From: an uncultured Prochlorococcus sp. | Lineage (GTDB): Bacteria; Cyanobacteriota; Cyanobacteriia; PCC-6307; Cyanobiaceae | NCBI GenBank assembly: GCA_902606505.1 | Contig: CACLGU010000002.1 | Location: 1-64,000 of the forward strand | DNA: 64,000 bases | Reading direction: 5' to 3' | Shown: one piece after another, positions 1 to 64,000 of the stretch | Position numbering within the stretch: position 1 is the first letter of the stretch | Layout: every line of letters starts with the position of its first letter | Notes under the pieces: model-generated | What the model saw: only the letters and a program-made list of their open reading frames with translations | What the model was told of the DNA's origin: nothing | Databases searched by the model: none | Translations under genes and position numbers: made by a program

Positions 1-1
1 A

Positions 2-112
2 CAAGAAGGTAGATGGGTTTACTACAAATTAGATTTGGAAGTATTATCAGATATTAAAAATTGGATGGGTAATTTAATTCAGTCATCATCAAGCAAAAGG
101 TCTTGTGAATAA
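2..112 (+). CDS. C-terminal fragment of an ArsR-family-like transcriptional regulator (truncated by window edge)
   Basis: Frame 2 reads QEGRWVYYKLDLEVLSDIKNWMGNLIQSSSSKRSCE*; GRWVYYKL resembles the wing of ArsR/SmtB winged-helix proteins. Confidence 0.5.
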   Translation, partial: QEGRWVYYKLDLEVLSDIKNWMGNLIQSSSSKRSCE

Positions 113-348
113 ATGGTTTTTAACCTATTTAGGTTTTTTACTCATTACATATAAATAATTTTTAAATTGAAAATTAATTCTCAGGGTTGGAGTTTAATTT
201 TCAGTATTGGTACTTTATTGATTATTTTATTTATTTAGAGGTTTAATAAACCTAGTGATGGTTAGCGATTAACTGGACAAAGTTATACAAGGCTATACAA
301 ATAATCGCTATTTAATCGCTATTTAAATTATTGAGACTTCTGAGAAAT

Positions 349-372
349 AAAAAAGCGAGTTGGGAGACTCGC
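349..372 (-). terminator. Rho-independent-like terminator downstream (3') of tRNA-Pro fragment A
   Basis: GCGAGT-TGGGAG-ACTCGC followed on the minus strand by TTTTTTATTTC; same layout as the terminator beside the intact tRNA-Pro. Confidence 0.6.
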
Positions 373-393
373 TAGTATGACTTGGTTTTTAAA

Positions 394-443
394 TGGTCGG
401 GGCGACAGGATTCGAACCTGCGACCTAGTGCTCCCAAAGCACC
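394..443 (-). pseudogene. Partial tRNA-Pro(TGG), 3' part (copy A)
   Basis: tggtcggggcgacaggattcgaacctgcgacctagtgctcccaaagcacc matches the 3' part of the intact tRNA at 5042-5118, then diverges. Confidence 0.85.
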
Positions 444-537
444 TGCAAGATTAAGGCTATAACTGAGACTTATAGCTATACCTGGACTTTTAAGGAAAAA
501 TGTATGAACTAATTCGGACTAATATTCTTTATTTTGG

Positions 538-553
538 GTGCACTTTGGGTGCA
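538..553. repeat. GTGCA repeat pair, 11-bp spacing (GTGCACTTTGGGTGCA)
   Basis: Direct reading; same unit as the longer array at 3696-3760. Confidence 0.75.
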
Positions 554-575
554 TAGATAATTAGGTTTAGAAAAA

Positions 576-1463
576 TTAGAATGTATTGAAAACTGGTTTA
601 AAAGGAGCTGAACCAAAAAATTCAGGAACTCCTGATGAATTAAAACCTATTCCATAACCACCATCTGAAACTTGAAGCTCAACTTCGAGCCCATTTACTC
701 CATCATTAATAACAACTGGTGATCCTGAATTAGTCTCAAACACACCGACCAATCTTGTTACTGCAGAAGCATTAGCTGCCCTTGTAAGACTACTATCAGT
801 AAGTATTGCCGAAACTTTTCCACCTGTTGGCATGGTCTCAGGACCGAAGTCTGCCTCAAAGCCCTCATCAAATGTATCTAACTCTTCATTATGATTTGCC
901 GCAGTACATCCAGCACCTGAATTAACTTCAGTACCAGTACTAGTTGAACAATAAACGGTTCCATTTAAGCTTATGGAACCCTTTAAACCAAATTCATTTA
1001 GGATAACAATATAAGCGTATGTATAAGTTGCATTAGAGGGTCTTCCTAAAGCAGGCGGTAACGTTACAGTTTTACCAGCTAAATCAGCCGTTGATCCGTC
1101 AGTTGACATTGTTACTTCACAATTTGCTTTGCTAAAAGCTTTTGGAGTTCCTGAAATTGGATTCTGAGTACATAAGCCCATTTCATAAATAACTATTTCA
1201 AATCTATCTGGAGAACCTAAGCAATAATAATCATAGGGATTTAATTTTGTTGCAACAGCAGCATTATTCTCAGAAAAAATATTTTGTTTAGCAGTAGTCT
1301 GAGTTAATACGTCTTTGCAAAGAGGAGGAGCTTCAGCTTTCGCAGGTCTTGGAAATGTTGATAATCCCAATAAAGTTGATCCTAATAGTAAATACTTGAA
1401 TGATTTAGTAAGAGTTGTTATGCAGTTTGATTTAAAAAAAGTTGGTTTCAATTTCGTATTCAT
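576..1463 (-). CDS. Secreted protein of unknown function, paralogous to 1560-2501
   Basis: 295-aa ORF with N-terminal hydrophobic signal-like segment; shares LC..P..G.....F....C, G(R/K)(V/I).A.LT, TRLVG, NGLE(V/L)...(V/I)SDGG and terminal FKP.F..F with the neighbour. Confidence 0.75.
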   Translation of the reverse strand: MNTKLKPTFFKSNCITTLTKSFKYLLLGSTLLGLSTFPRPAKAEAPPLCKDVLTQTTAKQNIFSENNAAVATKLNPYDYYCLGSPDRFEIVIYEMGLCTQNPISGTPKAFSKANCEVTMSTDGSTADLAGKTVTLPPALGRPSNATYTYAYIVILNEFGLKGSISLNGTVYCSTSTGTEVNSGAGCTAANHNEELDTFDEGFEADFGPETMPTGGKVSAILTDSSLTRAANASAVTRLVGVFETNSGSPVVINDGVNGLEVELQVSDGGYGIGFNSSGVPEFFGSAPFKPVFNTF

Positions 1464-1559
1464 AAGAGTTTGTTAAAGACTATTTAATTTAAAAAGTTTT
1501 GTCAGAAACAATGGCTATTAGATATAAATTGTAGAAATTTTTGATTACAAAAAAAATAT

Positions 1560-2501
1560 TTAAAAGGCTACAAATTTAGGTTTAAAATCTCCAGCAAATG
1601 CCCAACTTGGTTGTTTGTTGTGAGTACTACTTCCCGTACTGTGATTATTTAATGCTGATTCAATCTGCATCCCACCATCTGAAATAACAAATTGAAGCTC
1701 TAGACCATTTGTTTCATCTGTAATTTTAAGAGGAGTATTAGGAATATAATTACCAACTAATCTAGTAATTGTTCCTCCGCATTGGCCACCACTAACGGAA
1801 GTTTGATAAGTAAGGTTATCATTAGATGAATCATTATTAGTCAAAGTTGCTCTTATCTGTCCATCGCTTGGTGTTCTTTGATAAGCATAATCGCATCCAG
1901 TTCCTGCAAATCCATATTTAGCAAAACTATGTTCAAATTCTTGAGGGTTTGCATTACTTGATTGTGGAGTAAATTTCCCACCATGAGAACTAGAGTCATT
2001 TTCAGTATTATATGTAGTAACAGCAGTTGTATAGGAACCTTTTAAAGTGAAACTATTACCCATTACCATCAACATGTCCGTATAAGTTCCTGAAGGAGGT
2101 CTTGACTTTGAGTTATCTAGGGCAACGGTTGAATTTAAATTACCCAGATCTATTTCTACACCAGCTGAATTATTAAAAGTATCAACACAAGATGAAAAGT
2201 CGACTTTACTCCCAACTAACGGAGAAGAGGTACATAAAGAAATCCTATATAATTTGAATTTATAAACTGAAGGCTGAGAATAACAACTCTTATAATTTAC
2301 TCCAGTTGTAGTTGAGGTATCGTAAACATTAGAAAGAGAGTCTGAACCAGATGTAGAAAAATCAGTACACTTGGTAGCTTTGAAATCATCGTCTGCTGCG
2401 TTAGTTGTAAATTGATCCTGGATATTAGCGTATGCTTTATTACTAAGGAAAACCCCTACAAAGGCGGTATTAAATAAAAGTATTTTTGTTAAAAGTTTCA
2501 T
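1560..2501 (-). CDS. Secreted protein of unknown function, paralogous to 576-1463
   Basis: 313-aa ORF, signal peptide MKLLTKILLFNTAFVGVFLSNKAYA; start lies 3 nt after the stop of the upstream beta-barrel gene, with AAAGGAG SD. Confidence 0.8.
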   Translation of the reverse strand: MKLLTKILLFNTAFVGVFLSNKAYANIQDQFTTNAADDDFKATKCTDFSTSGSDSLSNVYDTSTTTGVNYKSCYSQPSVYKFKLYRISLCTSSPLVGSKVDFSSCVDTFNNSAGVEIDLGNLNSTVALDNSKSRPPSGTYTDMLMVMGNSFTLKGSYTTAVTTYNTENDSSSHGGKFTPQSSNANPQEFEHSFAKYGFAGTGCDYAYQRTPSDGQIRATLTNNDSSNDNLTYQTSVSGGQCGGTITRLVGNYIPNTPLKITDETNGLELQFVISDGGMQIESALNNHSTGSSTHNKQPSWAFAGDFKPKFVAF

Positions 2502-2504
2502 GAA

Positions 2505-3620
2505 TTAAACTCCTTTAGCTCTGTTTTGGAAAGTGCCAGCGGATCTCTCTAAGAGAACATCATATTTGCGCTTTACCGGTTGTGTCATTTGTGTAATCAT
2601 ATTTTTCTTATATTCTTTCTTCAAGAAAATAACAGGGCTTCCAGTTAAATTCATCCTCAAACCAAAGAAGGTCTCATCTGTTCCAGGAAGTTTTGAATTA
2701 AGCTTGGTCGAAGCCGCTGATATCTCATTAGAAACCCAAGCTTCAAGGCCAACATGTGGTGTGGCTTGCCAACTAATAGAACCTTCTAATCCTGAATTAT
2801 CTTGTGTATGTTTATAGTCCCAGTTAAATCCTCTTACAAAAAACGCAAGTTGCGGATTATTTGGAAGTCTATAACCTAATTCCACATCCCAGCCAGGAAC
2901 AACTCTTTCTTTATATGATGTCCCCTTTACAGTTACATCTTTTTCATCAGTAATAGCCATATAAAAGTTGTTTCTAAATTCAAAATCTTTCCAAAAATAT
3001 TCTCCTCCTAATCCAAGTCTGCTGTGGGCGTCGCTGTAGTCAGTCATTCTATAATCCCAGAAAGCATTAGCTCCAACCATAGATACATCACTAGGACGAT
3101 GTCTTATCCCTAAACCTAAGTTTGTTGTTGAGCCATCGGCGTTCGTTGCAGTTGCAAATCTTGCTTGAGAAAAAGCAAGTGTTTTAAGATCTCCTTCTTC
3201 ATCTTTGGCAAGTTCACCAAGCTTCATCAAACTATTTATTGAGAAACTTGTATCTGATTCAGTCCCACCAGAAATATTTACGGAAGTCTGCGCAAAAAAT
3301 GGGATTTTTTGGATCTGACTATTTGCTGTTGAATTTGCAAAATTAAATCCAGTGTCAACCAATAATTTTTTAACATCATCAGTCATGATGCGCGTATATT
3401 CACTTCCTTCTGCACCATCATTCATTAAAGGTACAAATTTGGTTGAATAATTTGCTCCTTTGATTATGTATTCATCTAATTTGTCTTTTGGCTCATATAT
3501 ATCTTGCTTAGTTTCAACTAGGTCAAATTTGATATCTTCAAATTTGTATTCATTCGCTGAGACAGAGAGAATTGATCCAAAAGCAAGAGAAATTAAAGAT
3601 AAAGATTTAAATAATGACAC
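2505..3620 (-). CDS. Intimin/invasin-type inverse autotransporter beta-barrel protein (type Ve), passenger-less
   Basis: 371-aa ORF (GTG start). NLGLGIRHRP...MVGANAFWDYR...HSRLGLGGEYFWKDFEFRNNFYM...ERVVPGWDVELGYRLPNNPQL resembles intimin barrel signature (LGIGGEYW..., ERPANGFDIRFNGYLPSYPALGG); ends soon after the barrel. Confidence 0.8.
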   Translation of the reverse strand: MSLFKSLSLISLAFGSILSVSANEYKFEDIKFDLVETKQDIYEPKDKLDEYIIKGANYSTKFVPLMNDGAEGSEYTRIMTDDVKKLLVDTGFNFANSTANSQIQKIPFFAQTSVNISGGTESDTSFSINSLMKLGELAKDEEGDLKTLAFSQARFATATNADGSTTNLGLGIRHRPSDVSMVGANAFWDYRMTDYSDAHSRLGLGGEYFWKDFEFRNNFYMAITDEKDVTVKGTSYKERVVPGWDVELGYRLPNNPQLAFFVRGFNWDYKHTQDNSGLEGSISWQATPHVGLEAWVSNEISAASTKLNSKLPGTDETFFGLRMNLTGSPVIFLKKEYKKNMITQMTQPVKRKYDVLLERSAGTFQNRAKGV

Positions 3621-3695
3621 TTATTAAAAAAATTGTATTTAATATATCACCTCTGTAAATATTTAGAGAATTACTATTCACAATTCAACATTTAA

Positions 3696-3760
3696 GTGCA
3701 TTTTGAGTGCATTTTTGGTGCATTTTGGGTGCATTTTGGGTGCAGCCTTTTTTGGGTGTA
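3696..3760. repeat. About six 11-bp iterons (GTGCATTTTGG-type)
   Basis: agtgcattttgagtgcatttttggtgcattttgggtgcattttgggtgcagccttttttgggtgtaa. Confidence 0.85.
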
Positions 3761-3795
3761 ATTTATTATTAGCTGAGACTTACTGCTATAACTGA

Positions 3796-3843
3796 TCGGG
3801 GCGACAGGATTCGAACCTGCGACCTAGTGCTCCCAAAGCACCC
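3796..3843 (-). pseudogene. Partial tRNA-Pro(TGG), 3' part (copy B)
   Basis: tcggggcgacaggattcgaacctgcgacctagtgctcccaaagcaccc identical to the intact copy, then diverges to agtacgcaatttgcg. Confidence 0.85.
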
Positions 3844-4026
3844 AGTACGCAATTTGCGACAGTACCCATGAGAACGAATTGAGGCTATAGCTTATTAGTT
3901 GGTAATACTAGGATTTAGTTGAGTCTTAATTTTACTCATGTATGCAGCAATGTATGGCATGGATATGCAAATAATCGCTAAATAATCGCTGAGCTGAAAC
4001 CTAGTGCTAAAAGGGAGTAATTTTTA

Positions 4027-4185
4027 TCAAATAATACAATAAGGGTTACTAAAAGATTTACTGCAAAATAATCTATTGCGTTTATGTTCTTCTAATGATT
4101 TTGAATAAATATTAGCTGTGAGAATTGCTCCGAAATTTATTAAAACCACAGTTAATACAAGTAGCTCTATAGCGAGGTTGGTCAT
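4027..4185 (-). CDS. Small membrane protein, 52 aa, unknown function
   Basis: MTNLAIELLVLTVVLINFGAILTANIYSKSLEEHKRNRLFCSKSFSNPYCII; SD AAGGAGGG upstream of ATG; single TM-like segment. Confidence 0.6.
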   Translation of the reverse strand: MTNLAIELLVLTVVLINFGAILTANIYSKSLEEHKRNRLFCSKSFSNPYCII

Positions 4186-4256
4186 AAGATTACCCTCCTT
4201 AAATTTATAAAAAAACTCTATAACGAAATAATCAATATTGAATAGAGTTTAAATTC

Positions 4257-4427
4257 TTATTTTTGGGAATCTAAATCATCTGATAAGGGTTCCCAATCAC
4301 AACTGTCTACACATTCTTCTAAAGTATTTTCAGAAGAACTTTTAAGTTCGCAACTACGGAGACAATCATAAAACGCATACTTAGGATCTAATTCGTTTTT
4401 GAATTGTTTATTTCTGAAAGTATTCAT
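4257..4427 (-). CDS. Small acidic protein with twin CX3C motif, 56 aa
   Basis: MNTFRNKQFKNELDPKYAFYDCLRSCELKSSSENTLEECVDSCDWEPLSDDLDSQK; SD AAAGGAG overlaps the end of the upstream ORF. Confidence 0.65.
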   Translation of the reverse strand: MNTFRNKQFKNELDPKYAFYDCLRSCELKSSSENTLEECVDSCDWEPLSDDLDSQK

Positions 4428-4429
4428 AA

Positions 4430-4537
4430 TTAAACTCCTTTTGCTTTTTTCTCGAGTTGATTAATTAATTTGTCTAACCAAAGCGTGTTATCGATCTTCT
4501 TGGTATTTTTGAAGTATTTCGTTTTATAAGTACTCAT
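4430..4537 (-). CDS. Small basic protein, 35 aa, coupled to 4257-4427
   Basis: MSTYKTKYFKNTKKIDNTLWLDKLINQLEKKAKGV; GAGG SD; stop 2 nt before next ATG. Confidence 0.6.
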   Translation of the reverse strand: MSTYKTKYFKNTKKIDNTLWLDKLINQLEKKAKGV

Positions 4538-4724
4538 GAAGTTAAACCTCAATCAGTGGAACTAAATTAAATGCAATGATTTAAATTTCCTAGAGCAAAA
4601 ATACTCTTTATGAAAATAGTGAAATATTAAAAATCGATTAATTTATATTTTTCCTTAAGTATTTGCACTCTTGATTTTAAGAATAAGTGATACTAAATAA
4701 CTACTAGATCAAAGGAGGTTAATT

Positions 4725-4895
4725 ATGACTTGCGGAAATCCTATTAAACATAAGTTCCAAAATGCTTTTAATTCTTTTATTGATGCGATTTCATTTGAAA
4801 GAAAATTAAGTGATGACCAAATGGAATGTATGCAGTTTGGTATATGTGACTATTCACCAAAACAAGTAGAGGAAGTACCTTTTTTTCATTACTAA
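4725..4895 (+). CDS. Small protein, 56 aa, unknown function
   Basis: MTCGNPIKHKFQNAFNSFIDAISFERKLSDDQMECMQFGICDYSPKQVEEVPFFHY; near-perfect SD aaaggaggttaatt-ATG. Confidence 0.65.
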   Translation: MTCGNPIKHKFQNAFNSFIDAISFERKLSDDQMECMQFGICDYSPKQVEEVPFFHY

Positions 4896-4996
4896 ATAGT
4901 TTTGATTAAAAGCGATTAAGGGGGCAAGGTTATGCAAGGTATGGCAAATAATCGCTATATAATCGCTAAGTCTTATATTTCTTATAGTTGGCAATA

Positions 4997-5020
4997 AAAA
5001 AGAGAGTCTGGGAAACTCTC
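4997..5020 (-). terminator. Terminator 3' of intact tRNA-Pro
   Basis: GAGAGT...ACTCTC hairpin followed on minus strand by TTTTTTATTGCC. Confidence 0.6.
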
Positions 5021-5041
5021 TTGTATGACTTGGTTTTGAAA

Positions 5042-5118
5042 TGGTCGGGGCGACAGGATTCGAACCTGCGACCTAGTGCTCCCAAAGCACCCGCGCTACC
5101 AAGCTGCGCCACGCCCCG
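5042..5118 (-). tRNA. tRNA-Pro (anticodon TGG), CCA encoded
   Basis: CGGGGCGTGGCGCAGCTTGGTAGCGCGGGTGCTTTGGGAGCACTAGGTCGCAGGTTCGAATCCTGTCGCCCCGACCA folds as a cloverleaf; loop TTTGGGA. Confidence 0.95.
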
Positions 5119-5257
5119 CCTATAAGATCTTAGTTCATAACTGTCATCTATAAAAGGCTAAATTGCTAAATATTTTATAAAAAATCACTTTTGAGGCTAG
5201 TAAATGATTTTTGTCGCTTTTTTGTCGCTAGATAAATAGATGTTTTGTCACTAGAAA

Positions 5258-6220
5258 TTAGTCTTTTGTAGCGACAGAAATCATCTCTGAACTTGATTGA
5301 AACTTTAAAGCGATATTTTCTAATTTCTCTAATCTCGCTAAAAGTTTTTGATTTTGAGAAATTATCTCATCATTTTTAGCTTTTGATAATTTTAATTCTG
5401 CATTTAAATTTTTATTATTTTCCTCAAGAGTTGATAATTTTTTATCAATTATTTTTTTGTCATTAAAACTTATTTGAGTGGGTTTACTTAATTCTCCTAG
5501 TTTGAAAACAAAACCTGCTTTTACAACACCGCTATCCAATGTTCCTCCACCATAAGATTTAGAACCTCCGAACACATAAGATCCTCCAGCATTGATATCA
5601 ACTCTCTCATTAACTTTTGAGGCGCAACCAAAACCAACTGCATATCTGCTGCTGTATGCACCAGTTCCAACACCGCAACTTAACTTAGATTCTTTTGCGG
5701 TTTGAGGCAAAGCAGTTAAAGCTGCTGTTAAAGCAGTTGATCCTGCAACTCCTTCTCCAAGGTTTTTGATATTTGAAGTATTAGTTGAGATATTTGCAGT
5801 ATTGGTTTTTACAGATGTATAGGGATTGGCTGAAATTTTAACTAAATCTAATTCACTTTCACTGTATGAAGAATCCTCAGTTAAGGATCCTACTGACCAT
5901 AAATCTTCACTTATTGAGTAAGTCCATAATCTGCCAGTGGACTCATAAGATGAATTTTCTTCTTTAAAAAATATTTTGCCAAGTGAATTATCCACCCAAC
6001 CGTCTTCTAGTCGTACATTATTATTCAAACTCCTATCAAAAGTTGTAATTACTGATAGTTCATTAGTGTTACCGTTAACAGAGCTTTTAATAATTTCAAT
6101 TAAGGAATTGCTACTATTCCCACCATCGTTATGAAAATAATTTTCATCAGCTTTTGATTTATTTCCAAGAAAAGGAATTGTGAGGATGCCTATGAAAAGG
6201 TAAGAAAAAAGTTTTTTCAT
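5258..6220 (-). CDS. YadA-like trimeric autotransporter anchor protein with C-terminal coiled coil
   Basis: 320 aa; signal peptide; NTANISTNTSNIKNLGEGVAGSTALTAALTALPQTAKESKLSCGVGTGAYSSRYAVGFGCASKVNERVDINAGGSY resembles the YadA C-terminal anchor; followed by a roughly 70-aa heptad-rich tail. Confidence 0.75.
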   Translation of the reverse strand: MKKLFSYLFIGILTIPFLGNKSKADENYFHNDGGNSSNSLIEIIKSSVNGNTNELSVITTFDRSLNNNVRLEDGWVDNSLGKIFFKEENSSYESTGRLWTYSISEDLWSVGSLTEDSSYSESELDLVKISANPYTSVKTNTANISTNTSNIKNLGEGVAGSTALTAALTALPQTAKESKLSCGVGTGAYSSRYAVGFGCASKVNERVDINAGGSYVFGGSKSYGGGTLDSGVVKAGFVFKLGELSKPTQISFNDKKIIDKKLSTLEENNKNLNAELKLSKAKNDEIISQNQKLLARLEKLENIALKFQSSSEMISVATKD

Positions 6221-6298
6221 TTACATAATTATCAATAAGCAAAAGATAATCGACATTAAAAAAATTAAACATAGAAAACTTCAAAACCAGAGTAAAAA

Positions 6299-6321
6299 GC
6301 GGGTGTCTTGAGAGCACCCGC
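6299..6321. repeat. Hairpin GCGGGTG-tcttgagag-CACCCGC, possible decayed tRNA-Pro/att remnant
   Basis: gcacccgcgcta (6314-6325) is identical to the tRNA-Pro plus-strand segment; followed by GTCGC repeats as beside copy C. Confidence 0.45.
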
Positions 6322-6414
6322 GCTAGTAAAATTTTGTCGCTTTCCCTCGCTATATAGTTTGTAATAAAAGTAAGAAAGTTAGTTATTGCAATCAGTCTCG
6401 CTTGTAAAAAGGTA

Positions 6415-6456
6415 TGCTCCCAAAGCACCCGCGCTACCAAGCTGCGCCACGCCCCG
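6415..6456 (-). pseudogene. Partial tRNA-Pro(TGG), 5' part (copy D)
   Basis: tgctcccaaagcacccgcgctaccaagctgcgccacgccccg equals the 5' half of the intact tRNA-Pro; the 3' half is absent here. Confidence 0.85.
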
Positions 6457-6708
6457 CTCATAAGATCTTAGTTCATAATAGACATCTATAAAAGACCATA
6501 TTGCTAAATATTTTATAAAAAATCACTTTTGAGATTGCAATATTACTTTTATGGCTTTTTTTAAAAGAAAAATCATTGTTTTTACTTTGCCTCACTACAG
6601 ATTTTAGAAAATTAATCTTTTATTTTAATATTTGTCATCCAATAGAAATATCTGAGTATTAAATTCTATGGAGGAACTATTATCAAAATATTATTTGGAT
6701 TTTGTTGG

Positions 6709-7221
6709 ATGGAAAAACTAGAGAGTTTGATTAAGACATATAATGATTTTCCAAAAAAAGGTATAGCTTTCAAAGACTTACTTGGAATAATTCAAGATTC
6801 AGAAACCTTTAGGGAACTAATTCTCAGAATGTCATTAAATCATGTTATTAAAAACTCTGAGGCAATAATTTCAATAGAGGCTAGAGGATTTATTTTTGGC
6901 TCAGCAATTTCGCTTCAGGCCCGTAAACCAATGATTGTAGCTAGAAAACCTGGAAAACTACCTGGGGAAATATTTCAAGAAAATTACGATTTAGAGTACG
7001 GAAGTAACTCTCTTTCAATAGAAAAAAAAGCTCTTGAAAAATTTAGTTCATATGCAATTGTTGATGACCTTCTCGCTACAGGAGGAACTGTGGATTGTGT
7101 AACTAGATTAATTAAGAAAGGTGGTAAGAAAATATCAGGCTTACTAACTGTTGTTGAATTGATTGAACTCAATGGGAGATCAAGATTTGATTTCCCTGTG
7201 GAATCAATACTTTCAATCTAA
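6709..7221 (+). CDS. apt: Adenine phosphoribosyltransferase
   Basis: 170 aa; IVDDLLATGGTVDCV PRPP-binding motif, FIFGSAIS, ARKPGKLPGE. Confidence 0.95.
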   Translation: MEKLESLIKTYNDFPKKGIAFKDLLGIIQDSETFRELILRMSLNHVIKNSEAIISIEARGFIFGSAISLQARKPMIVARKPGKLPGEIFQENYDLEYGSNSLSIEKKALEKFSSYAIVDDLLATGGTVDCVTRLIKKGGKKISGLLTVVELIELNGRSRFDFPVESILSI

Positions 7222-7293
7222 TGATTTGGAATGTATGAATTCAAATTAATATTTAGGAAGTTATTAATTATTTAGTAAATCTTTTTAACTTAA

Positions 7294-7398
7294 TCAAATT
7301 AAACCCATTGAACCGGCTGTAAATCCAACTGCTAAAAAAAATGCGAATTCGGTCAAATCTCTCGGCATAGAATTCACAATAAGACTTAATTGAGTCAT
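7294..7398 (-). CDS. Small membrane protein, 34 aa, unknown
   Basis: MTQLSLIVNSMPRDLTEFAFFLAVGFTAGSMGLI in an otherwise empty intergenic region. Confidence 0.5.
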   Translation of the reverse strand: MTQLSLIVNSMPRDLTEFAFFLAVGFTAGSMGLI

Positions 7399-7607
7399 TT
7401 TACCTTGTGCTCCTCAGGTTTATTTTTCAAAAATATAACTAATTAATTTTTTTGTTGAGGTAAATCAAAGATTTTTTTCTTTTTTCTAAAGATTTCAGAA
7501 AATATATATTTTTAATGTTTGTATAAAAAAAATTATGTTTCGATAATATACGTAATTTAATTCTCTAAACTTTATTTAAATGCTATATTTTACATATTTA
7601 TCAAATC

Positions 7608-7775
7608 ATGGATTATAAGAAAAAATCTTTAAGCAAATTAAAAAAACATGAAAGTTATGAAGAGATAGATACAAGGTTAGCTTCTGGTTGGTACGTAGAC
7701 GCTCTAAGTGGCAATAACAACAAGAAATATAAAACAAAAAAGGTGGTTTTCAAAATTTCTAAAAAGTCAGAATAG
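7608..7775 (+). CDS. Small hypothetical protein, 55 aa
   Basis: MDYKKKSLSKLKKHESYEEIDTRLASGWYVDALSGNNNKKYKTKKVVFKISKKSE. Confidence 0.5.
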   Translation: MDYKKKSLSKLKKHESYEEIDTRLASGWYVDALSGNNNKKYKTKKVVFKISKKSE

Positions 7776-8006
7776 GTTATTTTCTTATCGTCAAAATTTA
7801 GAAATAAATATTTTAAGACTACTTTTTAAAAACTTTTATAAAAACACTAAAAAGAAAAATACAAACTAATTAAAATTTTCGACTTAAAAGAAAAAAAAAT
7901 ACTATTGTATAGGTCAACAAACTGTCACATATTTTTTAAAAATGTAGCGGCTGCTACTTGATTTCGTATAGGCAAATACACTATCTTAAGGTGTACTTTA
8001 AATTTC

Positions 8007-8015
8007 GTGTGAGGA
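8007..8015 (+). promoter_or_regulatory. Candidate Yfr1 sRNA pairing site at porin 1 RBS (GTGTGAGGA)
   Basis: Complementary to the conserved ACUCCUCACAC core of Yfr1; 5 nt before ATG at 8021. Confidence 0.65.
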
Positions 8016-8020
8016 AATTT

Positions 8021-9151
8021 ATGAAGCTTTTTAAAAGCTTGCTTGTAGCTCCTGCAACATTGGGACTTCTTGCCCCAGTAGCAGCTACAGCAAATGAAGT
8101 TACAATTAGTGACTTCGCCCCTGCAGAACAACTTGCTATTACTAATAGTCGTGTAGACGGTCTAGAAGCAAGACTAAACAACTTTGAAGCTGGTAGTTTC
8201 TCAGAAACAACAACTGCTTCATTCTCAGCTGATTTCGGGATCGGTGCTGTTGATGGAAAAGACGTTACTACTACAGTTACTGATGGAGATGAAGTTCTTC
8301 AGGCTGCTTACGGTTTCCAGATTGACTTGAACACTAGTTTCACTGGAGAAGATTCACTTGATATCTCTCTTGACGCTGGTAATACTGGTGCCGCACTTGG
8401 TGAACTTGACCTTACTGGTGGACAAAACACTGCTGGTGCTGATCTCTTGGCCGTTGATGGTGTTTCATACACTTTCCCACTAGGTTCAGCAACTGCTTTC
8501 GTTGGTGACAATACTGACGGTAGTATGCTATTCACAACAGCTTGTACTTATGGCGGATCTAACACACTAGATGATTGTGCTAACATAACTGCTGGAATCA
8601 CAGGTGGTGGATTATCTATTGGTGCTGCATATGATTTCGATAATGGATTCACAACAGCAGTAGGTGCTCAATTCGTTGAAACTGGTATTGCTACTAAGGG
8701 AAATGCCGATTCTTGGGCAGCAAACCTTGCATACACAACTGATAGCTACGGTGCTTCTATTACTTACGCAATGGTCGAAGTTGGTACTGGTAACGATACA
8801 TTCACAGCATTAAACGGTTATTATTCATTTGATAACGGTTTAAACATCAGTGCTGGTTATGAAATCGGTGATCTTGATGGTCATGTAGCAGCAGCTGACG
8901 AAACAGAAGCATACTTCATTGGAATTAATGGTGAAGTTGGACCAGGAGAACTAGGTGCTGCTGTAGGTACTTACGGAAAAATGACTGAATCCGGTAGTAC
9001 AATGCCTGAACAGCTAATGTATGAAGCATATTATTCATACGCAGTAAATGATGGAATGACAATCAAACCACTTATTTACACTGTTGAAGCTGCTGACGCT
9101 ACTGATAAGGATGAAACTGGAATCATGGTTAAAACATCATTCAGCTTCTAA
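8021..9151 (+). CDS. Outer membrane porin (Som-like), copy 1
   Basis: Start at 8021 gives MKLFKSLLVAPATLGLLAPVAATANE signal peptide; the ORF-track start at 7958 adds an implausible leader. Gly/aromatic beta-barrel pattern ending MVKTSFSF. Confidence 0.85.
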   Translation: MKLFKSLLVAPATLGLLAPVAATANEVTISDFAPAEQLAITNSRVDGLEARLNNFEAGSFSETTTASFSADFGIGAVDGKDVTTTVTDGDEVLQAAYGFQIDLNTSFTGEDSLDISLDAGNTGAALGELDLTGGQNTAGADLLAVDGVSYTFPLGSATAFVGDNTDGSMLFTTACTYGGSNTLDDCANITAGITGGGLSIGAAYDFDNGFTTAVGAQFVETGIATKGNADSWAANLAYTTDSYGASITYAMVEVGTGNDTFTALNGYYSFDNGLNISAGYEIGDLDGHVAAADETEAYFIGINGEVGPGELGAAVGTYGKMTESGSTMPEQLMYEAYYSYAVNDGMTIKPLIYTVEAADATDKDETGIMVKTSFSF

Positions 9152-9194
9152 ATCTAAATCTAAATTTAATTTAGAAATCTTACACACATTAAAA

Positions 9195-9220
9195 GACCTG
9201 CATTTAGCAGGTCTTTTTTT
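9195..9220 (+). terminator. Rho-independent terminator, porin 1
   Basis: GACCTGC-ATTTA-GCAGGTC-TTTTTTT. Confidence 0.9.
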
Positions 9221-9296
9221 ATTTGGACAACTTTTTTTTTGTCTACCGTGACTTGTTAATACCGATTATTTAAACTAACTTATGATTACCTATATT

Positions 9297-9305
9297 GTGT
9301 GAGGA
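9297..9305 (+). promoter_or_regulatory. Candidate Yfr1 sRNA pairing site at porin 2 RBS (GTGTGAGGA)
   Basis: Same 9-mer as 8007-8015, 6 nt before ATG at 9312. Confidence 0.65.
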
Positions 9306-9311
9306 CACTTT

Positions 9312-10484
9312 ATGAAGCTTTTCCAACGTTTGTTGATAGCTCCAGCTGCTTTAGGATTAATATCACCTTTGGCGGCAAATGCTAATGAGGTAAATCTCAA
9401 TGAGATTGAAAATTACTTAAATCCAGAGAGTATTGAATTTGTTAACTCTTTTGATGATAACGATTTAAATAAGACTCCTTTACTCGCAGGAGGCGAAGGA
9501 TTAGTTGATACAGATAGCTATGACGGGGGTTTCTCAGAAACAACAACTGCTTCATTCTCAGCTGATTTCGGGATCGGTGCTGTTGATGGAAAAGACGTTA
9601 CTACTACAGTTACTGATGGAGATGAAGTTCTTCAGGCTGCTTACGGTTTCCAGATTGACTTGAACACTAGTTTCACTGGAGAAGATTCACTTGATATCTC
9701 TCTTGACGCTGGTAATACTGGTGCCGCACTTGGTGAACTTGACCTTACTGGTGGACAAAACACTGCTGGTGCTGATCTCTTGGCCGTTGATGGTGTTTCA
9801 TACACTTTCCCACTAGGTTCAGCAACTGCTTTCGTTGGTGACAATACTGACGGTAGTATGCTATTCACAACAGCTTGTACTTATGGCGGATCTAACACAC
9901 TAGATGATTGTGCTAACATAACTGCTGGAATCACAGGTGGTGGATTATCTATTGGTGCTGCATATGATTTCGATAATGGATTCACAACAGCAGTAGGTGC
10001 TCAATTCGTTGAAACTGGTATTGCTACTAAGGGAAATGCCGATTCTTGGGCAGCAAACCTTGCATACACAACTGATAGCTACGGTGCTTCTATTACTTAC
10101 GCAATGGTCGAAGTTGGTACTGGTAACGATACATTCACAGCATTAAACGGTTATTATTCATTTGATAACGGTTTAAACATCAGTGCTGGTTATGAAATCG
10201 GTGATCTTGATGGTCATGTAGCAGCAGCTGACGAAACAGAAGCATACTTCATTGGAATTAATGGTGAAGTTGGACCAGGAGAACTAGGTGCTGCTGTAGG
10301 TACTTACGGAAAAATGACTGAATCCGGTAGTACAATGCCTGAACAGCTAATGTATGAAGCATATTATTCATACGCAGTAAATGATGGAATGACAATCAAA
10401 CCACTTATTTACACTGTTGAAGCTGCTGACGCTACTGATAAGGATGAAACTGGAATCATGGTTAAAACATCATTCAGCTTCTAA
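9312..10484 (+). CDS. Outer membrane porin (Som-like), copy 2
   Basis: 390 aa; from FSETTTASF... to the stop identical to copy 1; different N-terminal region. Confidence 0.85.
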   Translation: MKLFQRLLIAPAALGLISPLAANANEVNLNEIENYLNPESIEFVNSFDDNDLNKTPLLAGGEGLVDTDSYDGGFSETTTASFSADFGIGAVDGKDVTTTVTDGDEVLQAAYGFQIDLNTSFTGEDSLDISLDAGNTGAALGELDLTGGQNTAGADLLAVDGVSYTFPLGSATAFVGDNTDGSMLFTTACTYGGSNTLDDCANITAGITGGGLSIGAAYDFDNGFTTAVGAQFVETGIATKGNADSWAANLAYTTDSYGASITYAMVEVGTGNDTFTALNGYYSFDNGLNISAGYEIGDLDGHVAAADETEAYFIGINGEVGPGELGAAVGTYGKMTESGSTMPEQLMYEAYYSYAVNDGMTIKPLIYTVEAADATDKDETGIMVKTSFSF

Positions 10485-10527
10485 ATCTAAATCTAAATTT
10501 AATTTAGAAATCTTACACACATTAAAA

Positions 10528-10552
10528 GACCTGCATTTAGCAGGTCTTTTTT
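10528..10552 (+). terminator. Rho-independent terminator, porin 2
   Basis: Identical hairpin to copy 1. Confidence 0.9.
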
Positions 10553-10605
10553 ATTTTTAAATTATAAGAAAAGTTTACTAGATAGTTTTTTGAAATTAAA
10601 AATAG

Positions 10606-10797
10606 TTGAAGCTTGAAACTATAAAAGTATTTATTATTAAATTAACAACTAACTTTGGAGACATAGTGACACCCATATTTAAATGTTTAATTTGTCGCAA
10701 AGATATAGAAAGGTCAACTAAAACATTCTGGATCAAGAAAGGACATTTATTATGTTCTTCATGTTTAGATACCATCGAAAAAAAATCATCTAAATAA
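10606..10797 (+). CDS. Small CxxC...CxxC zinc-ribbon-like protein (start uncertain)
   Basis: FKCLICRKDIERSTKTFWIKKGHLLCSSCLDTIEKK; TTG start in track, possible GTG at 10666. Confidence 0.45.
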   Translation: MKLETIKVFIIKLTTNFGDIVTPIFKCLICRKDIERSTKTFWIKKGHLLCSSCLDTIEKKSSK

Positions 10798-10975
10798 GTA
10801 ATTTTATTACGGGGAATTAAAGTTATTAATAAACTTTAAACTTATAATTTATTACGACTGTTGAAATCTTTTCGTGGTTATGTGGTTTTTTAAGCTATTA
10901 ACAAATAGATATTCTATTTAAATGAATATGGATTTTATAAAATTTAATTGGTCGATTTTTTTAAAATTGGTACAA

Positions 10976-11019
10976 AAAAAAATAGAGTGAGAGTCCTATA
11001 ATTTAGGAACTATCACTCT
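10976..11019 (-). terminator. Terminator of hli
   Basis: AGAGTGA...TCCTA-TAATT-TAGGA...TCACTCT followed on minus strand by a T-run. Confidence 0.75.
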
Positions 11020-11042
11020 AGTAATTTGAAATTTTGTTTGGT

Positions 11043-11150
11043 TTAGAACCAACCTGGGATGATTTGTCCAGTTGTTACATAAGCACCAACAGCTGCAACA
11101 AAACCTAACATTGCTGCCCAACCATTAAAACGTTCTGCTTCAGGAGTCAT
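11043..11150 (-). CDS. hli: High-light-inducible protein (Hli/Scp), 35 aa
   Basis: MTPEAERFNGWAAMLGFVAAVGAYVTTGQIIPGWF: ExxNGxxAMxGF chlorophyll-binding motif. Confidence 0.95.
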   Translation of the reverse strand: MTPEAERFNGWAAMLGFVAAVGAYVTTGQIIPGWF

Positions 11151-11610
11151 AATAATAAAAGTAGTTTATGTAAATGATTGTAACAGGTATTATGAAGCTT
11201 TGTAAAGTATTTTTGGAATATTGCTGTTTGGTCTAGCTTTAATTATTTTTAATGTCTTTTATGCTACAAAAATGGCTCACTTTTGCGTAGTGTAATCAAT
11301 TTTTTAAGTCAATTAAAGGTTATATTTAATAATTATTATTCAGTTATTGCAAGTTTCAAAAATTAAATGCTTGTATTGCTTTGGATTAAATTTATTAGCA
11401 TTACAGTCAATGAAAAATTTAGAGCTATATAAATTTTTGTTATTTCCTTTTAAGTGATAAAAGTTCTCTTACGTCGTAAATAAATAATGTTTTTACGTCA
11501 AAGATTATTGATAAATAACTGAAAATTAAATTTTTTAAGAAGTTTGATTGATTAAAGTTTTTATTTTTTTATTCAATAAGATTCTAAATATTGAACTCAA
11601 TTAAAAAATG

Positions 11611-11682
11611 TGGGTCGCCTGAGATTCGAACTCAGGACCAGCCGGTTAAAAGCCGGATGCTCTACCGCTGAGCTAGCGACCC
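11611..11682 (-). tRNA. tRNA-Lys (TTT)
   Basis: GGGTCGCTAGCTCAGCGGTAGAGCATCCGGCTTTTAACCGGCTGGTCCTGAGTTCGAATCTCAGGCGACCCA. Confidence 0.95.
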
Positions 11683-11859
11683 ATTTTGTAAAATCGAGTA
11701 CATATGAAATTATCCCTTTTTAAGGTAAAAAAAACAACTTTTTATCTCAAGTTGAACAATAGGAAAACAATTCTTAACTTATGAAATAAAAAATTAAAAT
11801 TTCTCTCTAAATTTACAGTTAAAAGTTAAAATAATCTAATAAATAACAGGATTTCAAAA

Positions 11860-11976
11860 ATGCTAAGAACAATCGTAGTTTTTGCCCCAATTGTAGCTGC
11901 TTTGGCTTGGGTTATATTCAATATACAAAAACCAGCAAGAGAGCAATTCAATAGGGACTTTTTAGGTAAGGATTAA
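11860..11976 (+). CDS. psbY: Photosystem II protein Y
   Basis: [38 protein letters not shown]. Confidence 0.9.
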
Positions 11977-11982
11977 TCCAAT

Positions 11983-13395
11983 TTGTTAGATAAAGAGGTA
12001 ATAATTATTGGAGCTGGCCTCGCAGGATCTGAAGCCGCTTGGCAAGTAGCGAATTCTGGTGTACCAGTTAAATTAGTTGAAATGAGACCTATCAAATTAA
12101 CTCCAGCTCATCATTCGAGTGAATTTGGAGAACTGGTTTGTAGTAATAGTTTTGGTGCTTTAAGTCCTGATAGAGCTTCAGGTTTATTGCAAAAAGAACT
12201 TAGAATTTTTAAATCATTGATAGTTCAAACAGCTGACAAATTTGCTGTTCCTGCCGGAGGTGCTTTGGCGGTTGATAGATCTAAATTTAGTAACGCTTTG
12301 ACTGAAGCATTATCAAATCATCCTTTAATCGAAATTAAGAGATTTGAACAATTGGATCTCCCAAGTGTAGAAAATATAACTATCCTGGCTACTGGCCCCT
12401 TAACAGCCGATGAGCTGTCCTATAAAATTCAAGATTTTACTGGTATCGATGAGTGTCATTTTTTTGATGCCGCTAGTCCCATAATTCATGGAGATTCTAT
12501 TGATCAAGAGCTCGTATTTAAAGCTAGTAGATACGACAAAGGAGATCCGGCATATCTAAATTGCCCTATGGATAAAAATGATTACATCCATTTCAGAAAC
12601 GAACTTATAGAAGGAGAACAAGCTAATTTAAAAGACTTTGATAAAGAATCAGCTAATTTCTTTGAAGCTTGCTTGCCAATTGAAGAAATTGCTAGAAGAG
12701 GAGTTGATACCATGAGATATGGACCATTGAAATCAATTGGGTTGTGGAATCCAAAATGGGGAGATTTATTTGATAGGGAAAATAGACTGAAAAAGAGACC
12801 TCATGCAATTGTCCAATTAAGGAAAGAAGATTTAGAAGGTAAATTACTAAATATGGTGGGTTTTCAAACTAACCTCAAATGGTCAGAACAAAAAAGAATA
12901 TTTAGGATGATTCCTGGTTTAGAAAAGGCTGAGTTTGTACGTTTTGGAGTAATGCATAGAAATACTTTTTTAGAATCTCCAAAATTACTTTTACCTACCT
13001 TGCAATTTATGAAAAGACAAAACCTTTTTGCGGCTGGTCAAATAACGGGGACGGAAGGTTATGCAGCAGCAGCAGCAGGGGGCTTGCTTGCAGGAATAAA
13101 TGCATCCTTATTAGCTAAGGGTAAAAAACCAGTAAGTTTTCCTAATCAGTCAATGATTGGTTCTCTAATGAATTTTATCAGTAACAAAAATCAAATATTA
13201 TCTAATCAGAAAAAGAATAAATTCCAACCCATGCCTGCTTCATTTGGTTTAGTTCCAGAACTAACTAAAAGAATAAAAGATAAAAGATTAAGGTATAAAG
13301 CTTATCAAGAAAGATCTACAGAAGCTTTAAATGACTTTAAAAATAAACTAGATTCTTGTTTTGATAAAGACCACTTACTCAGCAAAATTTACTAA
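11983..13395 (+). CDS. trmFO: Methylenetetrahydrofolate-tRNA-(uracil-5-)-methyltransferase
   Basis: 470 aa; [49 protein letters not shown]. Confidence 0.95.
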
Positions 13396-13419
13396 GATTA
13401 ATTATCAAAGATCCAAAAA

Positions 13420-14964
13420 ATGGAATTAAATAAGGAAAACTTCGATGCAATTATTATTGGCTCAGGAATAGGAGGGTTAGTAACTGCTTCACAATTGGCG
13501 GCAAAAGGAGCTCAAGTATTGGTTCTTGAGAAATATATTATTCCAGGCGGGAGTGGTGGCTCTTTTAAAAGAAAAGGCTATACCTTTGATGTAGGGGCTT
13601 CAATGATTTTTGGATTTGGAGAGAAAGGTTATACCAATCTATTAACTCGTGCTTTGCAAGACGTGAATGAAAAATGCGAAACTATTCCCGATCCTGTTCA
13701 ACTGGAATATCACTTACCACATAACTTTAATATTTCTGTAGATAAAAATTATGAGCAATTTATAAGCAAATTATCAGCTAGTTTTCCCAAGGAAAAAAAA
13801 GGTATCAAGAAATTCTATGATACTTGTGCAAGTGTATTTAAATGTTTAGATTCAATGCCTCTTTTATCAATAGAGGATCCAAGTTATCTTTTTAAAGTTT
13901 TCTTTAAATCTCCATTATCCTGTTTAGGTTTAGCTAGATGGTTACCTGCAAATGCAGGAGATGTTGCGAGAAAGTTTATAAAAGATCCTGAACTTTTAAA
14001 ATTTATCGATATCGAATGTTTTTGTTGGTCTGTAATGCCAGCTCTAAAAACCCCTATGATTAATGCGGGAATGGTATTTACAGATAGGCATGCTGGAGGG
14101 ATAAATTATCCAAAAGGGGGGGTTGGAAAGATAGCAGAGAAGTTTGTTTCTGGTATTGAAAAATTAGGAGGAAAAGTTAGATATAAAGCCAATGTGACTG
14201 AAATCCTTTTGAAGGATGAGAAAGCAGTAGGAGTTAAGCTTTCAAATGGGGAAGAGATTTTTTCAAACATTATTGTATCCAATTCCACTAGATGGGATAC
14301 ATTTGGATTAAAAGATAATAAAAAAGGTTTAATTTCAAGTGAAAACGTGCCAAGAAGTGAATATAAGTGGTCAGAAACTTATAAACCCTCACCCTCTTTT
14401 GTTTCGATTCACCTTGGAGTAGAAAAAAATCTAATAACCAATAATTTTAATTGCCATCACATAATTGTTGAAGATTGGGACGAATTAGAAAGTGAAAAGG
14501 GAGTTGTTTTTGTTTCTATACCTACTTTGCTTGACTCATCTTTAGCTCCAGAAGGTAAACATATCGTACATGCATTTACACCTTCATCAATGAGTGAATG
14601 GGAAGGCCTATCAAGGAAAGAATATTTGCAAAAGAAAGAAAAATACTTTTCATTTCTTGTTGAAAAAATATCAACTATTCTTCCTAATCTTGAACAAAAT
14701 ATCGATCACAAAGAAATTGGTACGCCCAAAACTCATAAAAAGTTTCTTGGAAGATATGAAGGTAGTTATGGACCTATTCCTAGTAAAAAGTTGCTTGGAC
14801 TTTTGCCAATGCCTTTCAATACTACAAAAGTTAAAAATCTTTATTGTGTAGGGGATTCATGCTTTCCTGGTCAAGGCTTAAATGCAGTCGCTTTTAGTGG
14901 ATACGCATGCGCTCATAAAATAGGTGCAAAATTAAATATAAACAGTTTTAAATTGCCAGACTAA
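13420..14964 (+). CDS. crtH: Carotenoid (prolycopene) isomerase
   Basis: 514 aa CrtISO-like: DAIIIGSGIGGLVTASQLAAKGAQVLVLEKYIIPGGSGGSF, C-terminal GDSCFPGQGLNAVAFSG. Confidence 0.9.
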   Translation: MELNKENFDAIIIGSGIGGLVTASQLAAKGAQVLVLEKYIIPGGSGGSFKRKGYTFDVGASMIFGFGEKGYTNLLTRALQDVNEKCETIPDPVQLEYHLPHNFNISVDKNYEQFISKLSASFPKEKKGIKKFYDTCASVFKCLDSMPLLSIEDPSYLFKVFFKSPLSCLGLARWLPANAGDVARKFIKDPELLKFIDIECFCWSVMPALKTPMINAGMVFTDRHAGGINYPKGGVGKIAEKFVSGIEKLGGKVRYKANVTEILLKDEKAVGVKLSNGEEIFSNIIVSNSTRWDTFGLKDNKKGLISSENVPRSEYKWSETYKPSPSFVSIHLGVEKNLITNNFNCHHIIVEDWDELESEKGVVFVSIPTLLDSSLAPEGKHIVHAFTPSSMSEWEGLSRKEYLQKKEKYFSFLVEKISTILPNLEQNIDHKEIGTPKTHKKFLGRYEGSYGPIPSKKLLGLLPMPFNTTKVKNLYCVGDSCFPGQGLNAVAFSGYACAHKIGAKLNINSFKLPD

Positions 14965-14978
14965 ACGGTTTATTTTAA

Positions 14979-15485
14979 ATGATAGAAAAGTTTAAAACTC
15001 TTTTTTTTGTGAAAAGTTCGTTGATTTCTTTATATCTAGCGCTTACAATTCCTATCCCATTTGTTTCAATTGATAGATTAAAAATTCCCTCTTTTATTAC
15101 ATTCTTTTTAGGCCTTTATTTAATAATCAATATCACAAGTGATTATGTAGAAACTTGTAATAATAAAATTTCATATAAAACAAGCTTTATTTCTAAAATC
15201 CTAGGAAAAAAAAATTGGGAGATTTCTTGGAAAGATATTAAGTTAATCAAATCTTTACCAACTAGTCAGGGTAGTAAAGTTTATTACTTTAATACTCATC
15301 AAGGTGATAATTTTCTTGTCCCTCAAAGAGTGGAAAATTTTGAAAAATTTTTATTAATTGTTTCAAGGAATACTGGCATTTCTGTTAATAAATTATCTTA
15401 CATATCACCTCTATGGACATATAAATTACTAACATTACTATCAGTTTTAATGATTGTTGGTGAACTTTTTGCTTTTTTAAATTAA
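14979..15485 (+). CDS. Conserved membrane protein, unknown
   Basis: 168 aa with N- and C-terminal hydrophobic segments flanking a PH-like soluble region. Confidence 0.7.
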   Translation: MIEKFKTLFFVKSSLISLYLALTIPIPFVSIDRLKIPSFITFFLGLYLIINITSDYVETCNNKISYKTSFISKILGKKNWEISWKDIKLIKSLPTSQGSKVYYFNTHQGDNFLVPQRVENFEKFLLIVSRNTGISVNKLSYISPLWTYKLLTLLSVLMIVGELFAFLN

Positions 15486-16219
15486 ATATTATCAATACTG
15501 AATCGATAACCTTGTTGTCTGACAGTGGTTATTCCCCCACCTTCTCCTAACCCAGCTTGTTCTAATTTTCTCCGAAGAGTTAACACCTGAGTATCTACAG
15601 ACCTAGGACCTCCACTGAAGGGCGGCCAGGCCATCCTTAAGAGCTCTTGACGACTCCTTACCATTCCTGGTGGCATTAGGAGAGCGCATAGTAGTGCAAA
15701 CTCCCTAGGGCTTAATTCTACGGGTTTCTCACTAAGAGTAACTTGTCTTAAAAGAAGGTGAACCTCTAGTGGTCCAACCTCTACTTTTTCTTGTAATCCA
15801 ATCCTGCCTCTTTTTAAAAGTGTTCTACATCGTGCTGCAAGCTCTTCGAGTCCAAAAGGTTTTCTGAGAACATCATCAGCACCTTCATCTAAAAGATTTA
15901 CTAATGCTTCAACACCTGATCTTGCAGTTAAAACTATGACAGAGGACCCCAATTGTTGGGCGAGTCTCATTGCCGTATTCTGATCGAGGATTTCAGCGCT
16001 AACTAATAGGTCAGGTGATTGTTCTCTGCATAAGTCAACAGCTTCTGCAGCTGTACCTACTGCCGCAGCTAAATGGCCATCTTGGCGAAGCCTTTGAACA
16101 AGGACCGTTCTTAGTGTGGGGTGAGGTTCAACAACTAGAACTCTTGAGGGGGTTTGAGAGCTCTGAGGCAATTGTGAACTGCCAGGAGTTGAAGCTAAGA
16201 TTTGCTCAGTTGATTGCAT
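15482..16219 (-). CDS. OmpR/PhoB-family response regulator with atypical receiver
   Basis: Receiver-like VLVVEPHPTLRTVL...VIVLTARSG...DEGADDVLRKPF plus winged helix LSPREFALLCALL...RSVDTQVLTLRRKLE...RQQGYRF. Confidence 0.9.
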   Translation of the reverse strand: MQSTEQILASTPGSSQLPQSSQTPSRVLVVEPHPTLRTVLVQRLRQDGHLAAAVGTAAEAVDLCREQSPDLLVSAEILDQNTAMRLAQQLGSSVIVLTARSGVEALVNLLDEGADDVLRKPFGLEELAARCRTLLKRGRIGLQEKVEVGPLEVHLLLRQVTLSEKPVELSPREFALLCALLMPPGMVRSRQELLRMAWPPFSGGPRSVDTQVLTLRRKLEQAGLGEGGGITTVRQQGYRFSIDNI

Positions 16220-16305
16220 TCTTAATTACTGTTTGGCCGGGCAATTTTTGATCATCCTTAATAAGGTATAACAAATGCTAAATAAAAATCAGAATCTATC
16301 GAATT

Positions 16306-16575
16306 ATGACATCATTTGAAAATCCTAAAGCAATTCGTCATTTTCAATCAATTTGCGATAATCTCCAGGACTTAGTTACTCGTTTTCATACGCCATCTGA
16401 TCTTAAATTATATAGTGATGGTTATCTCCAAGCCTTAAGGAATTGCAGTAGTTTAGAGCAAAATGATCAAGAAAAATTAGAAAGATTAATTGAAAGATGG
16501 ATTCTAGATCCGTCAAGCTTTATTGATCCAGAAGGGGATGAAAATAAAGGCTTTTTTGATAAAAAAAGAATTTAA
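16306..16575 (+). CDS. Conserved hypothetical, 89 aa
   Basis: Intact ORF MTSFENPKAIRHFQSICDNLQDLV... Confidence 0.75.
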   Translation: MTSFENPKAIRHFQSICDNLQDLVTRFHTPSDLKLYSDGYLQALRNCSSLEQNDQEKLERLIERWILDPSSFIDPEGDENKGFFDKKRI

Positions 16576-16623
16576 AATATTAATTTTTATTAATCAATTC
16601 AGTATTTATACTTACTAATTGTC

Positions 16624-16947
16624 TTAAGACGCTAATTCAATTTCTATTTTTTCTTTAAGAGATCCTGAGTTGTACATCTCAATAAGAATGTCTGACCCTC
16701 CAAGAAACTCTCCTTTTAAGTAAACTTGCGGAATTGTTGGCCAATTTGAATATTCTTTAATACCTTCTCGTATAGAAAAATCACTTAAAACATCAAACGT
16801 TTCAAATTCTACTCCCAAGGAATTTAGTATTTGCACTACATTGTTGGAAAAACCGCATTGAGGCATTAATTTTGTCCCTTTCATGAAAACCATTACTGGA
16901 TTAGAATCAATCATTTTTTGTATTTTATCTTTTGTTAGTTTGTCCAT
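16624..16947 (-). CDS. grxD: Monothiol glutaredoxin (Grx4-type)
   Basis: 107 aa; [37 protein letters not shown]. Confidence 0.95.
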
Positions 16948-16950
16948 AAT

Positions 16951-17181
16951 TCAATTTGGAGTTTCTGTTTTTAATGCCAGTGCATGGATAGCCTCTGAAG
17001 CTAATTCTTCCTTCAAAGCAGAATAGACTAGCTGGTGTTGTTTAACTAATGATAATCCATTGAATTCAGATGCAATTACAGTTACTTGTAAATGATCATT
17101 TCCCTTAAGGTTTTCAACAAAAACTTTGGAACTTGGAATTTTTTTAGTGATTAAATTAATAACCTCTGCTTTCGTAATCAT
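16951..17181 (-). CDS. BolA-family protein
   Basis: 76 aa; VIASEFNGLSLVKQHQLVYSAL..EIHALALKT; adjacent to monothiol Grx, a known partner. Confidence 0.9.
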   Translation of the reverse strand: MITKAEVINLITKKIPSSKVFVENLKGNDHLQVTVIASEFNGLSLVKQHQLVYSALKEELASEAIHALALKTETPN

Positions 17182-17193
17182 AATTAACTTTAA

Positions 17194-17721
17194 TTAACCT
17201 TTGTATTTTGTCTCAACAAATCCTAGTTGGATCAATCTTTCATAAGCTTCTTTACCTTCTGGGCTATTAGGTGACATTATTCTAATTGTCTCAACAAGCA
17301 AGGGAACTGCAACCTCAGGCTTTTCAGTTTTTATATACATGGATGCTAATCTCTCATTTGATTCTGCCAAAATTTGTAATGTTTCCTTTCCTTTCATTTG
17401 CATTTCATTTGGTATTCTGGCATCAACTCCTTTGAAGGATGAATTTAGATCAGAATAAAAAGAAGCAAGTTGCTTTGCTAATTTTCTAGCGTCTAAGTAA
17501 GAATCCTTAGCTTTTTCGAAATCCCCATTTTTAATATATTTATCACCTTGTTTTATGAAATATTCTACGTTTGAAATGGAAAGTTTTTTGCTTTCATTTG
17601 ATAGTACTTTGAAGTCTTTTGGATTCTTTATTTCTGCATGGACTTCATTTATGTAAGGAACATTTCCAAAAAATATAAATGAAATTGTGATTAATTTTAA
17701 GAATTTCATTTTCTTATTCAA
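17194..17721 (-). CDS. Exported TPR-like hypothetical
   Basis: 175 aa, signal-like N-terminus, YIKNGDFEKAKDSYLDARKLA repeat-like helices. Confidence 0.65.
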   Translation of the reverse strand: MNKKMKFLKLITISFIFFGNVPYINEVHAEIKNPKDFKVLSNESKKLSISNVEYFIKQGDKYIKNGDFEKAKDSYLDARKLAKQLASFYSDLNSSFKGVDARIPNEMQMKGKETLQILAESNERLASMYIKTEKPEVAVPLLVETIRIMSPNSPEGKEAYERLIQLGFVETKYKG

Positions 17722-17752
17722 TTATTAAATTTTATAGTAACTTATTGCAGAT

Positions 17753-18427
17753 TCATCTACCTACATTTTTTAATGCTTTTTGTTCCTCTTGAGTCATTTT
17801 TTCATTTAGAAATGTATTAAATTTTTTGATAGGAAAGTTTAAATAATCAGTTATTACTATTGGTTTTCCAAATGATAAACAAAACTCGCCCCTAAAATTA
17901 GGAGGAACTTTACTGTAGGCAATTCCAATTGGGACGATAATAACTGATGTTGTTTTTTTTGTAGCTAATCTAGCTAATCTATATAGTCCTTCTTTGAGAA
18001 ATAATTTTTTTCCATATTTATTAATCTTTCCTTCAGGGAAAACAACTAGTTGTTCTCCTTTTTGTATAAGATCAATCGCATATCTTAACGCTGAGAGTGA
18101 TGGCGATAATTGATTTATCGAAAAACATCCAAGTCTTTTTAAAAACCAACCTTGTATTCCTTTCATTTCAGATTTAGTAACCATAAATCTACAATCCTTT
18201 TTTGTTACCCTTCTACCCATTGCCATAGTGAGTACTAAGCCGTCCCATCTTGATCTGTGGGTTGGAGCCAAAATGATAGAGGAATTTATGGGAATTGAAA
18301 AACCATTATTTAATATTTTCTTTTTTCTAAAAAAGAACCTCAAAACAACGTCTTGGGTAACGAACATTGCAATAAATCCCAATACAGGGTTGATTTTATG
18401 CCAAATATCTAATGATTTCTTGTTCAA
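17753..18427 (-). CDS. plsC: 1-acyl-sn-glycerol-3-phosphate acyltransferase
   Basis: 224 aa; APTHRSRWDG and VVFPEGKINK motifs. Confidence 0.9.
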   Translation of the reverse strand: MNKKSLDIWHKINPVLGFIAMFVTQDVVLRFFFRKKKILNNGFSIPINSSIILAPTHRSRWDGLVLTMAMGRRVTKKDCRFMVTKSEMKGIQGWFLKRLGCFSINQLSPSLSALRYAIDLIQKGEQLVVFPEGKINKYGKKLFLKEGLYRLARLATKKTTSVIIVPIGIAYSKVPPNFRGEFCLSFGKPIVITDYLNFPIKKFNTFLNEKMTQEEQKALKNVGR

Positions 18428-18527
18428 GTTCTATTAACTATATATTAATAATCTAAGTGTTTGCCTTTTTTTATTAGCTATTATTGGGCGGTTAATAGAT
18501 TGTCTAGAAACTTAGATTTTTAAAATT

Positions 18528-19244
18528 ATGGCTACTTTAGGAGTAAACATTGATCATATTGCAAATGTAAGGCAAGCAAGGAAAACTGTGGAGCCAGACC
18601 CTGTACAATTTGCTTTTTTAGCTGAATTAGGAGGCGCAGACTCCATAACAGTTCATCTAAGAGAAGATAGAAGACATATACAGGATAGAGACGTATTCCT
18701 TCTAAAAGAGACTATAAAAACAAAACTCAATTTAGAGATGGCTGCTACAGAAGAAATGTTAGAAATTGCAAAAAAAATTCTTCCCGATTATGTAACGCTT
18801 GTACCCGAGAAAAGAGAGGAAGTTACTACTGAAGGCGGGTTGGATGTAATAAGTAATGTGAAATACCTTAAGAATTTTGTTAGAAATTTAAAAAAATCAA
18901 ATATTGAAGTTAGTGCATTTATTGATCCTTCTGGTGACCAGATAAATTATTCCAAAGAAATAGGGTTTAACTTTATAGAATTACATACTGGGAAATATGC
19001 AGAACTATCGGGATCTAAACAGTATGATGAGCTCCAAAGGATTATAGAGTCTTCACATTTGGCAAATGACCTCGGATTAGTTGTTAATGCTGGTCATGGC
19101 CTTAACTACAATAATGTTAAAAAAATTGCATCAATTAACAATATGAACGAGTTAAACATAGGTCATAGTATTGTTTCAAGGGCTTTAGCGATAGGATTAG
19201 AAAAGTCTGTACGTGAAATGAAGTCCCTTATTACATCAAATTAA
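18528..19244 (+). CDS. pdxJ: Pyridoxine 5'-phosphate synthase
   Basis: 238 aa; [43 protein letters not shown]. Confidence 0.97.
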
Positions 19245-19252
19245 ATTTCAAA

Positions 19253-19570
19253 ATGACAACATATTATTTTGTAGCGGCTAGCGAAAAGTTTTTAACAGTT
19301 GAAGAACCAATTGAGGAAATTTTAAAAGAGAGGATGAGGAATTATAAAGAGAACAATAAAGAAATAGATTTCTGGCTTTTAAAAAATCCATCATTTTTGC
19401 AAACCACCCAATTTGTTGATCTAAAAGCAAAGATTCCATCTCCCCCCGCAGCTATTTTATCGACGGATAAAAAATTCATAACCTTTCTTAAGCTGCGTTT
19501 AGAGTTTGTTGCTGTTGGGGAATTTGAATATCCGAATGCAGAAATAACTGATCCGTTTAAAGTTGAGTAA
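19253..19570 (+). CDS. ycf54: Ycf54 / MgPME-cyclase-associated protein
   Basis: 105 aa; TTYYFVAASEKFL..EEPIEEILKERMRNYKENNKEIDFWLLKNPSFL...FITFLKLRLEFV.GEFE. Confidence 0.9.
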   Translation: MTTYYFVAASEKFLTVEEPIEEILKERMRNYKENNKEIDFWLLKNPSFLQTTQFVDLKAKIPSPPAAILSTDKKFITFLKLRLEFVAVGEFEYPNAEITDPFKVE

Positions 19571-19587
19571 CATTAATAATCAGTAAA

Positions 19588-22500
19588 TTGCTCAATCTAT
19601 ATAAGTCAAACAAAATTGAAGTAATTAGTGAGCTGTTGGCAGAAGAATTAAAAATATGTCCTCCTCTCATTACTGAGAATTTAGAAATAGCAGTTCCGAA
19701 TTATTTTTTGGGTAAATGGTTAAGTGAACAAATAACTATAAAAAACAAAATAAGTGCTCTTTATGAATTAAAGACAATATCAAGTTATACGGAATCATTA
19801 TTGACAAAATTTTTTCCAGGAATTGATATGGGTTTATGGAATTTTGAGTCTATTAAATGGGGCATTATTGATTCATTAGAAGAATTAAATAGCTTTAAAG
19901 AATCGTTTCCGATTAGAAATTGGATTAATAAATATTTGGCTAATAAAAAGACAATTGATGGAGACATATATAATTTGACAAAAAAGATCACGAATAATTT
20001 TATTGATTATCTAATTTTTAGACCTGAAATGATTGAGGAATGGAATAGATGCGAAATTAATTCACTTAATCTATTTAAGAATTTAAATTCAGATCAGTTT
20101 TGGCAACCTATTTTATATAAATTATTAGAGAAAAAAATAACTGAAAAACCATCATGTTTATACATGATTGAAGTAATAAAGAATTTAAGAAAAATTAAAA
20201 ACTTTCAAATTAAAGTACCAAATCAAATTTATATTATTTGTGATAATAACTTATCTAAATTACATATTAATTTTTATTCAGAACTTTCAAAATATACTAA
20301 GGTAAATTTATATTTATTATCTGCAGGGGACGATTTTTGGAATAGAATTAATTGTCTTGAAGGCGAGTTAGAATTTGATAATTTTAAAAGTAAATTAAAT
20401 TTTAATAATACAAACATAGAAAAAATATTTGGTAAATTTGGAGCAAACTTTCAGAAATTAATTGAGGAAAATATTAATAAAGAAGGTATAAATTTAAAAA
20501 ATAATTTAATATATATTGATCCAACATGTAATTTTTACAAGAAGAAAGATATTCCTCTTCTTAATCAAATACAAAAAAGACTAATTGATAATAATAGCAA
20601 TGATTTTATAGTAAAAGAAAGTGATGATTCAATATTACTTTGTGAGCATTTTAATCAGAATAGTCAATTAGAATTTATAAGAAATAAAATTATAGAAATT
20701 ATAAACTCTCGCAAGAATATTAAATATAGTGATATTGCTGTTTTATCTCCACAAACTAATCAAATTAAACCTTATCTAAGGTATATCTTTAATAATGAAT
20801 TAATTAATGGTGAGATGATACCTTATTTTTTTATTGATGATGATAATTATGCTTCTCCAGACATTTATAAATTTTTAATTGACATCACTGAAATAGCAAA
20901 TGAGAAAATTACCCTTGAAAAAATAGATTATATTCTTTCAAAAAAAGTAACTCAGAACATTTTTGATTTTGATATTACTGAGAAGGATGAACTTATTTTT
21001 TTACTTACCCAAGTTGGTTTCCATTGGGGATTAGATGCTAATGAAAGATTAGGTGAAGAAAAAAATACTCTAGAGTGGTGTATAAATAGAATTACTTTAG
21101 GCCTAATTTATGAAAAAGAAGTCGATTTAGGTACTTTTAATTTAAAACCATTTAGCTTCAAAAATATAAGTTTAGATTTGAACAAATGGGTTAAATTATT
21201 ACTTGATTTTAAAAAATATATTAATTTGCTAAGAGGATCTTTTCCTTACTCAATTTGGGTTGAAAAGATAAAATTTATATTAAAAAGTATTTCTGATGAT
21301 AATTCAAATTTCAATTTAGAAATAAGTGAAATAAATAGAATTCTTGACAATCACTCAATACCTTCAATTCCTCATGATCTTATTTTGTTAAATGTTTTTA
21401 GAGAGATATTAATTTCTTTCATAAATGAAGCTAAATATCAAAGCAAATCACGTATCAATAAGATCCTTATAAGTGATATTGAAAATTCAAGGCATATTCC
21501 ACACAAGGTTATCTTCTTAATAGATATGAATAGTGTTTATTATCCAAAATTATCAAAGAATGAAAATATTAATTTATTAAATAATAAATATTATCTTGGC
21601 GATCCATCAGTTTTTGAAAGAGAGAAATATTCATTTCTTGAGTTGTTAATTTCCTGTAGAGATAAATTTATAGTTACTTGGGTGAAGAATGACAAAAACA
21701 ATAAAAAATTAGATATTTCTTTTCCTATAAAAGAGTTAATTTCTTTTTTTGATAGTTTTTTAAACCAAAGTCAAAGAGAACTAATAATTAAATATTCTGA
21801 TTTAAATAAAAAAGAAATAATTGATCTTGAAAGTTCTGAGATAATTAAAAGAAATTATTCTTTAGTAGAAGATATAGATTGGAATGGAAAAAAATCTGAT
21901 ATTAAAAACTATAAACTATCAGAATTGATTTATTGGTTCAAGACTCCACAAAAATATTGGCTAAATAAAAAAAATATTTCTCCCAAGGAAATATTTATTC
22001 ATCATCCAGATGAGGAGTATGTAAGTAATCTGCAGAAGTCGCAACTAATTACAAAAATAATCCAGGAATTGGAGATTGATAACCCTAATGTTATTGATGA
22101 TTTAAAAAATTTGAATATCAATGATCAATTGGTTGAAAATGGTATTATTATGCCCAAAAATAGTATTTTTATAAAAGAAAAAGAAATCAAAGATTTATTG
22201 GAAAGTCTATCTAAAAGTTTGAGTGAACATAATCAGATTAATAGAATTTATGTTAAATCAAATGCAAATAAACAAGAATATTTTATCTCTGATGACACCG
22301 TAATTGAATTAATTCATTCGAAATTAAGTTTAAGTCGTTTGACAGAGGTTTGGATAAAATCACTATTCATTTCTTCTTTAAAGAAAAATATAAAAAAGAC
22401 CAAAGTAATTTATAGAACTGAAAATTATTATAAATCGCAAATTATTCAATCACCTGGAAAAATTGAGTCAAATTTAATTTTGGAGGAATATATAAATATT

Positions 22501-22770
22501 TTTAAAAATTATTCTGAAAAATGTTTTCCTCTTCCTCCAGAAAGTGTTTATAAATACGTAGAAGCAAAAATAAAATCAAAAAATGAGAAAAAAGCTTTTA
22601 CAGATAGATGGATTGGTAATAAATCTTTTTCTAAAGGAGAAAGAGATAATATCGAAATGAAATTATGTTTTGGAAATGAAAAAGAACCAGATTTCTTTTT
22701 GAGAAATAATAATTTTGATAAATTATCGTTCAGTTTATATGGCCCTCTTATTAATGCATTAAAGAAATAA
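19588..22770 (+). CDS. recC: Exodeoxyribonuclease V gamma subunit
   Basis: 1060 aa; N-terminus LNLYKSNKIEVISELL resembles RecC; adjacent to recB/recD. Confidence 0.9.
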   Translation: MLNLYKSNKIEVISELLAEELKICPPLITENLEIAVPNYFLGKWLSEQITIKNKISALYELKTISSYTESLLTKFFPGIDMGLWNFESIKWGIIDSLEELNSFKESFPIRNWINKYLANKKTIDGDIYNLTKKITNNFIDYLIFRPEMIEEWNRCEINSLNLFKNLNSDQFWQPILYKLLEKKITEKPSCLYMIEVIKNLRKIKNFQIKVPNQIYIICDNNLSKLHINFYSELSKYTKVNLYLLSAGDDFWNRINCLEGELEFDNFKSKLNFNNTNIEKIFGKFGANFQKLIEENINKEGINLKNNLIYIDPTCNFYKKKDIPLLNQIQKRLIDNNSNDFIVKESDDSILLCEHFNQNSQLEFIRNKIIEIINSRKNIKYSDIAVLSPQTNQIKPYLRYIFNNELINGEMIPYFFIDDDNYASPDIYKFLIDITEIANEKITLEKIDYILSKKVTQNIFDFDITEKDELIFLLTQVGFHWGLDANERLGEEKNTLEWCINRITLGLIYEKEVDLGTFNLKPFSFKNISLDLNKWVKLLLDFKKYINLLRGSFPYSIWVEKIKFILKSISDDNSNFNLEISEINRILDNHSIPSIPHDLILLNVFREILISFINEAKYQSKSRINKILISDIENSRHIPHKVIFLIDMNSVYYPKLSKNENINLLNNKYYLGDPSVFEREKYSFLELLISCRDKFIVTWVKNDKNNKKLDISFPIKELISFFDSFLNQSQRELIIKYSDLNKKEIIDLESSEIIKRNYSLVEDIDWNGKKSDIKNYKLSELIYWFKTPQKYWLNKKNISPKEIFIHHPDEEYVSNLQKSQLITKIIQELEIDNPNVIDDLKNLNINDQLVENGIIMPKNSIFIKEKEIKDLLESLSKSLSEHNQINRIYVKSNANKQEYFISDDTVIELIHSKLSLSRLTEVWIKSLFISSLKKNIKKTKVIYRTENYYKSQIIQSPGKIESNLILEEYINIFKNYSEKCFPLPPESVYKYVEAKIKSKNEKKAFTDRWIGNKSFSKGERDNIEMKLCFGNEKEPDFFLRNNNFDKLSFSLYGPLINALKK

Positions 22771-22773
22771 GAA

Positions 22774-23247
22774 ATGACTAAATTTCAGTTTAAAAATTTT
22801 TTAAAGGCTGCTTATGAAATAATCCTTGTTTTTTTACAGTTCTTTATTATTAGCCTCCATTTTTTTCAATGGGAATTTATTCCACAAAAACAAATAATTC
22901 AAGCTAGTACTTTATCTTATATAGCGGGTTATTTAATTATTATAATCGCTTCCATAATATTGTTAATTTCCATTAAAGATCTAGGTAAAAATTTATCCCC
23001 GTTCCCAAGACCTATAAACAATGGCAATCTTGTTACTACTGGTATTTATCGATTTACGCGTCATCCAATGTACAATTCTTTAATATTTATTTCCTTTGGC
23101 GTTTTTATAATCAAGCTATCTATTTATTATTTGTTTTTATCAATTAGTCTGGCTTTAATAATTAAATTTAAGATTGCCTTAGAAGAGCAATATTTAAATA
23201 ATAAATTTAAGAATTATTTAGTTTATAAAAATGAGGTCAAATATTAA
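22774..23247 (+). CDS. ICMT/PEMT-like membrane methyltransferase embedded in rec operon
   Basis: 157 aa; LVTTGIYRFTRHPMYNSLIFISFG motif plus hydrophobic helices. Confidence 0.8.
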   Translation: MTKFQFKNFLKAAYEIILVFLQFFIISLHFFQWEFIPQKQIIQASTLSYIAGYLIIIIASIILLISIKDLGKNLSPFPRPINNGNLVTTGIYRFTRHPMYNSLIFISFGVFIIKLSIYYLFLSISLALIIKFKIALEEQYLNNKFKNYLVYKNEVKY

Positions 23248-23259
23248 TTCAATAAAGAT

Positions 23260-26200
23260 ATGGATATTAATCAAATTAATTTAGACAACAAATTTAAATT
23301 AGTAGAAGCAAGTGCAGGAACTGGAAAAAGTTTCACTTTGGCTCACCTAGTTTTAAGAAATGTTTTGGAGAAAAAAGTTAAACCAGATGAGATACTCTTA
23401 TTAAGTTTTACAAAAAATACATGTTCTGAATTACGAGATAAAATACTTTTGAGATTTCAGGATTTAAAATTATATTTGCAAAATCATAATGAAAGTAACA
23501 TAGATAATACCCTTAAGGATTGGTATCTAAAATTTAAGGACAAGGAAAAATCTAAGAAAAAAATTATATCCGAAATTGATAATTTTATTAATGAAATTTA
23601 TAAGTTACAAGTAACTACATTTCATTCTTTTTGCAATAATATTATTGATGAATATAGTATTGAAATAGGTGTAACTCAAGATCCATATATTGAGAATAAT
23701 ATAGATAATTTGTATAAAGACGTAATAGATAATTTGTGGATTGATGATTTCCTTAATCTAAATCATGAGCTTATTTCAGCAATCAACAAAAAAAAAATAA
23801 GTTCTAGATTTGGAACTAGGATCAATAAGTCATTTTTTGTAGAAATTTTAAAAAATATAGATCAAGAAAATATCTATAAATTTCAAATAAATAATAAATA
23901 TAAGATTATTGATTTAAATAATTATTTTAAAGAATTTTTTTATTTAAATTGGAACGAGTTTTGTGTTGAATGGAATAAGAAAGGTAAGGAATTATTTTTA
24001 CAACTAATAGAGTTGGGAAAATTAATTAAGAATAGTGGTGGGAAAAGTCAAATATATGCTGCAAAACCAAGAAATGATAAGTTTAATCAAATAATTTGTT
24101 GGATTGAAGAGATTAACAAAAGGCTTAATTCTAAAAATGTGATTGATTTTATATATGATATTTCTAAAGATGATCTTTTATCTAAATATTTTTATAATGA
24201 AAATATATCTAAAGAAATTAATAAACATAATGTAAAATTAGATTTTACTAAATTTAATTTATTACAAGATAAAATTTATAAAATAAAAGAAGGTTTCTAT
24301 ACCGAATTTGTAAGAATATTTACCCAATTAGCTTATATAAAATTAATTGAATTAAAGAAAAGTATTTCTATTTTCAACTTCAATGATCTTATTAAGACTG
24401 TAGAAAATACATTTCTAGATTCAGAAATTAGTAATAGTAATACTCTATCTAAAATTCAAAAAAGATTTAAATGTGTCTTAGTAGATGAGTTTCAAGATAC
24501 AGATATTATTCAGTGGAATTTAATAAAAAAGTTCTTTAATACAAAAAATCATTTTTTACTTTGTGTAGGTGATCCAAAACAAGCGATCTATAAATTTAGA
24601 GGTGGAGATATTGAAACTTACTTGGATGCTAGATCTAATGCAATCGAAGTTTTTAGTCTTACAGATAACTATAGATCCTCAAAAAAGTTAATCGATGTAC
24701 TTAATAAACTTTATAAAAATGGACTTAAACAATCAAAACTAAACTATATGAAATTAACCTCTAGAATTAATGAAAATATTAATTCTGAATTTAAATTTAA
24801 GGACGTATTTGAAATCGTAGAATTTTCAAAAAAAGAGACTGATATAGAGGATCTTGTTACTCATTACATAGTTAACTTTATTTTAGATAATAGAGAATTT
24901 GATATTAATAAAATAGCGATTCTTACATTAAATAATTTGCAATGCATAGATTTTAAAAAAAAATTAAATCAGTTTAACCTCCCATGCAAAATTCATAATA
25001 AACAAAATATTTTTGATACTGAAGCTAGTTCTCTAATATTTTTATTCATTAAATGTTTATTAAATCCTAGGTCTTTAAAAAATATAAATTTGCTTGCTAC
25101 TTCTAAGTTTATAGAAATAGAATTAGAAGATTTACTTGATGATGGAATTAGTAATAATTTAAAAATATTAATTAATAAATGCATTACTTGGTCCCAGGAA
25201 CTAAGAGAAAAAGGTTTTTTAAACATTGTTAATGAACTCCTTATAAATTACAAGTCATCCTCGATTATTCAAGATTCAGATTTAAATTCAAATTTATTTC
25301 AAATTTCAGAAATTGTTGAAATAGAATTAATGAATAATGATTTTAATCTCAATAAAGTCTTCAACTGGTATAAAAATCAGTTAGATCATATTTTAAGAAT
25401 TTCTACTGGAGAAGATTTTTTGACGAAAGATTATAATATTCAAAATGGAATAAATCTTTCTACCATTCATAGTAGTAAGGGTCTCGAATTTGAAATGGTC
25501 ATATGTCCATATCTTTCAATTATTTCAAATAAGTCAAATAAAATTAAAGGCCCTCTTTGGAAATCAAATATTGATAGAAACATATACATTAATATTTCTA
25601 ATAATTATGCGAAGGTTGAAAGATTTAAATTAATAGAAGAAGAAGATTTATTTAAAGAAAGTGAGAGGTTAATTTATGTAGCACTTACAAGGAGCAAATA
25701 TAAACTTATTGTTTTTAATGATTTAGAAGATACAAATAATATTTTAAATAATGATTTACTTAATAATTTGGAAAATATCAATATTTATAAATCCACTTTT
25801 GAAGTCAGGATAAAAGAAGAGAAAATAAAAGAAATTTTTGCTAAGTCCCAAACCAAACGATTGAATAATAATCTTTGGAAAATCGATAATCTTAATAAAA
25901 AAATATCTAATGAATTTAATTCTGATCAATTTATTTCTTATTCAAGTTATTCTTCTTGGATACGTAAAGATAAAAATATTGATTCAGGCATTAATCAATA
26001 TAAGGATTATGAAGATAACATATCAATTATCAAAGATTCTATTCTTAGGAAATCAAGGATTTATCCTAATTATTTTTCTTATCCAAATCCCTTAAGTGAA
26101 TTTCCAAAAGGTAATATTGCTGGGACTTGCCTGCACAAAATAATAGAAAGATTTGAATTTAGAAACAATAATAATCAAGAATTAATTGATTTAATTATTG

Positions 26201-26886
26201 AGGAATTGAACTTTTATCAAATCGATACTTCTTTGGCTTTTAAAGTAAAAGATGCGATTTTAAGGATTATAAATATATCTTTAGGAAGCGAATTACAAAA
26301 TAAGAAACTAGTTGATATTCCAAATGAATACTTAATTAAGGAACTTAAATATGGTTTAACTCTATCTTATGAAGGAAGAAATATTACTTCTAATGATATA
26401 TCAAAATGCTTTTTTTTAGATCAGGAATATGAATTTGGTGAGGAATATGCAAATAAAATAAATGATCTTCAAATTATGAATAAAGGCTTTCATTCAGGAT
26501 GTATTGATTGTGTTTTCCCTGTAGGTAATAAATTAGAAGATAGTAAATGGTGGGTAATTGATTGGAAAAGTAATTTGATTTCTGGCAGTGATAATAGTGA
26601 TTGTTTACCAAGAAACTATAACTATGAAAATATGAGAAATGAAATGATTAAACATCATTATCCATTGCAATCTCATCTTTATCTATTAGCATTGCATAGA
26701 TTATTAAAGTGGCGACTTAAAAATTATCAACCACATAAACATCTAGGAGGATATATTTATTTGTTTTTAAAGGGATTGCCAGATTTTGAATTATTTGAAA
26801 AATCTAAGTCTAAAGATATATCTCCAGGTATTTTTATTGGTAAAGCACCTTTAAAAAGAATTAATTATTTAGATAACCTTTTTTAG
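23260..26886 (+). CDS. recB: Exodeoxyribonuclease V beta subunit
   Basis: 1208 aa; VEASAGTGKSFTLAHL Walker A, VDEFQDTD, nuclease GCIDCVF...VIDWKSN. Confidence 0.97.
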   Translation: MDINQINLDNKFKLVEASAGTGKSFTLAHLVLRNVLEKKVKPDEILLLSFTKNTCSELRDKILLRFQDLKLYLQNHNESNIDNTLKDWYLKFKDKEKSKKKIISEIDNFINEIYKLQVTTFHSFCNNIIDEYSIEIGVTQDPYIENNIDNLYKDVIDNLWIDDFLNLNHELISAINKKKISSRFGTRINKSFFVEILKNIDQENIYKFQINNKYKIIDLNNYFKEFFYLNWNEFCVEWNKKGKELFLQLIELGKLIKNSGGKSQIYAAKPRNDKFNQIICWIEEINKRLNSKNVIDFIYDISKDDLLSKYFYNENISKEINKHNVKLDFTKFNLLQDKIYKIKEGFYTEFVRIFTQLAYIKLIELKKSISIFNFNDLIKTVENTFLDSEISNSNTLSKIQKRFKCVLVDEFQDTDIIQWNLIKKFFNTKNHFLLCVGDPKQAIYKFRGGDIETYLDARSNAIEVFSLTDNYRSSKKLIDVLNKLYKNGLKQSKLNYMKLTSRINENINSEFKFKDVFEIVEFSKKETDIEDLVTHYIVNFILDNREFDINKIAILTLNNLQCIDFKKKLNQFNLPCKIHNKQNIFDTEASSLIFLFIKCLLNPRSLKNINLLATSKFIEIELEDLLDDGISNNLKILINKCITWSQELREKGFLNIVNELLINYKSSSIIQDSDLNSNLFQISEIVEIELMNNDFNLNKVFNWYKNQLDHILRISTGEDFLTKDYNIQNGINLSTIHSSKGLEFEMVICPYLSIISNKSNKIKGPLWKSNIDRNIYINISNNYAKVERFKLIEEEDLFKESERLIYVALTRSKYKLIVFNDLEDTNNILNNDLLNNLENINIYKSTFEVRIKEEKIKEIFAKSQTKRLNNNLWKIDNLNKKISNEFNSDQFISYSSYSSWIRKDKNIDSGINQYKDYEDNISIIKDSILRKSRIYPNYFSYPNPLSEFPKGNIAGTCLHKIIERFEFRNNNNQELIDLIIEELNFYQIDTSLAFKVKDAILRIINISLGSELQNKKLVDIPNEYLIKELKYGLTLSYEGRNITSNDISKCFFLDQEYEFGEEYANKINDLQIMNKGFHSGCIDCVFPVGNKLEDSKWWVIDWKSNLISGSDNSDCLPRNYNYENMRNEMIKHHYPLQSHLYLLALHRLLKWRLKNYQPHKHLGGYIYLFLKGLPDFELFEKSKSKDISPGIFIGKAPLKRINYLDNLF

Positions 26887-26887
26887 A

Positions 26888-28591
26888 ATGACTAAAACTA
26901 CTACTGATATTGAAAAGTTTCAATATGATCATGTATTTAATGTAATTTTAGGTATTTTCAAATTCAATGAAAAAAAATATGGAACTTTCGTAAAAGATGT
27001 AATAAGAATCCTATTAGAGTTTGAAAAAAATGGTGAAACTATTATTGATATAGATAATAGTTTAATAATCTTTGAATTATTAGAAGATGGCTGGCCCAAT
27101 AAACATATAGATGTTCTTAAAGATATAGGTTTGATAGGTTCCCTTAATTCTCCATTCGTATTATTAAATAGAAAATTATCCCTATCAAAATGGTCAACAA
27201 AGATAGAAAGAGTTATTAATTCATTTCAAAAAAAAATAGATACTGATAATTTAATGAACTCGATAATTTATAAAGATGATAATAAAATTGATCAAATTCA
27301 AAATATATTTAAATATTCAAACTTAGTTTTCCTGCAAGGAGGACCTGGTACGGGTAAAACCACTTTAATAATAAAGTTAATAATAGAACTTCTTCAAATT
27401 GATAAATTTTTAAATATTGGTTTGTCTGCTCCAACGGGTAAAGCTACAGCCCGTCTAAAAGAAGCGCTTAATGATAAAAAAAATATTTCCTTTAGTAATT
27501 TTCTAGACCAAATAGAATTTCAAACTTTACATAGATGGATTTTAAATTCTCAAAATAAATCTATTAATTTGAAATTTAAACTAAAAGAGCTTGATATTTT
27601 CATAATTGATGAAATGTCAATGGTTAATATCGATTTGATTGAATCAGTTTTAAATTTGCTAGCAAAGGACTGTAAAATTATTTTAGTTGGAGATAAAAAT
27701 CAATTGTCTCCAGTAAATAACTGTTCTATCTGGAATTATTTGTTTGAATATTGTGATAATAGAAAAATTAAATCTTGTGTAGTAAATTTAGAAAAAACTT
27801 ATAGAAATATTGGAGATATAGCATTAATTAGTAGTTTAATATTTAATAATGAATTTTCTTTACTTAATCAAAAGATAAAAAAATTAGAAAAAGATAATAA
27901 TTCAAAAGAAATTACTATTTCAAAAAGTAAAGAAAAAGATATTCCAAAAGATCTATTTTTTTCTATTACAAGTCATCTAAAACAGTTAAATTTTTCAACT
28001 TCAAATTTAAGTAAAAAAAAGTATATATTTGAAGAGGGTATTGATAATTTATTGCTTAATGAAAAAGATTTAGTAGATAAGATATTTATGGATTTACAAA
28101 GTCACTTGATTTTATGCGAAAAAAATTCCGGAATATGGAGTGTTGAATATTTGAACGAAATTATTTTTGGTCAAAAAAAACCCTATGATCTTAAAATTCT
28201 TAAAGAGGGTGTCCCGATCATGTGTACAAAAAATAATAATGAACTTGGATTGTCAAATGGGGATATAGGAGTACTGATAGGTTTAAAAAATAAAAGAAAA
28301 TATCTTTTTAGAAAATTTAATGATAATAACGAAGAAATTGTCACATTAATTGATCCATCTAATTTAGAAAATGTTGTGCCAGCAATAGCAATTACTATAC
28401 ATAAATCTCAAGGAAGTGAATCTGAAAAAGTAAGCATTTTATGGTCACAAAAGTATAGAAGAAATCAATATACTTCAAAAGAAAAAAAAGATAATGAAAA
28501 TTTCTTTTGCAGAGGTAATTTTGAAAGAAGGTTATTTTATACTGCTGTAACAAGAGCGAAAAAATTTCTAAATATATATTATTTAAATTAA
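26888..28591 (+). CDS. recD: Exodeoxyribonuclease V alpha subunit
   Basis: 567 aa; LQGGPGTGKTT, FIIDEMSMVN, AITIHKSQGSE. Confidence 0.95.
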   Translation: MTKTTTDIEKFQYDHVFNVILGIFKFNEKKYGTFVKDVIRILLEFEKNGETIIDIDNSLIIFELLEDGWPNKHIDVLKDIGLIGSLNSPFVLLNRKLSLSKWSTKIERVINSFQKKIDTDNLMNSIIYKDDNKIDQIQNIFKYSNLVFLQGGPGTGKTTLIIKLIIELLQIDKFLNIGLSAPTGKATARLKEALNDKKNISFSNFLDQIEFQTLHRWILNSQNKSINLKFKLKELDIFIIDEMSMVNIDLIESVLNLLAKDCKIILVGDKNQLSPVNNCSIWNYLFEYCDNRKIKSCVVNLEKTYRNIGDIALISSLIFNNEFSLLNQKIKKLEKDNNSKEITISKSKEKDIPKDLFFSITSHLKQLNFSTSNLSKKKYIFEEGIDNLLLNEKDLVDKIFMDLQSHLILCEKNSGIWSVEYLNEIIFGQKKPYDLKILKEGVPIMCTKNNNELGLSNGDIGVLIGLKNKRKYLFRKFNDNNEEIVTLIDPSNLENVVPAIAITIHKSQGSESEKVSILWSQKYRRNQYTSKEKKDNENFFCRGNFERRLFYTAVTRAKKFLNIYYLN

Positions 28592-28697
28592 ATTTTATTT
28601 TTGAGAAATTAGTAAGATCTTAACCATAAGATGTTAGATTAATAACTCGGCTCTGTAAGGCTAATCAACAATTTAAGTCATTTTAGATATTTGTTGA

Positions 28698-28724
28698 ATG
28701 CCTAATCAGAAGATTAATAGGCAT
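28698..28724 (+). promoter_or_regulatory. Hairpin immediately upstream of DEAD-box helicase start
   Basis: ATGCCTA-ATC-AGAA-GAT-TAA-TAGGCAT, 5 nt from ATG at 28730. Confidence 0.6.
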
Positions 28725-28729
28725 TTAAA

Positions 28730-30517
28730 ATGGCTTTAAAAAAAGATAGTAACTCTCTTGGTAGTGAGAAGGGAAAATCTCAGAATGAAGATGCTTCCCT
28801 ACTTGAGTTAAAAAAATTAGAGAACAAAAAAGAAATTGAATCTCAACCATTGGGAGTATCGAAAGAAAATGACAATGAGATTGAAAATGGATTTCACGAT
28901 TTTGGGTTTAATCAATCGATCTTAAATTCTTTAAGAAATAAAGGTTATAAAAATCCAACTCCCATCCAAAAAGCTGCAATCCCTGAACTTATGCTAGGCA
29001 GAGATTTACTAGGCCAAGCACAAACAGGAACAGGAAAGACTGCAGCTTTCGCATTACCATTAATAGAAAAACTTGCAGATAATAAAGAATTAAATGCCAA
29101 GGTTTTAGTTATGACTCCTACAAGAGAATTAGCAACTCAAGTGGCAGAATCTTTTAAAAGTTATAGTTCTGAATCTACTAATTTTAAGACGGTTGCAATA
29201 TATGGAGGTACCGACTATCGAAATCAAATTTCTGCATTAAAAAGAAAAGTTGACGTAGTAGTTGGGACCCCAGGCCGAATAATGGATCATATAAGGCAGG
29301 GGACTTTTAAAATTAAAGATATAAATTGCCTTGTTTTAGATGAGGCAGATGAGATGTTAAATATGGGTTTTCTTGAAGATATTGAATGGATAATAGATCA
29401 ACTTCCGGAAAATAAGCAGATGGTATTGTTTTCAGCAACAATGCCTAGTGAGATAAGAAACATAGCAAAAAAATATCTAAATGATCCCGCTGAAATATTA
29501 ATCAAAAGTGTCAAAAAAGAAACTCAATTAATTTCTCAAAAATTTCTATATGTACAAAGGCATCATAAGTTAGATGCTTTAAAAAGAATATTAGAACTTA
29601 ATAACGAGGGAGTAATTATTTTTGTGAGGACAAAACTACTTACTACTTCAATAGCTGAAGCTTTAGAGAATTCAGGACATACTGTGGCAGTACTTAATGG
29701 AGATATTCCTCAAAATCAAAGAGAAAATACTGTAGATAGATTAAAAAAAGGATTTATTAATATCCTTGTTGCAACTGATGTCGCAGCTAGAGGATTAGAT
29801 GTTGAGAGGATAAAACTCGTTGTTAATTACGATTTTCCTTTTGACAAGGAAACATATACTCATAGAATTGGAAGAACTGGAAGGGCAGGTAGATCAGGAG
29901 AAGCAATTTTATTTGTTAATCAAAGAGAAAAACATTTTCTAAGAAACTTAGAAAACTCAACAAGAACTAAAATTGAAGAAATTAATATACCAAGTAATAA
30001 AATAATAAATGAAAAAAGGATGGAGAAACTTATAGATAATGTTAATGAGAGTTCTTTAGCTAAAGATGAAAATGAAGAAAATAAAGCTTTGATTATTGAT
30101 GTACTAGATAATTTAAAAGAAAAATACTCTATGGAAGACTCAAATATTGCAATGGCGGCGATTAATTTAGTAATAGGTAATAAATCATTTTTTGTTAATG
30201 AAGATGATTCTTGGATTAATAAACAAAATAATACTGATAGAAATAGATCAAATAGAAATATTAATAATCGTATGAGAAATTCAAATAGAAGAAATAATTA
30301 TCAAAATGATTCTTTTGAAACCTATAAATTTAACTTTGGTAAATTTGATGGGGTTAGAGTTGCAAATATTATATCCTCAATTTGTAATTCAACTAATATA
30401 AATGGTAGATCCATAGGTAAGATACAAATTTTTAATGATTACAGTTTGGTAGATTTACCCATAGATCTGCATAGAGAAACTAAAAATAAATTAAAAAAAA
30501 TTAAAGTCAGAAACTAG
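28730..30517 (+). CDS. deaD: DEAD-box RNA helicase (CsdA/DeaD-like)
   Basis: 595 aa; AQTGTGKTAAFALP, LDEADEMLNMGF, SATMP, HRIGRTGRAGR; C-terminal DbpA-like RNA-binding region. Confidence 0.95.
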   Translation: MALKKDSNSLGSEKGKSQNEDASLLELKKLENKKEIESQPLGVSKENDNEIENGFHDFGFNQSILNSLRNKGYKNPTPIQKAAIPELMLGRDLLGQAQTGTGKTAAFALPLIEKLADNKELNAKVLVMTPTRELATQVAESFKSYSSESTNFKTVAIYGGTDYRNQISALKRKVDVVVGTPGRIMDHIRQGTFKIKDINCLVLDEADEMLNMGFLEDIEWIIDQLPENKQMVLFSATMPSEIRNIAKKYLNDPAEILIKSVKKETQLISQKFLYVQRHHKLDALKRILELNNEGVIIFVRTKLLTTSIAEALENSGHTVAVLNGDIPQNQRENTVDRLKKGFINILVATDVAARGLDVERIKLVVNYDFPFDKETYTHRIGRTGRAGRSGEAILFVNQREKHFLRNLENSTRTKIEEINIPSNKIINEKRMEKLIDNVNESSLAKDENEENKALIIDVLDNLKEKYSMEDSNIAMAAINLVIGNKSFFVNEDDSWINKQNNTDRNRSNRNINNRMRNSNRRNNYQNDSFETYKFNFGKFDGVRVANIISSICNSTNINGRSIGKIQIFNDYSLVDLPIDLHRETKNKLKKIKVRN

Positions 30518-30526
30518 GAATAGAGA

Positions 30527-30820
30527 ATGAAAGCTAGCAAATATAAATTTTTTATTTTTGTGAATCTGATTATCCTATTTAACTCTTTTAGTAGTTATTA
30601 TTTAGCTCAAACTAAACAAAATTCAATCATAAAATTATTTTGTCTTCAGAGTGTTAAAGAGGAGATGATTAATGCAGAAATAGTATATAGTGAAGAAATT
30701 GCGAATGAAACTTGTGATTGTTACTACGAAGAATTTAAAGAAACTGCAAGTCATCAAGATGCAAAAACAAAATGTAAATTAGAAACTAAAGAAAATTTAA
30801 ATCATAATAGAAAAATTTAA
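30527..30820 (+). CDS. Hypothetical exported protein, 97 aa
   Basis: N-terminal hydrophobic segment; several Cys. Confidence 0.6.
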   Translation: MKASKYKFFIFVNLIILFNSFSSYYLAQTKQNSIIKLFCLQSVKEEMINAEIVYSEEIANETCDCYYEEFKETASHQDAKTKCKLETKENLNHNRKI

Positions 30821-30830
30821 TTGTTATTTT

Positions 30831-32603
30831 ATGAGGTCTAAGAACAATCGAAATCCAATAATTAGACTTTATTTAAATCTGATTGAAGAAAGAAGGTTAC
30901 TATTTTTTGCTTTTCTTAGTTCTATAATTAATAAAATATTAGATTTAGCTCCCCCTGTAATAATTGCTCTTGCGGTGGATATCGTTGTAAAGGAACAAAG
31001 TTCATGGATTGCTGGTTTTGGAATAAAAGAAGTTCCAGCACAATTGATTTTTCTTGCATTTGCTTCAGGAATAGTTTGGTCTGGGGAATCCTCCTTTGAA
31101 TATTTATATTCGATTTTATGGAGAAATTTGGCTCAGCTATCTCAACATAAATTAAGAATAAAAGCTTATGAGCATATCCAGGAATTGGATATGGATTTTT
31201 TTGAAAATGATAATACTGGAAGGCTATTGTCTATTTTGAATGATGATATAAATCAACTCGAGAGATTTCTAGACCAAGGGGCTAATCAGATTATTCAATT
31301 ATTTATAACTGTCTTAATAATTGGTGGCACTATGATTTTAGTCGCTCCAAAAGTCGCTTTATTTGCTTTCTTTCCTATTCCAATTATATTTTTAGGATCA
31401 ATTAAATTTCAAAGGAAGCTTGCTCCAAAATATAGAGATGTTAGAAATAAAGCTGGACTATTGGCATCAAGGCTTAATAATAATTTAAGTGGAATTCTCA
31501 CCATAAAAAGTTTTACTAAAGAAAAATGGGAACTAAATAGATTAAATAAAGAAAGTCTCGATTATCAAAGAAGTAACAAGGCTGCAATAAAATTATCTTC
31601 TGCTTTTATCCCTCTTATAAGATTTGCAATCTTATTTGCTTTTATAGCGATTCTATTAATTGGAGGTTTCCAAACTTGGAATAAGACACTTGATGTCGGA
31701 ACTTATAGTTTTTTAGTTTTTATTACACAAAGACTATTATGGCCTTTAACTACTTTGGGGCATGTTTTAGATGATTTTCAGAGATCTATGGCTTCAATAG
31801 ATAGAGTAATTGATCTCATAGATACGCCTATAAAAATAAAAGATGGAAAAATAAAAATTGAACCTAAAGATATCAAAGGAGAAATTATTTTTAATAATGT
31901 AAATTTTAATTATCCTGGACGAGATTTAACTTTAAAAAACATAAATTTCAAAATTGAAAATAACTCAACATTAGGAATTGTTGGTTTAACAGGTTCTGGG
32001 AAAAGTACAATAATAAAATTACTCCTTAGGATTTATGATACTAATAATGGGTCAATAACCTTGGATGGCATTTCTACTAAAGAAATAAATTTGAGGGCTT
32101 TAAGAAAGTGTATCTCTTTAGTAAGTCAAGAAACTTATTTATTTCATGGCAGTGTACAAGAAAATATTGCTTATGGCTCAATCAATCCAAGTCTTAAAGA
32201 TATCATTCAAGCTTCAAAGATTGCGGAGGCTCATAAATTTATTGAACAATTACCAGATGGTTATAAAACTATAGTGGGGGAAAGGGGCCAAAGGCTCTCA
32301 GGCGGACAACGTCAAAGAATTGCCTTGGCGAGAGCTGTTTTAAAGGATGCGCCAATATTAATATTAGATGAAGCTACAGCCTCAGTTGATAATGAAACAG
32401 AGGCTTTAATTCAAAAATCATTATCTAAAATCACCAAAGAAAGGACAACTATAGTAATAGCTCATAGATTAAGCACTATAAAAAATGCGGATAATATTGT
32501 TGTTATTGATAAAGGTAAAATAGTTGAAAGCGGAAAACATGAAAACCTATTAGATCAGAACAAAATATATGCTGATCTATGGAATGTTCAAGTAGGAATT
32601 TAG
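30831..32603 (+). CDS. ABC exporter (ABC-B/MsbA-like), fused TM and ATPase
   Basis: 590 aa; GLTGSGKSTIIKLLLR, LSGGQRQRIALARA, LDEATASVD. Confidence 0.95.
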   Translation: MRSKNNRNPIIRLYLNLIEERRLLFFAFLSSIINKILDLAPPVIIALAVDIVVKEQSSWIAGFGIKEVPAQLIFLAFASGIVWSGESSFEYLYSILWRNLAQLSQHKLRIKAYEHIQELDMDFFENDNTGRLLSILNDDINQLERFLDQGANQIIQLFITVLIIGGTMILVAPKVALFAFFPIPIIFLGSIKFQRKLAPKYRDVRNKAGLLASRLNNNLSGILTIKSFTKEKWELNRLNKESLDYQRSNKAAIKLSSAFIPLIRFAILFAFIAILLIGGFQTWNKTLDVGTYSFLVFITQRLLWPLTTLGHVLDDFQRSMASIDRVIDLIDTPIKIKDGKIKIEPKDIKGEIIFNNVNFNYPGRDLTLKNINFKIENNSTLGIVGLTGSGKSTIIKLLLRIYDTNNGSITLDGISTKEINLRALRKCISLVSQETYLFHGSVQENIAYGSINPSLKDIIQASKIAEAHKFIEQLPDGYKTIVGERGQRLSGGQRQRIALARAVLKDAPILILDEATASVDNETEALIQKSLSKITKERTTIVIAHRLSTIKNADNIVVIDKGKIVESGKHENLLDQNKIYADLWNVQVGI

Positions 32604-32618
32604 TATAGAATTTCTAAA

Positions 32619-33176
32619 TTATATTAAAAAGTTAAATGATTCAATTACATTACTAAACATACCGTCAACTTTATTCCATCTCTCTTCATTTGTTCCCACA
32701 GCGAAAGTGTAAAGTGTTCCTCTATCAATTACAACAGTAGCTAATTCGTGTCTGGCCTGTTCATTTAAATTTAATTCATACTCTAAATCATAGAAAATAT
32801 GATTGGATGCCTCCCTCTTATTGGCATTTATAAGTTTTACCTCTCTACCTGAACCTTCGGGAGCAATGACTTTATCAATTAATGTTTGGCCCACTTCACT
32901 TGGGCTTCCTAATTGCTCTAATTGTACCTCTTTATTTACGTCAGAAATAACTAAGCTTAAGGTCTCATTACTATTAATTAGATCATGATAAATAATTTCA
33001 GGTCCTCCATCGACTTTTACTCTAGTCCATCCTGTTGGATACAAAAAGGCATATCTTCCATCTGGACTTTGATAAGCTTCTAATCCGGCATTTAGTCCAC
33101 CGCTACAAGCACTAAGTGTTAAACACAAAAAAATCAAAAATAAATATTTGAAAGGGTTAAATTTAATATTTTTCAT
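32619..33176 (-). CDS. psbP: PsbP-family (CyanoP) photosystem II lipoprotein
   Basis: 185 aa; lipobox LSAC; YQSPDGRYAFLYPTGWTRV; TNEERW. Confidence 0.9.
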   Translation of the reverse strand: MKNIKFNPFKYLFLIFLCLTLSACSGGLNAGLEAYQSPDGRYAFLYPTGWTRVKVDGGPEIIYHDLINSNETLSLVISDVNKEVQLEQLGSPSEVGQTLIDKVIAPEGSGREVKLINANKREASNHIFYDLEYELNLNEQARHELATVVIDRGTLYTFAVGTNEERWNKVDGMFSNVIESFNFLI

Positions 33177-33273
33177 TTTTTTTGAAATTACTAACTAAAA
33201 ACATAATAAGACATTAAAAGCAAACAATTATGGCAATTCAGAATTTTGCGTCTAAATTATCTCTAGAAATAAT

Positions 33274-33879
33274 TTGATTTTGATTACTTATACCAAACCG
33301 CTTTCAAAATTAATTGGTCATTTTGAGAAATTCCCAGGGATTGGTCCAAGAACAGCGCAACGGTTAGCCCTGTTTATTTTAAAACAACCTGAGAGTACAA
33401 TAAGAGATTTTTCAAAGGCTTTGTTAGAAGCACATAGTAATGTTGGTCGTTGCAAAAAATGTTTCAATTTGACTTCAGAAGATGAGTGTGAAATTTGCAA
33501 AAATACTGAAAGAAATCAAAAACTAATCTGTGTAGTAGCAGAAACCAAAGATTTGCTTGCTTTGGAGCGCGCCAGAGAATTTAAAGGTGTTTACCATGTT
33601 ATTGGTGGTTTAATATCCCCAATGGATTCTGTTGGCCCCGAACTCTTAGAAATAAGAAGCTTGGTTGAAAGAGTTAGTAAGTCTGAAATAGATGAGATCA
33701 TATTGGCATTGACCCCCAGTGTTGAGGGAGATACAACAAGTCTCTATATTGGAAAATTGTTAGCCCCTTTTACTAAAGTTACGAGGATTGCATATGGCCT
33801 CCCAATGGGTAGTGAACTTGAATATGTGGATGAAGTTACACTTGCAAGAGCTTTAGAAGGAAGAACAAAACTAAATTAG
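33274..33879 (+). CDS. recR: Recombination protein RecR
   Basis: 201 aa; [18 protein letters not shown]4 zinc finger, toprim [15 protein letters not shown]. Confidence 0.97.
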
Positions 33880-33882
33880 ACA

Positions 33883-34782
33883 ATGAGAGACAATAATCTT
33901 ATCAAGAAAGAAAAAATCCTAAGACTTCCCTCTTGGATTAAATTTCCTATTAGTAAAGCTTCAGAATTCGAAAAAATACAAACACTCATCAAAAAATCAA
34001 ATATTCATACTATTTGTGAAGAAGCAAGATGTCCAAATAGAGCAGAATGTTATGCCTCAGGAACAGCCACTTTCTTACTGGGTGGATCGATATGCTCTCG
34101 TTCATGTGCTTTTTGTCAAGTAAATAAAGGTAGACCTAGTTCTATCAATATTGATGAATGTATTCAAGTTGCTGAAGCCGTTAAAGTACTAAATTTGAAA
34201 TATGTTGTTTTGACATCCGTAGCTAGAGATGATCTCCCTGATCATGGTGCAAATGTATTTATATCAACAATTGATGAGATTAGAAAAATTGATTCAACAA
34301 TAAAAATAGAGGTTTTAACTCCTGATTTATGGGGTGGGGGCAAAAATTTTGATGAAACTAATAACCTTCAGACTGAGAGATTGAAGATGATTTTAGAAAA
34401 AGATCCAATATGCTTTAACCATAATCTTGAAACTGTTGAAAGACTGCAAAAAGAAGTTAGGAGAGGTGCAAATTATAAAAAATCCCTTAGTTTACTAAAA
34501 AAGTCAAAAGATATTGCTCCTCATATTCAAACTAAATCAGGGATTATGTTAGGTCTTGGGGAAACATTGGATGAAATAAAAAATACAATTTATGATCTTA
34601 AAAAAATAGATTGTGATCAAATTACAATCGGCCAATATTTAAGGCCCTCATTCAACCATTTGGCAGTCAAGAAATATTGGGATCCATCAGAGTTTGAATA
34701 TTTATATCGCTTCTCTAAGGAATTAGGATTCAAGAAAGTATCTTCTGGACCCTTAGTTAGAAGTAGTTATCATGCGGGTTAA
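33883..34782 (+). CDS. lipA: Lipoyl synthase
   Basis: 299 aa; CEEARCPNRAEC and CSRSCAFCQV cluster motifs. Confidence 0.97.
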   Translation: MRDNNLIKKEKILRLPSWIKFPISKASEFEKIQTLIKKSNIHTICEEARCPNRAECYASGTATFLLGGSICSRSCAFCQVNKGRPSSINIDECIQVAEAVKVLNLKYVVLTSVARDDLPDHGANVFISTIDEIRKIDSTIKIEVLTPDLWGGGKNFDETNNLQTERLKMILEKDPICFNHNLETVERLQKEVRRGANYKKSLSLLKKSKDIAPHIQTKSGIMLGLGETLDEIKNTIYDLKKIDCDQITIGQYLRPSFNHLAVKKYWDPSEFEYLYRFSKELGFKKVSSGPLVRSSYHAG

Positions 34783-34784
34783 CT

Positions 34785-35279
34785 TTACTTAATTAAAGAG
34801 AGTTTCTTTTCAAGTTTTTTCAATATGGAAGTACATTCCCCGTTCATAAGTGTACCTGCACCTCCCCAGACCAATCTTAATAAAAGATCTACTGGGCTGG
34901 AACCAACTTCTTTAACGATTTTGAAGCCTATTAACTTGAAATATCTTACAAGTTTTTTACTATATCCCTCACTATCAAAAATAGCTAAAAGTCTTGCTTT
35001 GTTGCTTGATTTTTTTTCAATTGCCCAAGCCATAGTGGTTGCCCATATTAATTCCGAAACAAAGGCAGGCGCTTTACTAAGGATTCTTAATGTATCAAGT
35101 TGAATACCCTGCTTATTAAAATAAGTCCAACCTTTCATTTCGGCCCAAATCTTAATGATGTTATCTTTCTGTTCTGCTATAACGATTCTAAAGAAACATA
35201 ATCCGAGAGTCTCTTTAACTTGAATTTTAATTAATAATCCAATGGTACTTGCTAATCTTTCTAATTCTTCAACTTTCAT
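34785..35279 (-). CDS. Conserved hypothetical, 164 aa
   Basis: Intact ORF; no family recognised with confidence. Confidence 0.7.
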   Translation of the reverse strand: MKVEELERLASTIGLLIKIQVKETLGLCFFRIVIAEQKDNIIKIWAEMKGWTYFNKQGIQLDTLRILSKAPAFVSELIWATTMAWAIEKKSSNKARLLAIFDSEGYSKKLVRYFKLIGFKIVKEVGSSPVDLLLRLVWGGAGTLMNGECTSILKKLEKKLSLIK

Positions 35280-35290
35280 GATTTTGAAAA

Positions 35291-36223
35291 TTAGTCCTGA
35301 TAGATTTTATGATTTTCCACTTTTAATCTGTCGATCTGTTTTTGTCTTTCTTCAAACCTTTTCCTATCATTATCACTAAATTGATCTATGCAGAAATGAC
35401 ATTGAATACCCTTTCTATATTCTTTTCTTTTTTGATCTTGAATTGAAACTGGCATTCCACATGCATGACAAATCGAGTATGAGCCTTTTTCTAATTCAAG
35501 ATTTAAAGCAACTCTTTTATCAAAAACATAACATTCACCATCAAATAAGTTTTCTTCTTTTGTTATATCATCAAGGTATTGAAGGATGCCGCCTCGTAGG
35601 TGATAAATATTTTTATAACCTTTCTTTTTCAGCAAACTAGTAGCTTTTTCACATCTTATTCCTCCGGTACAAAACATCGCTATATTTGTAGACTCATTAC
35701 TATCTAAATGGCTATCTAAATGATCATCTACCCACTTGGGGAATTCGCTAAAATTTCTTGTATTTGGGTTTATAGAATTCTGAAATGTTCCTATAGAAAC
35801 CTCATAATGATTTCTGGTATCAATGACTATTGTATTTTGATTTTTGATTAACTTATTCCAATCAGCTGAGTCAATATAGGTCCCATTATTTTCTGAAGGG
35901 TTTATTTCAGGGGAACCCATTGTAACTATTTCTTTCTTGATTTTTATTTTTAATTTTTTGAATACTTTCTTTTTTGAAAAGTTCACCTTAATATTCAAAT
36001 TTCTATTGTCTGTATATTTGTTGAGTAAATTGATAACAATCTCAATTACATTTTTCTCTGCACAAATAGTTCCGTTAATGCCTTCACTCGCAAATATTAA
36101 TAAACCTGAAAGATCTTTTTCATTTTCAATTTCTAATAGTTTATTTTTTAAATCAATAATTAAGTTTTCTTGAAATTGGAAAAAAGAGTAAAGAGAAACT
36201 ATTTTATAATTTTTGCCTTTCAT
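35291..36223 (-). CDS. trhO: Rhodanese-domain tRNA uridine hydroxylase (YceA/TrhO family)
   Basis: 310 aa; [16 protein letters not shown] rhodanese active loop; C-terminal Cys-rich segment. Confidence 0.9.
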
Positions 36224-37227
36224 AAAGAAGATAATGTTTTTTCGTAAGTTTCAAAATCTTTGTTAAATGATACTCCAACCTCTTTAAGAAGTTTTCTGTC
36301 TGATTGAAAAGATGGATTTGAAGTTGTGAGTAACTCATCTCCATAAAAAATTGAATTTGCACCACATTGAAAACATAAAATTTGGGCTTCTTTTGAAAGC
36401 TTTTCTCGCCCTGCACTTAATCTTATTTTACTTTTAGGCATAAGAATTCTTGCTGTAGCTATCATCCTTATCATTTCAATAGAATCAATTTCTTGATTAT
36501 CTTCTAAACCAGTACCTTCAATAGCTACTAATGAATTTATAGGAACACTTTCAGGGTGTGGATTCATATTTGAAAGCACTTCCAAAAGAGATGCTCTATC
36601 GCCATTAGTTTCACCCAATCCTATTATCCCTCCACAACAAACATTTATTCCTGCATTTCTTACTCTTTTGATAGTATCTAGTCTATCTTGATAGGTTCTA
36701 GTCGTAATAATATTTTTATAATGCTCAGGACTAGTATCAAGATTGTGGTTATAAGCGGTCAAACCTGCATCAGCCAGTCTGGAAGCTTGTTCTTCTGTAA
36801 GCATCCCAGCAGTAACACATGCTTCCATCCCTAAATCTCTTACACCGCTAACCATCTCTAACATTGCATTGAAAGATTTCCCATCTCTAATTTCTCTCCA
36901 CGCCCAACCCATACAAAACCTATCTGCACCCTCATTTTTTGCTATTTGAGCTCTTGCTAAGACCTCTTCAATTTGAAATTGTGGATGACTTTTGATTTCG
37001 CTAGCACTATAAATTGATTGGCTACAGTACGAACAATTTTCCTCACATCCACCCGTTTTTACGCTGAACAATGATGCTAATTGAATGTCGTATTTGTTAA
37101 ATTTCCTGTGAACCGTCTGAGATGCCCACATTAAATCAATAAGAGGCATATTAAGTATTTCTAATATCTCCTCTTTATTCCAATCGAACCTAATTTCTTT
37201 TAATAACTGATTATTCGAATTAGGCAT
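36220..37227 (-). CDS. bioB: Biotin synthase
   Basis: 335 aa; [15 protein letters not shown] radical SAM motif. Confidence 0.97.
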
Positions 37228-37232
37228 TTTTA

Positions 37233-38036
37233 TTAGGAAGAATATTGAGAATCTTCAAAAGATTCATTTGGTAATGATTCTATACCGCCGAAACGTCTAT
37301 TTCTTGATTGGTAATCAATTATTGCTTTAAGAAATTCTTGCTCATTAAACTCAGGCCAAAGTACTTCAGATATATAAATTTCTGAATATGCTAATTGCCA
37401 CAATAAAAAATTACTTATCCTTTTTTCGCCACTAGTTCTTATTAGTAATTCTGGATCCTTAATCCCTCCAGTTAATAACTCTGAATTAAATAATTCTTCG
37501 TTAATTTCACTTGGTTTTATTTCCCCAGCAGAAGATTTAAATGCTAGTTCTTTTGCAACTTTTACTATTTCTTGTCTACCACCGTAATTAACACAAACAT
37601 TGAATAAAAATTTATTGTTGTTTTTTGTAAGTGCTTCTGAACTAGAGATTATTTCTTTTAATTTTTTTGGGAAAGGAGTTAAATCTCCAATAAATTTTAT
37701 TTTTGTTGATTCTTCATGTATTTCTTTAATTTCATTATTTAAAACTTCGCTAAAAAGATTTATAAGAAAATCAACTTCTTTTGTTGGCCTTGTCCAATTC
37801 TCAGTTGAAAAAGCATAAACAGTAATTACTTTACAACCTAAATTTCTTGCAGTTTTGAGGATTTTTTTTAACACACTAACTCCTTGTTTATGTCCAAATG
37901 ATCGGGGTAAACCTTTTTTAGTGGCCCATCTCCCATTGCCGTCCATAATTATTGCTACATGTTTTGGCAATTTTTGCTTATCTATTTTCATTAATAAGTG
38001 ACTAATTTTATCGTCTACTACTTTTTCTAAACTCAT
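37233..38036 (-). CDS. uppS: Isoprenyl transferase (undecaprenyl diphosphate synthase)
   Basis: 267 aa; [49 protein letters not shown]. Confidence 0.95.
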
Positions 38037-38039
38037 TAG

Positions 38040-38948
38040 TTAATCCTTTTTGTTAATAAAAATTTCTGATTTTTCTGACTCTTTTTTATTAATTTCACTA
38101 ATGATATTATCACTCGAGTCTGTCTTTTGGGATAAGACATTTTTACTTAAAGATGCTTTATTTGCTCCCATAGAGTTTTGATTACCGATCAATTTTGCAA
38201 GAAGTTCTTGCAACCTGCTGCTGGTTATTGGCCTTTCGAGTTTGCCTTGGTTTGCCAATGATAACGTACCTGTTTCTTCAGAAACAACAATACATATACA
38301 TCTGTCAAATCTTTCTGTAATTCCTAATGCGGCTAAATGTCTTGTGCCGTATCTGCTAATTCCTTGCCTCGAGAGAGGAAGAATTACACCAGCAGATACT
38401 ATTTTGTTACCTTTAACAAGAACTGCTCCATCATGTAAAGGTGTATCTGTTGCAAAAAGATTTATTAAAAGGTCAGTTGATAATTGTGCCTCAATATTTG
38501 TACCTGAATATAAGAAATCTTCAGGCCTTAAATCACTACCTAAATCCACAACTATTAAAGCACCTCTTCTATTTTGAGAGAGTTTACCTGCAGTATCAAC
38601 TAACTGAGTAATAGTAGTTGATGTTGCTCTAAATTCCTTTGGTGGATTACCGAGTAACACAGCTAACCTTCCAGTACCTAATAATTCCATTAATCTTCTT
38701 AGCTCTCCTTGCCAAAGAATTGCTAATGATAGAGAACAAGCGAGGACTACAGCATCAATTAATTTTGATGTTAATGGAAGATATGCATATCTTTGAATAA
38801 ACCATGCGGAAGAAACTAAAAACAAATAACCCCTTAAAAGCCATAATGTTCTCTGTTCTTTTACTCTAGAAAATAATAAAAGTCCAAAACCAAGAGCAAA
38901 TAAGACATCTAATAAAAATTTTAAATTTATTATCCCCCAGAAATTCAC
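38040..38948 (-). CDS. cdaA: Diadenylate cyclase (CdaA-type, c-di-AMP synthase)
   Basis: 302 aa; N-terminal TM helices, LHDGAVLV, RYGTRHLAALGITE. Confidence 0.93.
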   Translation of the reverse strand: MNFWGIINLKFLLDVLFALGFGLLLFSRVKEQRTLWLLRGYLFLVSSAWFIQRYAYLPLTSKLIDAVVLACSLSLAILWQGELRRLMELLGTGRLAVLLGNPPKEFRATSTTITQLVDTAGKLSQNRRGALIVVDLGSDLRPEDFLYSGTNIEAQLSTDLLINLFATDTPLHDGAVLVKGNKIVSAGVILPLSRQGISRYGTRHLAALGITERFDRCICIVVSEETGTLSLANQGKLERPITSSRLQELLAKLIGNQNSMGANKASLSKNVLSQKTDSSDNIISEINKKESEKSEIFINKKD

Positions 38949-38976
38949 ATTAAAAACAAAATTAATTTAAATGTAC

Positions 38977-40350
38977 CTAATTTTGTTTGATAAAGCGATC
39001 AGGTAATACATCATACTTTAAAAGATCAATTGGGCTTTCTCTTTTTTGTATAATTTCTGCCTCTCCATCTTTAACTAAAAGAGTAGCAGGTCTTGGAATT
39101 CTGTTGTAGTTAGAACTCATTGAATTATTGTACGCACCGGTACCAAAAACACATATTAGATCGCCTGTTTTACATTCGGCTAGTTCAATTTCCTTAAACA
39201 ATACATCTCCCGATTCGCAGTGCTTCCCAGCAATAGTATATTTATTTTTGGAATTAATATTAAATGGATTACTTACTAAACATGCAGAATAATTCGATTG
39301 GTATGTAATTGGTCTTGGATTATCACTCATCCCACCATCAACAGATAAATATGTTCTGATACCGGGAATTTCTTTAAAAGCTCCAATTTTGTAAATGGTT
39401 ATACCTGCAGTAGATACTATAGATCTACCCGGTTCGCACATTAATGTAGGCAAATTTAAGTTATTTTTCTCACAAGCTTTAACAACAGAAAAAGAAATTG
39501 TTTTTACCCATTCATCAATCGAAGGGGGATCATCACTCCTGGTATACTTGATACCTAAACCTCCGCCTACATTTAGTTCCTCAATATTATGACCATATTT
39601 TTTGGCGTCTAAAATAACCCTTACCATTATTTCTCCGAGATCCTTATGAGGGTCTAGTTCAAAAATCTGTGAACCAATATGGGCATGTAAACCTGTTAAT
39701 TTTAAGTATTTCGTTTTGCTGATTCTGTTAAAAAGAATATTTAAATATTCTATTCCAAAACCAAATTTGCTATCAAATGATCCTGTTCTAATGTATTCAT
39801 GTGTGTGGCATTCTATCCCAGGGGTAAAGCGAATCATTATTTCTAAATCTTTATTAAATGAATTTGAGATCTCATCTAATCTCTCTAAGTCATAATCATT
39901 ATCTACAATAACTTTAATATTATTGCTAACTGCAAATTCTAATTCTTTGTCTGATTTGTTGTTACCATGAAAAACAATTTTTTTATTAGGAACCCCGCCT
40001 TTAATAGCAGTTAATAGTTCTCCTTCTGAAACCGCATCAAGTCCTAAACCTTCTGAGGAAATAAGACTACTCATAAATATAGAACTATTTGCCTTGGAGG
40101 CATATATGGGCAAGGATTTTCCAGGGTAGTATTTTTCTAATGCTTTTTTATATGCTCTACAAGAATTTCTTAAAGTTGTTTCATCTAAAATGTAAAGAGG
40201 AGAATCATATTTTTTAACTAATTCTTCAATAGAACATCCACCAACTGATAATTTTCCATCCCCTCCAATGGATGTAGTAATAGGTACAACATTTCTATTA
40301 GGACTCTCTAAATCAATCTTTTGTTTTAAAAAGGATTTTTTTTCTTCCAT
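38977..40350 (-). CDS. lysA: Diaminopimelate decarboxylase
   Basis: 457 aa; YASKANSS PLP-Lys region, GLHAHIGSQI, CEPGRS. Confidence 0.97.
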   Translation of the reverse strand: MEEKKSFLKQKIDLESPNRNVVPITTSIGGDGKLSVGGCSIEELVKKYDSPLYILDETTLRNSCRAYKKALEKYYPGKSLPIYASKANSSIFMSSLISSEGLGLDAVSEGELLTAIKGGVPNKKIVFHGNNKSDKELEFAVSNNIKVIVDNDYDLERLDEISNSFNKDLEIMIRFTPGIECHTHEYIRTGSFDSKFGFGIEYLNILFNRISKTKYLKLTGLHAHIGSQIFELDPHKDLGEIMVRVILDAKKYGHNIEELNVGGGLGIKYTRSDDPPSIDEWVKTISFSVVKACEKNNLNLPTLMCEPGRSIVSTAGITIYKIGAFKEIPGIRTYLSVDGGMSDNPRPITYQSNYSACLVSNPFNINSKNKYTIAGKHCESGDVLFKEIELAECKTGDLICVFGTGAYNNSMSSNYNRIPRPATLLVKDGEAEIIQKRESPIDLLKYDVLPDRFIKQN

Positions 40351-40437
40351 AGGAGAAAATTAAATAAAGTTTGCTTTATCCGTCATATTTTATAATGACT
40401 ATAATTTTTCACTTTATAAATATACATACATAATAAA

Positions 40438-40878
40438 ATGATATCCATTAAACAAATAAATGAGAAAGATATTGATTTATGTTATGAATTAGATTCAAAT
40501 ACGATTTCCCTATGGAGCAAGAAACAATGGGCAAACGAATTCAAAAAAGAAGGTACAAAAATCTTTGGATTATTAATTACAAATTTCGTCATTGGAATAT
40601 GTGCCTTTCAAATTGTTCTTGATGAAGCTCAAATAAATTTTTTTGTTATAAATCAGAAATTCAGGAAAAAGGGTTTTGGATCTTATCTAATGAGTTATTT
40701 AATAAGAAAATGTGAAGAATTAAGTCTTAAGAAATTACTATTGGAGGTTTCTCAAAGCAACGTTGCTGCTGAAAGATTTTATGCACACTTTGATTTTTCT
40801 ACTGTAGGAATAAGAAAAAATTATTATAAAGATGGTTCACATGCCCTTTTAAAAGAAAAAAAATTAACAACAAAATAA
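40438..40878 (+). CDS. rimI: RimI-like GNAT N-acetyltransferase
   Basis: 146 aa; RKKGFGSYLMSYLI, LEVSQSNVAAERFYAHFDFSTVGIRKNYY. Confidence 0.9.
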   Translation: MISIKQINEKDIDLCYELDSNTISLWSKKQWANEFKKEGTKIFGLLITNFVIGICAFQIVLDEAQINFFVINQKFRKKGFGSYLMSYLIRKCEELSLKKLLLEVSQSNVAAERFYAHFDFSTVGIRKNYYKDGSHALLKEKKLTTK

Positions 40879-41058
40879 TGTAAAAATTTAATTGTGCGGA
40901 TAACCAGAATGCTTGAAATTACTATAATTTCTTGCTATATCACTAAAAAAGTTTAATTAAATTGAATAAATTATACTTTTAGGTATTCACAAAAGCTCAT
41001 TCTGAACACAAAATTGACATATTACTGGTAGGTTATTAGTAGAAAATTTAATCTTCTA

Positions 41059-43587
41059 ATGTTTGAAAGATTTACAGAAAAAGCCATAAAAGTCATTATG
41101 CTTGCTCAAGAGGAGGCTCGAAGACTTGGTCATAATTTTGTTGGAACTGAGCAAATTCTTTTAGGTTTAATTGGAGAGGGGACCGGAGTTGCAGCGAAAG
41201 TTCTTAAATCACTTGGAGTTAATTTAAAAGATTCAAGGATAGAAGTTGAAAAAATAATAGGAAGAGGTTCAGGGTTTGTAGCTGTAGAAATACCTTTTAC
41301 ACCTAGAGCTAAAAGAGTTTTAGAATTATCTTTAGAGGAAGCTAGACAACTAGGTCACAATTATATTGGTACAGAACATTTACTATTAGGTCTAATCAGA
41401 GAAGGGGAGGGCGTTGCTGCAAGAGTCCTTGAAAATCTTAATATTGATCTTACCAAAGTAAGAACTCAAGTTATAAGAATGCTAGGTGAAACAGCCGATG
41501 TTGGCACAGGGGCTAGTACAAATAAGGGCAACTTAAAAACTGCGACTCTTGATGAATTCGGAACAAATTTAACAAAATTAGCAAGTGAATCAAAATTAGA
41601 TCCAGTCGTCGGCCGCCATTCAGAAATAGATCGTGTAGTTCAAATATTAGGTAGGAGGACAAAAAACAATCCTGTACTCATCGGCGAGCCAGGAGTAGGT
41701 AAAACAGCTATTGCAGAAGGTTTGGCTCAAAGAATACAAACGGGAGATATTCCAGACATACTTGAAGATAAAAGAGTCTTGACGCTTGATATAGGACTTT
41801 TGGTCGCAGGAACAAAATATAGAGGTGAATTTGAAGAAAGGTTAAAAAAAATAATGGAAGAAATTAAATCAGCAGGTAACGTCATACTCGTAATAGATGA
41901 AGTTCATACTTTAATTGGTGCAGGGGCTGCTGAAGGAGCTATAGACGCAGCAAATATTCTTAAGCCAGCATTAGCCAGAGGAGAATTACAATGTATTGGT
42001 GCAACAACTCTCGATGAATATAGAAAACACATTGAGAGAGATGCTGCTTTGGAAAGAAGATTTCAACCTGTAATGGTTGGCGAGCCATCTATTGAAGATA
42101 CAATCGAAATTTTAAAAGGTCTCAGAGAGCGTTACGAACAACATCATCGTCTAAAAATTACTGATGACGCACTAGCGGCAGCAGCTCATTTAGGGGATCG
42201 ATATATATCTGACAGATTCCTACCTGATAAGGCTATAGACCTCATTGACGAGGCTGGAAGTAGAGTACGTTTAATAAATTCTAAACTTCCGCCTGAAGCC
42301 AAGCAAATAGATAGGGAACTAAGACAAATTCAAAAACAAAAGGAGGAATCAGTAAGAGACCAAAATTTTGATCAAGCTGGCCAATTACGTGAAAAAGAAA
42401 TTGAATTGTCTGCAAAAATTAAAGAAGTATTGGACAATAGAAAAGAATCTACAGCCGAAGATCAACCTGACGCTGATAATAAGTCTGTAAAAACTGATTC
42501 AAAACTCCTACAAAGCCCCCTTGTTAGTGAAGAAGATGTAGCACATATAGTTGCTTCATGGACAGGGGTTCCTGTTCAGAAATTAACAGAAACTGAATCA
42601 GTCAAGCTTCTTAATATGGAGGAAACACTTCACCAAAGGCTAATTGGACAAGATGAAGCTGTAAAAGCTGTTTCTAAAGCTATAAGAAGAGCAAGAGTTG
42701 GTTTAAAAAATCCTAATAGACCCATCGCAAGTTTTATCTTTTCTGGACCTACTGGTGTTGGTAAAACTGAATTGACTAAATCATTAGCTTCATATTTCTT
42801 CGGGAGTGAAGAAGCAATGATCAGATTAGATATGTCAGAATTTATGGAAAGACATACAGTTAGTAAACTTATAGGCTCGCCTCCTGGCTATGTTGGTTTT
42901 AATGAAGGTGGTCAGCTTACTGAGGCAGTCAGAAGACGCCCCTATACTGTTGTTTTATTTGATGAAGTTGAAAAGGCGCATCCAGACGTATTTAATTTGT
43001 TATTGCAATTGCTTGAAGACGGAAGATTAACTGATTCCAAAGGTAGAACCGTAGATTTTAAAAATACATTGTTAATAATGACTTCAAATATTGGTTCTAA
43101 AGTAATCGAGAAAGGTGGTGGAGGTCTTGGATTTGAATTTTCTGGGGATTCAATTGAAGATAGCCAATATAATCGAATAAAATCTTTAGTTAATGAAGAA
43201 CTTAAACAATATTTTAGGCCTGAATTTTTAAATAGACTTGATGAAATAATTGTATTCAGACAACTAACTAAAAATGAAGTTAAAGAGATTGCAGAAATAA
43301 TGTTGCAAGAAGTTTTTGCAAGATTACAAGATAAAGGCATTAAGTTAAGTGTCACCGATTCTTTTAAAGAAAGACTTGTTGACGAAGGTTATAATCCTTC
43401 ATACGGAGCAAGACCTTTGAGAAGGGCAGTTATGCGTTTACTAGAAGATAGTCTGGCTGAAGAAGTTCTTTCTGGCAGAATAAAAGATGGAGATAAGGCT
43501 TTAGTAGATGTAGATGAAAATAAAAAAGTTACAATAAATATTTCTTCTGAAGAATCTTCTCAAGAGCTAGCAAGTGCTAACTTCTAA
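41059..43587 (+). CDS. clpC: ATP-dependent Clp protease ATP-binding subunit ClpC
   Basis: 842 aa; Clp_N repeats, two AAA+ modules, UVR-like region. Confidence 0.98.
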
Positions 43588-43602
43588 TTATTCAAAGTAA
43601 AT

Positions 43603-44694
43603 ATGCAATTAATCTCTCCAGAAACTATATATAGGGGAAATTATGCTTGGGAAAAATCTTTACCTCAAATCACTAAATTAACTAAAAGTCCATTAATTTT
43701 AGGCAGGAGCATTCATACGAATAATCTGAGAAATAAAATTTTTATTGACTTAAAAAATCAGAACCTTAATGTTAATTCTGTTGATTTAAAATTTGATTGT
43801 TGTTATGAAGATATAACAAGAGTTAAGGACATAATTTTAAATAATAATCATGATTCTGTTATTGCAGCTGGAGGGGGTAAAGTTCTTGATTCAGGCAAAT
43901 ATATAGCAGATTGCCTTAATATCCCATGTATTACAGTGCCCCTAAGCGCTTCTACCTGCGCAGGTTGGACAGCTTTATCGAATATCTATACAAAAAATGG
44001 TCAATTTATAAAGGATGTTGCATTAAGATCTTGTCCGAAAATCCTAGTATATGATCATAAATTTATTCAAACAGCTCCATCAAGAACTCTAGCAAGTGGC
44101 ATAGCTGATGCTTTGGCAAAATGGTATGAATCCTCCATAACAAGTTCAAAAATAGATGACGGTCTTGTTCAACAAGCAATTCAGATATCAAGAGTTTTAA
44201 GAGATCAGCTATTAATAGATGGAGGAAAAGCATTTAAGGGTCAATTTGAAAAACCCCCATCTTGGCAAAATACTGTAGAAGCATGTGGACTTACAGCAGG
44301 ATTAGTTGGCGGTATTGGAGGAGAAAAATGTAGAACTGCAGCAGCACATGCTTTTCATAATGCAATTACTCAGATAATCACTCCTAAAAAATTCTTACAT
44401 GGTGAGATTGTTGGGGTTGGATTATTATTGCAATTAAGACTAGAAGAAATGAAAAATAATAATAAGTTAGCTGATCAATCAATTAAACAATTATTTGTAC
44501 TCATGAAAGAATTAAATTTGCCAACTACTATCGGACAACTTGGAATAAATGTTTTTGAAAATAACAATTTAGAGATAATTGCTGATTTTACCTGTCGAGA
44601 TAAATCTGAGATTCACTTTTTGCCTTTTGAAATTAATAAACGGGATATAATAGAGGTTATTTCAAATTTTGAACAACAAAAAATTAAAACATAA
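43603..44694 (+). CDS. Iron-containing alcohol/glycerol dehydrogenase family
   Basis: 363 aa; AAGGGKVLDSGKYIAD, AHAFHNAIT, HGEIVGVG. Confidence 0.85.
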   Translation: MQLISPETIYRGNYAWEKSLPQITKLTKSPLILGRSIHTNNLRNKIFIDLKNQNLNVNSVDLKFDCCYEDITRVKDIILNNNHDSVIAAGGGKVLDSGKYIADCLNIPCITVPLSASTCAGWTALSNIYTKNGQFIKDVALRSCPKILVYDHKFIQTAPSRTLASGIADALAKWYESSITSSKIDDGLVQQAIQISRVLRDQLLIDGGKAFKGQFEKPPSWQNTVEACGLTAGLVGGIGGEKCRTAAAHAFHNAITQIITPKKFLHGEIVGVGLLLQLRLEEMKNNNKLADQSIKQLFVLMKELNLPTTIGQLGINVFENNNLEIIADFTCRDKSEIHFLPFEINKRDIIEVISNFEQQKIKT

Positions 44695-44703
44695 ATATTA
44701 TTT

Positions 44704-45603
44704 TTGACTAAAAACAATTTTGAACAATTCAGTGATTTAAATGAAGAATTTTTCGAAAGTGCCAAATTGTCACTATTAGACCCTTTAGGTCTTTATTTGG
44801 CAAATGATGTTAAGTGGATAAAACTCAACCAAAACTGGAACTCCCTAAAATTCCCAGTAGTTATGGGAGGAAAAGGTCAACCTATACTTCTTCTACATGG
44901 CTTTGATAGTAGTTTTTTAGAATTCAGAAGAATATATAAATCACTAAAAAGAAATTTTCAAGTTATTGTCCCTGATATGCTGGGTTTTGGTTTTAGTCCT
45001 AGGTGCGCAACAAATGAATACAATTCCTCGAAAATAATTTCGCATTTAATTGATCTCCTTAAGACCTTAAAAATAACGAAGAATTTAAAAATTATAGGTG
45101 CCTCTATGGGAGGCTCAATAGCTTTAAAACTTGCATATGAAATTCCTGATTCTATTGATAAAATTATCCTTTTATCCCCCGCTGGATTGTTTGGAGAACC
45201 TAAGAGTATCCCTTTTCCTCTTAACCAAATTGGCGCCTCATTTCTTGGATTGCCTCAGGTCAGAAAAAGTCTTTGTAGGCAAGCATTTGCTTTTCCAGAT
45301 GAATGCGTTGGTAAGATGGAAGAGCAAATTGCTTCAATTCATTTAGGTTGTAAAGGATGGAGGAATTCACTTGCATCATTTGCAAAAAGTGGTGGGTTTG
45401 CAGGAACTCAAAAATATATTCAAAATATCCCAATTAAAACATTATGTGGAGAAAATGATCGAATTCTTGGAAAAAAAGAGCTTAAAAAAATAAGAAATAT
45501 TGAAAAATTAAATTTTGTAGGGTTACAAAATTGTGGTCATCTGCCGCATATAGACCTTCCACCATTATCTAGTAAAATTATACAAGATTATTTTTTGGGA
45601 TAA
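44704..45603 (+). CDS. Alpha/beta hydrolase
   Basis: 299 aa; LLLHGFDSS, GASMGGSIAL nucleophile elbow. Confidence 0.88.
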   Translation: MTKNNFEQFSDLNEEFFESAKLSLLDPLGLYLANDVKWIKLNQNWNSLKFPVVMGGKGQPILLLHGFDSSFLEFRRIYKSLKRNFQVIVPDMLGFGFSPRCATNEYNSSKIISHLIDLLKTLKITKNLKIIGASMGGSIALKLAYEIPDSIDKIILLSPAGLFGEPKSIPFPLNQIGASFLGLPQVRKSLCRQAFAFPDECVGKMEEQIASIHLGCKGWRNSLASFAKSGGFAGTQKYIQNIPIKTLCGENDRILGKKELKKIRNIEKLNFVGLQNCGHLPHIDLPPLSSKIIQDYFLG

Positions 45604-45615
45604 AATTTTTCTTAA

Positions 45616-46473
45616 TTAATTTAGATACTTGAAAATTATAAAAATATAATACAAAACAGATGGAGTAAAGATGTAACTGTCAATTCTGTCAAGAATCCCT
45701 CCATGTCCCGGTAAAAAAGTTCCGGAATCTTTTATTTTTGCATCTCTCTTCATCATAGATTCAATTAAATCTCCAACTAATGCCATAAGAGAAATTGAAA
45801 TTCCATAAATTATTCCAACAATTAATGGATTTTCCCAATTCATTAAAAATGCGAAAAATATTGCTAGTAAAATTGAACAGGATATTCCTCCAATTAAACC
45901 TTCTATAGTTTTGCTAGGAGATATTGGAGATAGAGATGTTTTGCCAAACGACTTCCCAATGAAATAAGAACCAATATCACTAGCTACAATTAAAAAACAA
46001 GAAGTTAAAGTTAAATGAAGACCTGTAGTATTTGATAAATTCTCAAACGATATAAAACCCTGATTTGAATTTATTATCACTGAATCTAATCCCCTCAACT
46101 TAATCCAGTAACTAGGTAAAAAACCTAAATAGAATAATCCAAAAATAGATGCTGCAATATCCGAAATTGTCCCAGGTTTTGGTTGCAAAAGTAACCAAGT
46201 GCATATCCCCACTGAACAGATTGGCAAAATTGAATTAGAAATTTCTCCTTCAAGCACACCAATGGTCTCAAGATAAGTAGAAACTATAATAATAAAGGAT
46301 GAAAATAATGTGGTTTTTGTAGCTGGTCTTATTCCTTTAAATTCTGCCATTCTAAAAAATTCTAATAATGCTAAATATGTAAGCAACGCAGTTGCTAATG
46401 TAAAAAACCATCCCCCCAACAAAACAACAATTAAACCAAAAATTCCTATAAGTAATCCGCTTTTTAATCTCAT
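45616..46473 (-). CDS. cdsA: Phosphatidate cytidylyltransferase
   Basis: 285 aa; SPSKTIEGLIGG...LVGDLIESMMKRDAKIKDSGTFLPGHGGILDRIDS. Confidence 0.95.
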   Translation of the reverse strand: MRLKSGLLIGIFGLIVVLLGGWFFTLATALLTYLALLEFFRMAEFKGIRPATKTTLFSSFIIIVSTYLETIGVLEGEISNSILPICSVGICTWLLLQPKPGTISDIAASIFGLFYLGFLPSYWIKLRGLDSVIINSNQGFISFENLSNTTGLHLTLTSCFLIVASDIGSYFIGKSFGKTSLSPISPSKTIEGLIGGISCSILLAIFFAFLMNWENPLIVGIIYGISISLMALVGDLIESMMKRDAKIKDSGTFLPGHGGILDRIDSYIFTPSVLYYIFIIFKYLN

Positions 46474-46482
46474 ATGAAATTG

Positions 46483-47880
46483 CTATGTTTCTAAGACCTT
46501 TATATTAAAATTTACCAGATCTTTGTTACATAAACTTTGATTATTTATCCAATTAAATCTGTGCAGGTCTACTTTTTCGCCAGGAACTAGTAGAGGTATC
46601 CCAGGAGGATAGGGGCAAATAATATCTCCAGATATTTTATTTAATGATTGTGAAAAAGGAATACATCGAGTCTTACTTCTCCAAGCAATTCCAATTTCGA
46701 TTTCGGGAGCTTGAACTAATTTAAAGGGCGATTTGAGCACTTCTAAACTTTTTGATTTTTTGGAATTTAATAGTAACTTTTTCCATAACTTTTCAAATAA
46801 ATTAAGAAAATCTTTTTGATTTCCAAATCCTAAGCAAAAAGTGAGAGTCATCATTTCTGGCAATTCAGCGATAAGGCCATTTCTATAAAAAAATTTATCA
46901 GCAGTAAAACCATCAATTCCAACCTTAGAGGTATTTACAACAATTTTTAAGGGGTCTTGAGTTTCTATGAGAGGAATATTTTTTTGAATTAATTTTTTGT
47001 AAATACTTTTTGCCTCTAAAATTCTTTTTTGATATTTTGATAAACTTTTTTTATTAAGCCAGTCCCTAATAGACTCTTCACAAGAAGAAAGTAATAAGGA
47101 ACTTGGACTAGTAGTTTGCAACAAATTAATACTTTTGATCAAATTACCTTCATTTATTAGATTCCCTTTGTACCAAAGTACCGCCGTTTGAGTTAATCCA
47201 TTGAGCGACTTATGCAATGAATTAACCACTAAATCAGCGTTTGATGATAAGGCCGGTTTTGGCAAATTAAGGTTTTCACAAAAAAGGAAATATGAACCAT
47301 GGGCTTCATCAACTAAAACAGGTAAATTTTTTTGATGAAAACAATCTATTAAAGGTTCTAAATCTCCGGAATAACCATGATAAGAGGGATTTACAAGAAT
47401 CACACCTGCAATTTTATTCTCATCAAAATTTAATTTATCAAATACATTTTTCAACCAAATTTTTGTAATTGGTTTGTAATGCCCGGTTATGGACGAAAAT
47501 TCTAGGTCAAAAAATATTGGATTTATATTCTGCATCGCACAGATTTTTATAACACTTATGTGAACATTTCTAGGCATCAGTATATTTTCGCCAGGATTTG
47601 CCATTGCAATTACTGCTGATTGTATTAATCCGGAAGCTCCATTAACTCCAAAAAAACATCCTTTAGCCCCAAATTTATTAGAGAATTCTCTTTGAGATTT
47701 AGCAATTAATCCGCTTTGGGACAGTGGTGATCCTATTTCTGGCAGTTCGGGCAAGTCCCAATACCCAGGCGGATTTTTTAATAACTTCACTAATTTCTTT
47801 GGTAAAGCTGCCCCTCTGTTATGAGCTGGAAAGAATAAAGACTTTAAAAACTTTTTAGTTAGAAAAGATGAAATGCTCAT
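46483..47880 (-). CDS. Orn/Lys/Arg decarboxylase family
   Basis: 465 aa; VDEAHGSYFLF, NSLHKSLNGLTQTAVLW, CPYPPGIPLLVPGE. Confidence 0.92.
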   Translation of the reverse strand: MSISSFLTKKFLKSLFFPAHNRGAALPKKLVKLLKNPPGYWDLPELPEIGSPLSQSGLIAKSQREFSNKFGAKGCFFGVNGASGLIQSAVIAMANPGENILMPRNVHISVIKICAMQNINPIFFDLEFSSITGHYKPITKIWLKNVFDKLNFDENKIAGVILVNPSYHGYSGDLEPLIDCFHQKNLPVLVDEAHGSYFLFCENLNLPKPALSSNADLVVNSLHKSLNGLTQTAVLWYKGNLINEGNLIKSINLLQTTSPSSLLLSSCEESIRDWLNKKSLSKYQKRILEAKSIYKKLIQKNIPLIETQDPLKIVVNTSKVGIDGFTADKFFYRNGLIAELPEMMTLTFCLGFGNQKDFLNLFEKLWKKLLLNSKKSKSLEVLKSPFKLVQAPEIEIGIAWRSKTRCIPFSQSLNKISGDIICPYPPGIPLLVPGEKVDLHRFNWINNQSLCNKDLVNFNIKVLET

Positions 47881-47944
47881 AAAGTATTATCTACATATAT
47901 AGAATGAATAAAGTGGTAATCTTTTTTAATATTATTTAACTTTA

Positions 47945-49600
47945 ATGAAAAAATCTTATTCGAGATATTCAGCAAAAGATGATTTAATTTGGTTGATTTT
48001 GAGACCATGGATTTTTATACCAAGAGTTTTATATATCCTTTTAACTTTTATTTTTCTTTTTTTGAGAATACTTTTTCAAGGTAACAGTAAAAATAAAAAT
48101 GTACAAAAAAATCTCTCGAAATATCTTTTTGATGTAATAACAGATTTAGGCCCTTGCTTTATCAAATTAGGTCAAGCACTCTCAACCAGGCCAGATCTTG
48201 TTAGACAAGATTGGCTAACAGAACTTACAAACTTACAAGATAATCTCCCAGCATTTGATCACAAAATTGCTTTAAAAATCATTGAAGAGGAACTTGGATC
48301 ACCTGCTAATGAATTATTTGAAGAGTTTCCAAATAGTCCTATTGCTTCAGCAAGTTTAGGTCAAGTTTATAAAGCAAAAATAAAAAATTCTTATTTAGCT
48401 GTGAAAGTACAGCGGCCAAATTTATTTTTTCTCATAAGAAGGGATATTGTAATTTTAAGGTTTTTAGGAACTTTTTTGTCCCCTCTCTTACCATTAAATA
48501 TAGGTGTTGGAATTGGGGAAATAATAGATGAGTTTGGTAAGGCACTTTTTAATGAAATTGACTATCAAAAGGAAGCCGAAAATGCTTTGAAATTTGCAAA
48601 TTTATTCAAAGAAAACCCAAATATTTTTATTCCTAAATTAGAAAAACAGTTTTCATCTAAAAGGATTATCACAACTTCTTGGATTGATGGAGTTAAGTTA
48701 AGAGATCGAGCTTTATTAGAGGAAAATAAGTTAATACCTGCATCTTTTATAAAAACATGTGTCATCAGTGGACTGCAGCAATTATTTGAATTTGGATATT
48801 TTCATGCAGACCCACATCCAGGAAATATGTTTGCTCTCAAAGGAGGAAATACTGATTGTGGGAATTTAGCTTATGTTGATTTCGGAATGATGGATACTAT
48901 TACAAATTCAGATAGACTTACTCTTATTAAGGCTATTGTTCACATAATAAATGAAGAGTATTATCTTCTGGCAGAAGATTTCCAGAAATTAGGTTTTTTA
49001 ACCAAAGAACAAGATCTTCAAAAACTAGTTGAACCTTTAAAAGAAGTTCTTGGAGGATCTCTAAGCGCTGAGGTAGGTAACTTTAATCTTAAAAATGTTA
49101 CTGATAAGTTTTCAAAACTAATGTATTCTTATCCTTTCAGAGTTCCTAGTAGGTTTGCCTTAATAATAAGAGCAGTGGTTAGTCAAGAAGGTTTAGCACT
49201 AAGACTAGACCCTGAATTCAAAATTTTAAAAATTGCTTATCCATATATTGCTAAAAAATTACTTACCGATAATTCTGAAGAGATTTTAGAAATCCTTTTA
49301 GAAGTCGTTTTTGATAAAAAAGGTCAAATTCAAATTGAAAAAGTTGAGAGTTTGCTAAATATTTTATTTAAAGATTCTGAAAATATTAATTCAGATCTCA
49401 TACCAGTTGCTAACGCAGGATTGAAATTATTTGTCAGTAAAAAAGGATCCGAAGTTAGAAAGAATCTTCTTTTAAGTCTCATAAAAGATGAAAAATTAGA
49501 ATTTACTGATGTGAAAAAACTCTTATCTTTAATTAGAGATACTTTTAGCCCTCTGAATATTGCAAAAAGTGCAGTGCAAAATATTATTTCTACAGTTTAG
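47945..49600 (+). CDS. ABC1/UbiB-family atypical kinase
   Basis: 551 aa; CFIKLGQALSTRPDL, ASASLGQVYKAK, FHADPHPGNM. Confidence 0.95.
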   Translation: MKKSYSRYSAKDDLIWLILRPWIFIPRVLYILLTFIFLFLRILFQGNSKNKNVQKNLSKYLFDVITDLGPCFIKLGQALSTRPDLVRQDWLTELTNLQDNLPAFDHKIALKIIEEELGSPANELFEEFPNSPIASASLGQVYKAKIKNSYLAVKVQRPNLFFLIRRDIVILRFLGTFLSPLLPLNIGVGIGEIIDEFGKALFNEIDYQKEAENALKFANLFKENPNIFIPKLEKQFSSKRIITTSWIDGVKLRDRALLEENKLIPASFIKTCVISGLQQLFEFGYFHADPHPGNMFALKGGNTDCGNLAYVDFGMMDTITNSDRLTLIKAIVHIINEEYYLLAEDFQKLGFLTKEQDLQKLVEPLKEVLGGSLSAEVGNFNLKNVTDKFSKLMYSYPFRVPSRFALIIRAVVSQEGLALRLDPEFKILKIAYPYIAKKLLTDNSEEILEILLEVVFDKKGQIQIEKVESLLNILFKDSENINSDLIPVANAGLKLFVSKKGSEVRKNLLLSLIKDEKLEFTDVKKLLSLIRDTFSPLNIAKSAVQNIISTV

Positions 49601-49709
49601 TTTTTATATTGATATCTAATTAACTTACTTATGATTTTAATTTCATTAGAATTGGATGTAACGTTTTAAAAATGAGAAGTAAAAGGATTATTTATTTTTG
49701 GAAGATTAA

Positions 49710-50204
49710 ATGAATATTTTGAAAAATCTTTTTTTATTTAACAAAAAAGCTGAAAAAAATAAAGACTCTGGTACTGGATTGGTTGACCAATATATAGAAA
49801 TTGCAAAGTTAGTAAAAGAAGCAAGAATACAAAAAAACCTTTCAATTAAAGAATTGTCATACATTTCAAAGATTCCTGAACGAATAATAAACTCTATTGA
49901 AAATAATAATAAAAATATTAGGCCTGAGTATCCTTTTTTAAGATCCATATTAATTAAATTAGAGGAATGCTTAGTATTAAAAAAAAATACATTATTAAAG
50001 TTAGCAGTTAAAGAAAGAAAAATTTTAAAGAAAGAGGGAAAGGATTTTCTGTTCAGGAAATTCGATCTTATCAATACATGGCAAGGGAGTCTTTTATACG
50101 TTTTTATATTAGTTCTAACTATATTTATATTAAAGAGATACTTTAATACTAATGTAAATCTTATAGAGATTCAAAATATTGAAAATCAAATGATTGATAA
50201 ATAA
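49710..50204 (+). CDS. HTH (RodZ-like) membrane protein
   Basis: 164 aa; KEARIQKNLSIKELSYISKIPERIINSIE HTH followed by a single TM. Confidence 0.7.
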   Translation: MNILKNLFLFNKKAEKNKDSGTGLVDQYIEIAKLVKEARIQKNLSIKELSYISKIPERIINSIENNNKNIRPEYPFLRSILIKLEECLVLKKNTLLKLAVKERKILKKEGKDFLFRKFDLINTWQGSLLYVFILVLTIFILKRYFNTNVNLIEIQNIENQMIDK

Positions 50205-50217
50205 TTTTTAATAAATT

Positions 50218-51738
50218 CTACTTCAGAGTTCTCCCAAAATTATTTCCTAGCTCACTAAACTTCCTTATATTATCTTCTATTTCTTCTAAAGGTCGATTTA
50301 ACTTCCATTTCCAGTTATTTTTTGTGGTACCAGGTTTGTTAAATCTACTTGAATCGTCTAGAGATAATAGATCTTGTAATGGCGCGATAAAGAGAATAGC
50401 ATTTGTTTCCATGCCAATTTCTATTAAATCCCAAGAGGGATTTTCTGAAAATTTATACTCTTCTTTTATTCTTTTTTTTGATTCATAATCTAAATCTTCC
50501 CACCATGAAACTGAAGTAGAGTTGTCGTGAGTACCTGTATAAACAACCCAACTTTCTCCTTCAATATTCTTAGGTAAATAAGGATTATCTTGATTGCCAT
50601 CAAAAGCGAATTGCAATATTTTCATGCCAGGCAGTTCGAAATTTTTCCTTAATTTCTCTACATCTGGGGTTATTACTCCCAGATCCTCCGCAATAATTGG
50701 TAGATACTTACCCCCTAGATCCTTTTTTACTTTATTTAATAGTGTTTTACCTGGAGAATTTATCCATTTCCCAATAATTGCCGTTTTAGAACTGCCATTA
50801 ACTCTCCAGTAACCCGCTAAACCCCTGAAATGATCAAATCTCAATATGTCCACAAGTTCAAATTGTCTTTGAAATCTTTTTCTCCACCAATTGAAATTAG
50901 TCCTTTTATGCTTTGACCAAAAGTAAGTTGGGGTACCCCATAATTGTCCTGTTGATGAAAAATAATCAGGTGGAACACCACTTTGAAAGATTAAATCTCC
51001 ATTTTTAAAAATTGAAAATAATGATTTATTACTCCATACGTCAGCGCTATCTCTTGAAACATAAAAAGGCAAATCACCTATTAGCTTAATATTTCTTGAT
51101 TTTGCAAAGTTTTTAATGACACTCCATTGCTCATCAAGATGCCATTGTATTAATTTTTTAATAAGTATCTCTTCACTTTTTTTCTTAATCCACGATTTTA
51201 AGAACTTGTTATTTTTTATTTTAAATTCTTGAGGCCATTCCCACCAAGGCAACATATTAAATTCCTCTCTGATAACAACAAATGTTGCATAATCTTCAAC
51301 CCAAGAATGCCTATTGACCCATTTGTTGAAATTAATTTTTCTTTCTTCAGATTGTGAACTCCAACCTTGCAAAAGGAGGAGACCTAATTTTTTTGTTAAG
51401 TCATCCGCAAAATCAAAATCAAAATGATCTTTATTCTGATTTGTTGGACCTAAAGTTTCTTTATTTGAAATGAAAATAAAACCTTTTTCGATTAAATCAT
51501 CTATATCCAAAAACCATGGGTTTAGTGCAAAACTAGATGGGGAACTATATGGAGAACCTGTAGAGTCAGTAGGTGTAAGAGGTAAAAATTGCCAGAATTC
51601 AATTCCATGCTTATGAAGTTTTTTTATCCACTCTTTAGCTCCTCTCCCAAAAGTTCCACATACTCTTCCACCCGGAATACATGTTGGATGCATAAGTACA
51701 CCTAATGATTTTCTTGCAATAATTGACTCAATAGGCAT
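50218..51738 (-). CDS. malQ: 4-alpha-glucanotransferase
   Basis: 506 aa; FWQFLPLTPTDSTGSPY, DILRFDHFRGLAGYW, IIAEDLG, GTHDNST. Confidence 0.95.
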   Translation of the reverse strand: MPIESIIARKSLGVLMHPTCIPGGRVCGTFGRGAKEWIKKLHKHGIEFWQFLPLTPTDSTGSPYSSPSSFALNPWFLDIDDLIEKGFIFISNKETLGPTNQNKDHFDFDFADDLTKKLGLLLLQGWSSQSEERKINFNKWVNRHSWVEDYATFVVIREEFNMLPWWEWPQEFKIKNNKFLKSWIKKKSEEILIKKLIQWHLDEQWSVIKNFAKSRNIKLIGDLPFYVSRDSADVWSNKSLFSIFKNGDLIFQSGVPPDYFSSTGQLWGTPTYFWSKHKRTNFNWWRKRFQRQFELVDILRFDHFRGLAGYWRVNGSSKTAIIGKWINSPGKTLLNKVKKDLGGKYLPIIAEDLGVITPDVEKLRKNFELPGMKILQFAFDGNQDNPYLPKNIEGESWVVYTGTHDNSTSVSWWEDLDYESKKRIKEEYKFSENPSWDLIEIGMETNAILFIAPLQDLLSLDDSSRFNKPGTTKNNWKWKLNRPLEEIEDNIRKFSELGNNFGRTLK

Positions 51739-51984
51739 GTTTTTAATATATTTTGATTCTTTAAACTTAAAGTGTTTTTAATTCTCTAAATTCAACCTTA
51801 TACAAATTTTTTTTAATTGACAAATATCATTCCTGGTTTTTAAGTCTGGATAAATATAAATTTTAATTTTTAATCAACAATTTATTGCTTTATTTACGTG
51901 ACTTTTGAAAAAATCTAGTCATTATCTTTTGCGAAATTCATATAAACGACTACGATAAGAATATAGTTTTATGGTGCAAATTTC

Positions 51985-52980
51985 GTGACAAGTTTTATCA
52001 CGGCAATGCAGAGTAAAGAATCGAACTTTAATCTAACCAATAGTAGATTAAGGTTAGTAAGTGGGACAACAAATCCTAAATTAGCTGAAGAAATTGCATC
52101 ATACTTAGGGATTGAAAATGTACCTTTAATATCCAAAAGATTTGCTGATGGAGAACTTTATGTCCAGATTCAGCAATCTATTAGAGGTTGTGATGTGTTC
52201 CTGATACAACCTACATGTGCTCCTGTAAACGATAGTTTGATGGAACTTATGATAATGGTTGACGCATGCAAGAGAGCGTCTGCAAGACAAATAACCGCTG
52301 TAATCCCCTATTTTGGATATGCAAGGGCAGATAGAAAGACCTCAGGAAGAGAGTCTATAACTGCAAAACTTACTGCTAATTTGCTTGAAAAATCAGGAGT
52401 TGATAGGGTTCTTGCTATGGATTTACATTCAGCTCAAATTCAAGGGTATTTTGACATTCCATGCGATCATATTTACGGTTCACCTGTGTTAATTGATTAT
52501 CTTGAAACGTTAGATTTAGAAGAAATAGTTGTCGTCTCTCCTGATGTAGGTGGAGTTGCTAGAGCAAGAGCGTTTGCAAAATTAATGAAAGATGCTCCGT
52601 TGGCTATTATTGATAAAAGGAGATCTGCTCATAATATCGCTGAAAGTCTAACAGTTATTGGTGAAGTTAAAGGTAAGACAGCTATTCTAATAGACGACAT
52701 GATAGACACTGGAGGCACAATTTGTTCTGGAGCTAATTTATTAAAACAAGAAGGAGCTAATAAAATATTTGCATGTGCATCACATGCCGTATTTTCTCCT
52801 CCCTCTTATGAAAGATTAAGTGCTAAGAATCTATTTGAACAAGTTATTGTGACGAATAGCATACCTGTTTTACATAAAGATAATTTTCCGCAGTTAAAAG
52901 TTCTTTCTGTAGCAAATATGCTGGGGGAAGCTATTTGGAGAATTCACGAAGAAAGTTCAGTTAGTTCTATGTTTAGATAA
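51985..52980 (+). CDS. prs: Ribose-phosphate pyrophosphokinase
   Basis: 331 aa (GTG start); RFADGELYVQI, DLHSAQIQGYFDIP, ILIDDMIDTGGTI. Confidence 0.97.
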   Translation: MTSFITAMQSKESNFNLTNSRLRLVSGTTNPKLAEEIASYLGIENVPLISKRFADGELYVQIQQSIRGCDVFLIQPTCAPVNDSLMELMIMVDACKRASARQITAVIPYFGYARADRKTSGRESITAKLTANLLEKSGVDRVLAMDLHSAQIQGYFDIPCDHIYGSPVLIDYLETLDLEEIVVVSPDVGGVARARAFAKLMKDAPLAIIDKRRSAHNIAESLTVIGEVKGKTAILIDDMIDTGGTICSGANLLKQEGANKIFACASHAVFSPPSYERLSAKNLFEQVIVTNSIPVLHKDNFPQLKVLSVANMLGEAIWRIHEESSVSSMFR

Positions 52981-52986
52981 AAGAAA

Positions 52987-53418
52987 TTATTTCCCCTCCA
53001 ATCCTTGTAATTTTTTGAGTCTTTCAGTTTCAATCTTGTATTGTTTTTCTATCTTTTCAGGAACATTATCTGGACATACTTGAAGAGCTGATTCAACTAA
53101 TTGCAAGGATGCAATAAATTGCAATTTTTTCATATCAACTGTTTGTTCTTTCTTCTTTTCTATTATTTTTCCTCCATGTTTTTGTGAAACTACTGATGCG
53201 AAAGTTGCTGAAGCAACGTTTAATGTTTTTGGGAAATCTAAATCAAATCCCTTTCTTGTCGCATTACACAGGAATGAAACCCCCATCCCATGATATAAAT
53301 CTAAATCATTTTTATTTGCAGGCGAATTTTTAACATTTGCATTTAAATAATTAATACTAAACAAAAAAGATGAAGATATTAGGGGGATTGCAAAAATTTT
53401 AGATATTTTAAAACCCAT
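52987..53418 (-). CDS. Exported conserved hypothetical, 143 aa
   Basis: Signal peptide and intact ORF. Confidence 0.6.
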   Translation of the reverse strand: MGFKISKIFAIPLISSSFLFSINYLNANVKNSPANKNDLDLYHGMGVSFLCNATRKGFDLDFPKTLNVASATFASVVSQKHGGKIIEKKKEQTVDMKKLQFIASLQLVESALQVCPDNVPEKIEKQYKIETERLKKLQGLEGK

Positions 53419-53490
53419 ATTTGATTCATTTTTAATTCATATATTAAACATACCATTTTTTATTTTTTAAACTAAATCTGAAAATAGAAT

Positions 53491-54030
53491 TTATTTAATA
53501 GTTTTAATTTCGTGATGATTTTCTACTATTTTCAAGATATTATTTTTCCATGAATATATAACCCTAAATCTATAATTATCAGAATCTAAAAGTCTTGTAT
53601 GTTCAAGTATATACCAATCTTTGTAAGAAGATTCGAAAATCATTTCGTGCTCGTCGACTTGCTTTATATTTGAGATACCTTCATCATCACTTAAATAAAA
53701 ATTTCCCCTCTTAAGTTGATGGCCTTTTAAAAATGCATGCATTTCTCCTCGTTCTTTATATTGGGGATTTTCCTCAAAGAAATTATATTTTTTTTCTGGG
53801 TACCAAGTGAACTTATAATGCGACTCCCATTCGGATTTACTCTCTAGAGCTTGAATATTTATATTCATACTTAAATTATAAGTTTTTTGTGCTTCATCAA
53901 GAAAATAAGTTCTATTAGATTTCCACAATCCAATATTCCTCGAAAACCACCTTTTTAAATTACTATTTAAGTTGATTTCAGGAGGGTTTTCACCAAAATG
54001 TAAATTTTTCTTTTGATTAATAACAACCAT
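53491..54030 (-). CDS. Conserved hypothetical, 179 aa (possible CpcS/lipocalin-like lyase fold)
   Basis: LWKSNRTYFLDEAQKTYNL weakly resembles the W.S.RT.Y start of CpeS/CpcS-like proteins; not certain. Confidence 0.5.
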   Translation of the reverse strand: MVVINQKKNLHFGENPPEINLNSNLKRWFSRNIGLWKSNRTYFLDEAQKTYNLSMNINIQALESKSEWESHYKFTWYPEKKYNFFEENPQYKERGEMHAFLKGHQLKRGNFYLSDDEGISNIKQVDEHEMIFESSYKDWYILEHTRLLDSDNYRFRVIYSWKNNILKIVENHHEIKTIK

Positions 54031-54136
54031 ATATAAATAAGTCCTATTTATTTAATAGCTTATCTGTAAAATAAAAATAAATATCTTAAGGTGTTTATAA
54101 GGATTAACAGCTTTTCAACACTTCAGAGGAAATCAT

Positions 54137-55255
54137 TTGAATGATAAAAAAGAGTTAAAATTAATACTTGTGGCAGCTAGAAATCAACTTTCTAGTAATG
54201 ATATTAAGTCCCTAATAGCCTATTTAGAATCAGATGATTGTGAATTTGAGATATCTCTCCAGATTTCTGAGCCTACAGAGCAACCAGAATTACTTGAATT
54301 ACATAGATTAGTTGCTATTCCCGCTCTTATAAAAGTTTCTCCAGCTCCAAAACAAATATTTGCTGGAAGTAATATTTTTTCTCAGTTGCAAAAGTGGTTG
54401 CCAAGATGGACACAGGAAGGCTTAACAAAAAATCTTGGGATTAATTTGCAACCATCTAAAATTGATTCAATAAGGACTCAAAAAGAATTTCTATTGGAAG
54501 ACGAACTTCTCGTTTTAAGACAAGAAAATGAGACTTTAACAAAAAGAATAGAGTCTCAGGAGAGATTATTAAGAATGGTCGCGCATGAATTAAGGACACC
54601 TTTAACGGCTGCCACTTTGGCTGTTCAAAGTCAAAAACTTGGACAAATAGACATTTCAAAATTGCAAGAGGTAATTAAAAGACGTCTAGAAGAGATTGAA
54701 CTCTTATCTCAGGATCTATTAGAGGTTGGAACAACCAAATGGGAAGCCTTATTTAATCCTCAGAAAATTGATTTAGGTAATATTAGTGCTGAAGTAATAC
54801 TCGAATTAGAAAAATTCTGGAGATTAAGGAATATTGAAATTGATACTGATATTCCATCTGATCTGCCAAGTGTATTTGCAGATCAAAGAAGAATGAGGCA
54901 AGTATTTTTAAATTTAATTGAAAATGCTATTAAATTTTCTAGAGACTCTGGATCTATAAAAATCACTATGATTCACAAGACAAATCAATGGGTAGAAATA
55001 ACAATTTGTGACAAAGGTGCAGGTATTCCTTTGAGCGAACAAAAAAGAATTTTTCTTGATAGGGTAAGACTTCCGCAAACTTCTGAAGGAACTTCAGGAT
55101 TTGGCATAGGGTTATCAGTCTGTAGGAGAATAGTACAAGTCCATGGAGGAAGAATATGGGTTGTATCTGAGATTGGTGTAGGTTCCTGCTTCCATTTCAC
55201 AGTTCCTGTGTGGCAAGGACAAAACAAAGAGCAACAATACTTGACGAAAGGCTAG
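54137..55255 (+). CDS. sasA: Circadian two-component sensor histidine kinase SasA
   Basis: 372 aa; N-terminal KaiB-like domain, H-box [37 protein letters not shown]. Confidence 0.93.
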
Positions 55256-55296
55256 CCTGACTCTTAGTTTTTAATAAGCTGTTATGCTGATTTCCT

Positions 55297-55369
55297 GGCC
55301 CCATCGTCTAGAGGCCTAGGACACCTCCCTTTCACGGAGGCGACAGGGGTTCGAATCCCCTTGGGGCTA
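55297..55369 (+). tRNA. tRNA-Glu (TTC)
   Basis: GGCCCCATCGTCTAGAGGCCTAGGACACCTCCCTTTCACGGAGGCGACAGGGGTTCGAATCCCCTTGGGGCTA. Confidence 0.95.
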
Positions 55370-55384
55370 TTATCAAAATTTAAA

Positions 55385-55921
55385 CTAATTTATTGATAAT
55401 TTTGCTTGCCTATCTACGGCAATCAAATTTTCTGAAAGATCTTTTTTAAGTCTTTTCTCTATCATTCCTATTGGCATCCATTGACAACCTTGAACAGTTA
55501 GATCGTAAATTAATGAATTTTTTGAAGTATCTTTAATATTTTGAATTTTCCAACTACCTTCAAATTTTCTGAAATCCCCTTTAATTAAACTGAACTTTAA
55601 AAGTCCAAGCTCCTTATCTTCGAATAAATCGATGGTTACTTCAGCTGAAAATTTCATACCAAGAAAATCCTGAGCCCCAACTTGTTTAAGGTGAACATTA
55701 TTGTTTTTTTGATATATTTTTTTGCTTGATAATAGATTTGGAATGTAAAGATTTAGTCGATTATAATCCGTTAAGACTTTCCACAAAGAATCAAAACTCG
55801 CAGAGGTTGTAAGTTGAGCTGCAAGTCTTCTCGTTCCTCCAGAAAGCTTTTCCATCGTTTGCTCAATTGTCTGGTAATCATTGTTTTTAGAATGATCTTC
55901 TGATTCTTGAGAATTATTCAT
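55385..55921 (-). CDS. SRPBCC (START-like, cyclase/dehydrase) family protein
   Basis: 178 aa; SFDSLWKVLTDYNRLNLYIPNLLSSKKI. Confidence 0.8.
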   Translation of the reverse strand: MNNSQESEDHSKNNDYQTIEQTMEKLSGGTRRLAAQLTTSASFDSLWKVLTDYNRLNLYIPNLLSSKKIYQKNNNVHLKQVGAQDFLGMKFSAEVTIDLFEDKELGLLKFSLIKGDFRKFEGSWKIQNIKDTSKNSLIYDLTVQGCQWMPIGMIEKRLKKDLSENLIAVDRQAKLSIN

Positions 55922-56078
55922 ATATGAATTTTTTAACCAAATAAAAAATTATTTCTGTGTAACTATACTGATAAAAACAACAAATACTGAAAAATAAAAA
56001 TAATTTCTTTGATTTATTCCGATCTCAAAACGTAACCATTTTTGTGAATTCACTACAAATTAAACTACAAATTGATAA

Positions 56079-57215
<1,137 letters not shown>

Positions 57216-57325
57216 ATATTTGATATTTAGATTTCAGTTTCACCTTCTAAATACTTTTTGGTTTAGACACAATATGTAGCTAATCTTAGAAAAAAAGAGG
57301 ATTTTAAAAAAAGAATACTAAAAAT

Positions 57326-58849
57326 ATGCCTTCAACTTTAAGTAATCCTCTAAGATTAGGTTTACGGCAGGAAAGAGTCATATCTCCACAGTGCTTAGTA
57401 ATTTTTGGTGCTAGTGGAGATCTTACTCACAGAAAATTAATACCAGCCTTATTTGAACTCTATTTGCAAAGAAGAATTCCTAGCGAATTTGGAATAGTTG
57501 GTTGTGCGAGAAGACCTTGGACTGATAATGAGTTTAGAGAAAAGATGAAAGTAAAGCTATGCAATCAAATATCAGGTAAAGAAAGGGAGTGGGAACAATT
57601 TTCTAATTATCTTTTCTATGAACCAGTTGACTTGCAACAAAGTGATCATGTTCTTGGGCTTTCTAAAAGATTAAATGAAATTGATAAAACGCAAGCTACT
57701 CATGGGAATAGAACATTTTATTTATCAGTATCTCCGAATTTCTATGCAAGTGGATGTAAGGCTCTTAAGGCAGCTGGCCTTTTAAATGACCCTAAGAAAA
57801 GTCGTTTAGTGATTGAAAAACCTTTTGGAAGAGATTATTTAAGTGCAAAAAAATTGAATAAAATTGTTCAAAGTTGTGCTGAAGAAAGTCAGATATATAG
57901 GATTGATCATTATTTAGGTAAAGAGACAGTTCAAAATATTCTTGTTTTGAGGTTTGCCAACACTATTTTTGAACCAATCTGGAACAGAAATTATATATCC
58001 AGTGTTCAAATTACTTCATCTGAAACAGTGGGTGTTGAAGATAGAGCAGGTTATTACGAAAGTTCTGGTGCTTTAAGGGATATGCTTCAAAATCATATGA
58101 CTCAAATGCTTGCTGTGACTGCTATGGAACCTCCTGGAAGGTTTGAACCAGAAGCAATAAGAAATGAAAAAGCTAAGGTTCTTCAAGCTTCAAAACTTGC
58201 TGACGAAAATGAACCGTGGAATTGTTGCATAAGAGGTCAATATGGAGAGGGAGGAAATATTTCAAATCTTCTCAAAGGATATAGGCAGGAAGATGGTGTT
58301 AATTGTAGTAGTACAACAGAAACTTATATTGCGACAAAAGTTTTTGTTGATAATTGGCGTTGGCAAGGGGTTCCTTTTTATTTGAGAACCGGGAAAAGAC
58401 TTCCTAAAAGACTTGGAGAAATAGTCTTAACTTTTAAAGACGTTCCTGTTCATTTATTTGAATCAACAATTATAAATCCTTCTCCAAATCAACTTATACT
58501 TAGGATTCAGCCAAATGAAGGTGCTACTTTCAAATTTGAGGTAAAATCTCCTGGTTCTGGAATGAAATCGAGACCCGTTGAGATGGAGTTTTCTTATGAT
58601 GAATCATTTGGAGAACCCTCAGATGAAGGCTATGTAAGATTATTAGCTGATGCAATGCTTTCTGATCCAACCTTATTTACTAGAAGTGATGAAGTAGAGG
58701 CAGCCTGGAAACTTTATACGCCATTAATAGAATTGATGGATAATTCTCCTTGGAAGTTACCTATTTATAATTATGAATCTATGACATGGGGACCTCCTGA
58801 GTCTGATCAATTACTTTCAAAAGATAATATTTTCTGGCGTAGACCTTAG
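57326..58849 (+). CDS. zwf: Glucose-6-phosphate 1-dehydrogenase
   Basis: 507 aa; IFGASGDLTHRKLIPAL, RIDHYLGKE. Confidence 0.98.
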   Translation: MPSTLSNPLRLGLRQERVISPQCLVIFGASGDLTHRKLIPALFELYLQRRIPSEFGIVGCARRPWTDNEFREKMKVKLCNQISGKEREWEQFSNYLFYEPVDLQQSDHVLGLSKRLNEIDKTQATHGNRTFYLSVSPNFYASGCKALKAAGLLNDPKKSRLVIEKPFGRDYLSAKKLNKIVQSCAEESQIYRIDHYLGKETVQNILVLRFANTIFEPIWNRNYISSVQITSSETVGVEDRAGYYESSGALRDMLQNHMTQMLAVTAMEPPGRFEPEAIRNEKAKVLQASKLADENEPWNCCIRGQYGEGGNISNLLKGYRQEDGVNCSSTTETYIATKVFVDNWRWQGVPFYLRTGKRLPKRLGEIVLTFKDVPVHLFESTIINPSPNQLILRIQPNEGATFKFEVKSPGSGMKSRPVEMEFSYDESFGEPSDEGYVRLLADAMLSDPTLFTRSDEVEAAWKLYTPLIELMDNSPWKLPIYNYESMTWGPPESDQLLSKDNIFWRRP

Positions 58850-58851
58850 AA

Positions 58852-60153
58852 ATGAAACCTCAACTAACACTCCAAACTCCATTAGAGCTGCCTTATCAGG
58901 AAATTTCTAATTATCTTAATAAATTATGGATTTCAGAAGATAAAGAAAATACTGGAGCAAATACTTTTACACTAATGGTCTGGCAGCCTGCTTGGCTAGA
59001 ACAATGTTTGGTTCAAAAAGGATTAGTAAGTGGACCAATTACGGGGAATTTAAGTCCAGAGATAATTGAAGTTGCTAAAAAATTTATATTAGATCAAGGA
59101 CTTCCTCTCACTACTTCGCTTAATAGTGAAGAATTATTGAATTTGTTGAAGGAAAATTTATCTAATAAAGACTTTGAAGACTTTAGGGGACAATTTTTTG
59201 AATCATCAATAAGTACATTAAACCCAAGAAGATTAATAACTCTAGCACCAACATTAAATAAAAATTCAGATATCAAAACTTTTGTATCCGCTTACTGTCC
59301 ATTAAGTGATACTCCAGCTTTGCAACCTATATGTGGTGATTTAGTTGTTATTAGGGGAGACTCAGCATCAATATCCCATAAAGGATTAAAAATAATTGAT
59401 GAATTAACTATTGATGAATTGCCTTCTTGGTTGTGGTGGAATGGAAGCTTAGATGAATCGCCCGAAATTTTCGAATATTTTACTAATCATGGTCTTAGGT
59501 TAATAATTGATTCAGCTCTTGGATCGCCTAACAGATGTTTAAAAGTTTTAGATCAATTGAATAATTCAAATAAAGCTATTAATGATTTGAATTGGGTTAG
59601 GTTAAAAAATTGGAGGGAATCATTGGCAATGATTTTTGATCCGCCTTCGAGAAGACCAATTTTAGATCACATCACTGATATTGATATTGATATCGCAGGA
59701 GATCATATCATTCAAGCTTTGTTTTTGATCTCATGGATTAGCGATAAACTTGGTTGGTCTTTTCTAAGAGTTGAAAGGGAAGCAGAATCAATAAAAATAG
59801 AGTTTGAAAGAATTAATGGCGAAATAATTTCTGCATCAATTAATCCCTTATCTTTGGGAAATCCAAGTATTCATTTAGGACAAGTTATTGGATTGAGGTT
59901 GATTTCAAAAATTAGTGAGGTTCAAAAAAATAACACTTGTGTAATACTTGGCTGTGAATCAGTGGAATGTATGAGACTTGAAGCAGGGGGAATGGCTAAT
60001 ATGGAATTAATAGAACAAGTTGTTCCAAATTCTTTTTCTACATCAGCGTATGAAGTTAGTAAATTATTGGGAAGTAGTAGAGGTAATACAAGTCCTCTTT
60101 TTGAAAATTCTATTAAAATAGCTCTTCAAATATTTAATGGTTTTAATAACTAA
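58852..60153 (+). CDS. opcA: Glucose-6-phosphate dehydrogenase assembly protein OpcA
   Basis: 433 aa; directly downstream of zwf, OpcA-like sequence. Confidence 0.93.
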   Translation: MKPQLTLQTPLELPYQEISNYLNKLWISEDKENTGANTFTLMVWQPAWLEQCLVQKGLVSGPITGNLSPEIIEVAKKFILDQGLPLTTSLNSEELLNLLKENLSNKDFEDFRGQFFESSISTLNPRRLITLAPTLNKNSDIKTFVSAYCPLSDTPALQPICGDLVVIRGDSASISHKGLKIIDELTIDELPSWLWWNGSLDESPEIFEYFTNHGLRLIIDSALGSPNRCLKVLDQLNNSNKAINDLNWVRLKNWRESLAMIFDPPSRRPILDHITDIDIDIAGDHIIQALFLISWISDKLGWSFLRVEREAESIKIEFERINGEIISASINPLSLGNPSIHLGQVIGLRLISKISEVQKNNTCVILGCESVECMRLEAGGMANMELIEQVVPNSFSTSAYEVSKLLGSSRGNTSPLFENSIKIALQIFNGFNN

Positions 60154-60156
60154 TAA

Positions 60157-61548
60157 ATGCCTTGTGTAATATCTTCTCCTTCAACTGATAGTGGGAAAAC
60201 TACATTATCACTTTTGATATCTTGTTGGGCTTTCTCAAAAGGTATAAAGATACAAACTTTCAAGGTTGGCCCCGATTATCTAGATCAACAACAACTTAGT
60301 TCAATTGGGCAACCCATTTGTAGGAATTTAGATATTTTTTTAAGTGGTGAGGAATGGGTTCAAGAAAGTTTTTTAAAACATTCATTAAAATATGAATTCT
60401 CATTAATTGAAGGAGCAATGGGTCTCTTTGATGGATTAGGTTCGACAAGCTACTCAAGCACAGCAAATATCTCTAAACTTCTAAATGCTCCAGTAATTTT
60501 TATTCTTAATGCTAAAGGTCAAGTAGCTTCCCTTTTGGCGACTGTTCGAGGTTTTAGAGATTTCGATAGTGAATTGTCCATATCAGGAATTATATTTAAC
60601 AACGTTAATTCAGATAGACATAAAAAATTAATCGAAGAAGTTTTTAAAAACGAAGCTATCGAAATTCTTGGTTTTTTACCATCTGATTCAAAAATAACTT
60701 TAAACAAAGCTAATTTAGGTTTGATATCTCCATTGGATAATGGTAAAGAAATTGATATTGAATATTTTGCAACTTTCGCCGAAAGAAATCTTGATGTATT
60801 TTCTATTATTAAATTCCTTAAATCTCCTCAAAAGAAAATATTGAATTCTGAATGTTTTAAAGATTTTAAAATAGATAAGTGTAAACCTATCGCAATTGCA
60901 GAAGATAAAATCTTTCATTTTCAATATCCTGAAACTAGGGAGTTTTTGAGTGAAATGGGAATCCCATTGATTTCCTGGAGTATTTATGATGATGAAGAAA
61001 TACCTAATGAGGCTTCTTCTTTAATTATTCCTGGGGGATTCCCTGAAAAATATGCTGATCATATAAGTAACTCTAAAAAAAGCTTAAATTCGTTAAGGAA
61101 ATTCCGCAAAAATGGATTTATATATGCAGAGTGTGGAGGAATGATGCTTTTAGGGGACTTTATAAAAGATGAAAATGGTAATAATCATAGAATGACTGGT
61201 ATCCTGCCTTTTAGATTTAAAAAAAGTAAACTTACAGTAGGTTACAGATACATTAAGGGTTTAAAAGATACTCCGATCATCAAACAAAATCAATTAATTA
61301 GAGGACATGAATTTCATTATTGGGAAATTGAAAATAATTTATCTGAACTTAATTTATTAAAAGTTGAAAATCAGAAGAAACTATCTTCCCCATGGAAAAT
61401 TAGATCTTGGGAAACTGAATACAAAAATGAAGGCTATTTTGATGAAAAATTACATGCAAGTTGGATTCACTTACATTTGCCAAGTTCTCCAGAATTAGCA
61501 AAAAACTTTATAAATACCACCCAAATTAGTTTTTCAAAGGATTCTTAA
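60157..61548 (+). CDS. cobB: Cobyrinic acid a,c-diamide synthase
   Basis: 463 aa; SPSTDSGKTTLSLLI, GAMGLFDGLG, AECGGMMLLG. Confidence 0.93.
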   Translation: MPCVISSPSTDSGKTTLSLLISCWAFSKGIKIQTFKVGPDYLDQQQLSSIGQPICRNLDIFLSGEEWVQESFLKHSLKYEFSLIEGAMGLFDGLGSTSYSSTANISKLLNAPVIFILNAKGQVASLLATVRGFRDFDSELSISGIIFNNVNSDRHKKLIEEVFKNEAIEILGFLPSDSKITLNKANLGLISPLDNGKEIDIEYFATFAERNLDVFSIIKFLKSPQKKILNSECFKDFKIDKCKPIAIAEDKIFHFQYPETREFLSEMGIPLISWSIYDDEEIPNEASSLIIPGGFPEKYADHISNSKKSLNSLRKFRKNGFIYAECGGMMLLGDFIKDENGNNHRMTGILPFRFKKSKLTVGYRYIKGLKDTPIIKQNQLIRGHEFHYWEIENNLSELNLLKVENQKKLSSPWKIRSWETEYKNEGYFDEKLHASWIHLHLPSSPELAKNFINTTQISFSKDS

Positions 61549-62024
61549 TTTATTATCAAATCAAATATTTTGAGAGGAGAACCTAAAATAAACATTCCAG
61601 GCAGAGTAATTAATGGTCCTAATAAACTACCCACTATGACCTCAATTTTTGTATGGCCCAGGGTTTCTTTTAAAAATAATTCAGATTTAGGATCTAGTTT
61701 TTTTGATAGTTTGTTGATTTCTGCAGCTTGTATTCCAGCTGATTTTCTAACACCACTAGCGTCATACATAACTATTAGCGCTACAGCAACTGATATTGCG
61801 AATATTGAGCTATCAAATCCCAATTCATAACCTACACCAGATGCAGCACCAGTTATTAAAGCCGAATGGCTTGAAGGCATACCACCAGTCTCGAAAATAA
61901 TTCCAAACCTGATCTCTCCAGTTGAAAAGAAATTGAATACAATTTTTAAAAATTGAGCTAGTAAACAGGATAATAAGCTCCAGAAAAGAACTGAATTATT
62001 AAAAAAGGTAAAAAACTCAGACAT
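61545..62024 (-). CDS. Divergent PAP2 (DUF212) family protein
   Basis: 159 aa; GGMPSSHSALITGAASGVG, DASGVRKSAGIQA, LGHTKIEVIVGSLLG. Confidence 0.9.
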   Translation of the reverse strand: MSEFFTFFNNSVLFWSLLSCLLAQFLKIVFNFFSTGEIRFGIIFETGGMPSSHSALITGAASGVGYELGFDSSIFAISVAVALIVMYDASGVRKSAGIQAAEINKLSKKLDPKSELFLKETLGHTKIEVIVGSLLGPLITLPGMFILGSPLKIFDLIIN

Positions 62025-62037
62025 GAACTAAAACTAT

Positions 62038-62940
62038 TTATCTATCTCTGTTTGTTATAAAGTCGGCTAATGATATTAAGTGCTTTGCATCTGCCCCCCA
62101 AGGTTCAATTGCTTTTTTTGCTTTTTCAACTAAATCGTATGCTCTTTTCTTTGACTCCTCCATACCAAGTAATTTAGGGTAAGTAGTTTTATCGGCTAAA
62201 AGATCTTTACCAGCAGTTTTACCAAGCTTTTCACTACTTGAAGTTAAATCAAGAATATCATCTATTATTTGGAAGGCCAAACCAATGCCCTCTGCATATG
62301 TTGTTAGAGCTTGTAAAAGTTTTTCGTTAGCGCCTGCGATCATCGCACCTGTTCTTACACAAGCCTTTAATAAAGCCCCAGTCTTATGAAGATGAATATA
62401 TTCGAGGGTATCAAGGTCGACTTCTTTGCCTTCGCATTCTAAATCAACAACTTGCCCTCCGACTAGGCCTGGCGCACCAGCGACTAAGGATAATTCGCCA
62501 ATTACATTTAATAATCTATTTGGATCTACTCCAGGGCTTCTTAAAGAGACCATTTCAAAGGCCCTAGTTAATAAAGCATCGCCTGCAAGAATAGCTATTG
62601 CATCTCCATATACTTTATGATTCGTTGGCCTACCTCTCCTCAAGTCATCATTATCCATAGCGGGAAGATCATCATGAATCAAGGACATTGTATGGATCAT
62701 TTCTATCGCTACTGCTGTAGGAACAGCAAGAGAGGGTTCTCCCCCAGCCAGTGAGCAAGATGCTAAACATAAAATTGGTCTTATTCTTTTACCGCCAGCT
62801 AAAAGGGAATATCTCATTGATTCTCTTAATATTTTTGGATTCTCAGGGCCCAAGGAAAAATCAAGTGCTTCTTCTACAACCTTTCTTGTGTGTTTAAGAT
62901 ACTTTTCAAAATCAGAAATGCTATTTATAACTTCAGTCAT
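62038..62940 (-). CDS. crtE: Geranylgeranyl diphosphate synthase
   Basis: 300 aa; [29 protein letters not shown]. Confidence 0.95.
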
Positions 62941-62976
62941 TTTATCCCTTTAGTAAAAAAAATTTCATCTTGGAGT

Positions 62977-63873
62977 TTATGGCAAAAGATCATTGAGATT
63001 TGATGATAAACCAAATTGTTTTTGCCAGCTAAAAATAGTATTCACAAGTAACATTGTTACTGTCATTGGTCCAACGCCTCCCGGTACAGGAGTGTATGCA
63101 AATACTTTTGAAATAACATCTTCTAATAATACATCGCCACATAATCTGGTTTGATTTTTATTGGAACTTTTTAATCTATGTATTCCAACATCAATAATTA
63201 CTGCTCCTTCTTTCACAAAACTAGAATCTATAAGATTGGGTTTTCCTGCAGCCGCAATTAGTACGTCGGCTTCTCTACAGATTTTATTCAAATTTAATGT
63301 TTTTGAATGAGTCATTGTTACCGTGCCATTAAGATTCAACAACATAAGCGATAGGGGTTTCCCAACAAGCAAACTTCTTCCAATAACAACAATTTTCTTG
63401 CCTTCAATTTTAATATTTTGGGATCTTAACAAATTAATAATTCCTGCTGGTGTGCATGATCTCATCGCAGGCTCATTTTTCACTAATTTCCCGATGTTTA
63501 CCTCATTTAATCCATCTACATCTTTGCTTGGATTAATATGGCTGATGAGTTTTTGCTCATCAAACTTCTTTGGGATGGGAAGTTGTAGCAACATTCCATC
63601 AATATTCTTGTCTAAGTTTAGTTTGTTTATTAATTGTTCAACTTCTTTTTGCTCTACATTATCTTTAAGATGAAAGATGAAGCTTTTTATTCCGACTCTT
63701 GAACATGCTTTCTCTTTATTATTGACGTAAACACCACTTGCTGGGTCTTCACCTATTCTTATTACGGCTAATCCAGGAGCTCTTTTTGCAATTTCTTTAT
63801 TACTAGAAATATATTCATTTAATCTCTCCTCAATTTCAAGAGATAATTTTTTACCGTCTAATTTTAATGACAT
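62977..63873 (-). CDS. folD: Methylenetetrahydrofolate dehydrogenase/cyclohydrolase
   Basis: 298 aa; [33 protein letters not shown]. Confidence 0.97.
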
Positions 63874-64000
63874 TTATAAAAAGTTCTCCTTTTTACATCT
63901 AGGATGCCTATAATTTTAAATTAATCAAATAGATTTAATTATATTCTGTGCAAAACATTACATCTACCTTAAAAAAATTGTTTTATCTATGGAAGAAGAG

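What the first reader, a model, noticed from the sequence alone, without database searches (positions are those of the whole stretch)
5258..6220. YadA-like trimeric anchor with an extra C-terminal coiled coil
In canonical trimeric autotransporters the anchor barrel is the extreme C-terminus. Here the anchor-like region (GVAGSTALTAALTALPQ...AGFVFKLG) is followed by about 70 residues rich in heptad-like K/E/L (KKIIDKKLSTLEENNKNLNAELKLSKAKNDEIISQNQKLLARLEKLENIALKF). This would place a coiled coil in the periplasm or require a reversed topology. The putative passenger is short and has no recognisable head or stalk.
Basis: partly seen in the sequence, partly recalled or inferred. Interest (0 to 1): 0.7.

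Follow-up and report, generated by a model that had tools for sequence, protein, structure and literature searches.

The report
Prochlorococcus surface adhesin with periplasmic coiled-coil tail
This gene of the ocean bacterium Prochlorococcus encodes a real YadA-type trimeric surface protein whose membrane anchor is followed by a conserved helical tail that most likely zips the three subunits together on the inner side of the outer membrane; tails of this kind are already known from a few other bacteria but are little understood.

Summary
The minus-strand ORF 5258-6220 (320 aa) carries a significant YadA anchor (Pfam 37 bits, cut-off 22.7) followed by 78 residues. The tail is neither a frameshift nor chance. 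All 99 distinct complete relatives found in Prochlorococcus have one. A canonical trimeric coiled-coil motif (RhxxhE) is present in 93 of 99, against about 2 in shuffled tails. The barrel-to-motif distance is mostly 32, 39, 46, 53 or 60 residues, that is, it changes by whole heptads: 83 of 93 fall in one phase, and 40 of 50 inferred length changes on a tree are multiples of 7. The tail is under purifying selection (dN/dS about 0.3), and AlphaFold models it as one long helix after a pore helix and four strands. Foldseek's best five PDB matches are the known trimeric autotransporter barrels. Most Synechococcus relatives also have tails; eight anchors from other cyanobacterial families end at the barrel. 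Topology places the tail in the periplasm; no reversed topology is needed. I infer that it registers and clamps the trimer. The architecture is known (Veillonella, Fusobacteria), so this is a new, well-documented member of a known kind. The gene sits alone in a 1.34-kb unit at a tRNA-Pro integration site.

The parts
5258..6220 (-). Trimeric autotransporter gene (320 aa, including stop codon)
   Evidence: ORF; Pfam YadA_anchor; 71 of 266 genomes searched in the genus hold a match
6149..6220 (-). Predicted Sec signal peptide, aa 1-24 (MKKLFSYLFIGILTIPFLGNKSKA)
   Evidence: Sequence inspection: KK, hydrophobic core, small residues; no signal-peptide program was run
5813..6148 (-). Short passenger/head, aa 25-136
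   Evidence: BLASTP similarity to paralogue N-termini, E 1e-18 to 1e-6; low-confidence strands in the model
5705..5812 (-). Short stalk with IxxNTxx-type heptads running into the pore helix, aa 137-172
   Evidence: AlphaFold helix aa 141-169; heptads repeated many times in paralogues
5495..5704 (-). YadA-type anchor, four strands, aa 173-242
   Evidence: Pfam; four strands; Foldseek top five are Hia, AtaA and YadA barrels
5261..5494 (-). C-terminal extension, aa 243-320: helix aa 252-309, trimerisation motif RLEKLE aa 296-301, tail QSSSEMISVATKD
5042..5118 (-). Intact tRNA-Pro(TGG) next to the gene
   Evidence: ARAGORN
6415..6561 (-). Displaced 5' half of tRNA-Pro with upstream sequence, 88% identical to 5077-5223; far boundary of the 1338-bp unit that holds the gene

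Best explanation
It is a type Vc (trimeric) autotransporter. After Sec export, three chains form a 12-stranded barrel in the outer membrane, with the N-terminal passenger outside and the pore filled by three helices. The last strand ends on the periplasmic side. From there the three C-terminal tails run into the periplasm and zip into a parallel three-stranded coiled coil nucleated by the distal RLExLE motif. The most likely job is to hold the three subunits in register during barrel assembly and to act as a hydrophilic clamp that resists pulling the anchor out of the membrane, in cis, as the separate trimeric helper proteins SadB and TpgA do for other trimeric autotransporters. Shown by sequence or model: anchor, order of parts, tail helix, heptad periodicity, trimer motif, selection on the tail. 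Inferred from known barrels: periplasmic side and trimer state. Inferred only: registering and clamping.
For: Anchor: Pfam (93 of 94 relatives); Foldseek probability 1.00 to Hia, AtaA and YadA. Tail: all 99 distinct complete relatives have at least 49 aa after the barrel. RhxxhE occurs in 93 of 99 against a mean of 1.75 in shuffles. Barrel-to-motif spacing is mostly 32/39/46/53/60, with 83 of 93 equal to 4 mod 7. On an anchor-only tree, 40 of 50 length changes are multiples of 7. Position d is 89% hydrophobic and position a is 48% Asn upstream of the motif. Tail dN/dS is 0.31 pooled, with dN below dS in all 138 pairs examined. AlphaFold helix aa 252-309, block pLDDT mostly 86-98. No OmpA-type or SLH domain was found in 12 near-complete Prochlorococcus genomes that carry the family, so no TpgA-like OmpA partner or SLH tether was detected.
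Against: No trimer could be modelled, so the oligomeric state of the tail rests on the motif and the trimeric barrel. Asn at position a is also common in dimeric coiled coils. No protein data exist. Four anchors of the same cyanobacterial family end at the barrel, so the tail is not obligatory for this barrel type. The conserved distal end (24-25 aa after the motif in most) could mean a binding role instead of, or besides, clamping.
Confidence: 0.6

Rival explanations
1. Periplasmic tether: the coiled coil carries the conserved C-terminal peptide to peptidoglycan or to an inner-membrane partner, fixing the adhesin to the cell wall.
For: The distal end (motif plus 24-25 aa) is the most constant part of the tail. 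In Veillonella and Streptobacillus the same position holds peptidoglycan-binding SLH or OmpA domains (PMC7549365). Many Synechococcus forms are long, 118-169 aa.
Against: No peptidoglycan-binding domain was found in the tails. Reach varies by four heptads between relatives, which is odd for a fixed-distance tether.
Confidence: 0.25
2. Reversed topology: the C-terminal coiled coil is exported and forms the surface part, as in inverse autotransporters.
For: The passenger is short, and an inverse autotransporter (IAT_beta) gene lies nearby at 2505-3620.
Against: The order signal peptide, pore helix, four strands, tail is that of ordinary trimeric autotransporters plus a tail. Paralogues have long N-terminal passengers with stalk repeats and the same kind of tail. 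The pore would already hold three N-terminal helices.
Confidence: 0.04
3. The tail is an artefact or functionless read-through left by a lost stop codon.
For: Four members of the same cyanobacterial family end at the barrel with an aromatic residue.
Against: Conservation, heptad-sized indels, purifying selection and near-universal presence.
Confidence: 0.01

Closest known systems
Veillonella parvula trimeric autotransporters with a coiled or SLH domain after the YadA anchor (Bechon et al. 2020, PMC7549365)
   Same: YadA anchor not at the extreme C-terminus but followed by a coiled coil; many paralogues, several in clusters; function of the coiled domain unknown
   Different: Different phylum; some Veillonella members carry SLH. 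In Prochlorococcus the tail has a fixed trimer motif and heptad-quantised length. That paper names Negativicutes, Synergistetes and Fusobacteria for the extra domain, and Cyanobacteria only for the anchor
PDB 9gh4/9gh5, 'Cell surface protein'
   Same: The family's sequence profile matches across anchor and coiled coil (E 3e-7; the alignment runs through GFTLKLGK into a helical heptad tail)
   Different: Organism, and whether the tail is resolved in the structure, were not shown by the tool
AtaA with TpgA, and SadA with SadB
   Same: Trimeric autotransporters with a trimeric periplasmic helper; TpgA about doubles the simulated extraction force of the AtaA barrel (PMC13082670)
   Different: The helper is a separate protein there; here it is a tail of the same chain, with no OmpA domain found in 12 near-complete genomes
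YadA, Hia barrels (2lme, 3emo, 2gr7)
   Same: Pore helix and four strands per chain
   Different: The barrel is the extreme C-terminus; no tail

Membership tests
Type Vc trimeric autotransporter (YadA anchor family) | YadA_anchor domain above curated cut-off | tested here: met
   37.2 bits against 22.7; 93 of 94 relatives match
Type Vc trimeric autotransporter (YadA anchor family) | One pore helix plus four strands per chain | tested here: met
   H6-34, E45-54, E57-67, E72-82, E95-104; Foldseek top five are Hia, AtaA, YadA. Model confidence in the strands is moderate (block means 44-70)
Type Vc trimeric autotransporter (YadA anchor family) | Sec signal peptide | tested here: inconclusive
   Looks typical by eye; no program was available
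Type Vc trimeric autotransporter (YadA anchor family) | N-terminal passenger with coiled-coil stalk | tested here: met
   Two IxxNTxx-type heptads here, many in paralogues
Type Vc trimeric autotransporter (YadA anchor family) | Forms a trimer in the outer membrane | not testable with these tools
   Only monomers can be predicted
Trimeric autotransporter with C-terminal periplasmic coiled coil (Veillonella type) | Coiled coil after the anchor | tested here: met
Trimeric autotransporter with SLH or OmpA tail | SLH or OmpA domain after the anchor | tested here: not met
   No such domain in the tail
Inverse autotransporter (intimin/invasin) | N-terminal IAT_beta barrel with C-terminal passenger | tested here: not met
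   Pfam finds YadA_anchor as the only family over its cut-off

The most novel reading that the evidence does not exclude
Prochlorococcus and Synechococcus have built the trimeric periplasmic assembly helper (the SadB/TpgA role) into the adhesin itself as a heptad-quantised C-terminal zipper, and exchange passengers on a near-constant anchor-plus-zipper module, in part as small cassettes at a tRNA-Pro integration site.
Probability: 0.3. Interest if true: 0.6.

Novelty: new member of a known kind. Interest (0 to 1): 0.42.

Why it matters
The role of coiled-coil tails after YadA anchors is an open question (stated as unknown in PMC7549365). This family gives a natural length series in heptad steps, tail-less anchors in related cyanobacteria as controls, and a defined motif to mutate. 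It also shows that streamlined open-ocean cyanobacteria keep a diverse set of trimeric surface proteins.

Tried and rejected
Frameshift or read-through origin: rejected. Reversed topology: rejected on the order of parts. Phage origin: no relative in the phage records or viral contigs. Peptidoglycan-binding domain in the tail: none; other weak Pfam hits to tails are generic coiled-coil models. The preprint most likely to overlap (Dorison et al. 2026, doi 10.64898/2026.01.22.700529, known here only through its citation in PMC13082670) is not held, so whether it already lists cyanobacteria is unknown. The viral fold search was submitted and not collected.

Full report
What is there. The finding lies on the minus strand: ORF 5258-6220, 320 aa. 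Pfam recognises a YadA anchor at aa 172-226 well above its cut-off. The barrel ends at FKLG (aa 242) and 78 residues follow. The closest named relatives are Prochlorococcus, and 71 of the 266 genomes searched in the genus hold a match at E 1e-5 or better. The window genome has a second copy on another contig with a 467-aa product.

The tail is real. I collected 102 distinct ORFs with this anchor from the genus; 99 are complete at the C-terminus, and all 99 carry a tail of 49-105 aa. Counting from the barrel end to the last RhxxhE motif gives 32, 39, 46, 53 or 60 residues in most; 83 of 93 fall in one phase modulo 7. On a tree built from anchor DNA only, 50 length changes are needed and 40 are multiples of 7, against about 7 expected. 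The tree may be disturbed by recombination, so this is strong support rather than an exact test. Aligned on the motif, position d is 89% hydrophobic and position a is often Asn. Anchor and tail both show purifying selection, with pooled dN/dS 0.07 and 0.31. That RhxxhE is a trimerisation motif is established knowledge recalled from memory, not tested here.

Structure. AlphaFold on the full protein with 66 sequences gives a helix at aa 252-309 with block pLDDT mostly 86-98. On aa 136-320 with 94 sequences it gives a pore helix, four strands and a 63-residue C-terminal helix; the strands have only moderate confidence, as expected for one chain of a trimeric barrel. Foldseek ranks Hia, AtaA and YadA barrels first with probability 1.00, although no E-value is below 0.001. 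In those barrels the C-terminus is periplasmic, so the tail should be periplasmic too. A profile search of PDB sequences finds 9gh4 across both anchor and tail (E 3e-7).

Distribution. In a sample of 387 cyanobacterial genomes, eight YadA-anchor proteins outside the window's family end within 3 residues of the barrel. Within the family, outside the genus, all ten credible hits of that sample have tails. In a second sample 30 distinct proteins have tails and four end at a terminal aromatic residue. Tails in several of the other genera, named Synechococcus where a name was available, are 118-169 aa with a linker and two helical-looking segments. No relative was found in the phage records or viral contigs.

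How it may work. The parallel trimeric zipper below the barrel is the simplest reading. Length changes by heptads keep the phase of the distal end but not its reach, which fits a clamp or registering device better than a spacer of fixed span. The distal end itself is constant, which leaves room for a binding partner. SadB and TpgA are separate trimeric helpers for other trimeric autotransporters (PMC6604945, PMC13082670); TpgA binding about doubled the simulated force needed to extract the AtaA barrel (PMC13082670). I found no OmpA-type or SLH domain in 12 near-complete genomes with the family, so a tail in cis is a plausible substitute. This is inference.

Relation to known work. Bechon et al. 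[quoted passage not shown] PMC13082670 cites a 2026 preprint by Dorison et al. for C-terminal periplasmic extensions being widespread; I could not read it. I therefore score this as a new member of a known kind.

Setting. The gene is next to tRNA-Pro(TGG). A 147-bp repeat holding the 5' half of that tRNA bounds it on the far side, 1338 bp away, and a copy of the 3' half lies at about 3795-3843. The copies share the anticodon region, a usual crossover site of tRNA-targeting integrases (general knowledge). The same arrangement, with spacing 1.05-1.48 kb, recurs at several related loci.

Noticed in passing
3795-3843, 5042-5118, 6415-6561: Intact tRNA-Pro(TGG) flanked by a displaced 3' half on one side and a displaced 5' half on the other, sharing the anticodon region: scars of site-specific integration, with the autotransporter gene alone in a 1338-bp unit. 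Several related genomes have the same layout.
   Followed up: partly
8196-9219 and 9529-10552: Two tandem porin-like genes share 1024 identical nucleotides (956 to the stop codon and 68 beyond), while their N-termini differ: recent duplication, gene conversion or an assembly effect.
   Followed up: partly
2505-3620 (-): Inverse autotransporter barrel (IAT_beta, 219 bits) with almost no C-terminal passenger, followed by two secreted-looking ORFs of unknown family (1560-2501, 576-1463).
   Followed up: partly
5260-6220, protein Cys182 and Cys199: Two cysteines are invariant in the anchors of both alignments and sit opposite each other on the first two strands of the model (182+199 = 189+192): a possible disulphide inside the barrel wall, which seems unusual for this family.
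   Followed up: partly
L046, L047: Tandem arrays of four trimeric autotransporter genes each, with different passengers and similar anchor-plus-tail ends.
   Followed up: no
L004/L090: A relative at the same tRNA-Pro site (Prochlorococcus MIT 9107) is broken by two stop codons.
   Followed up: no
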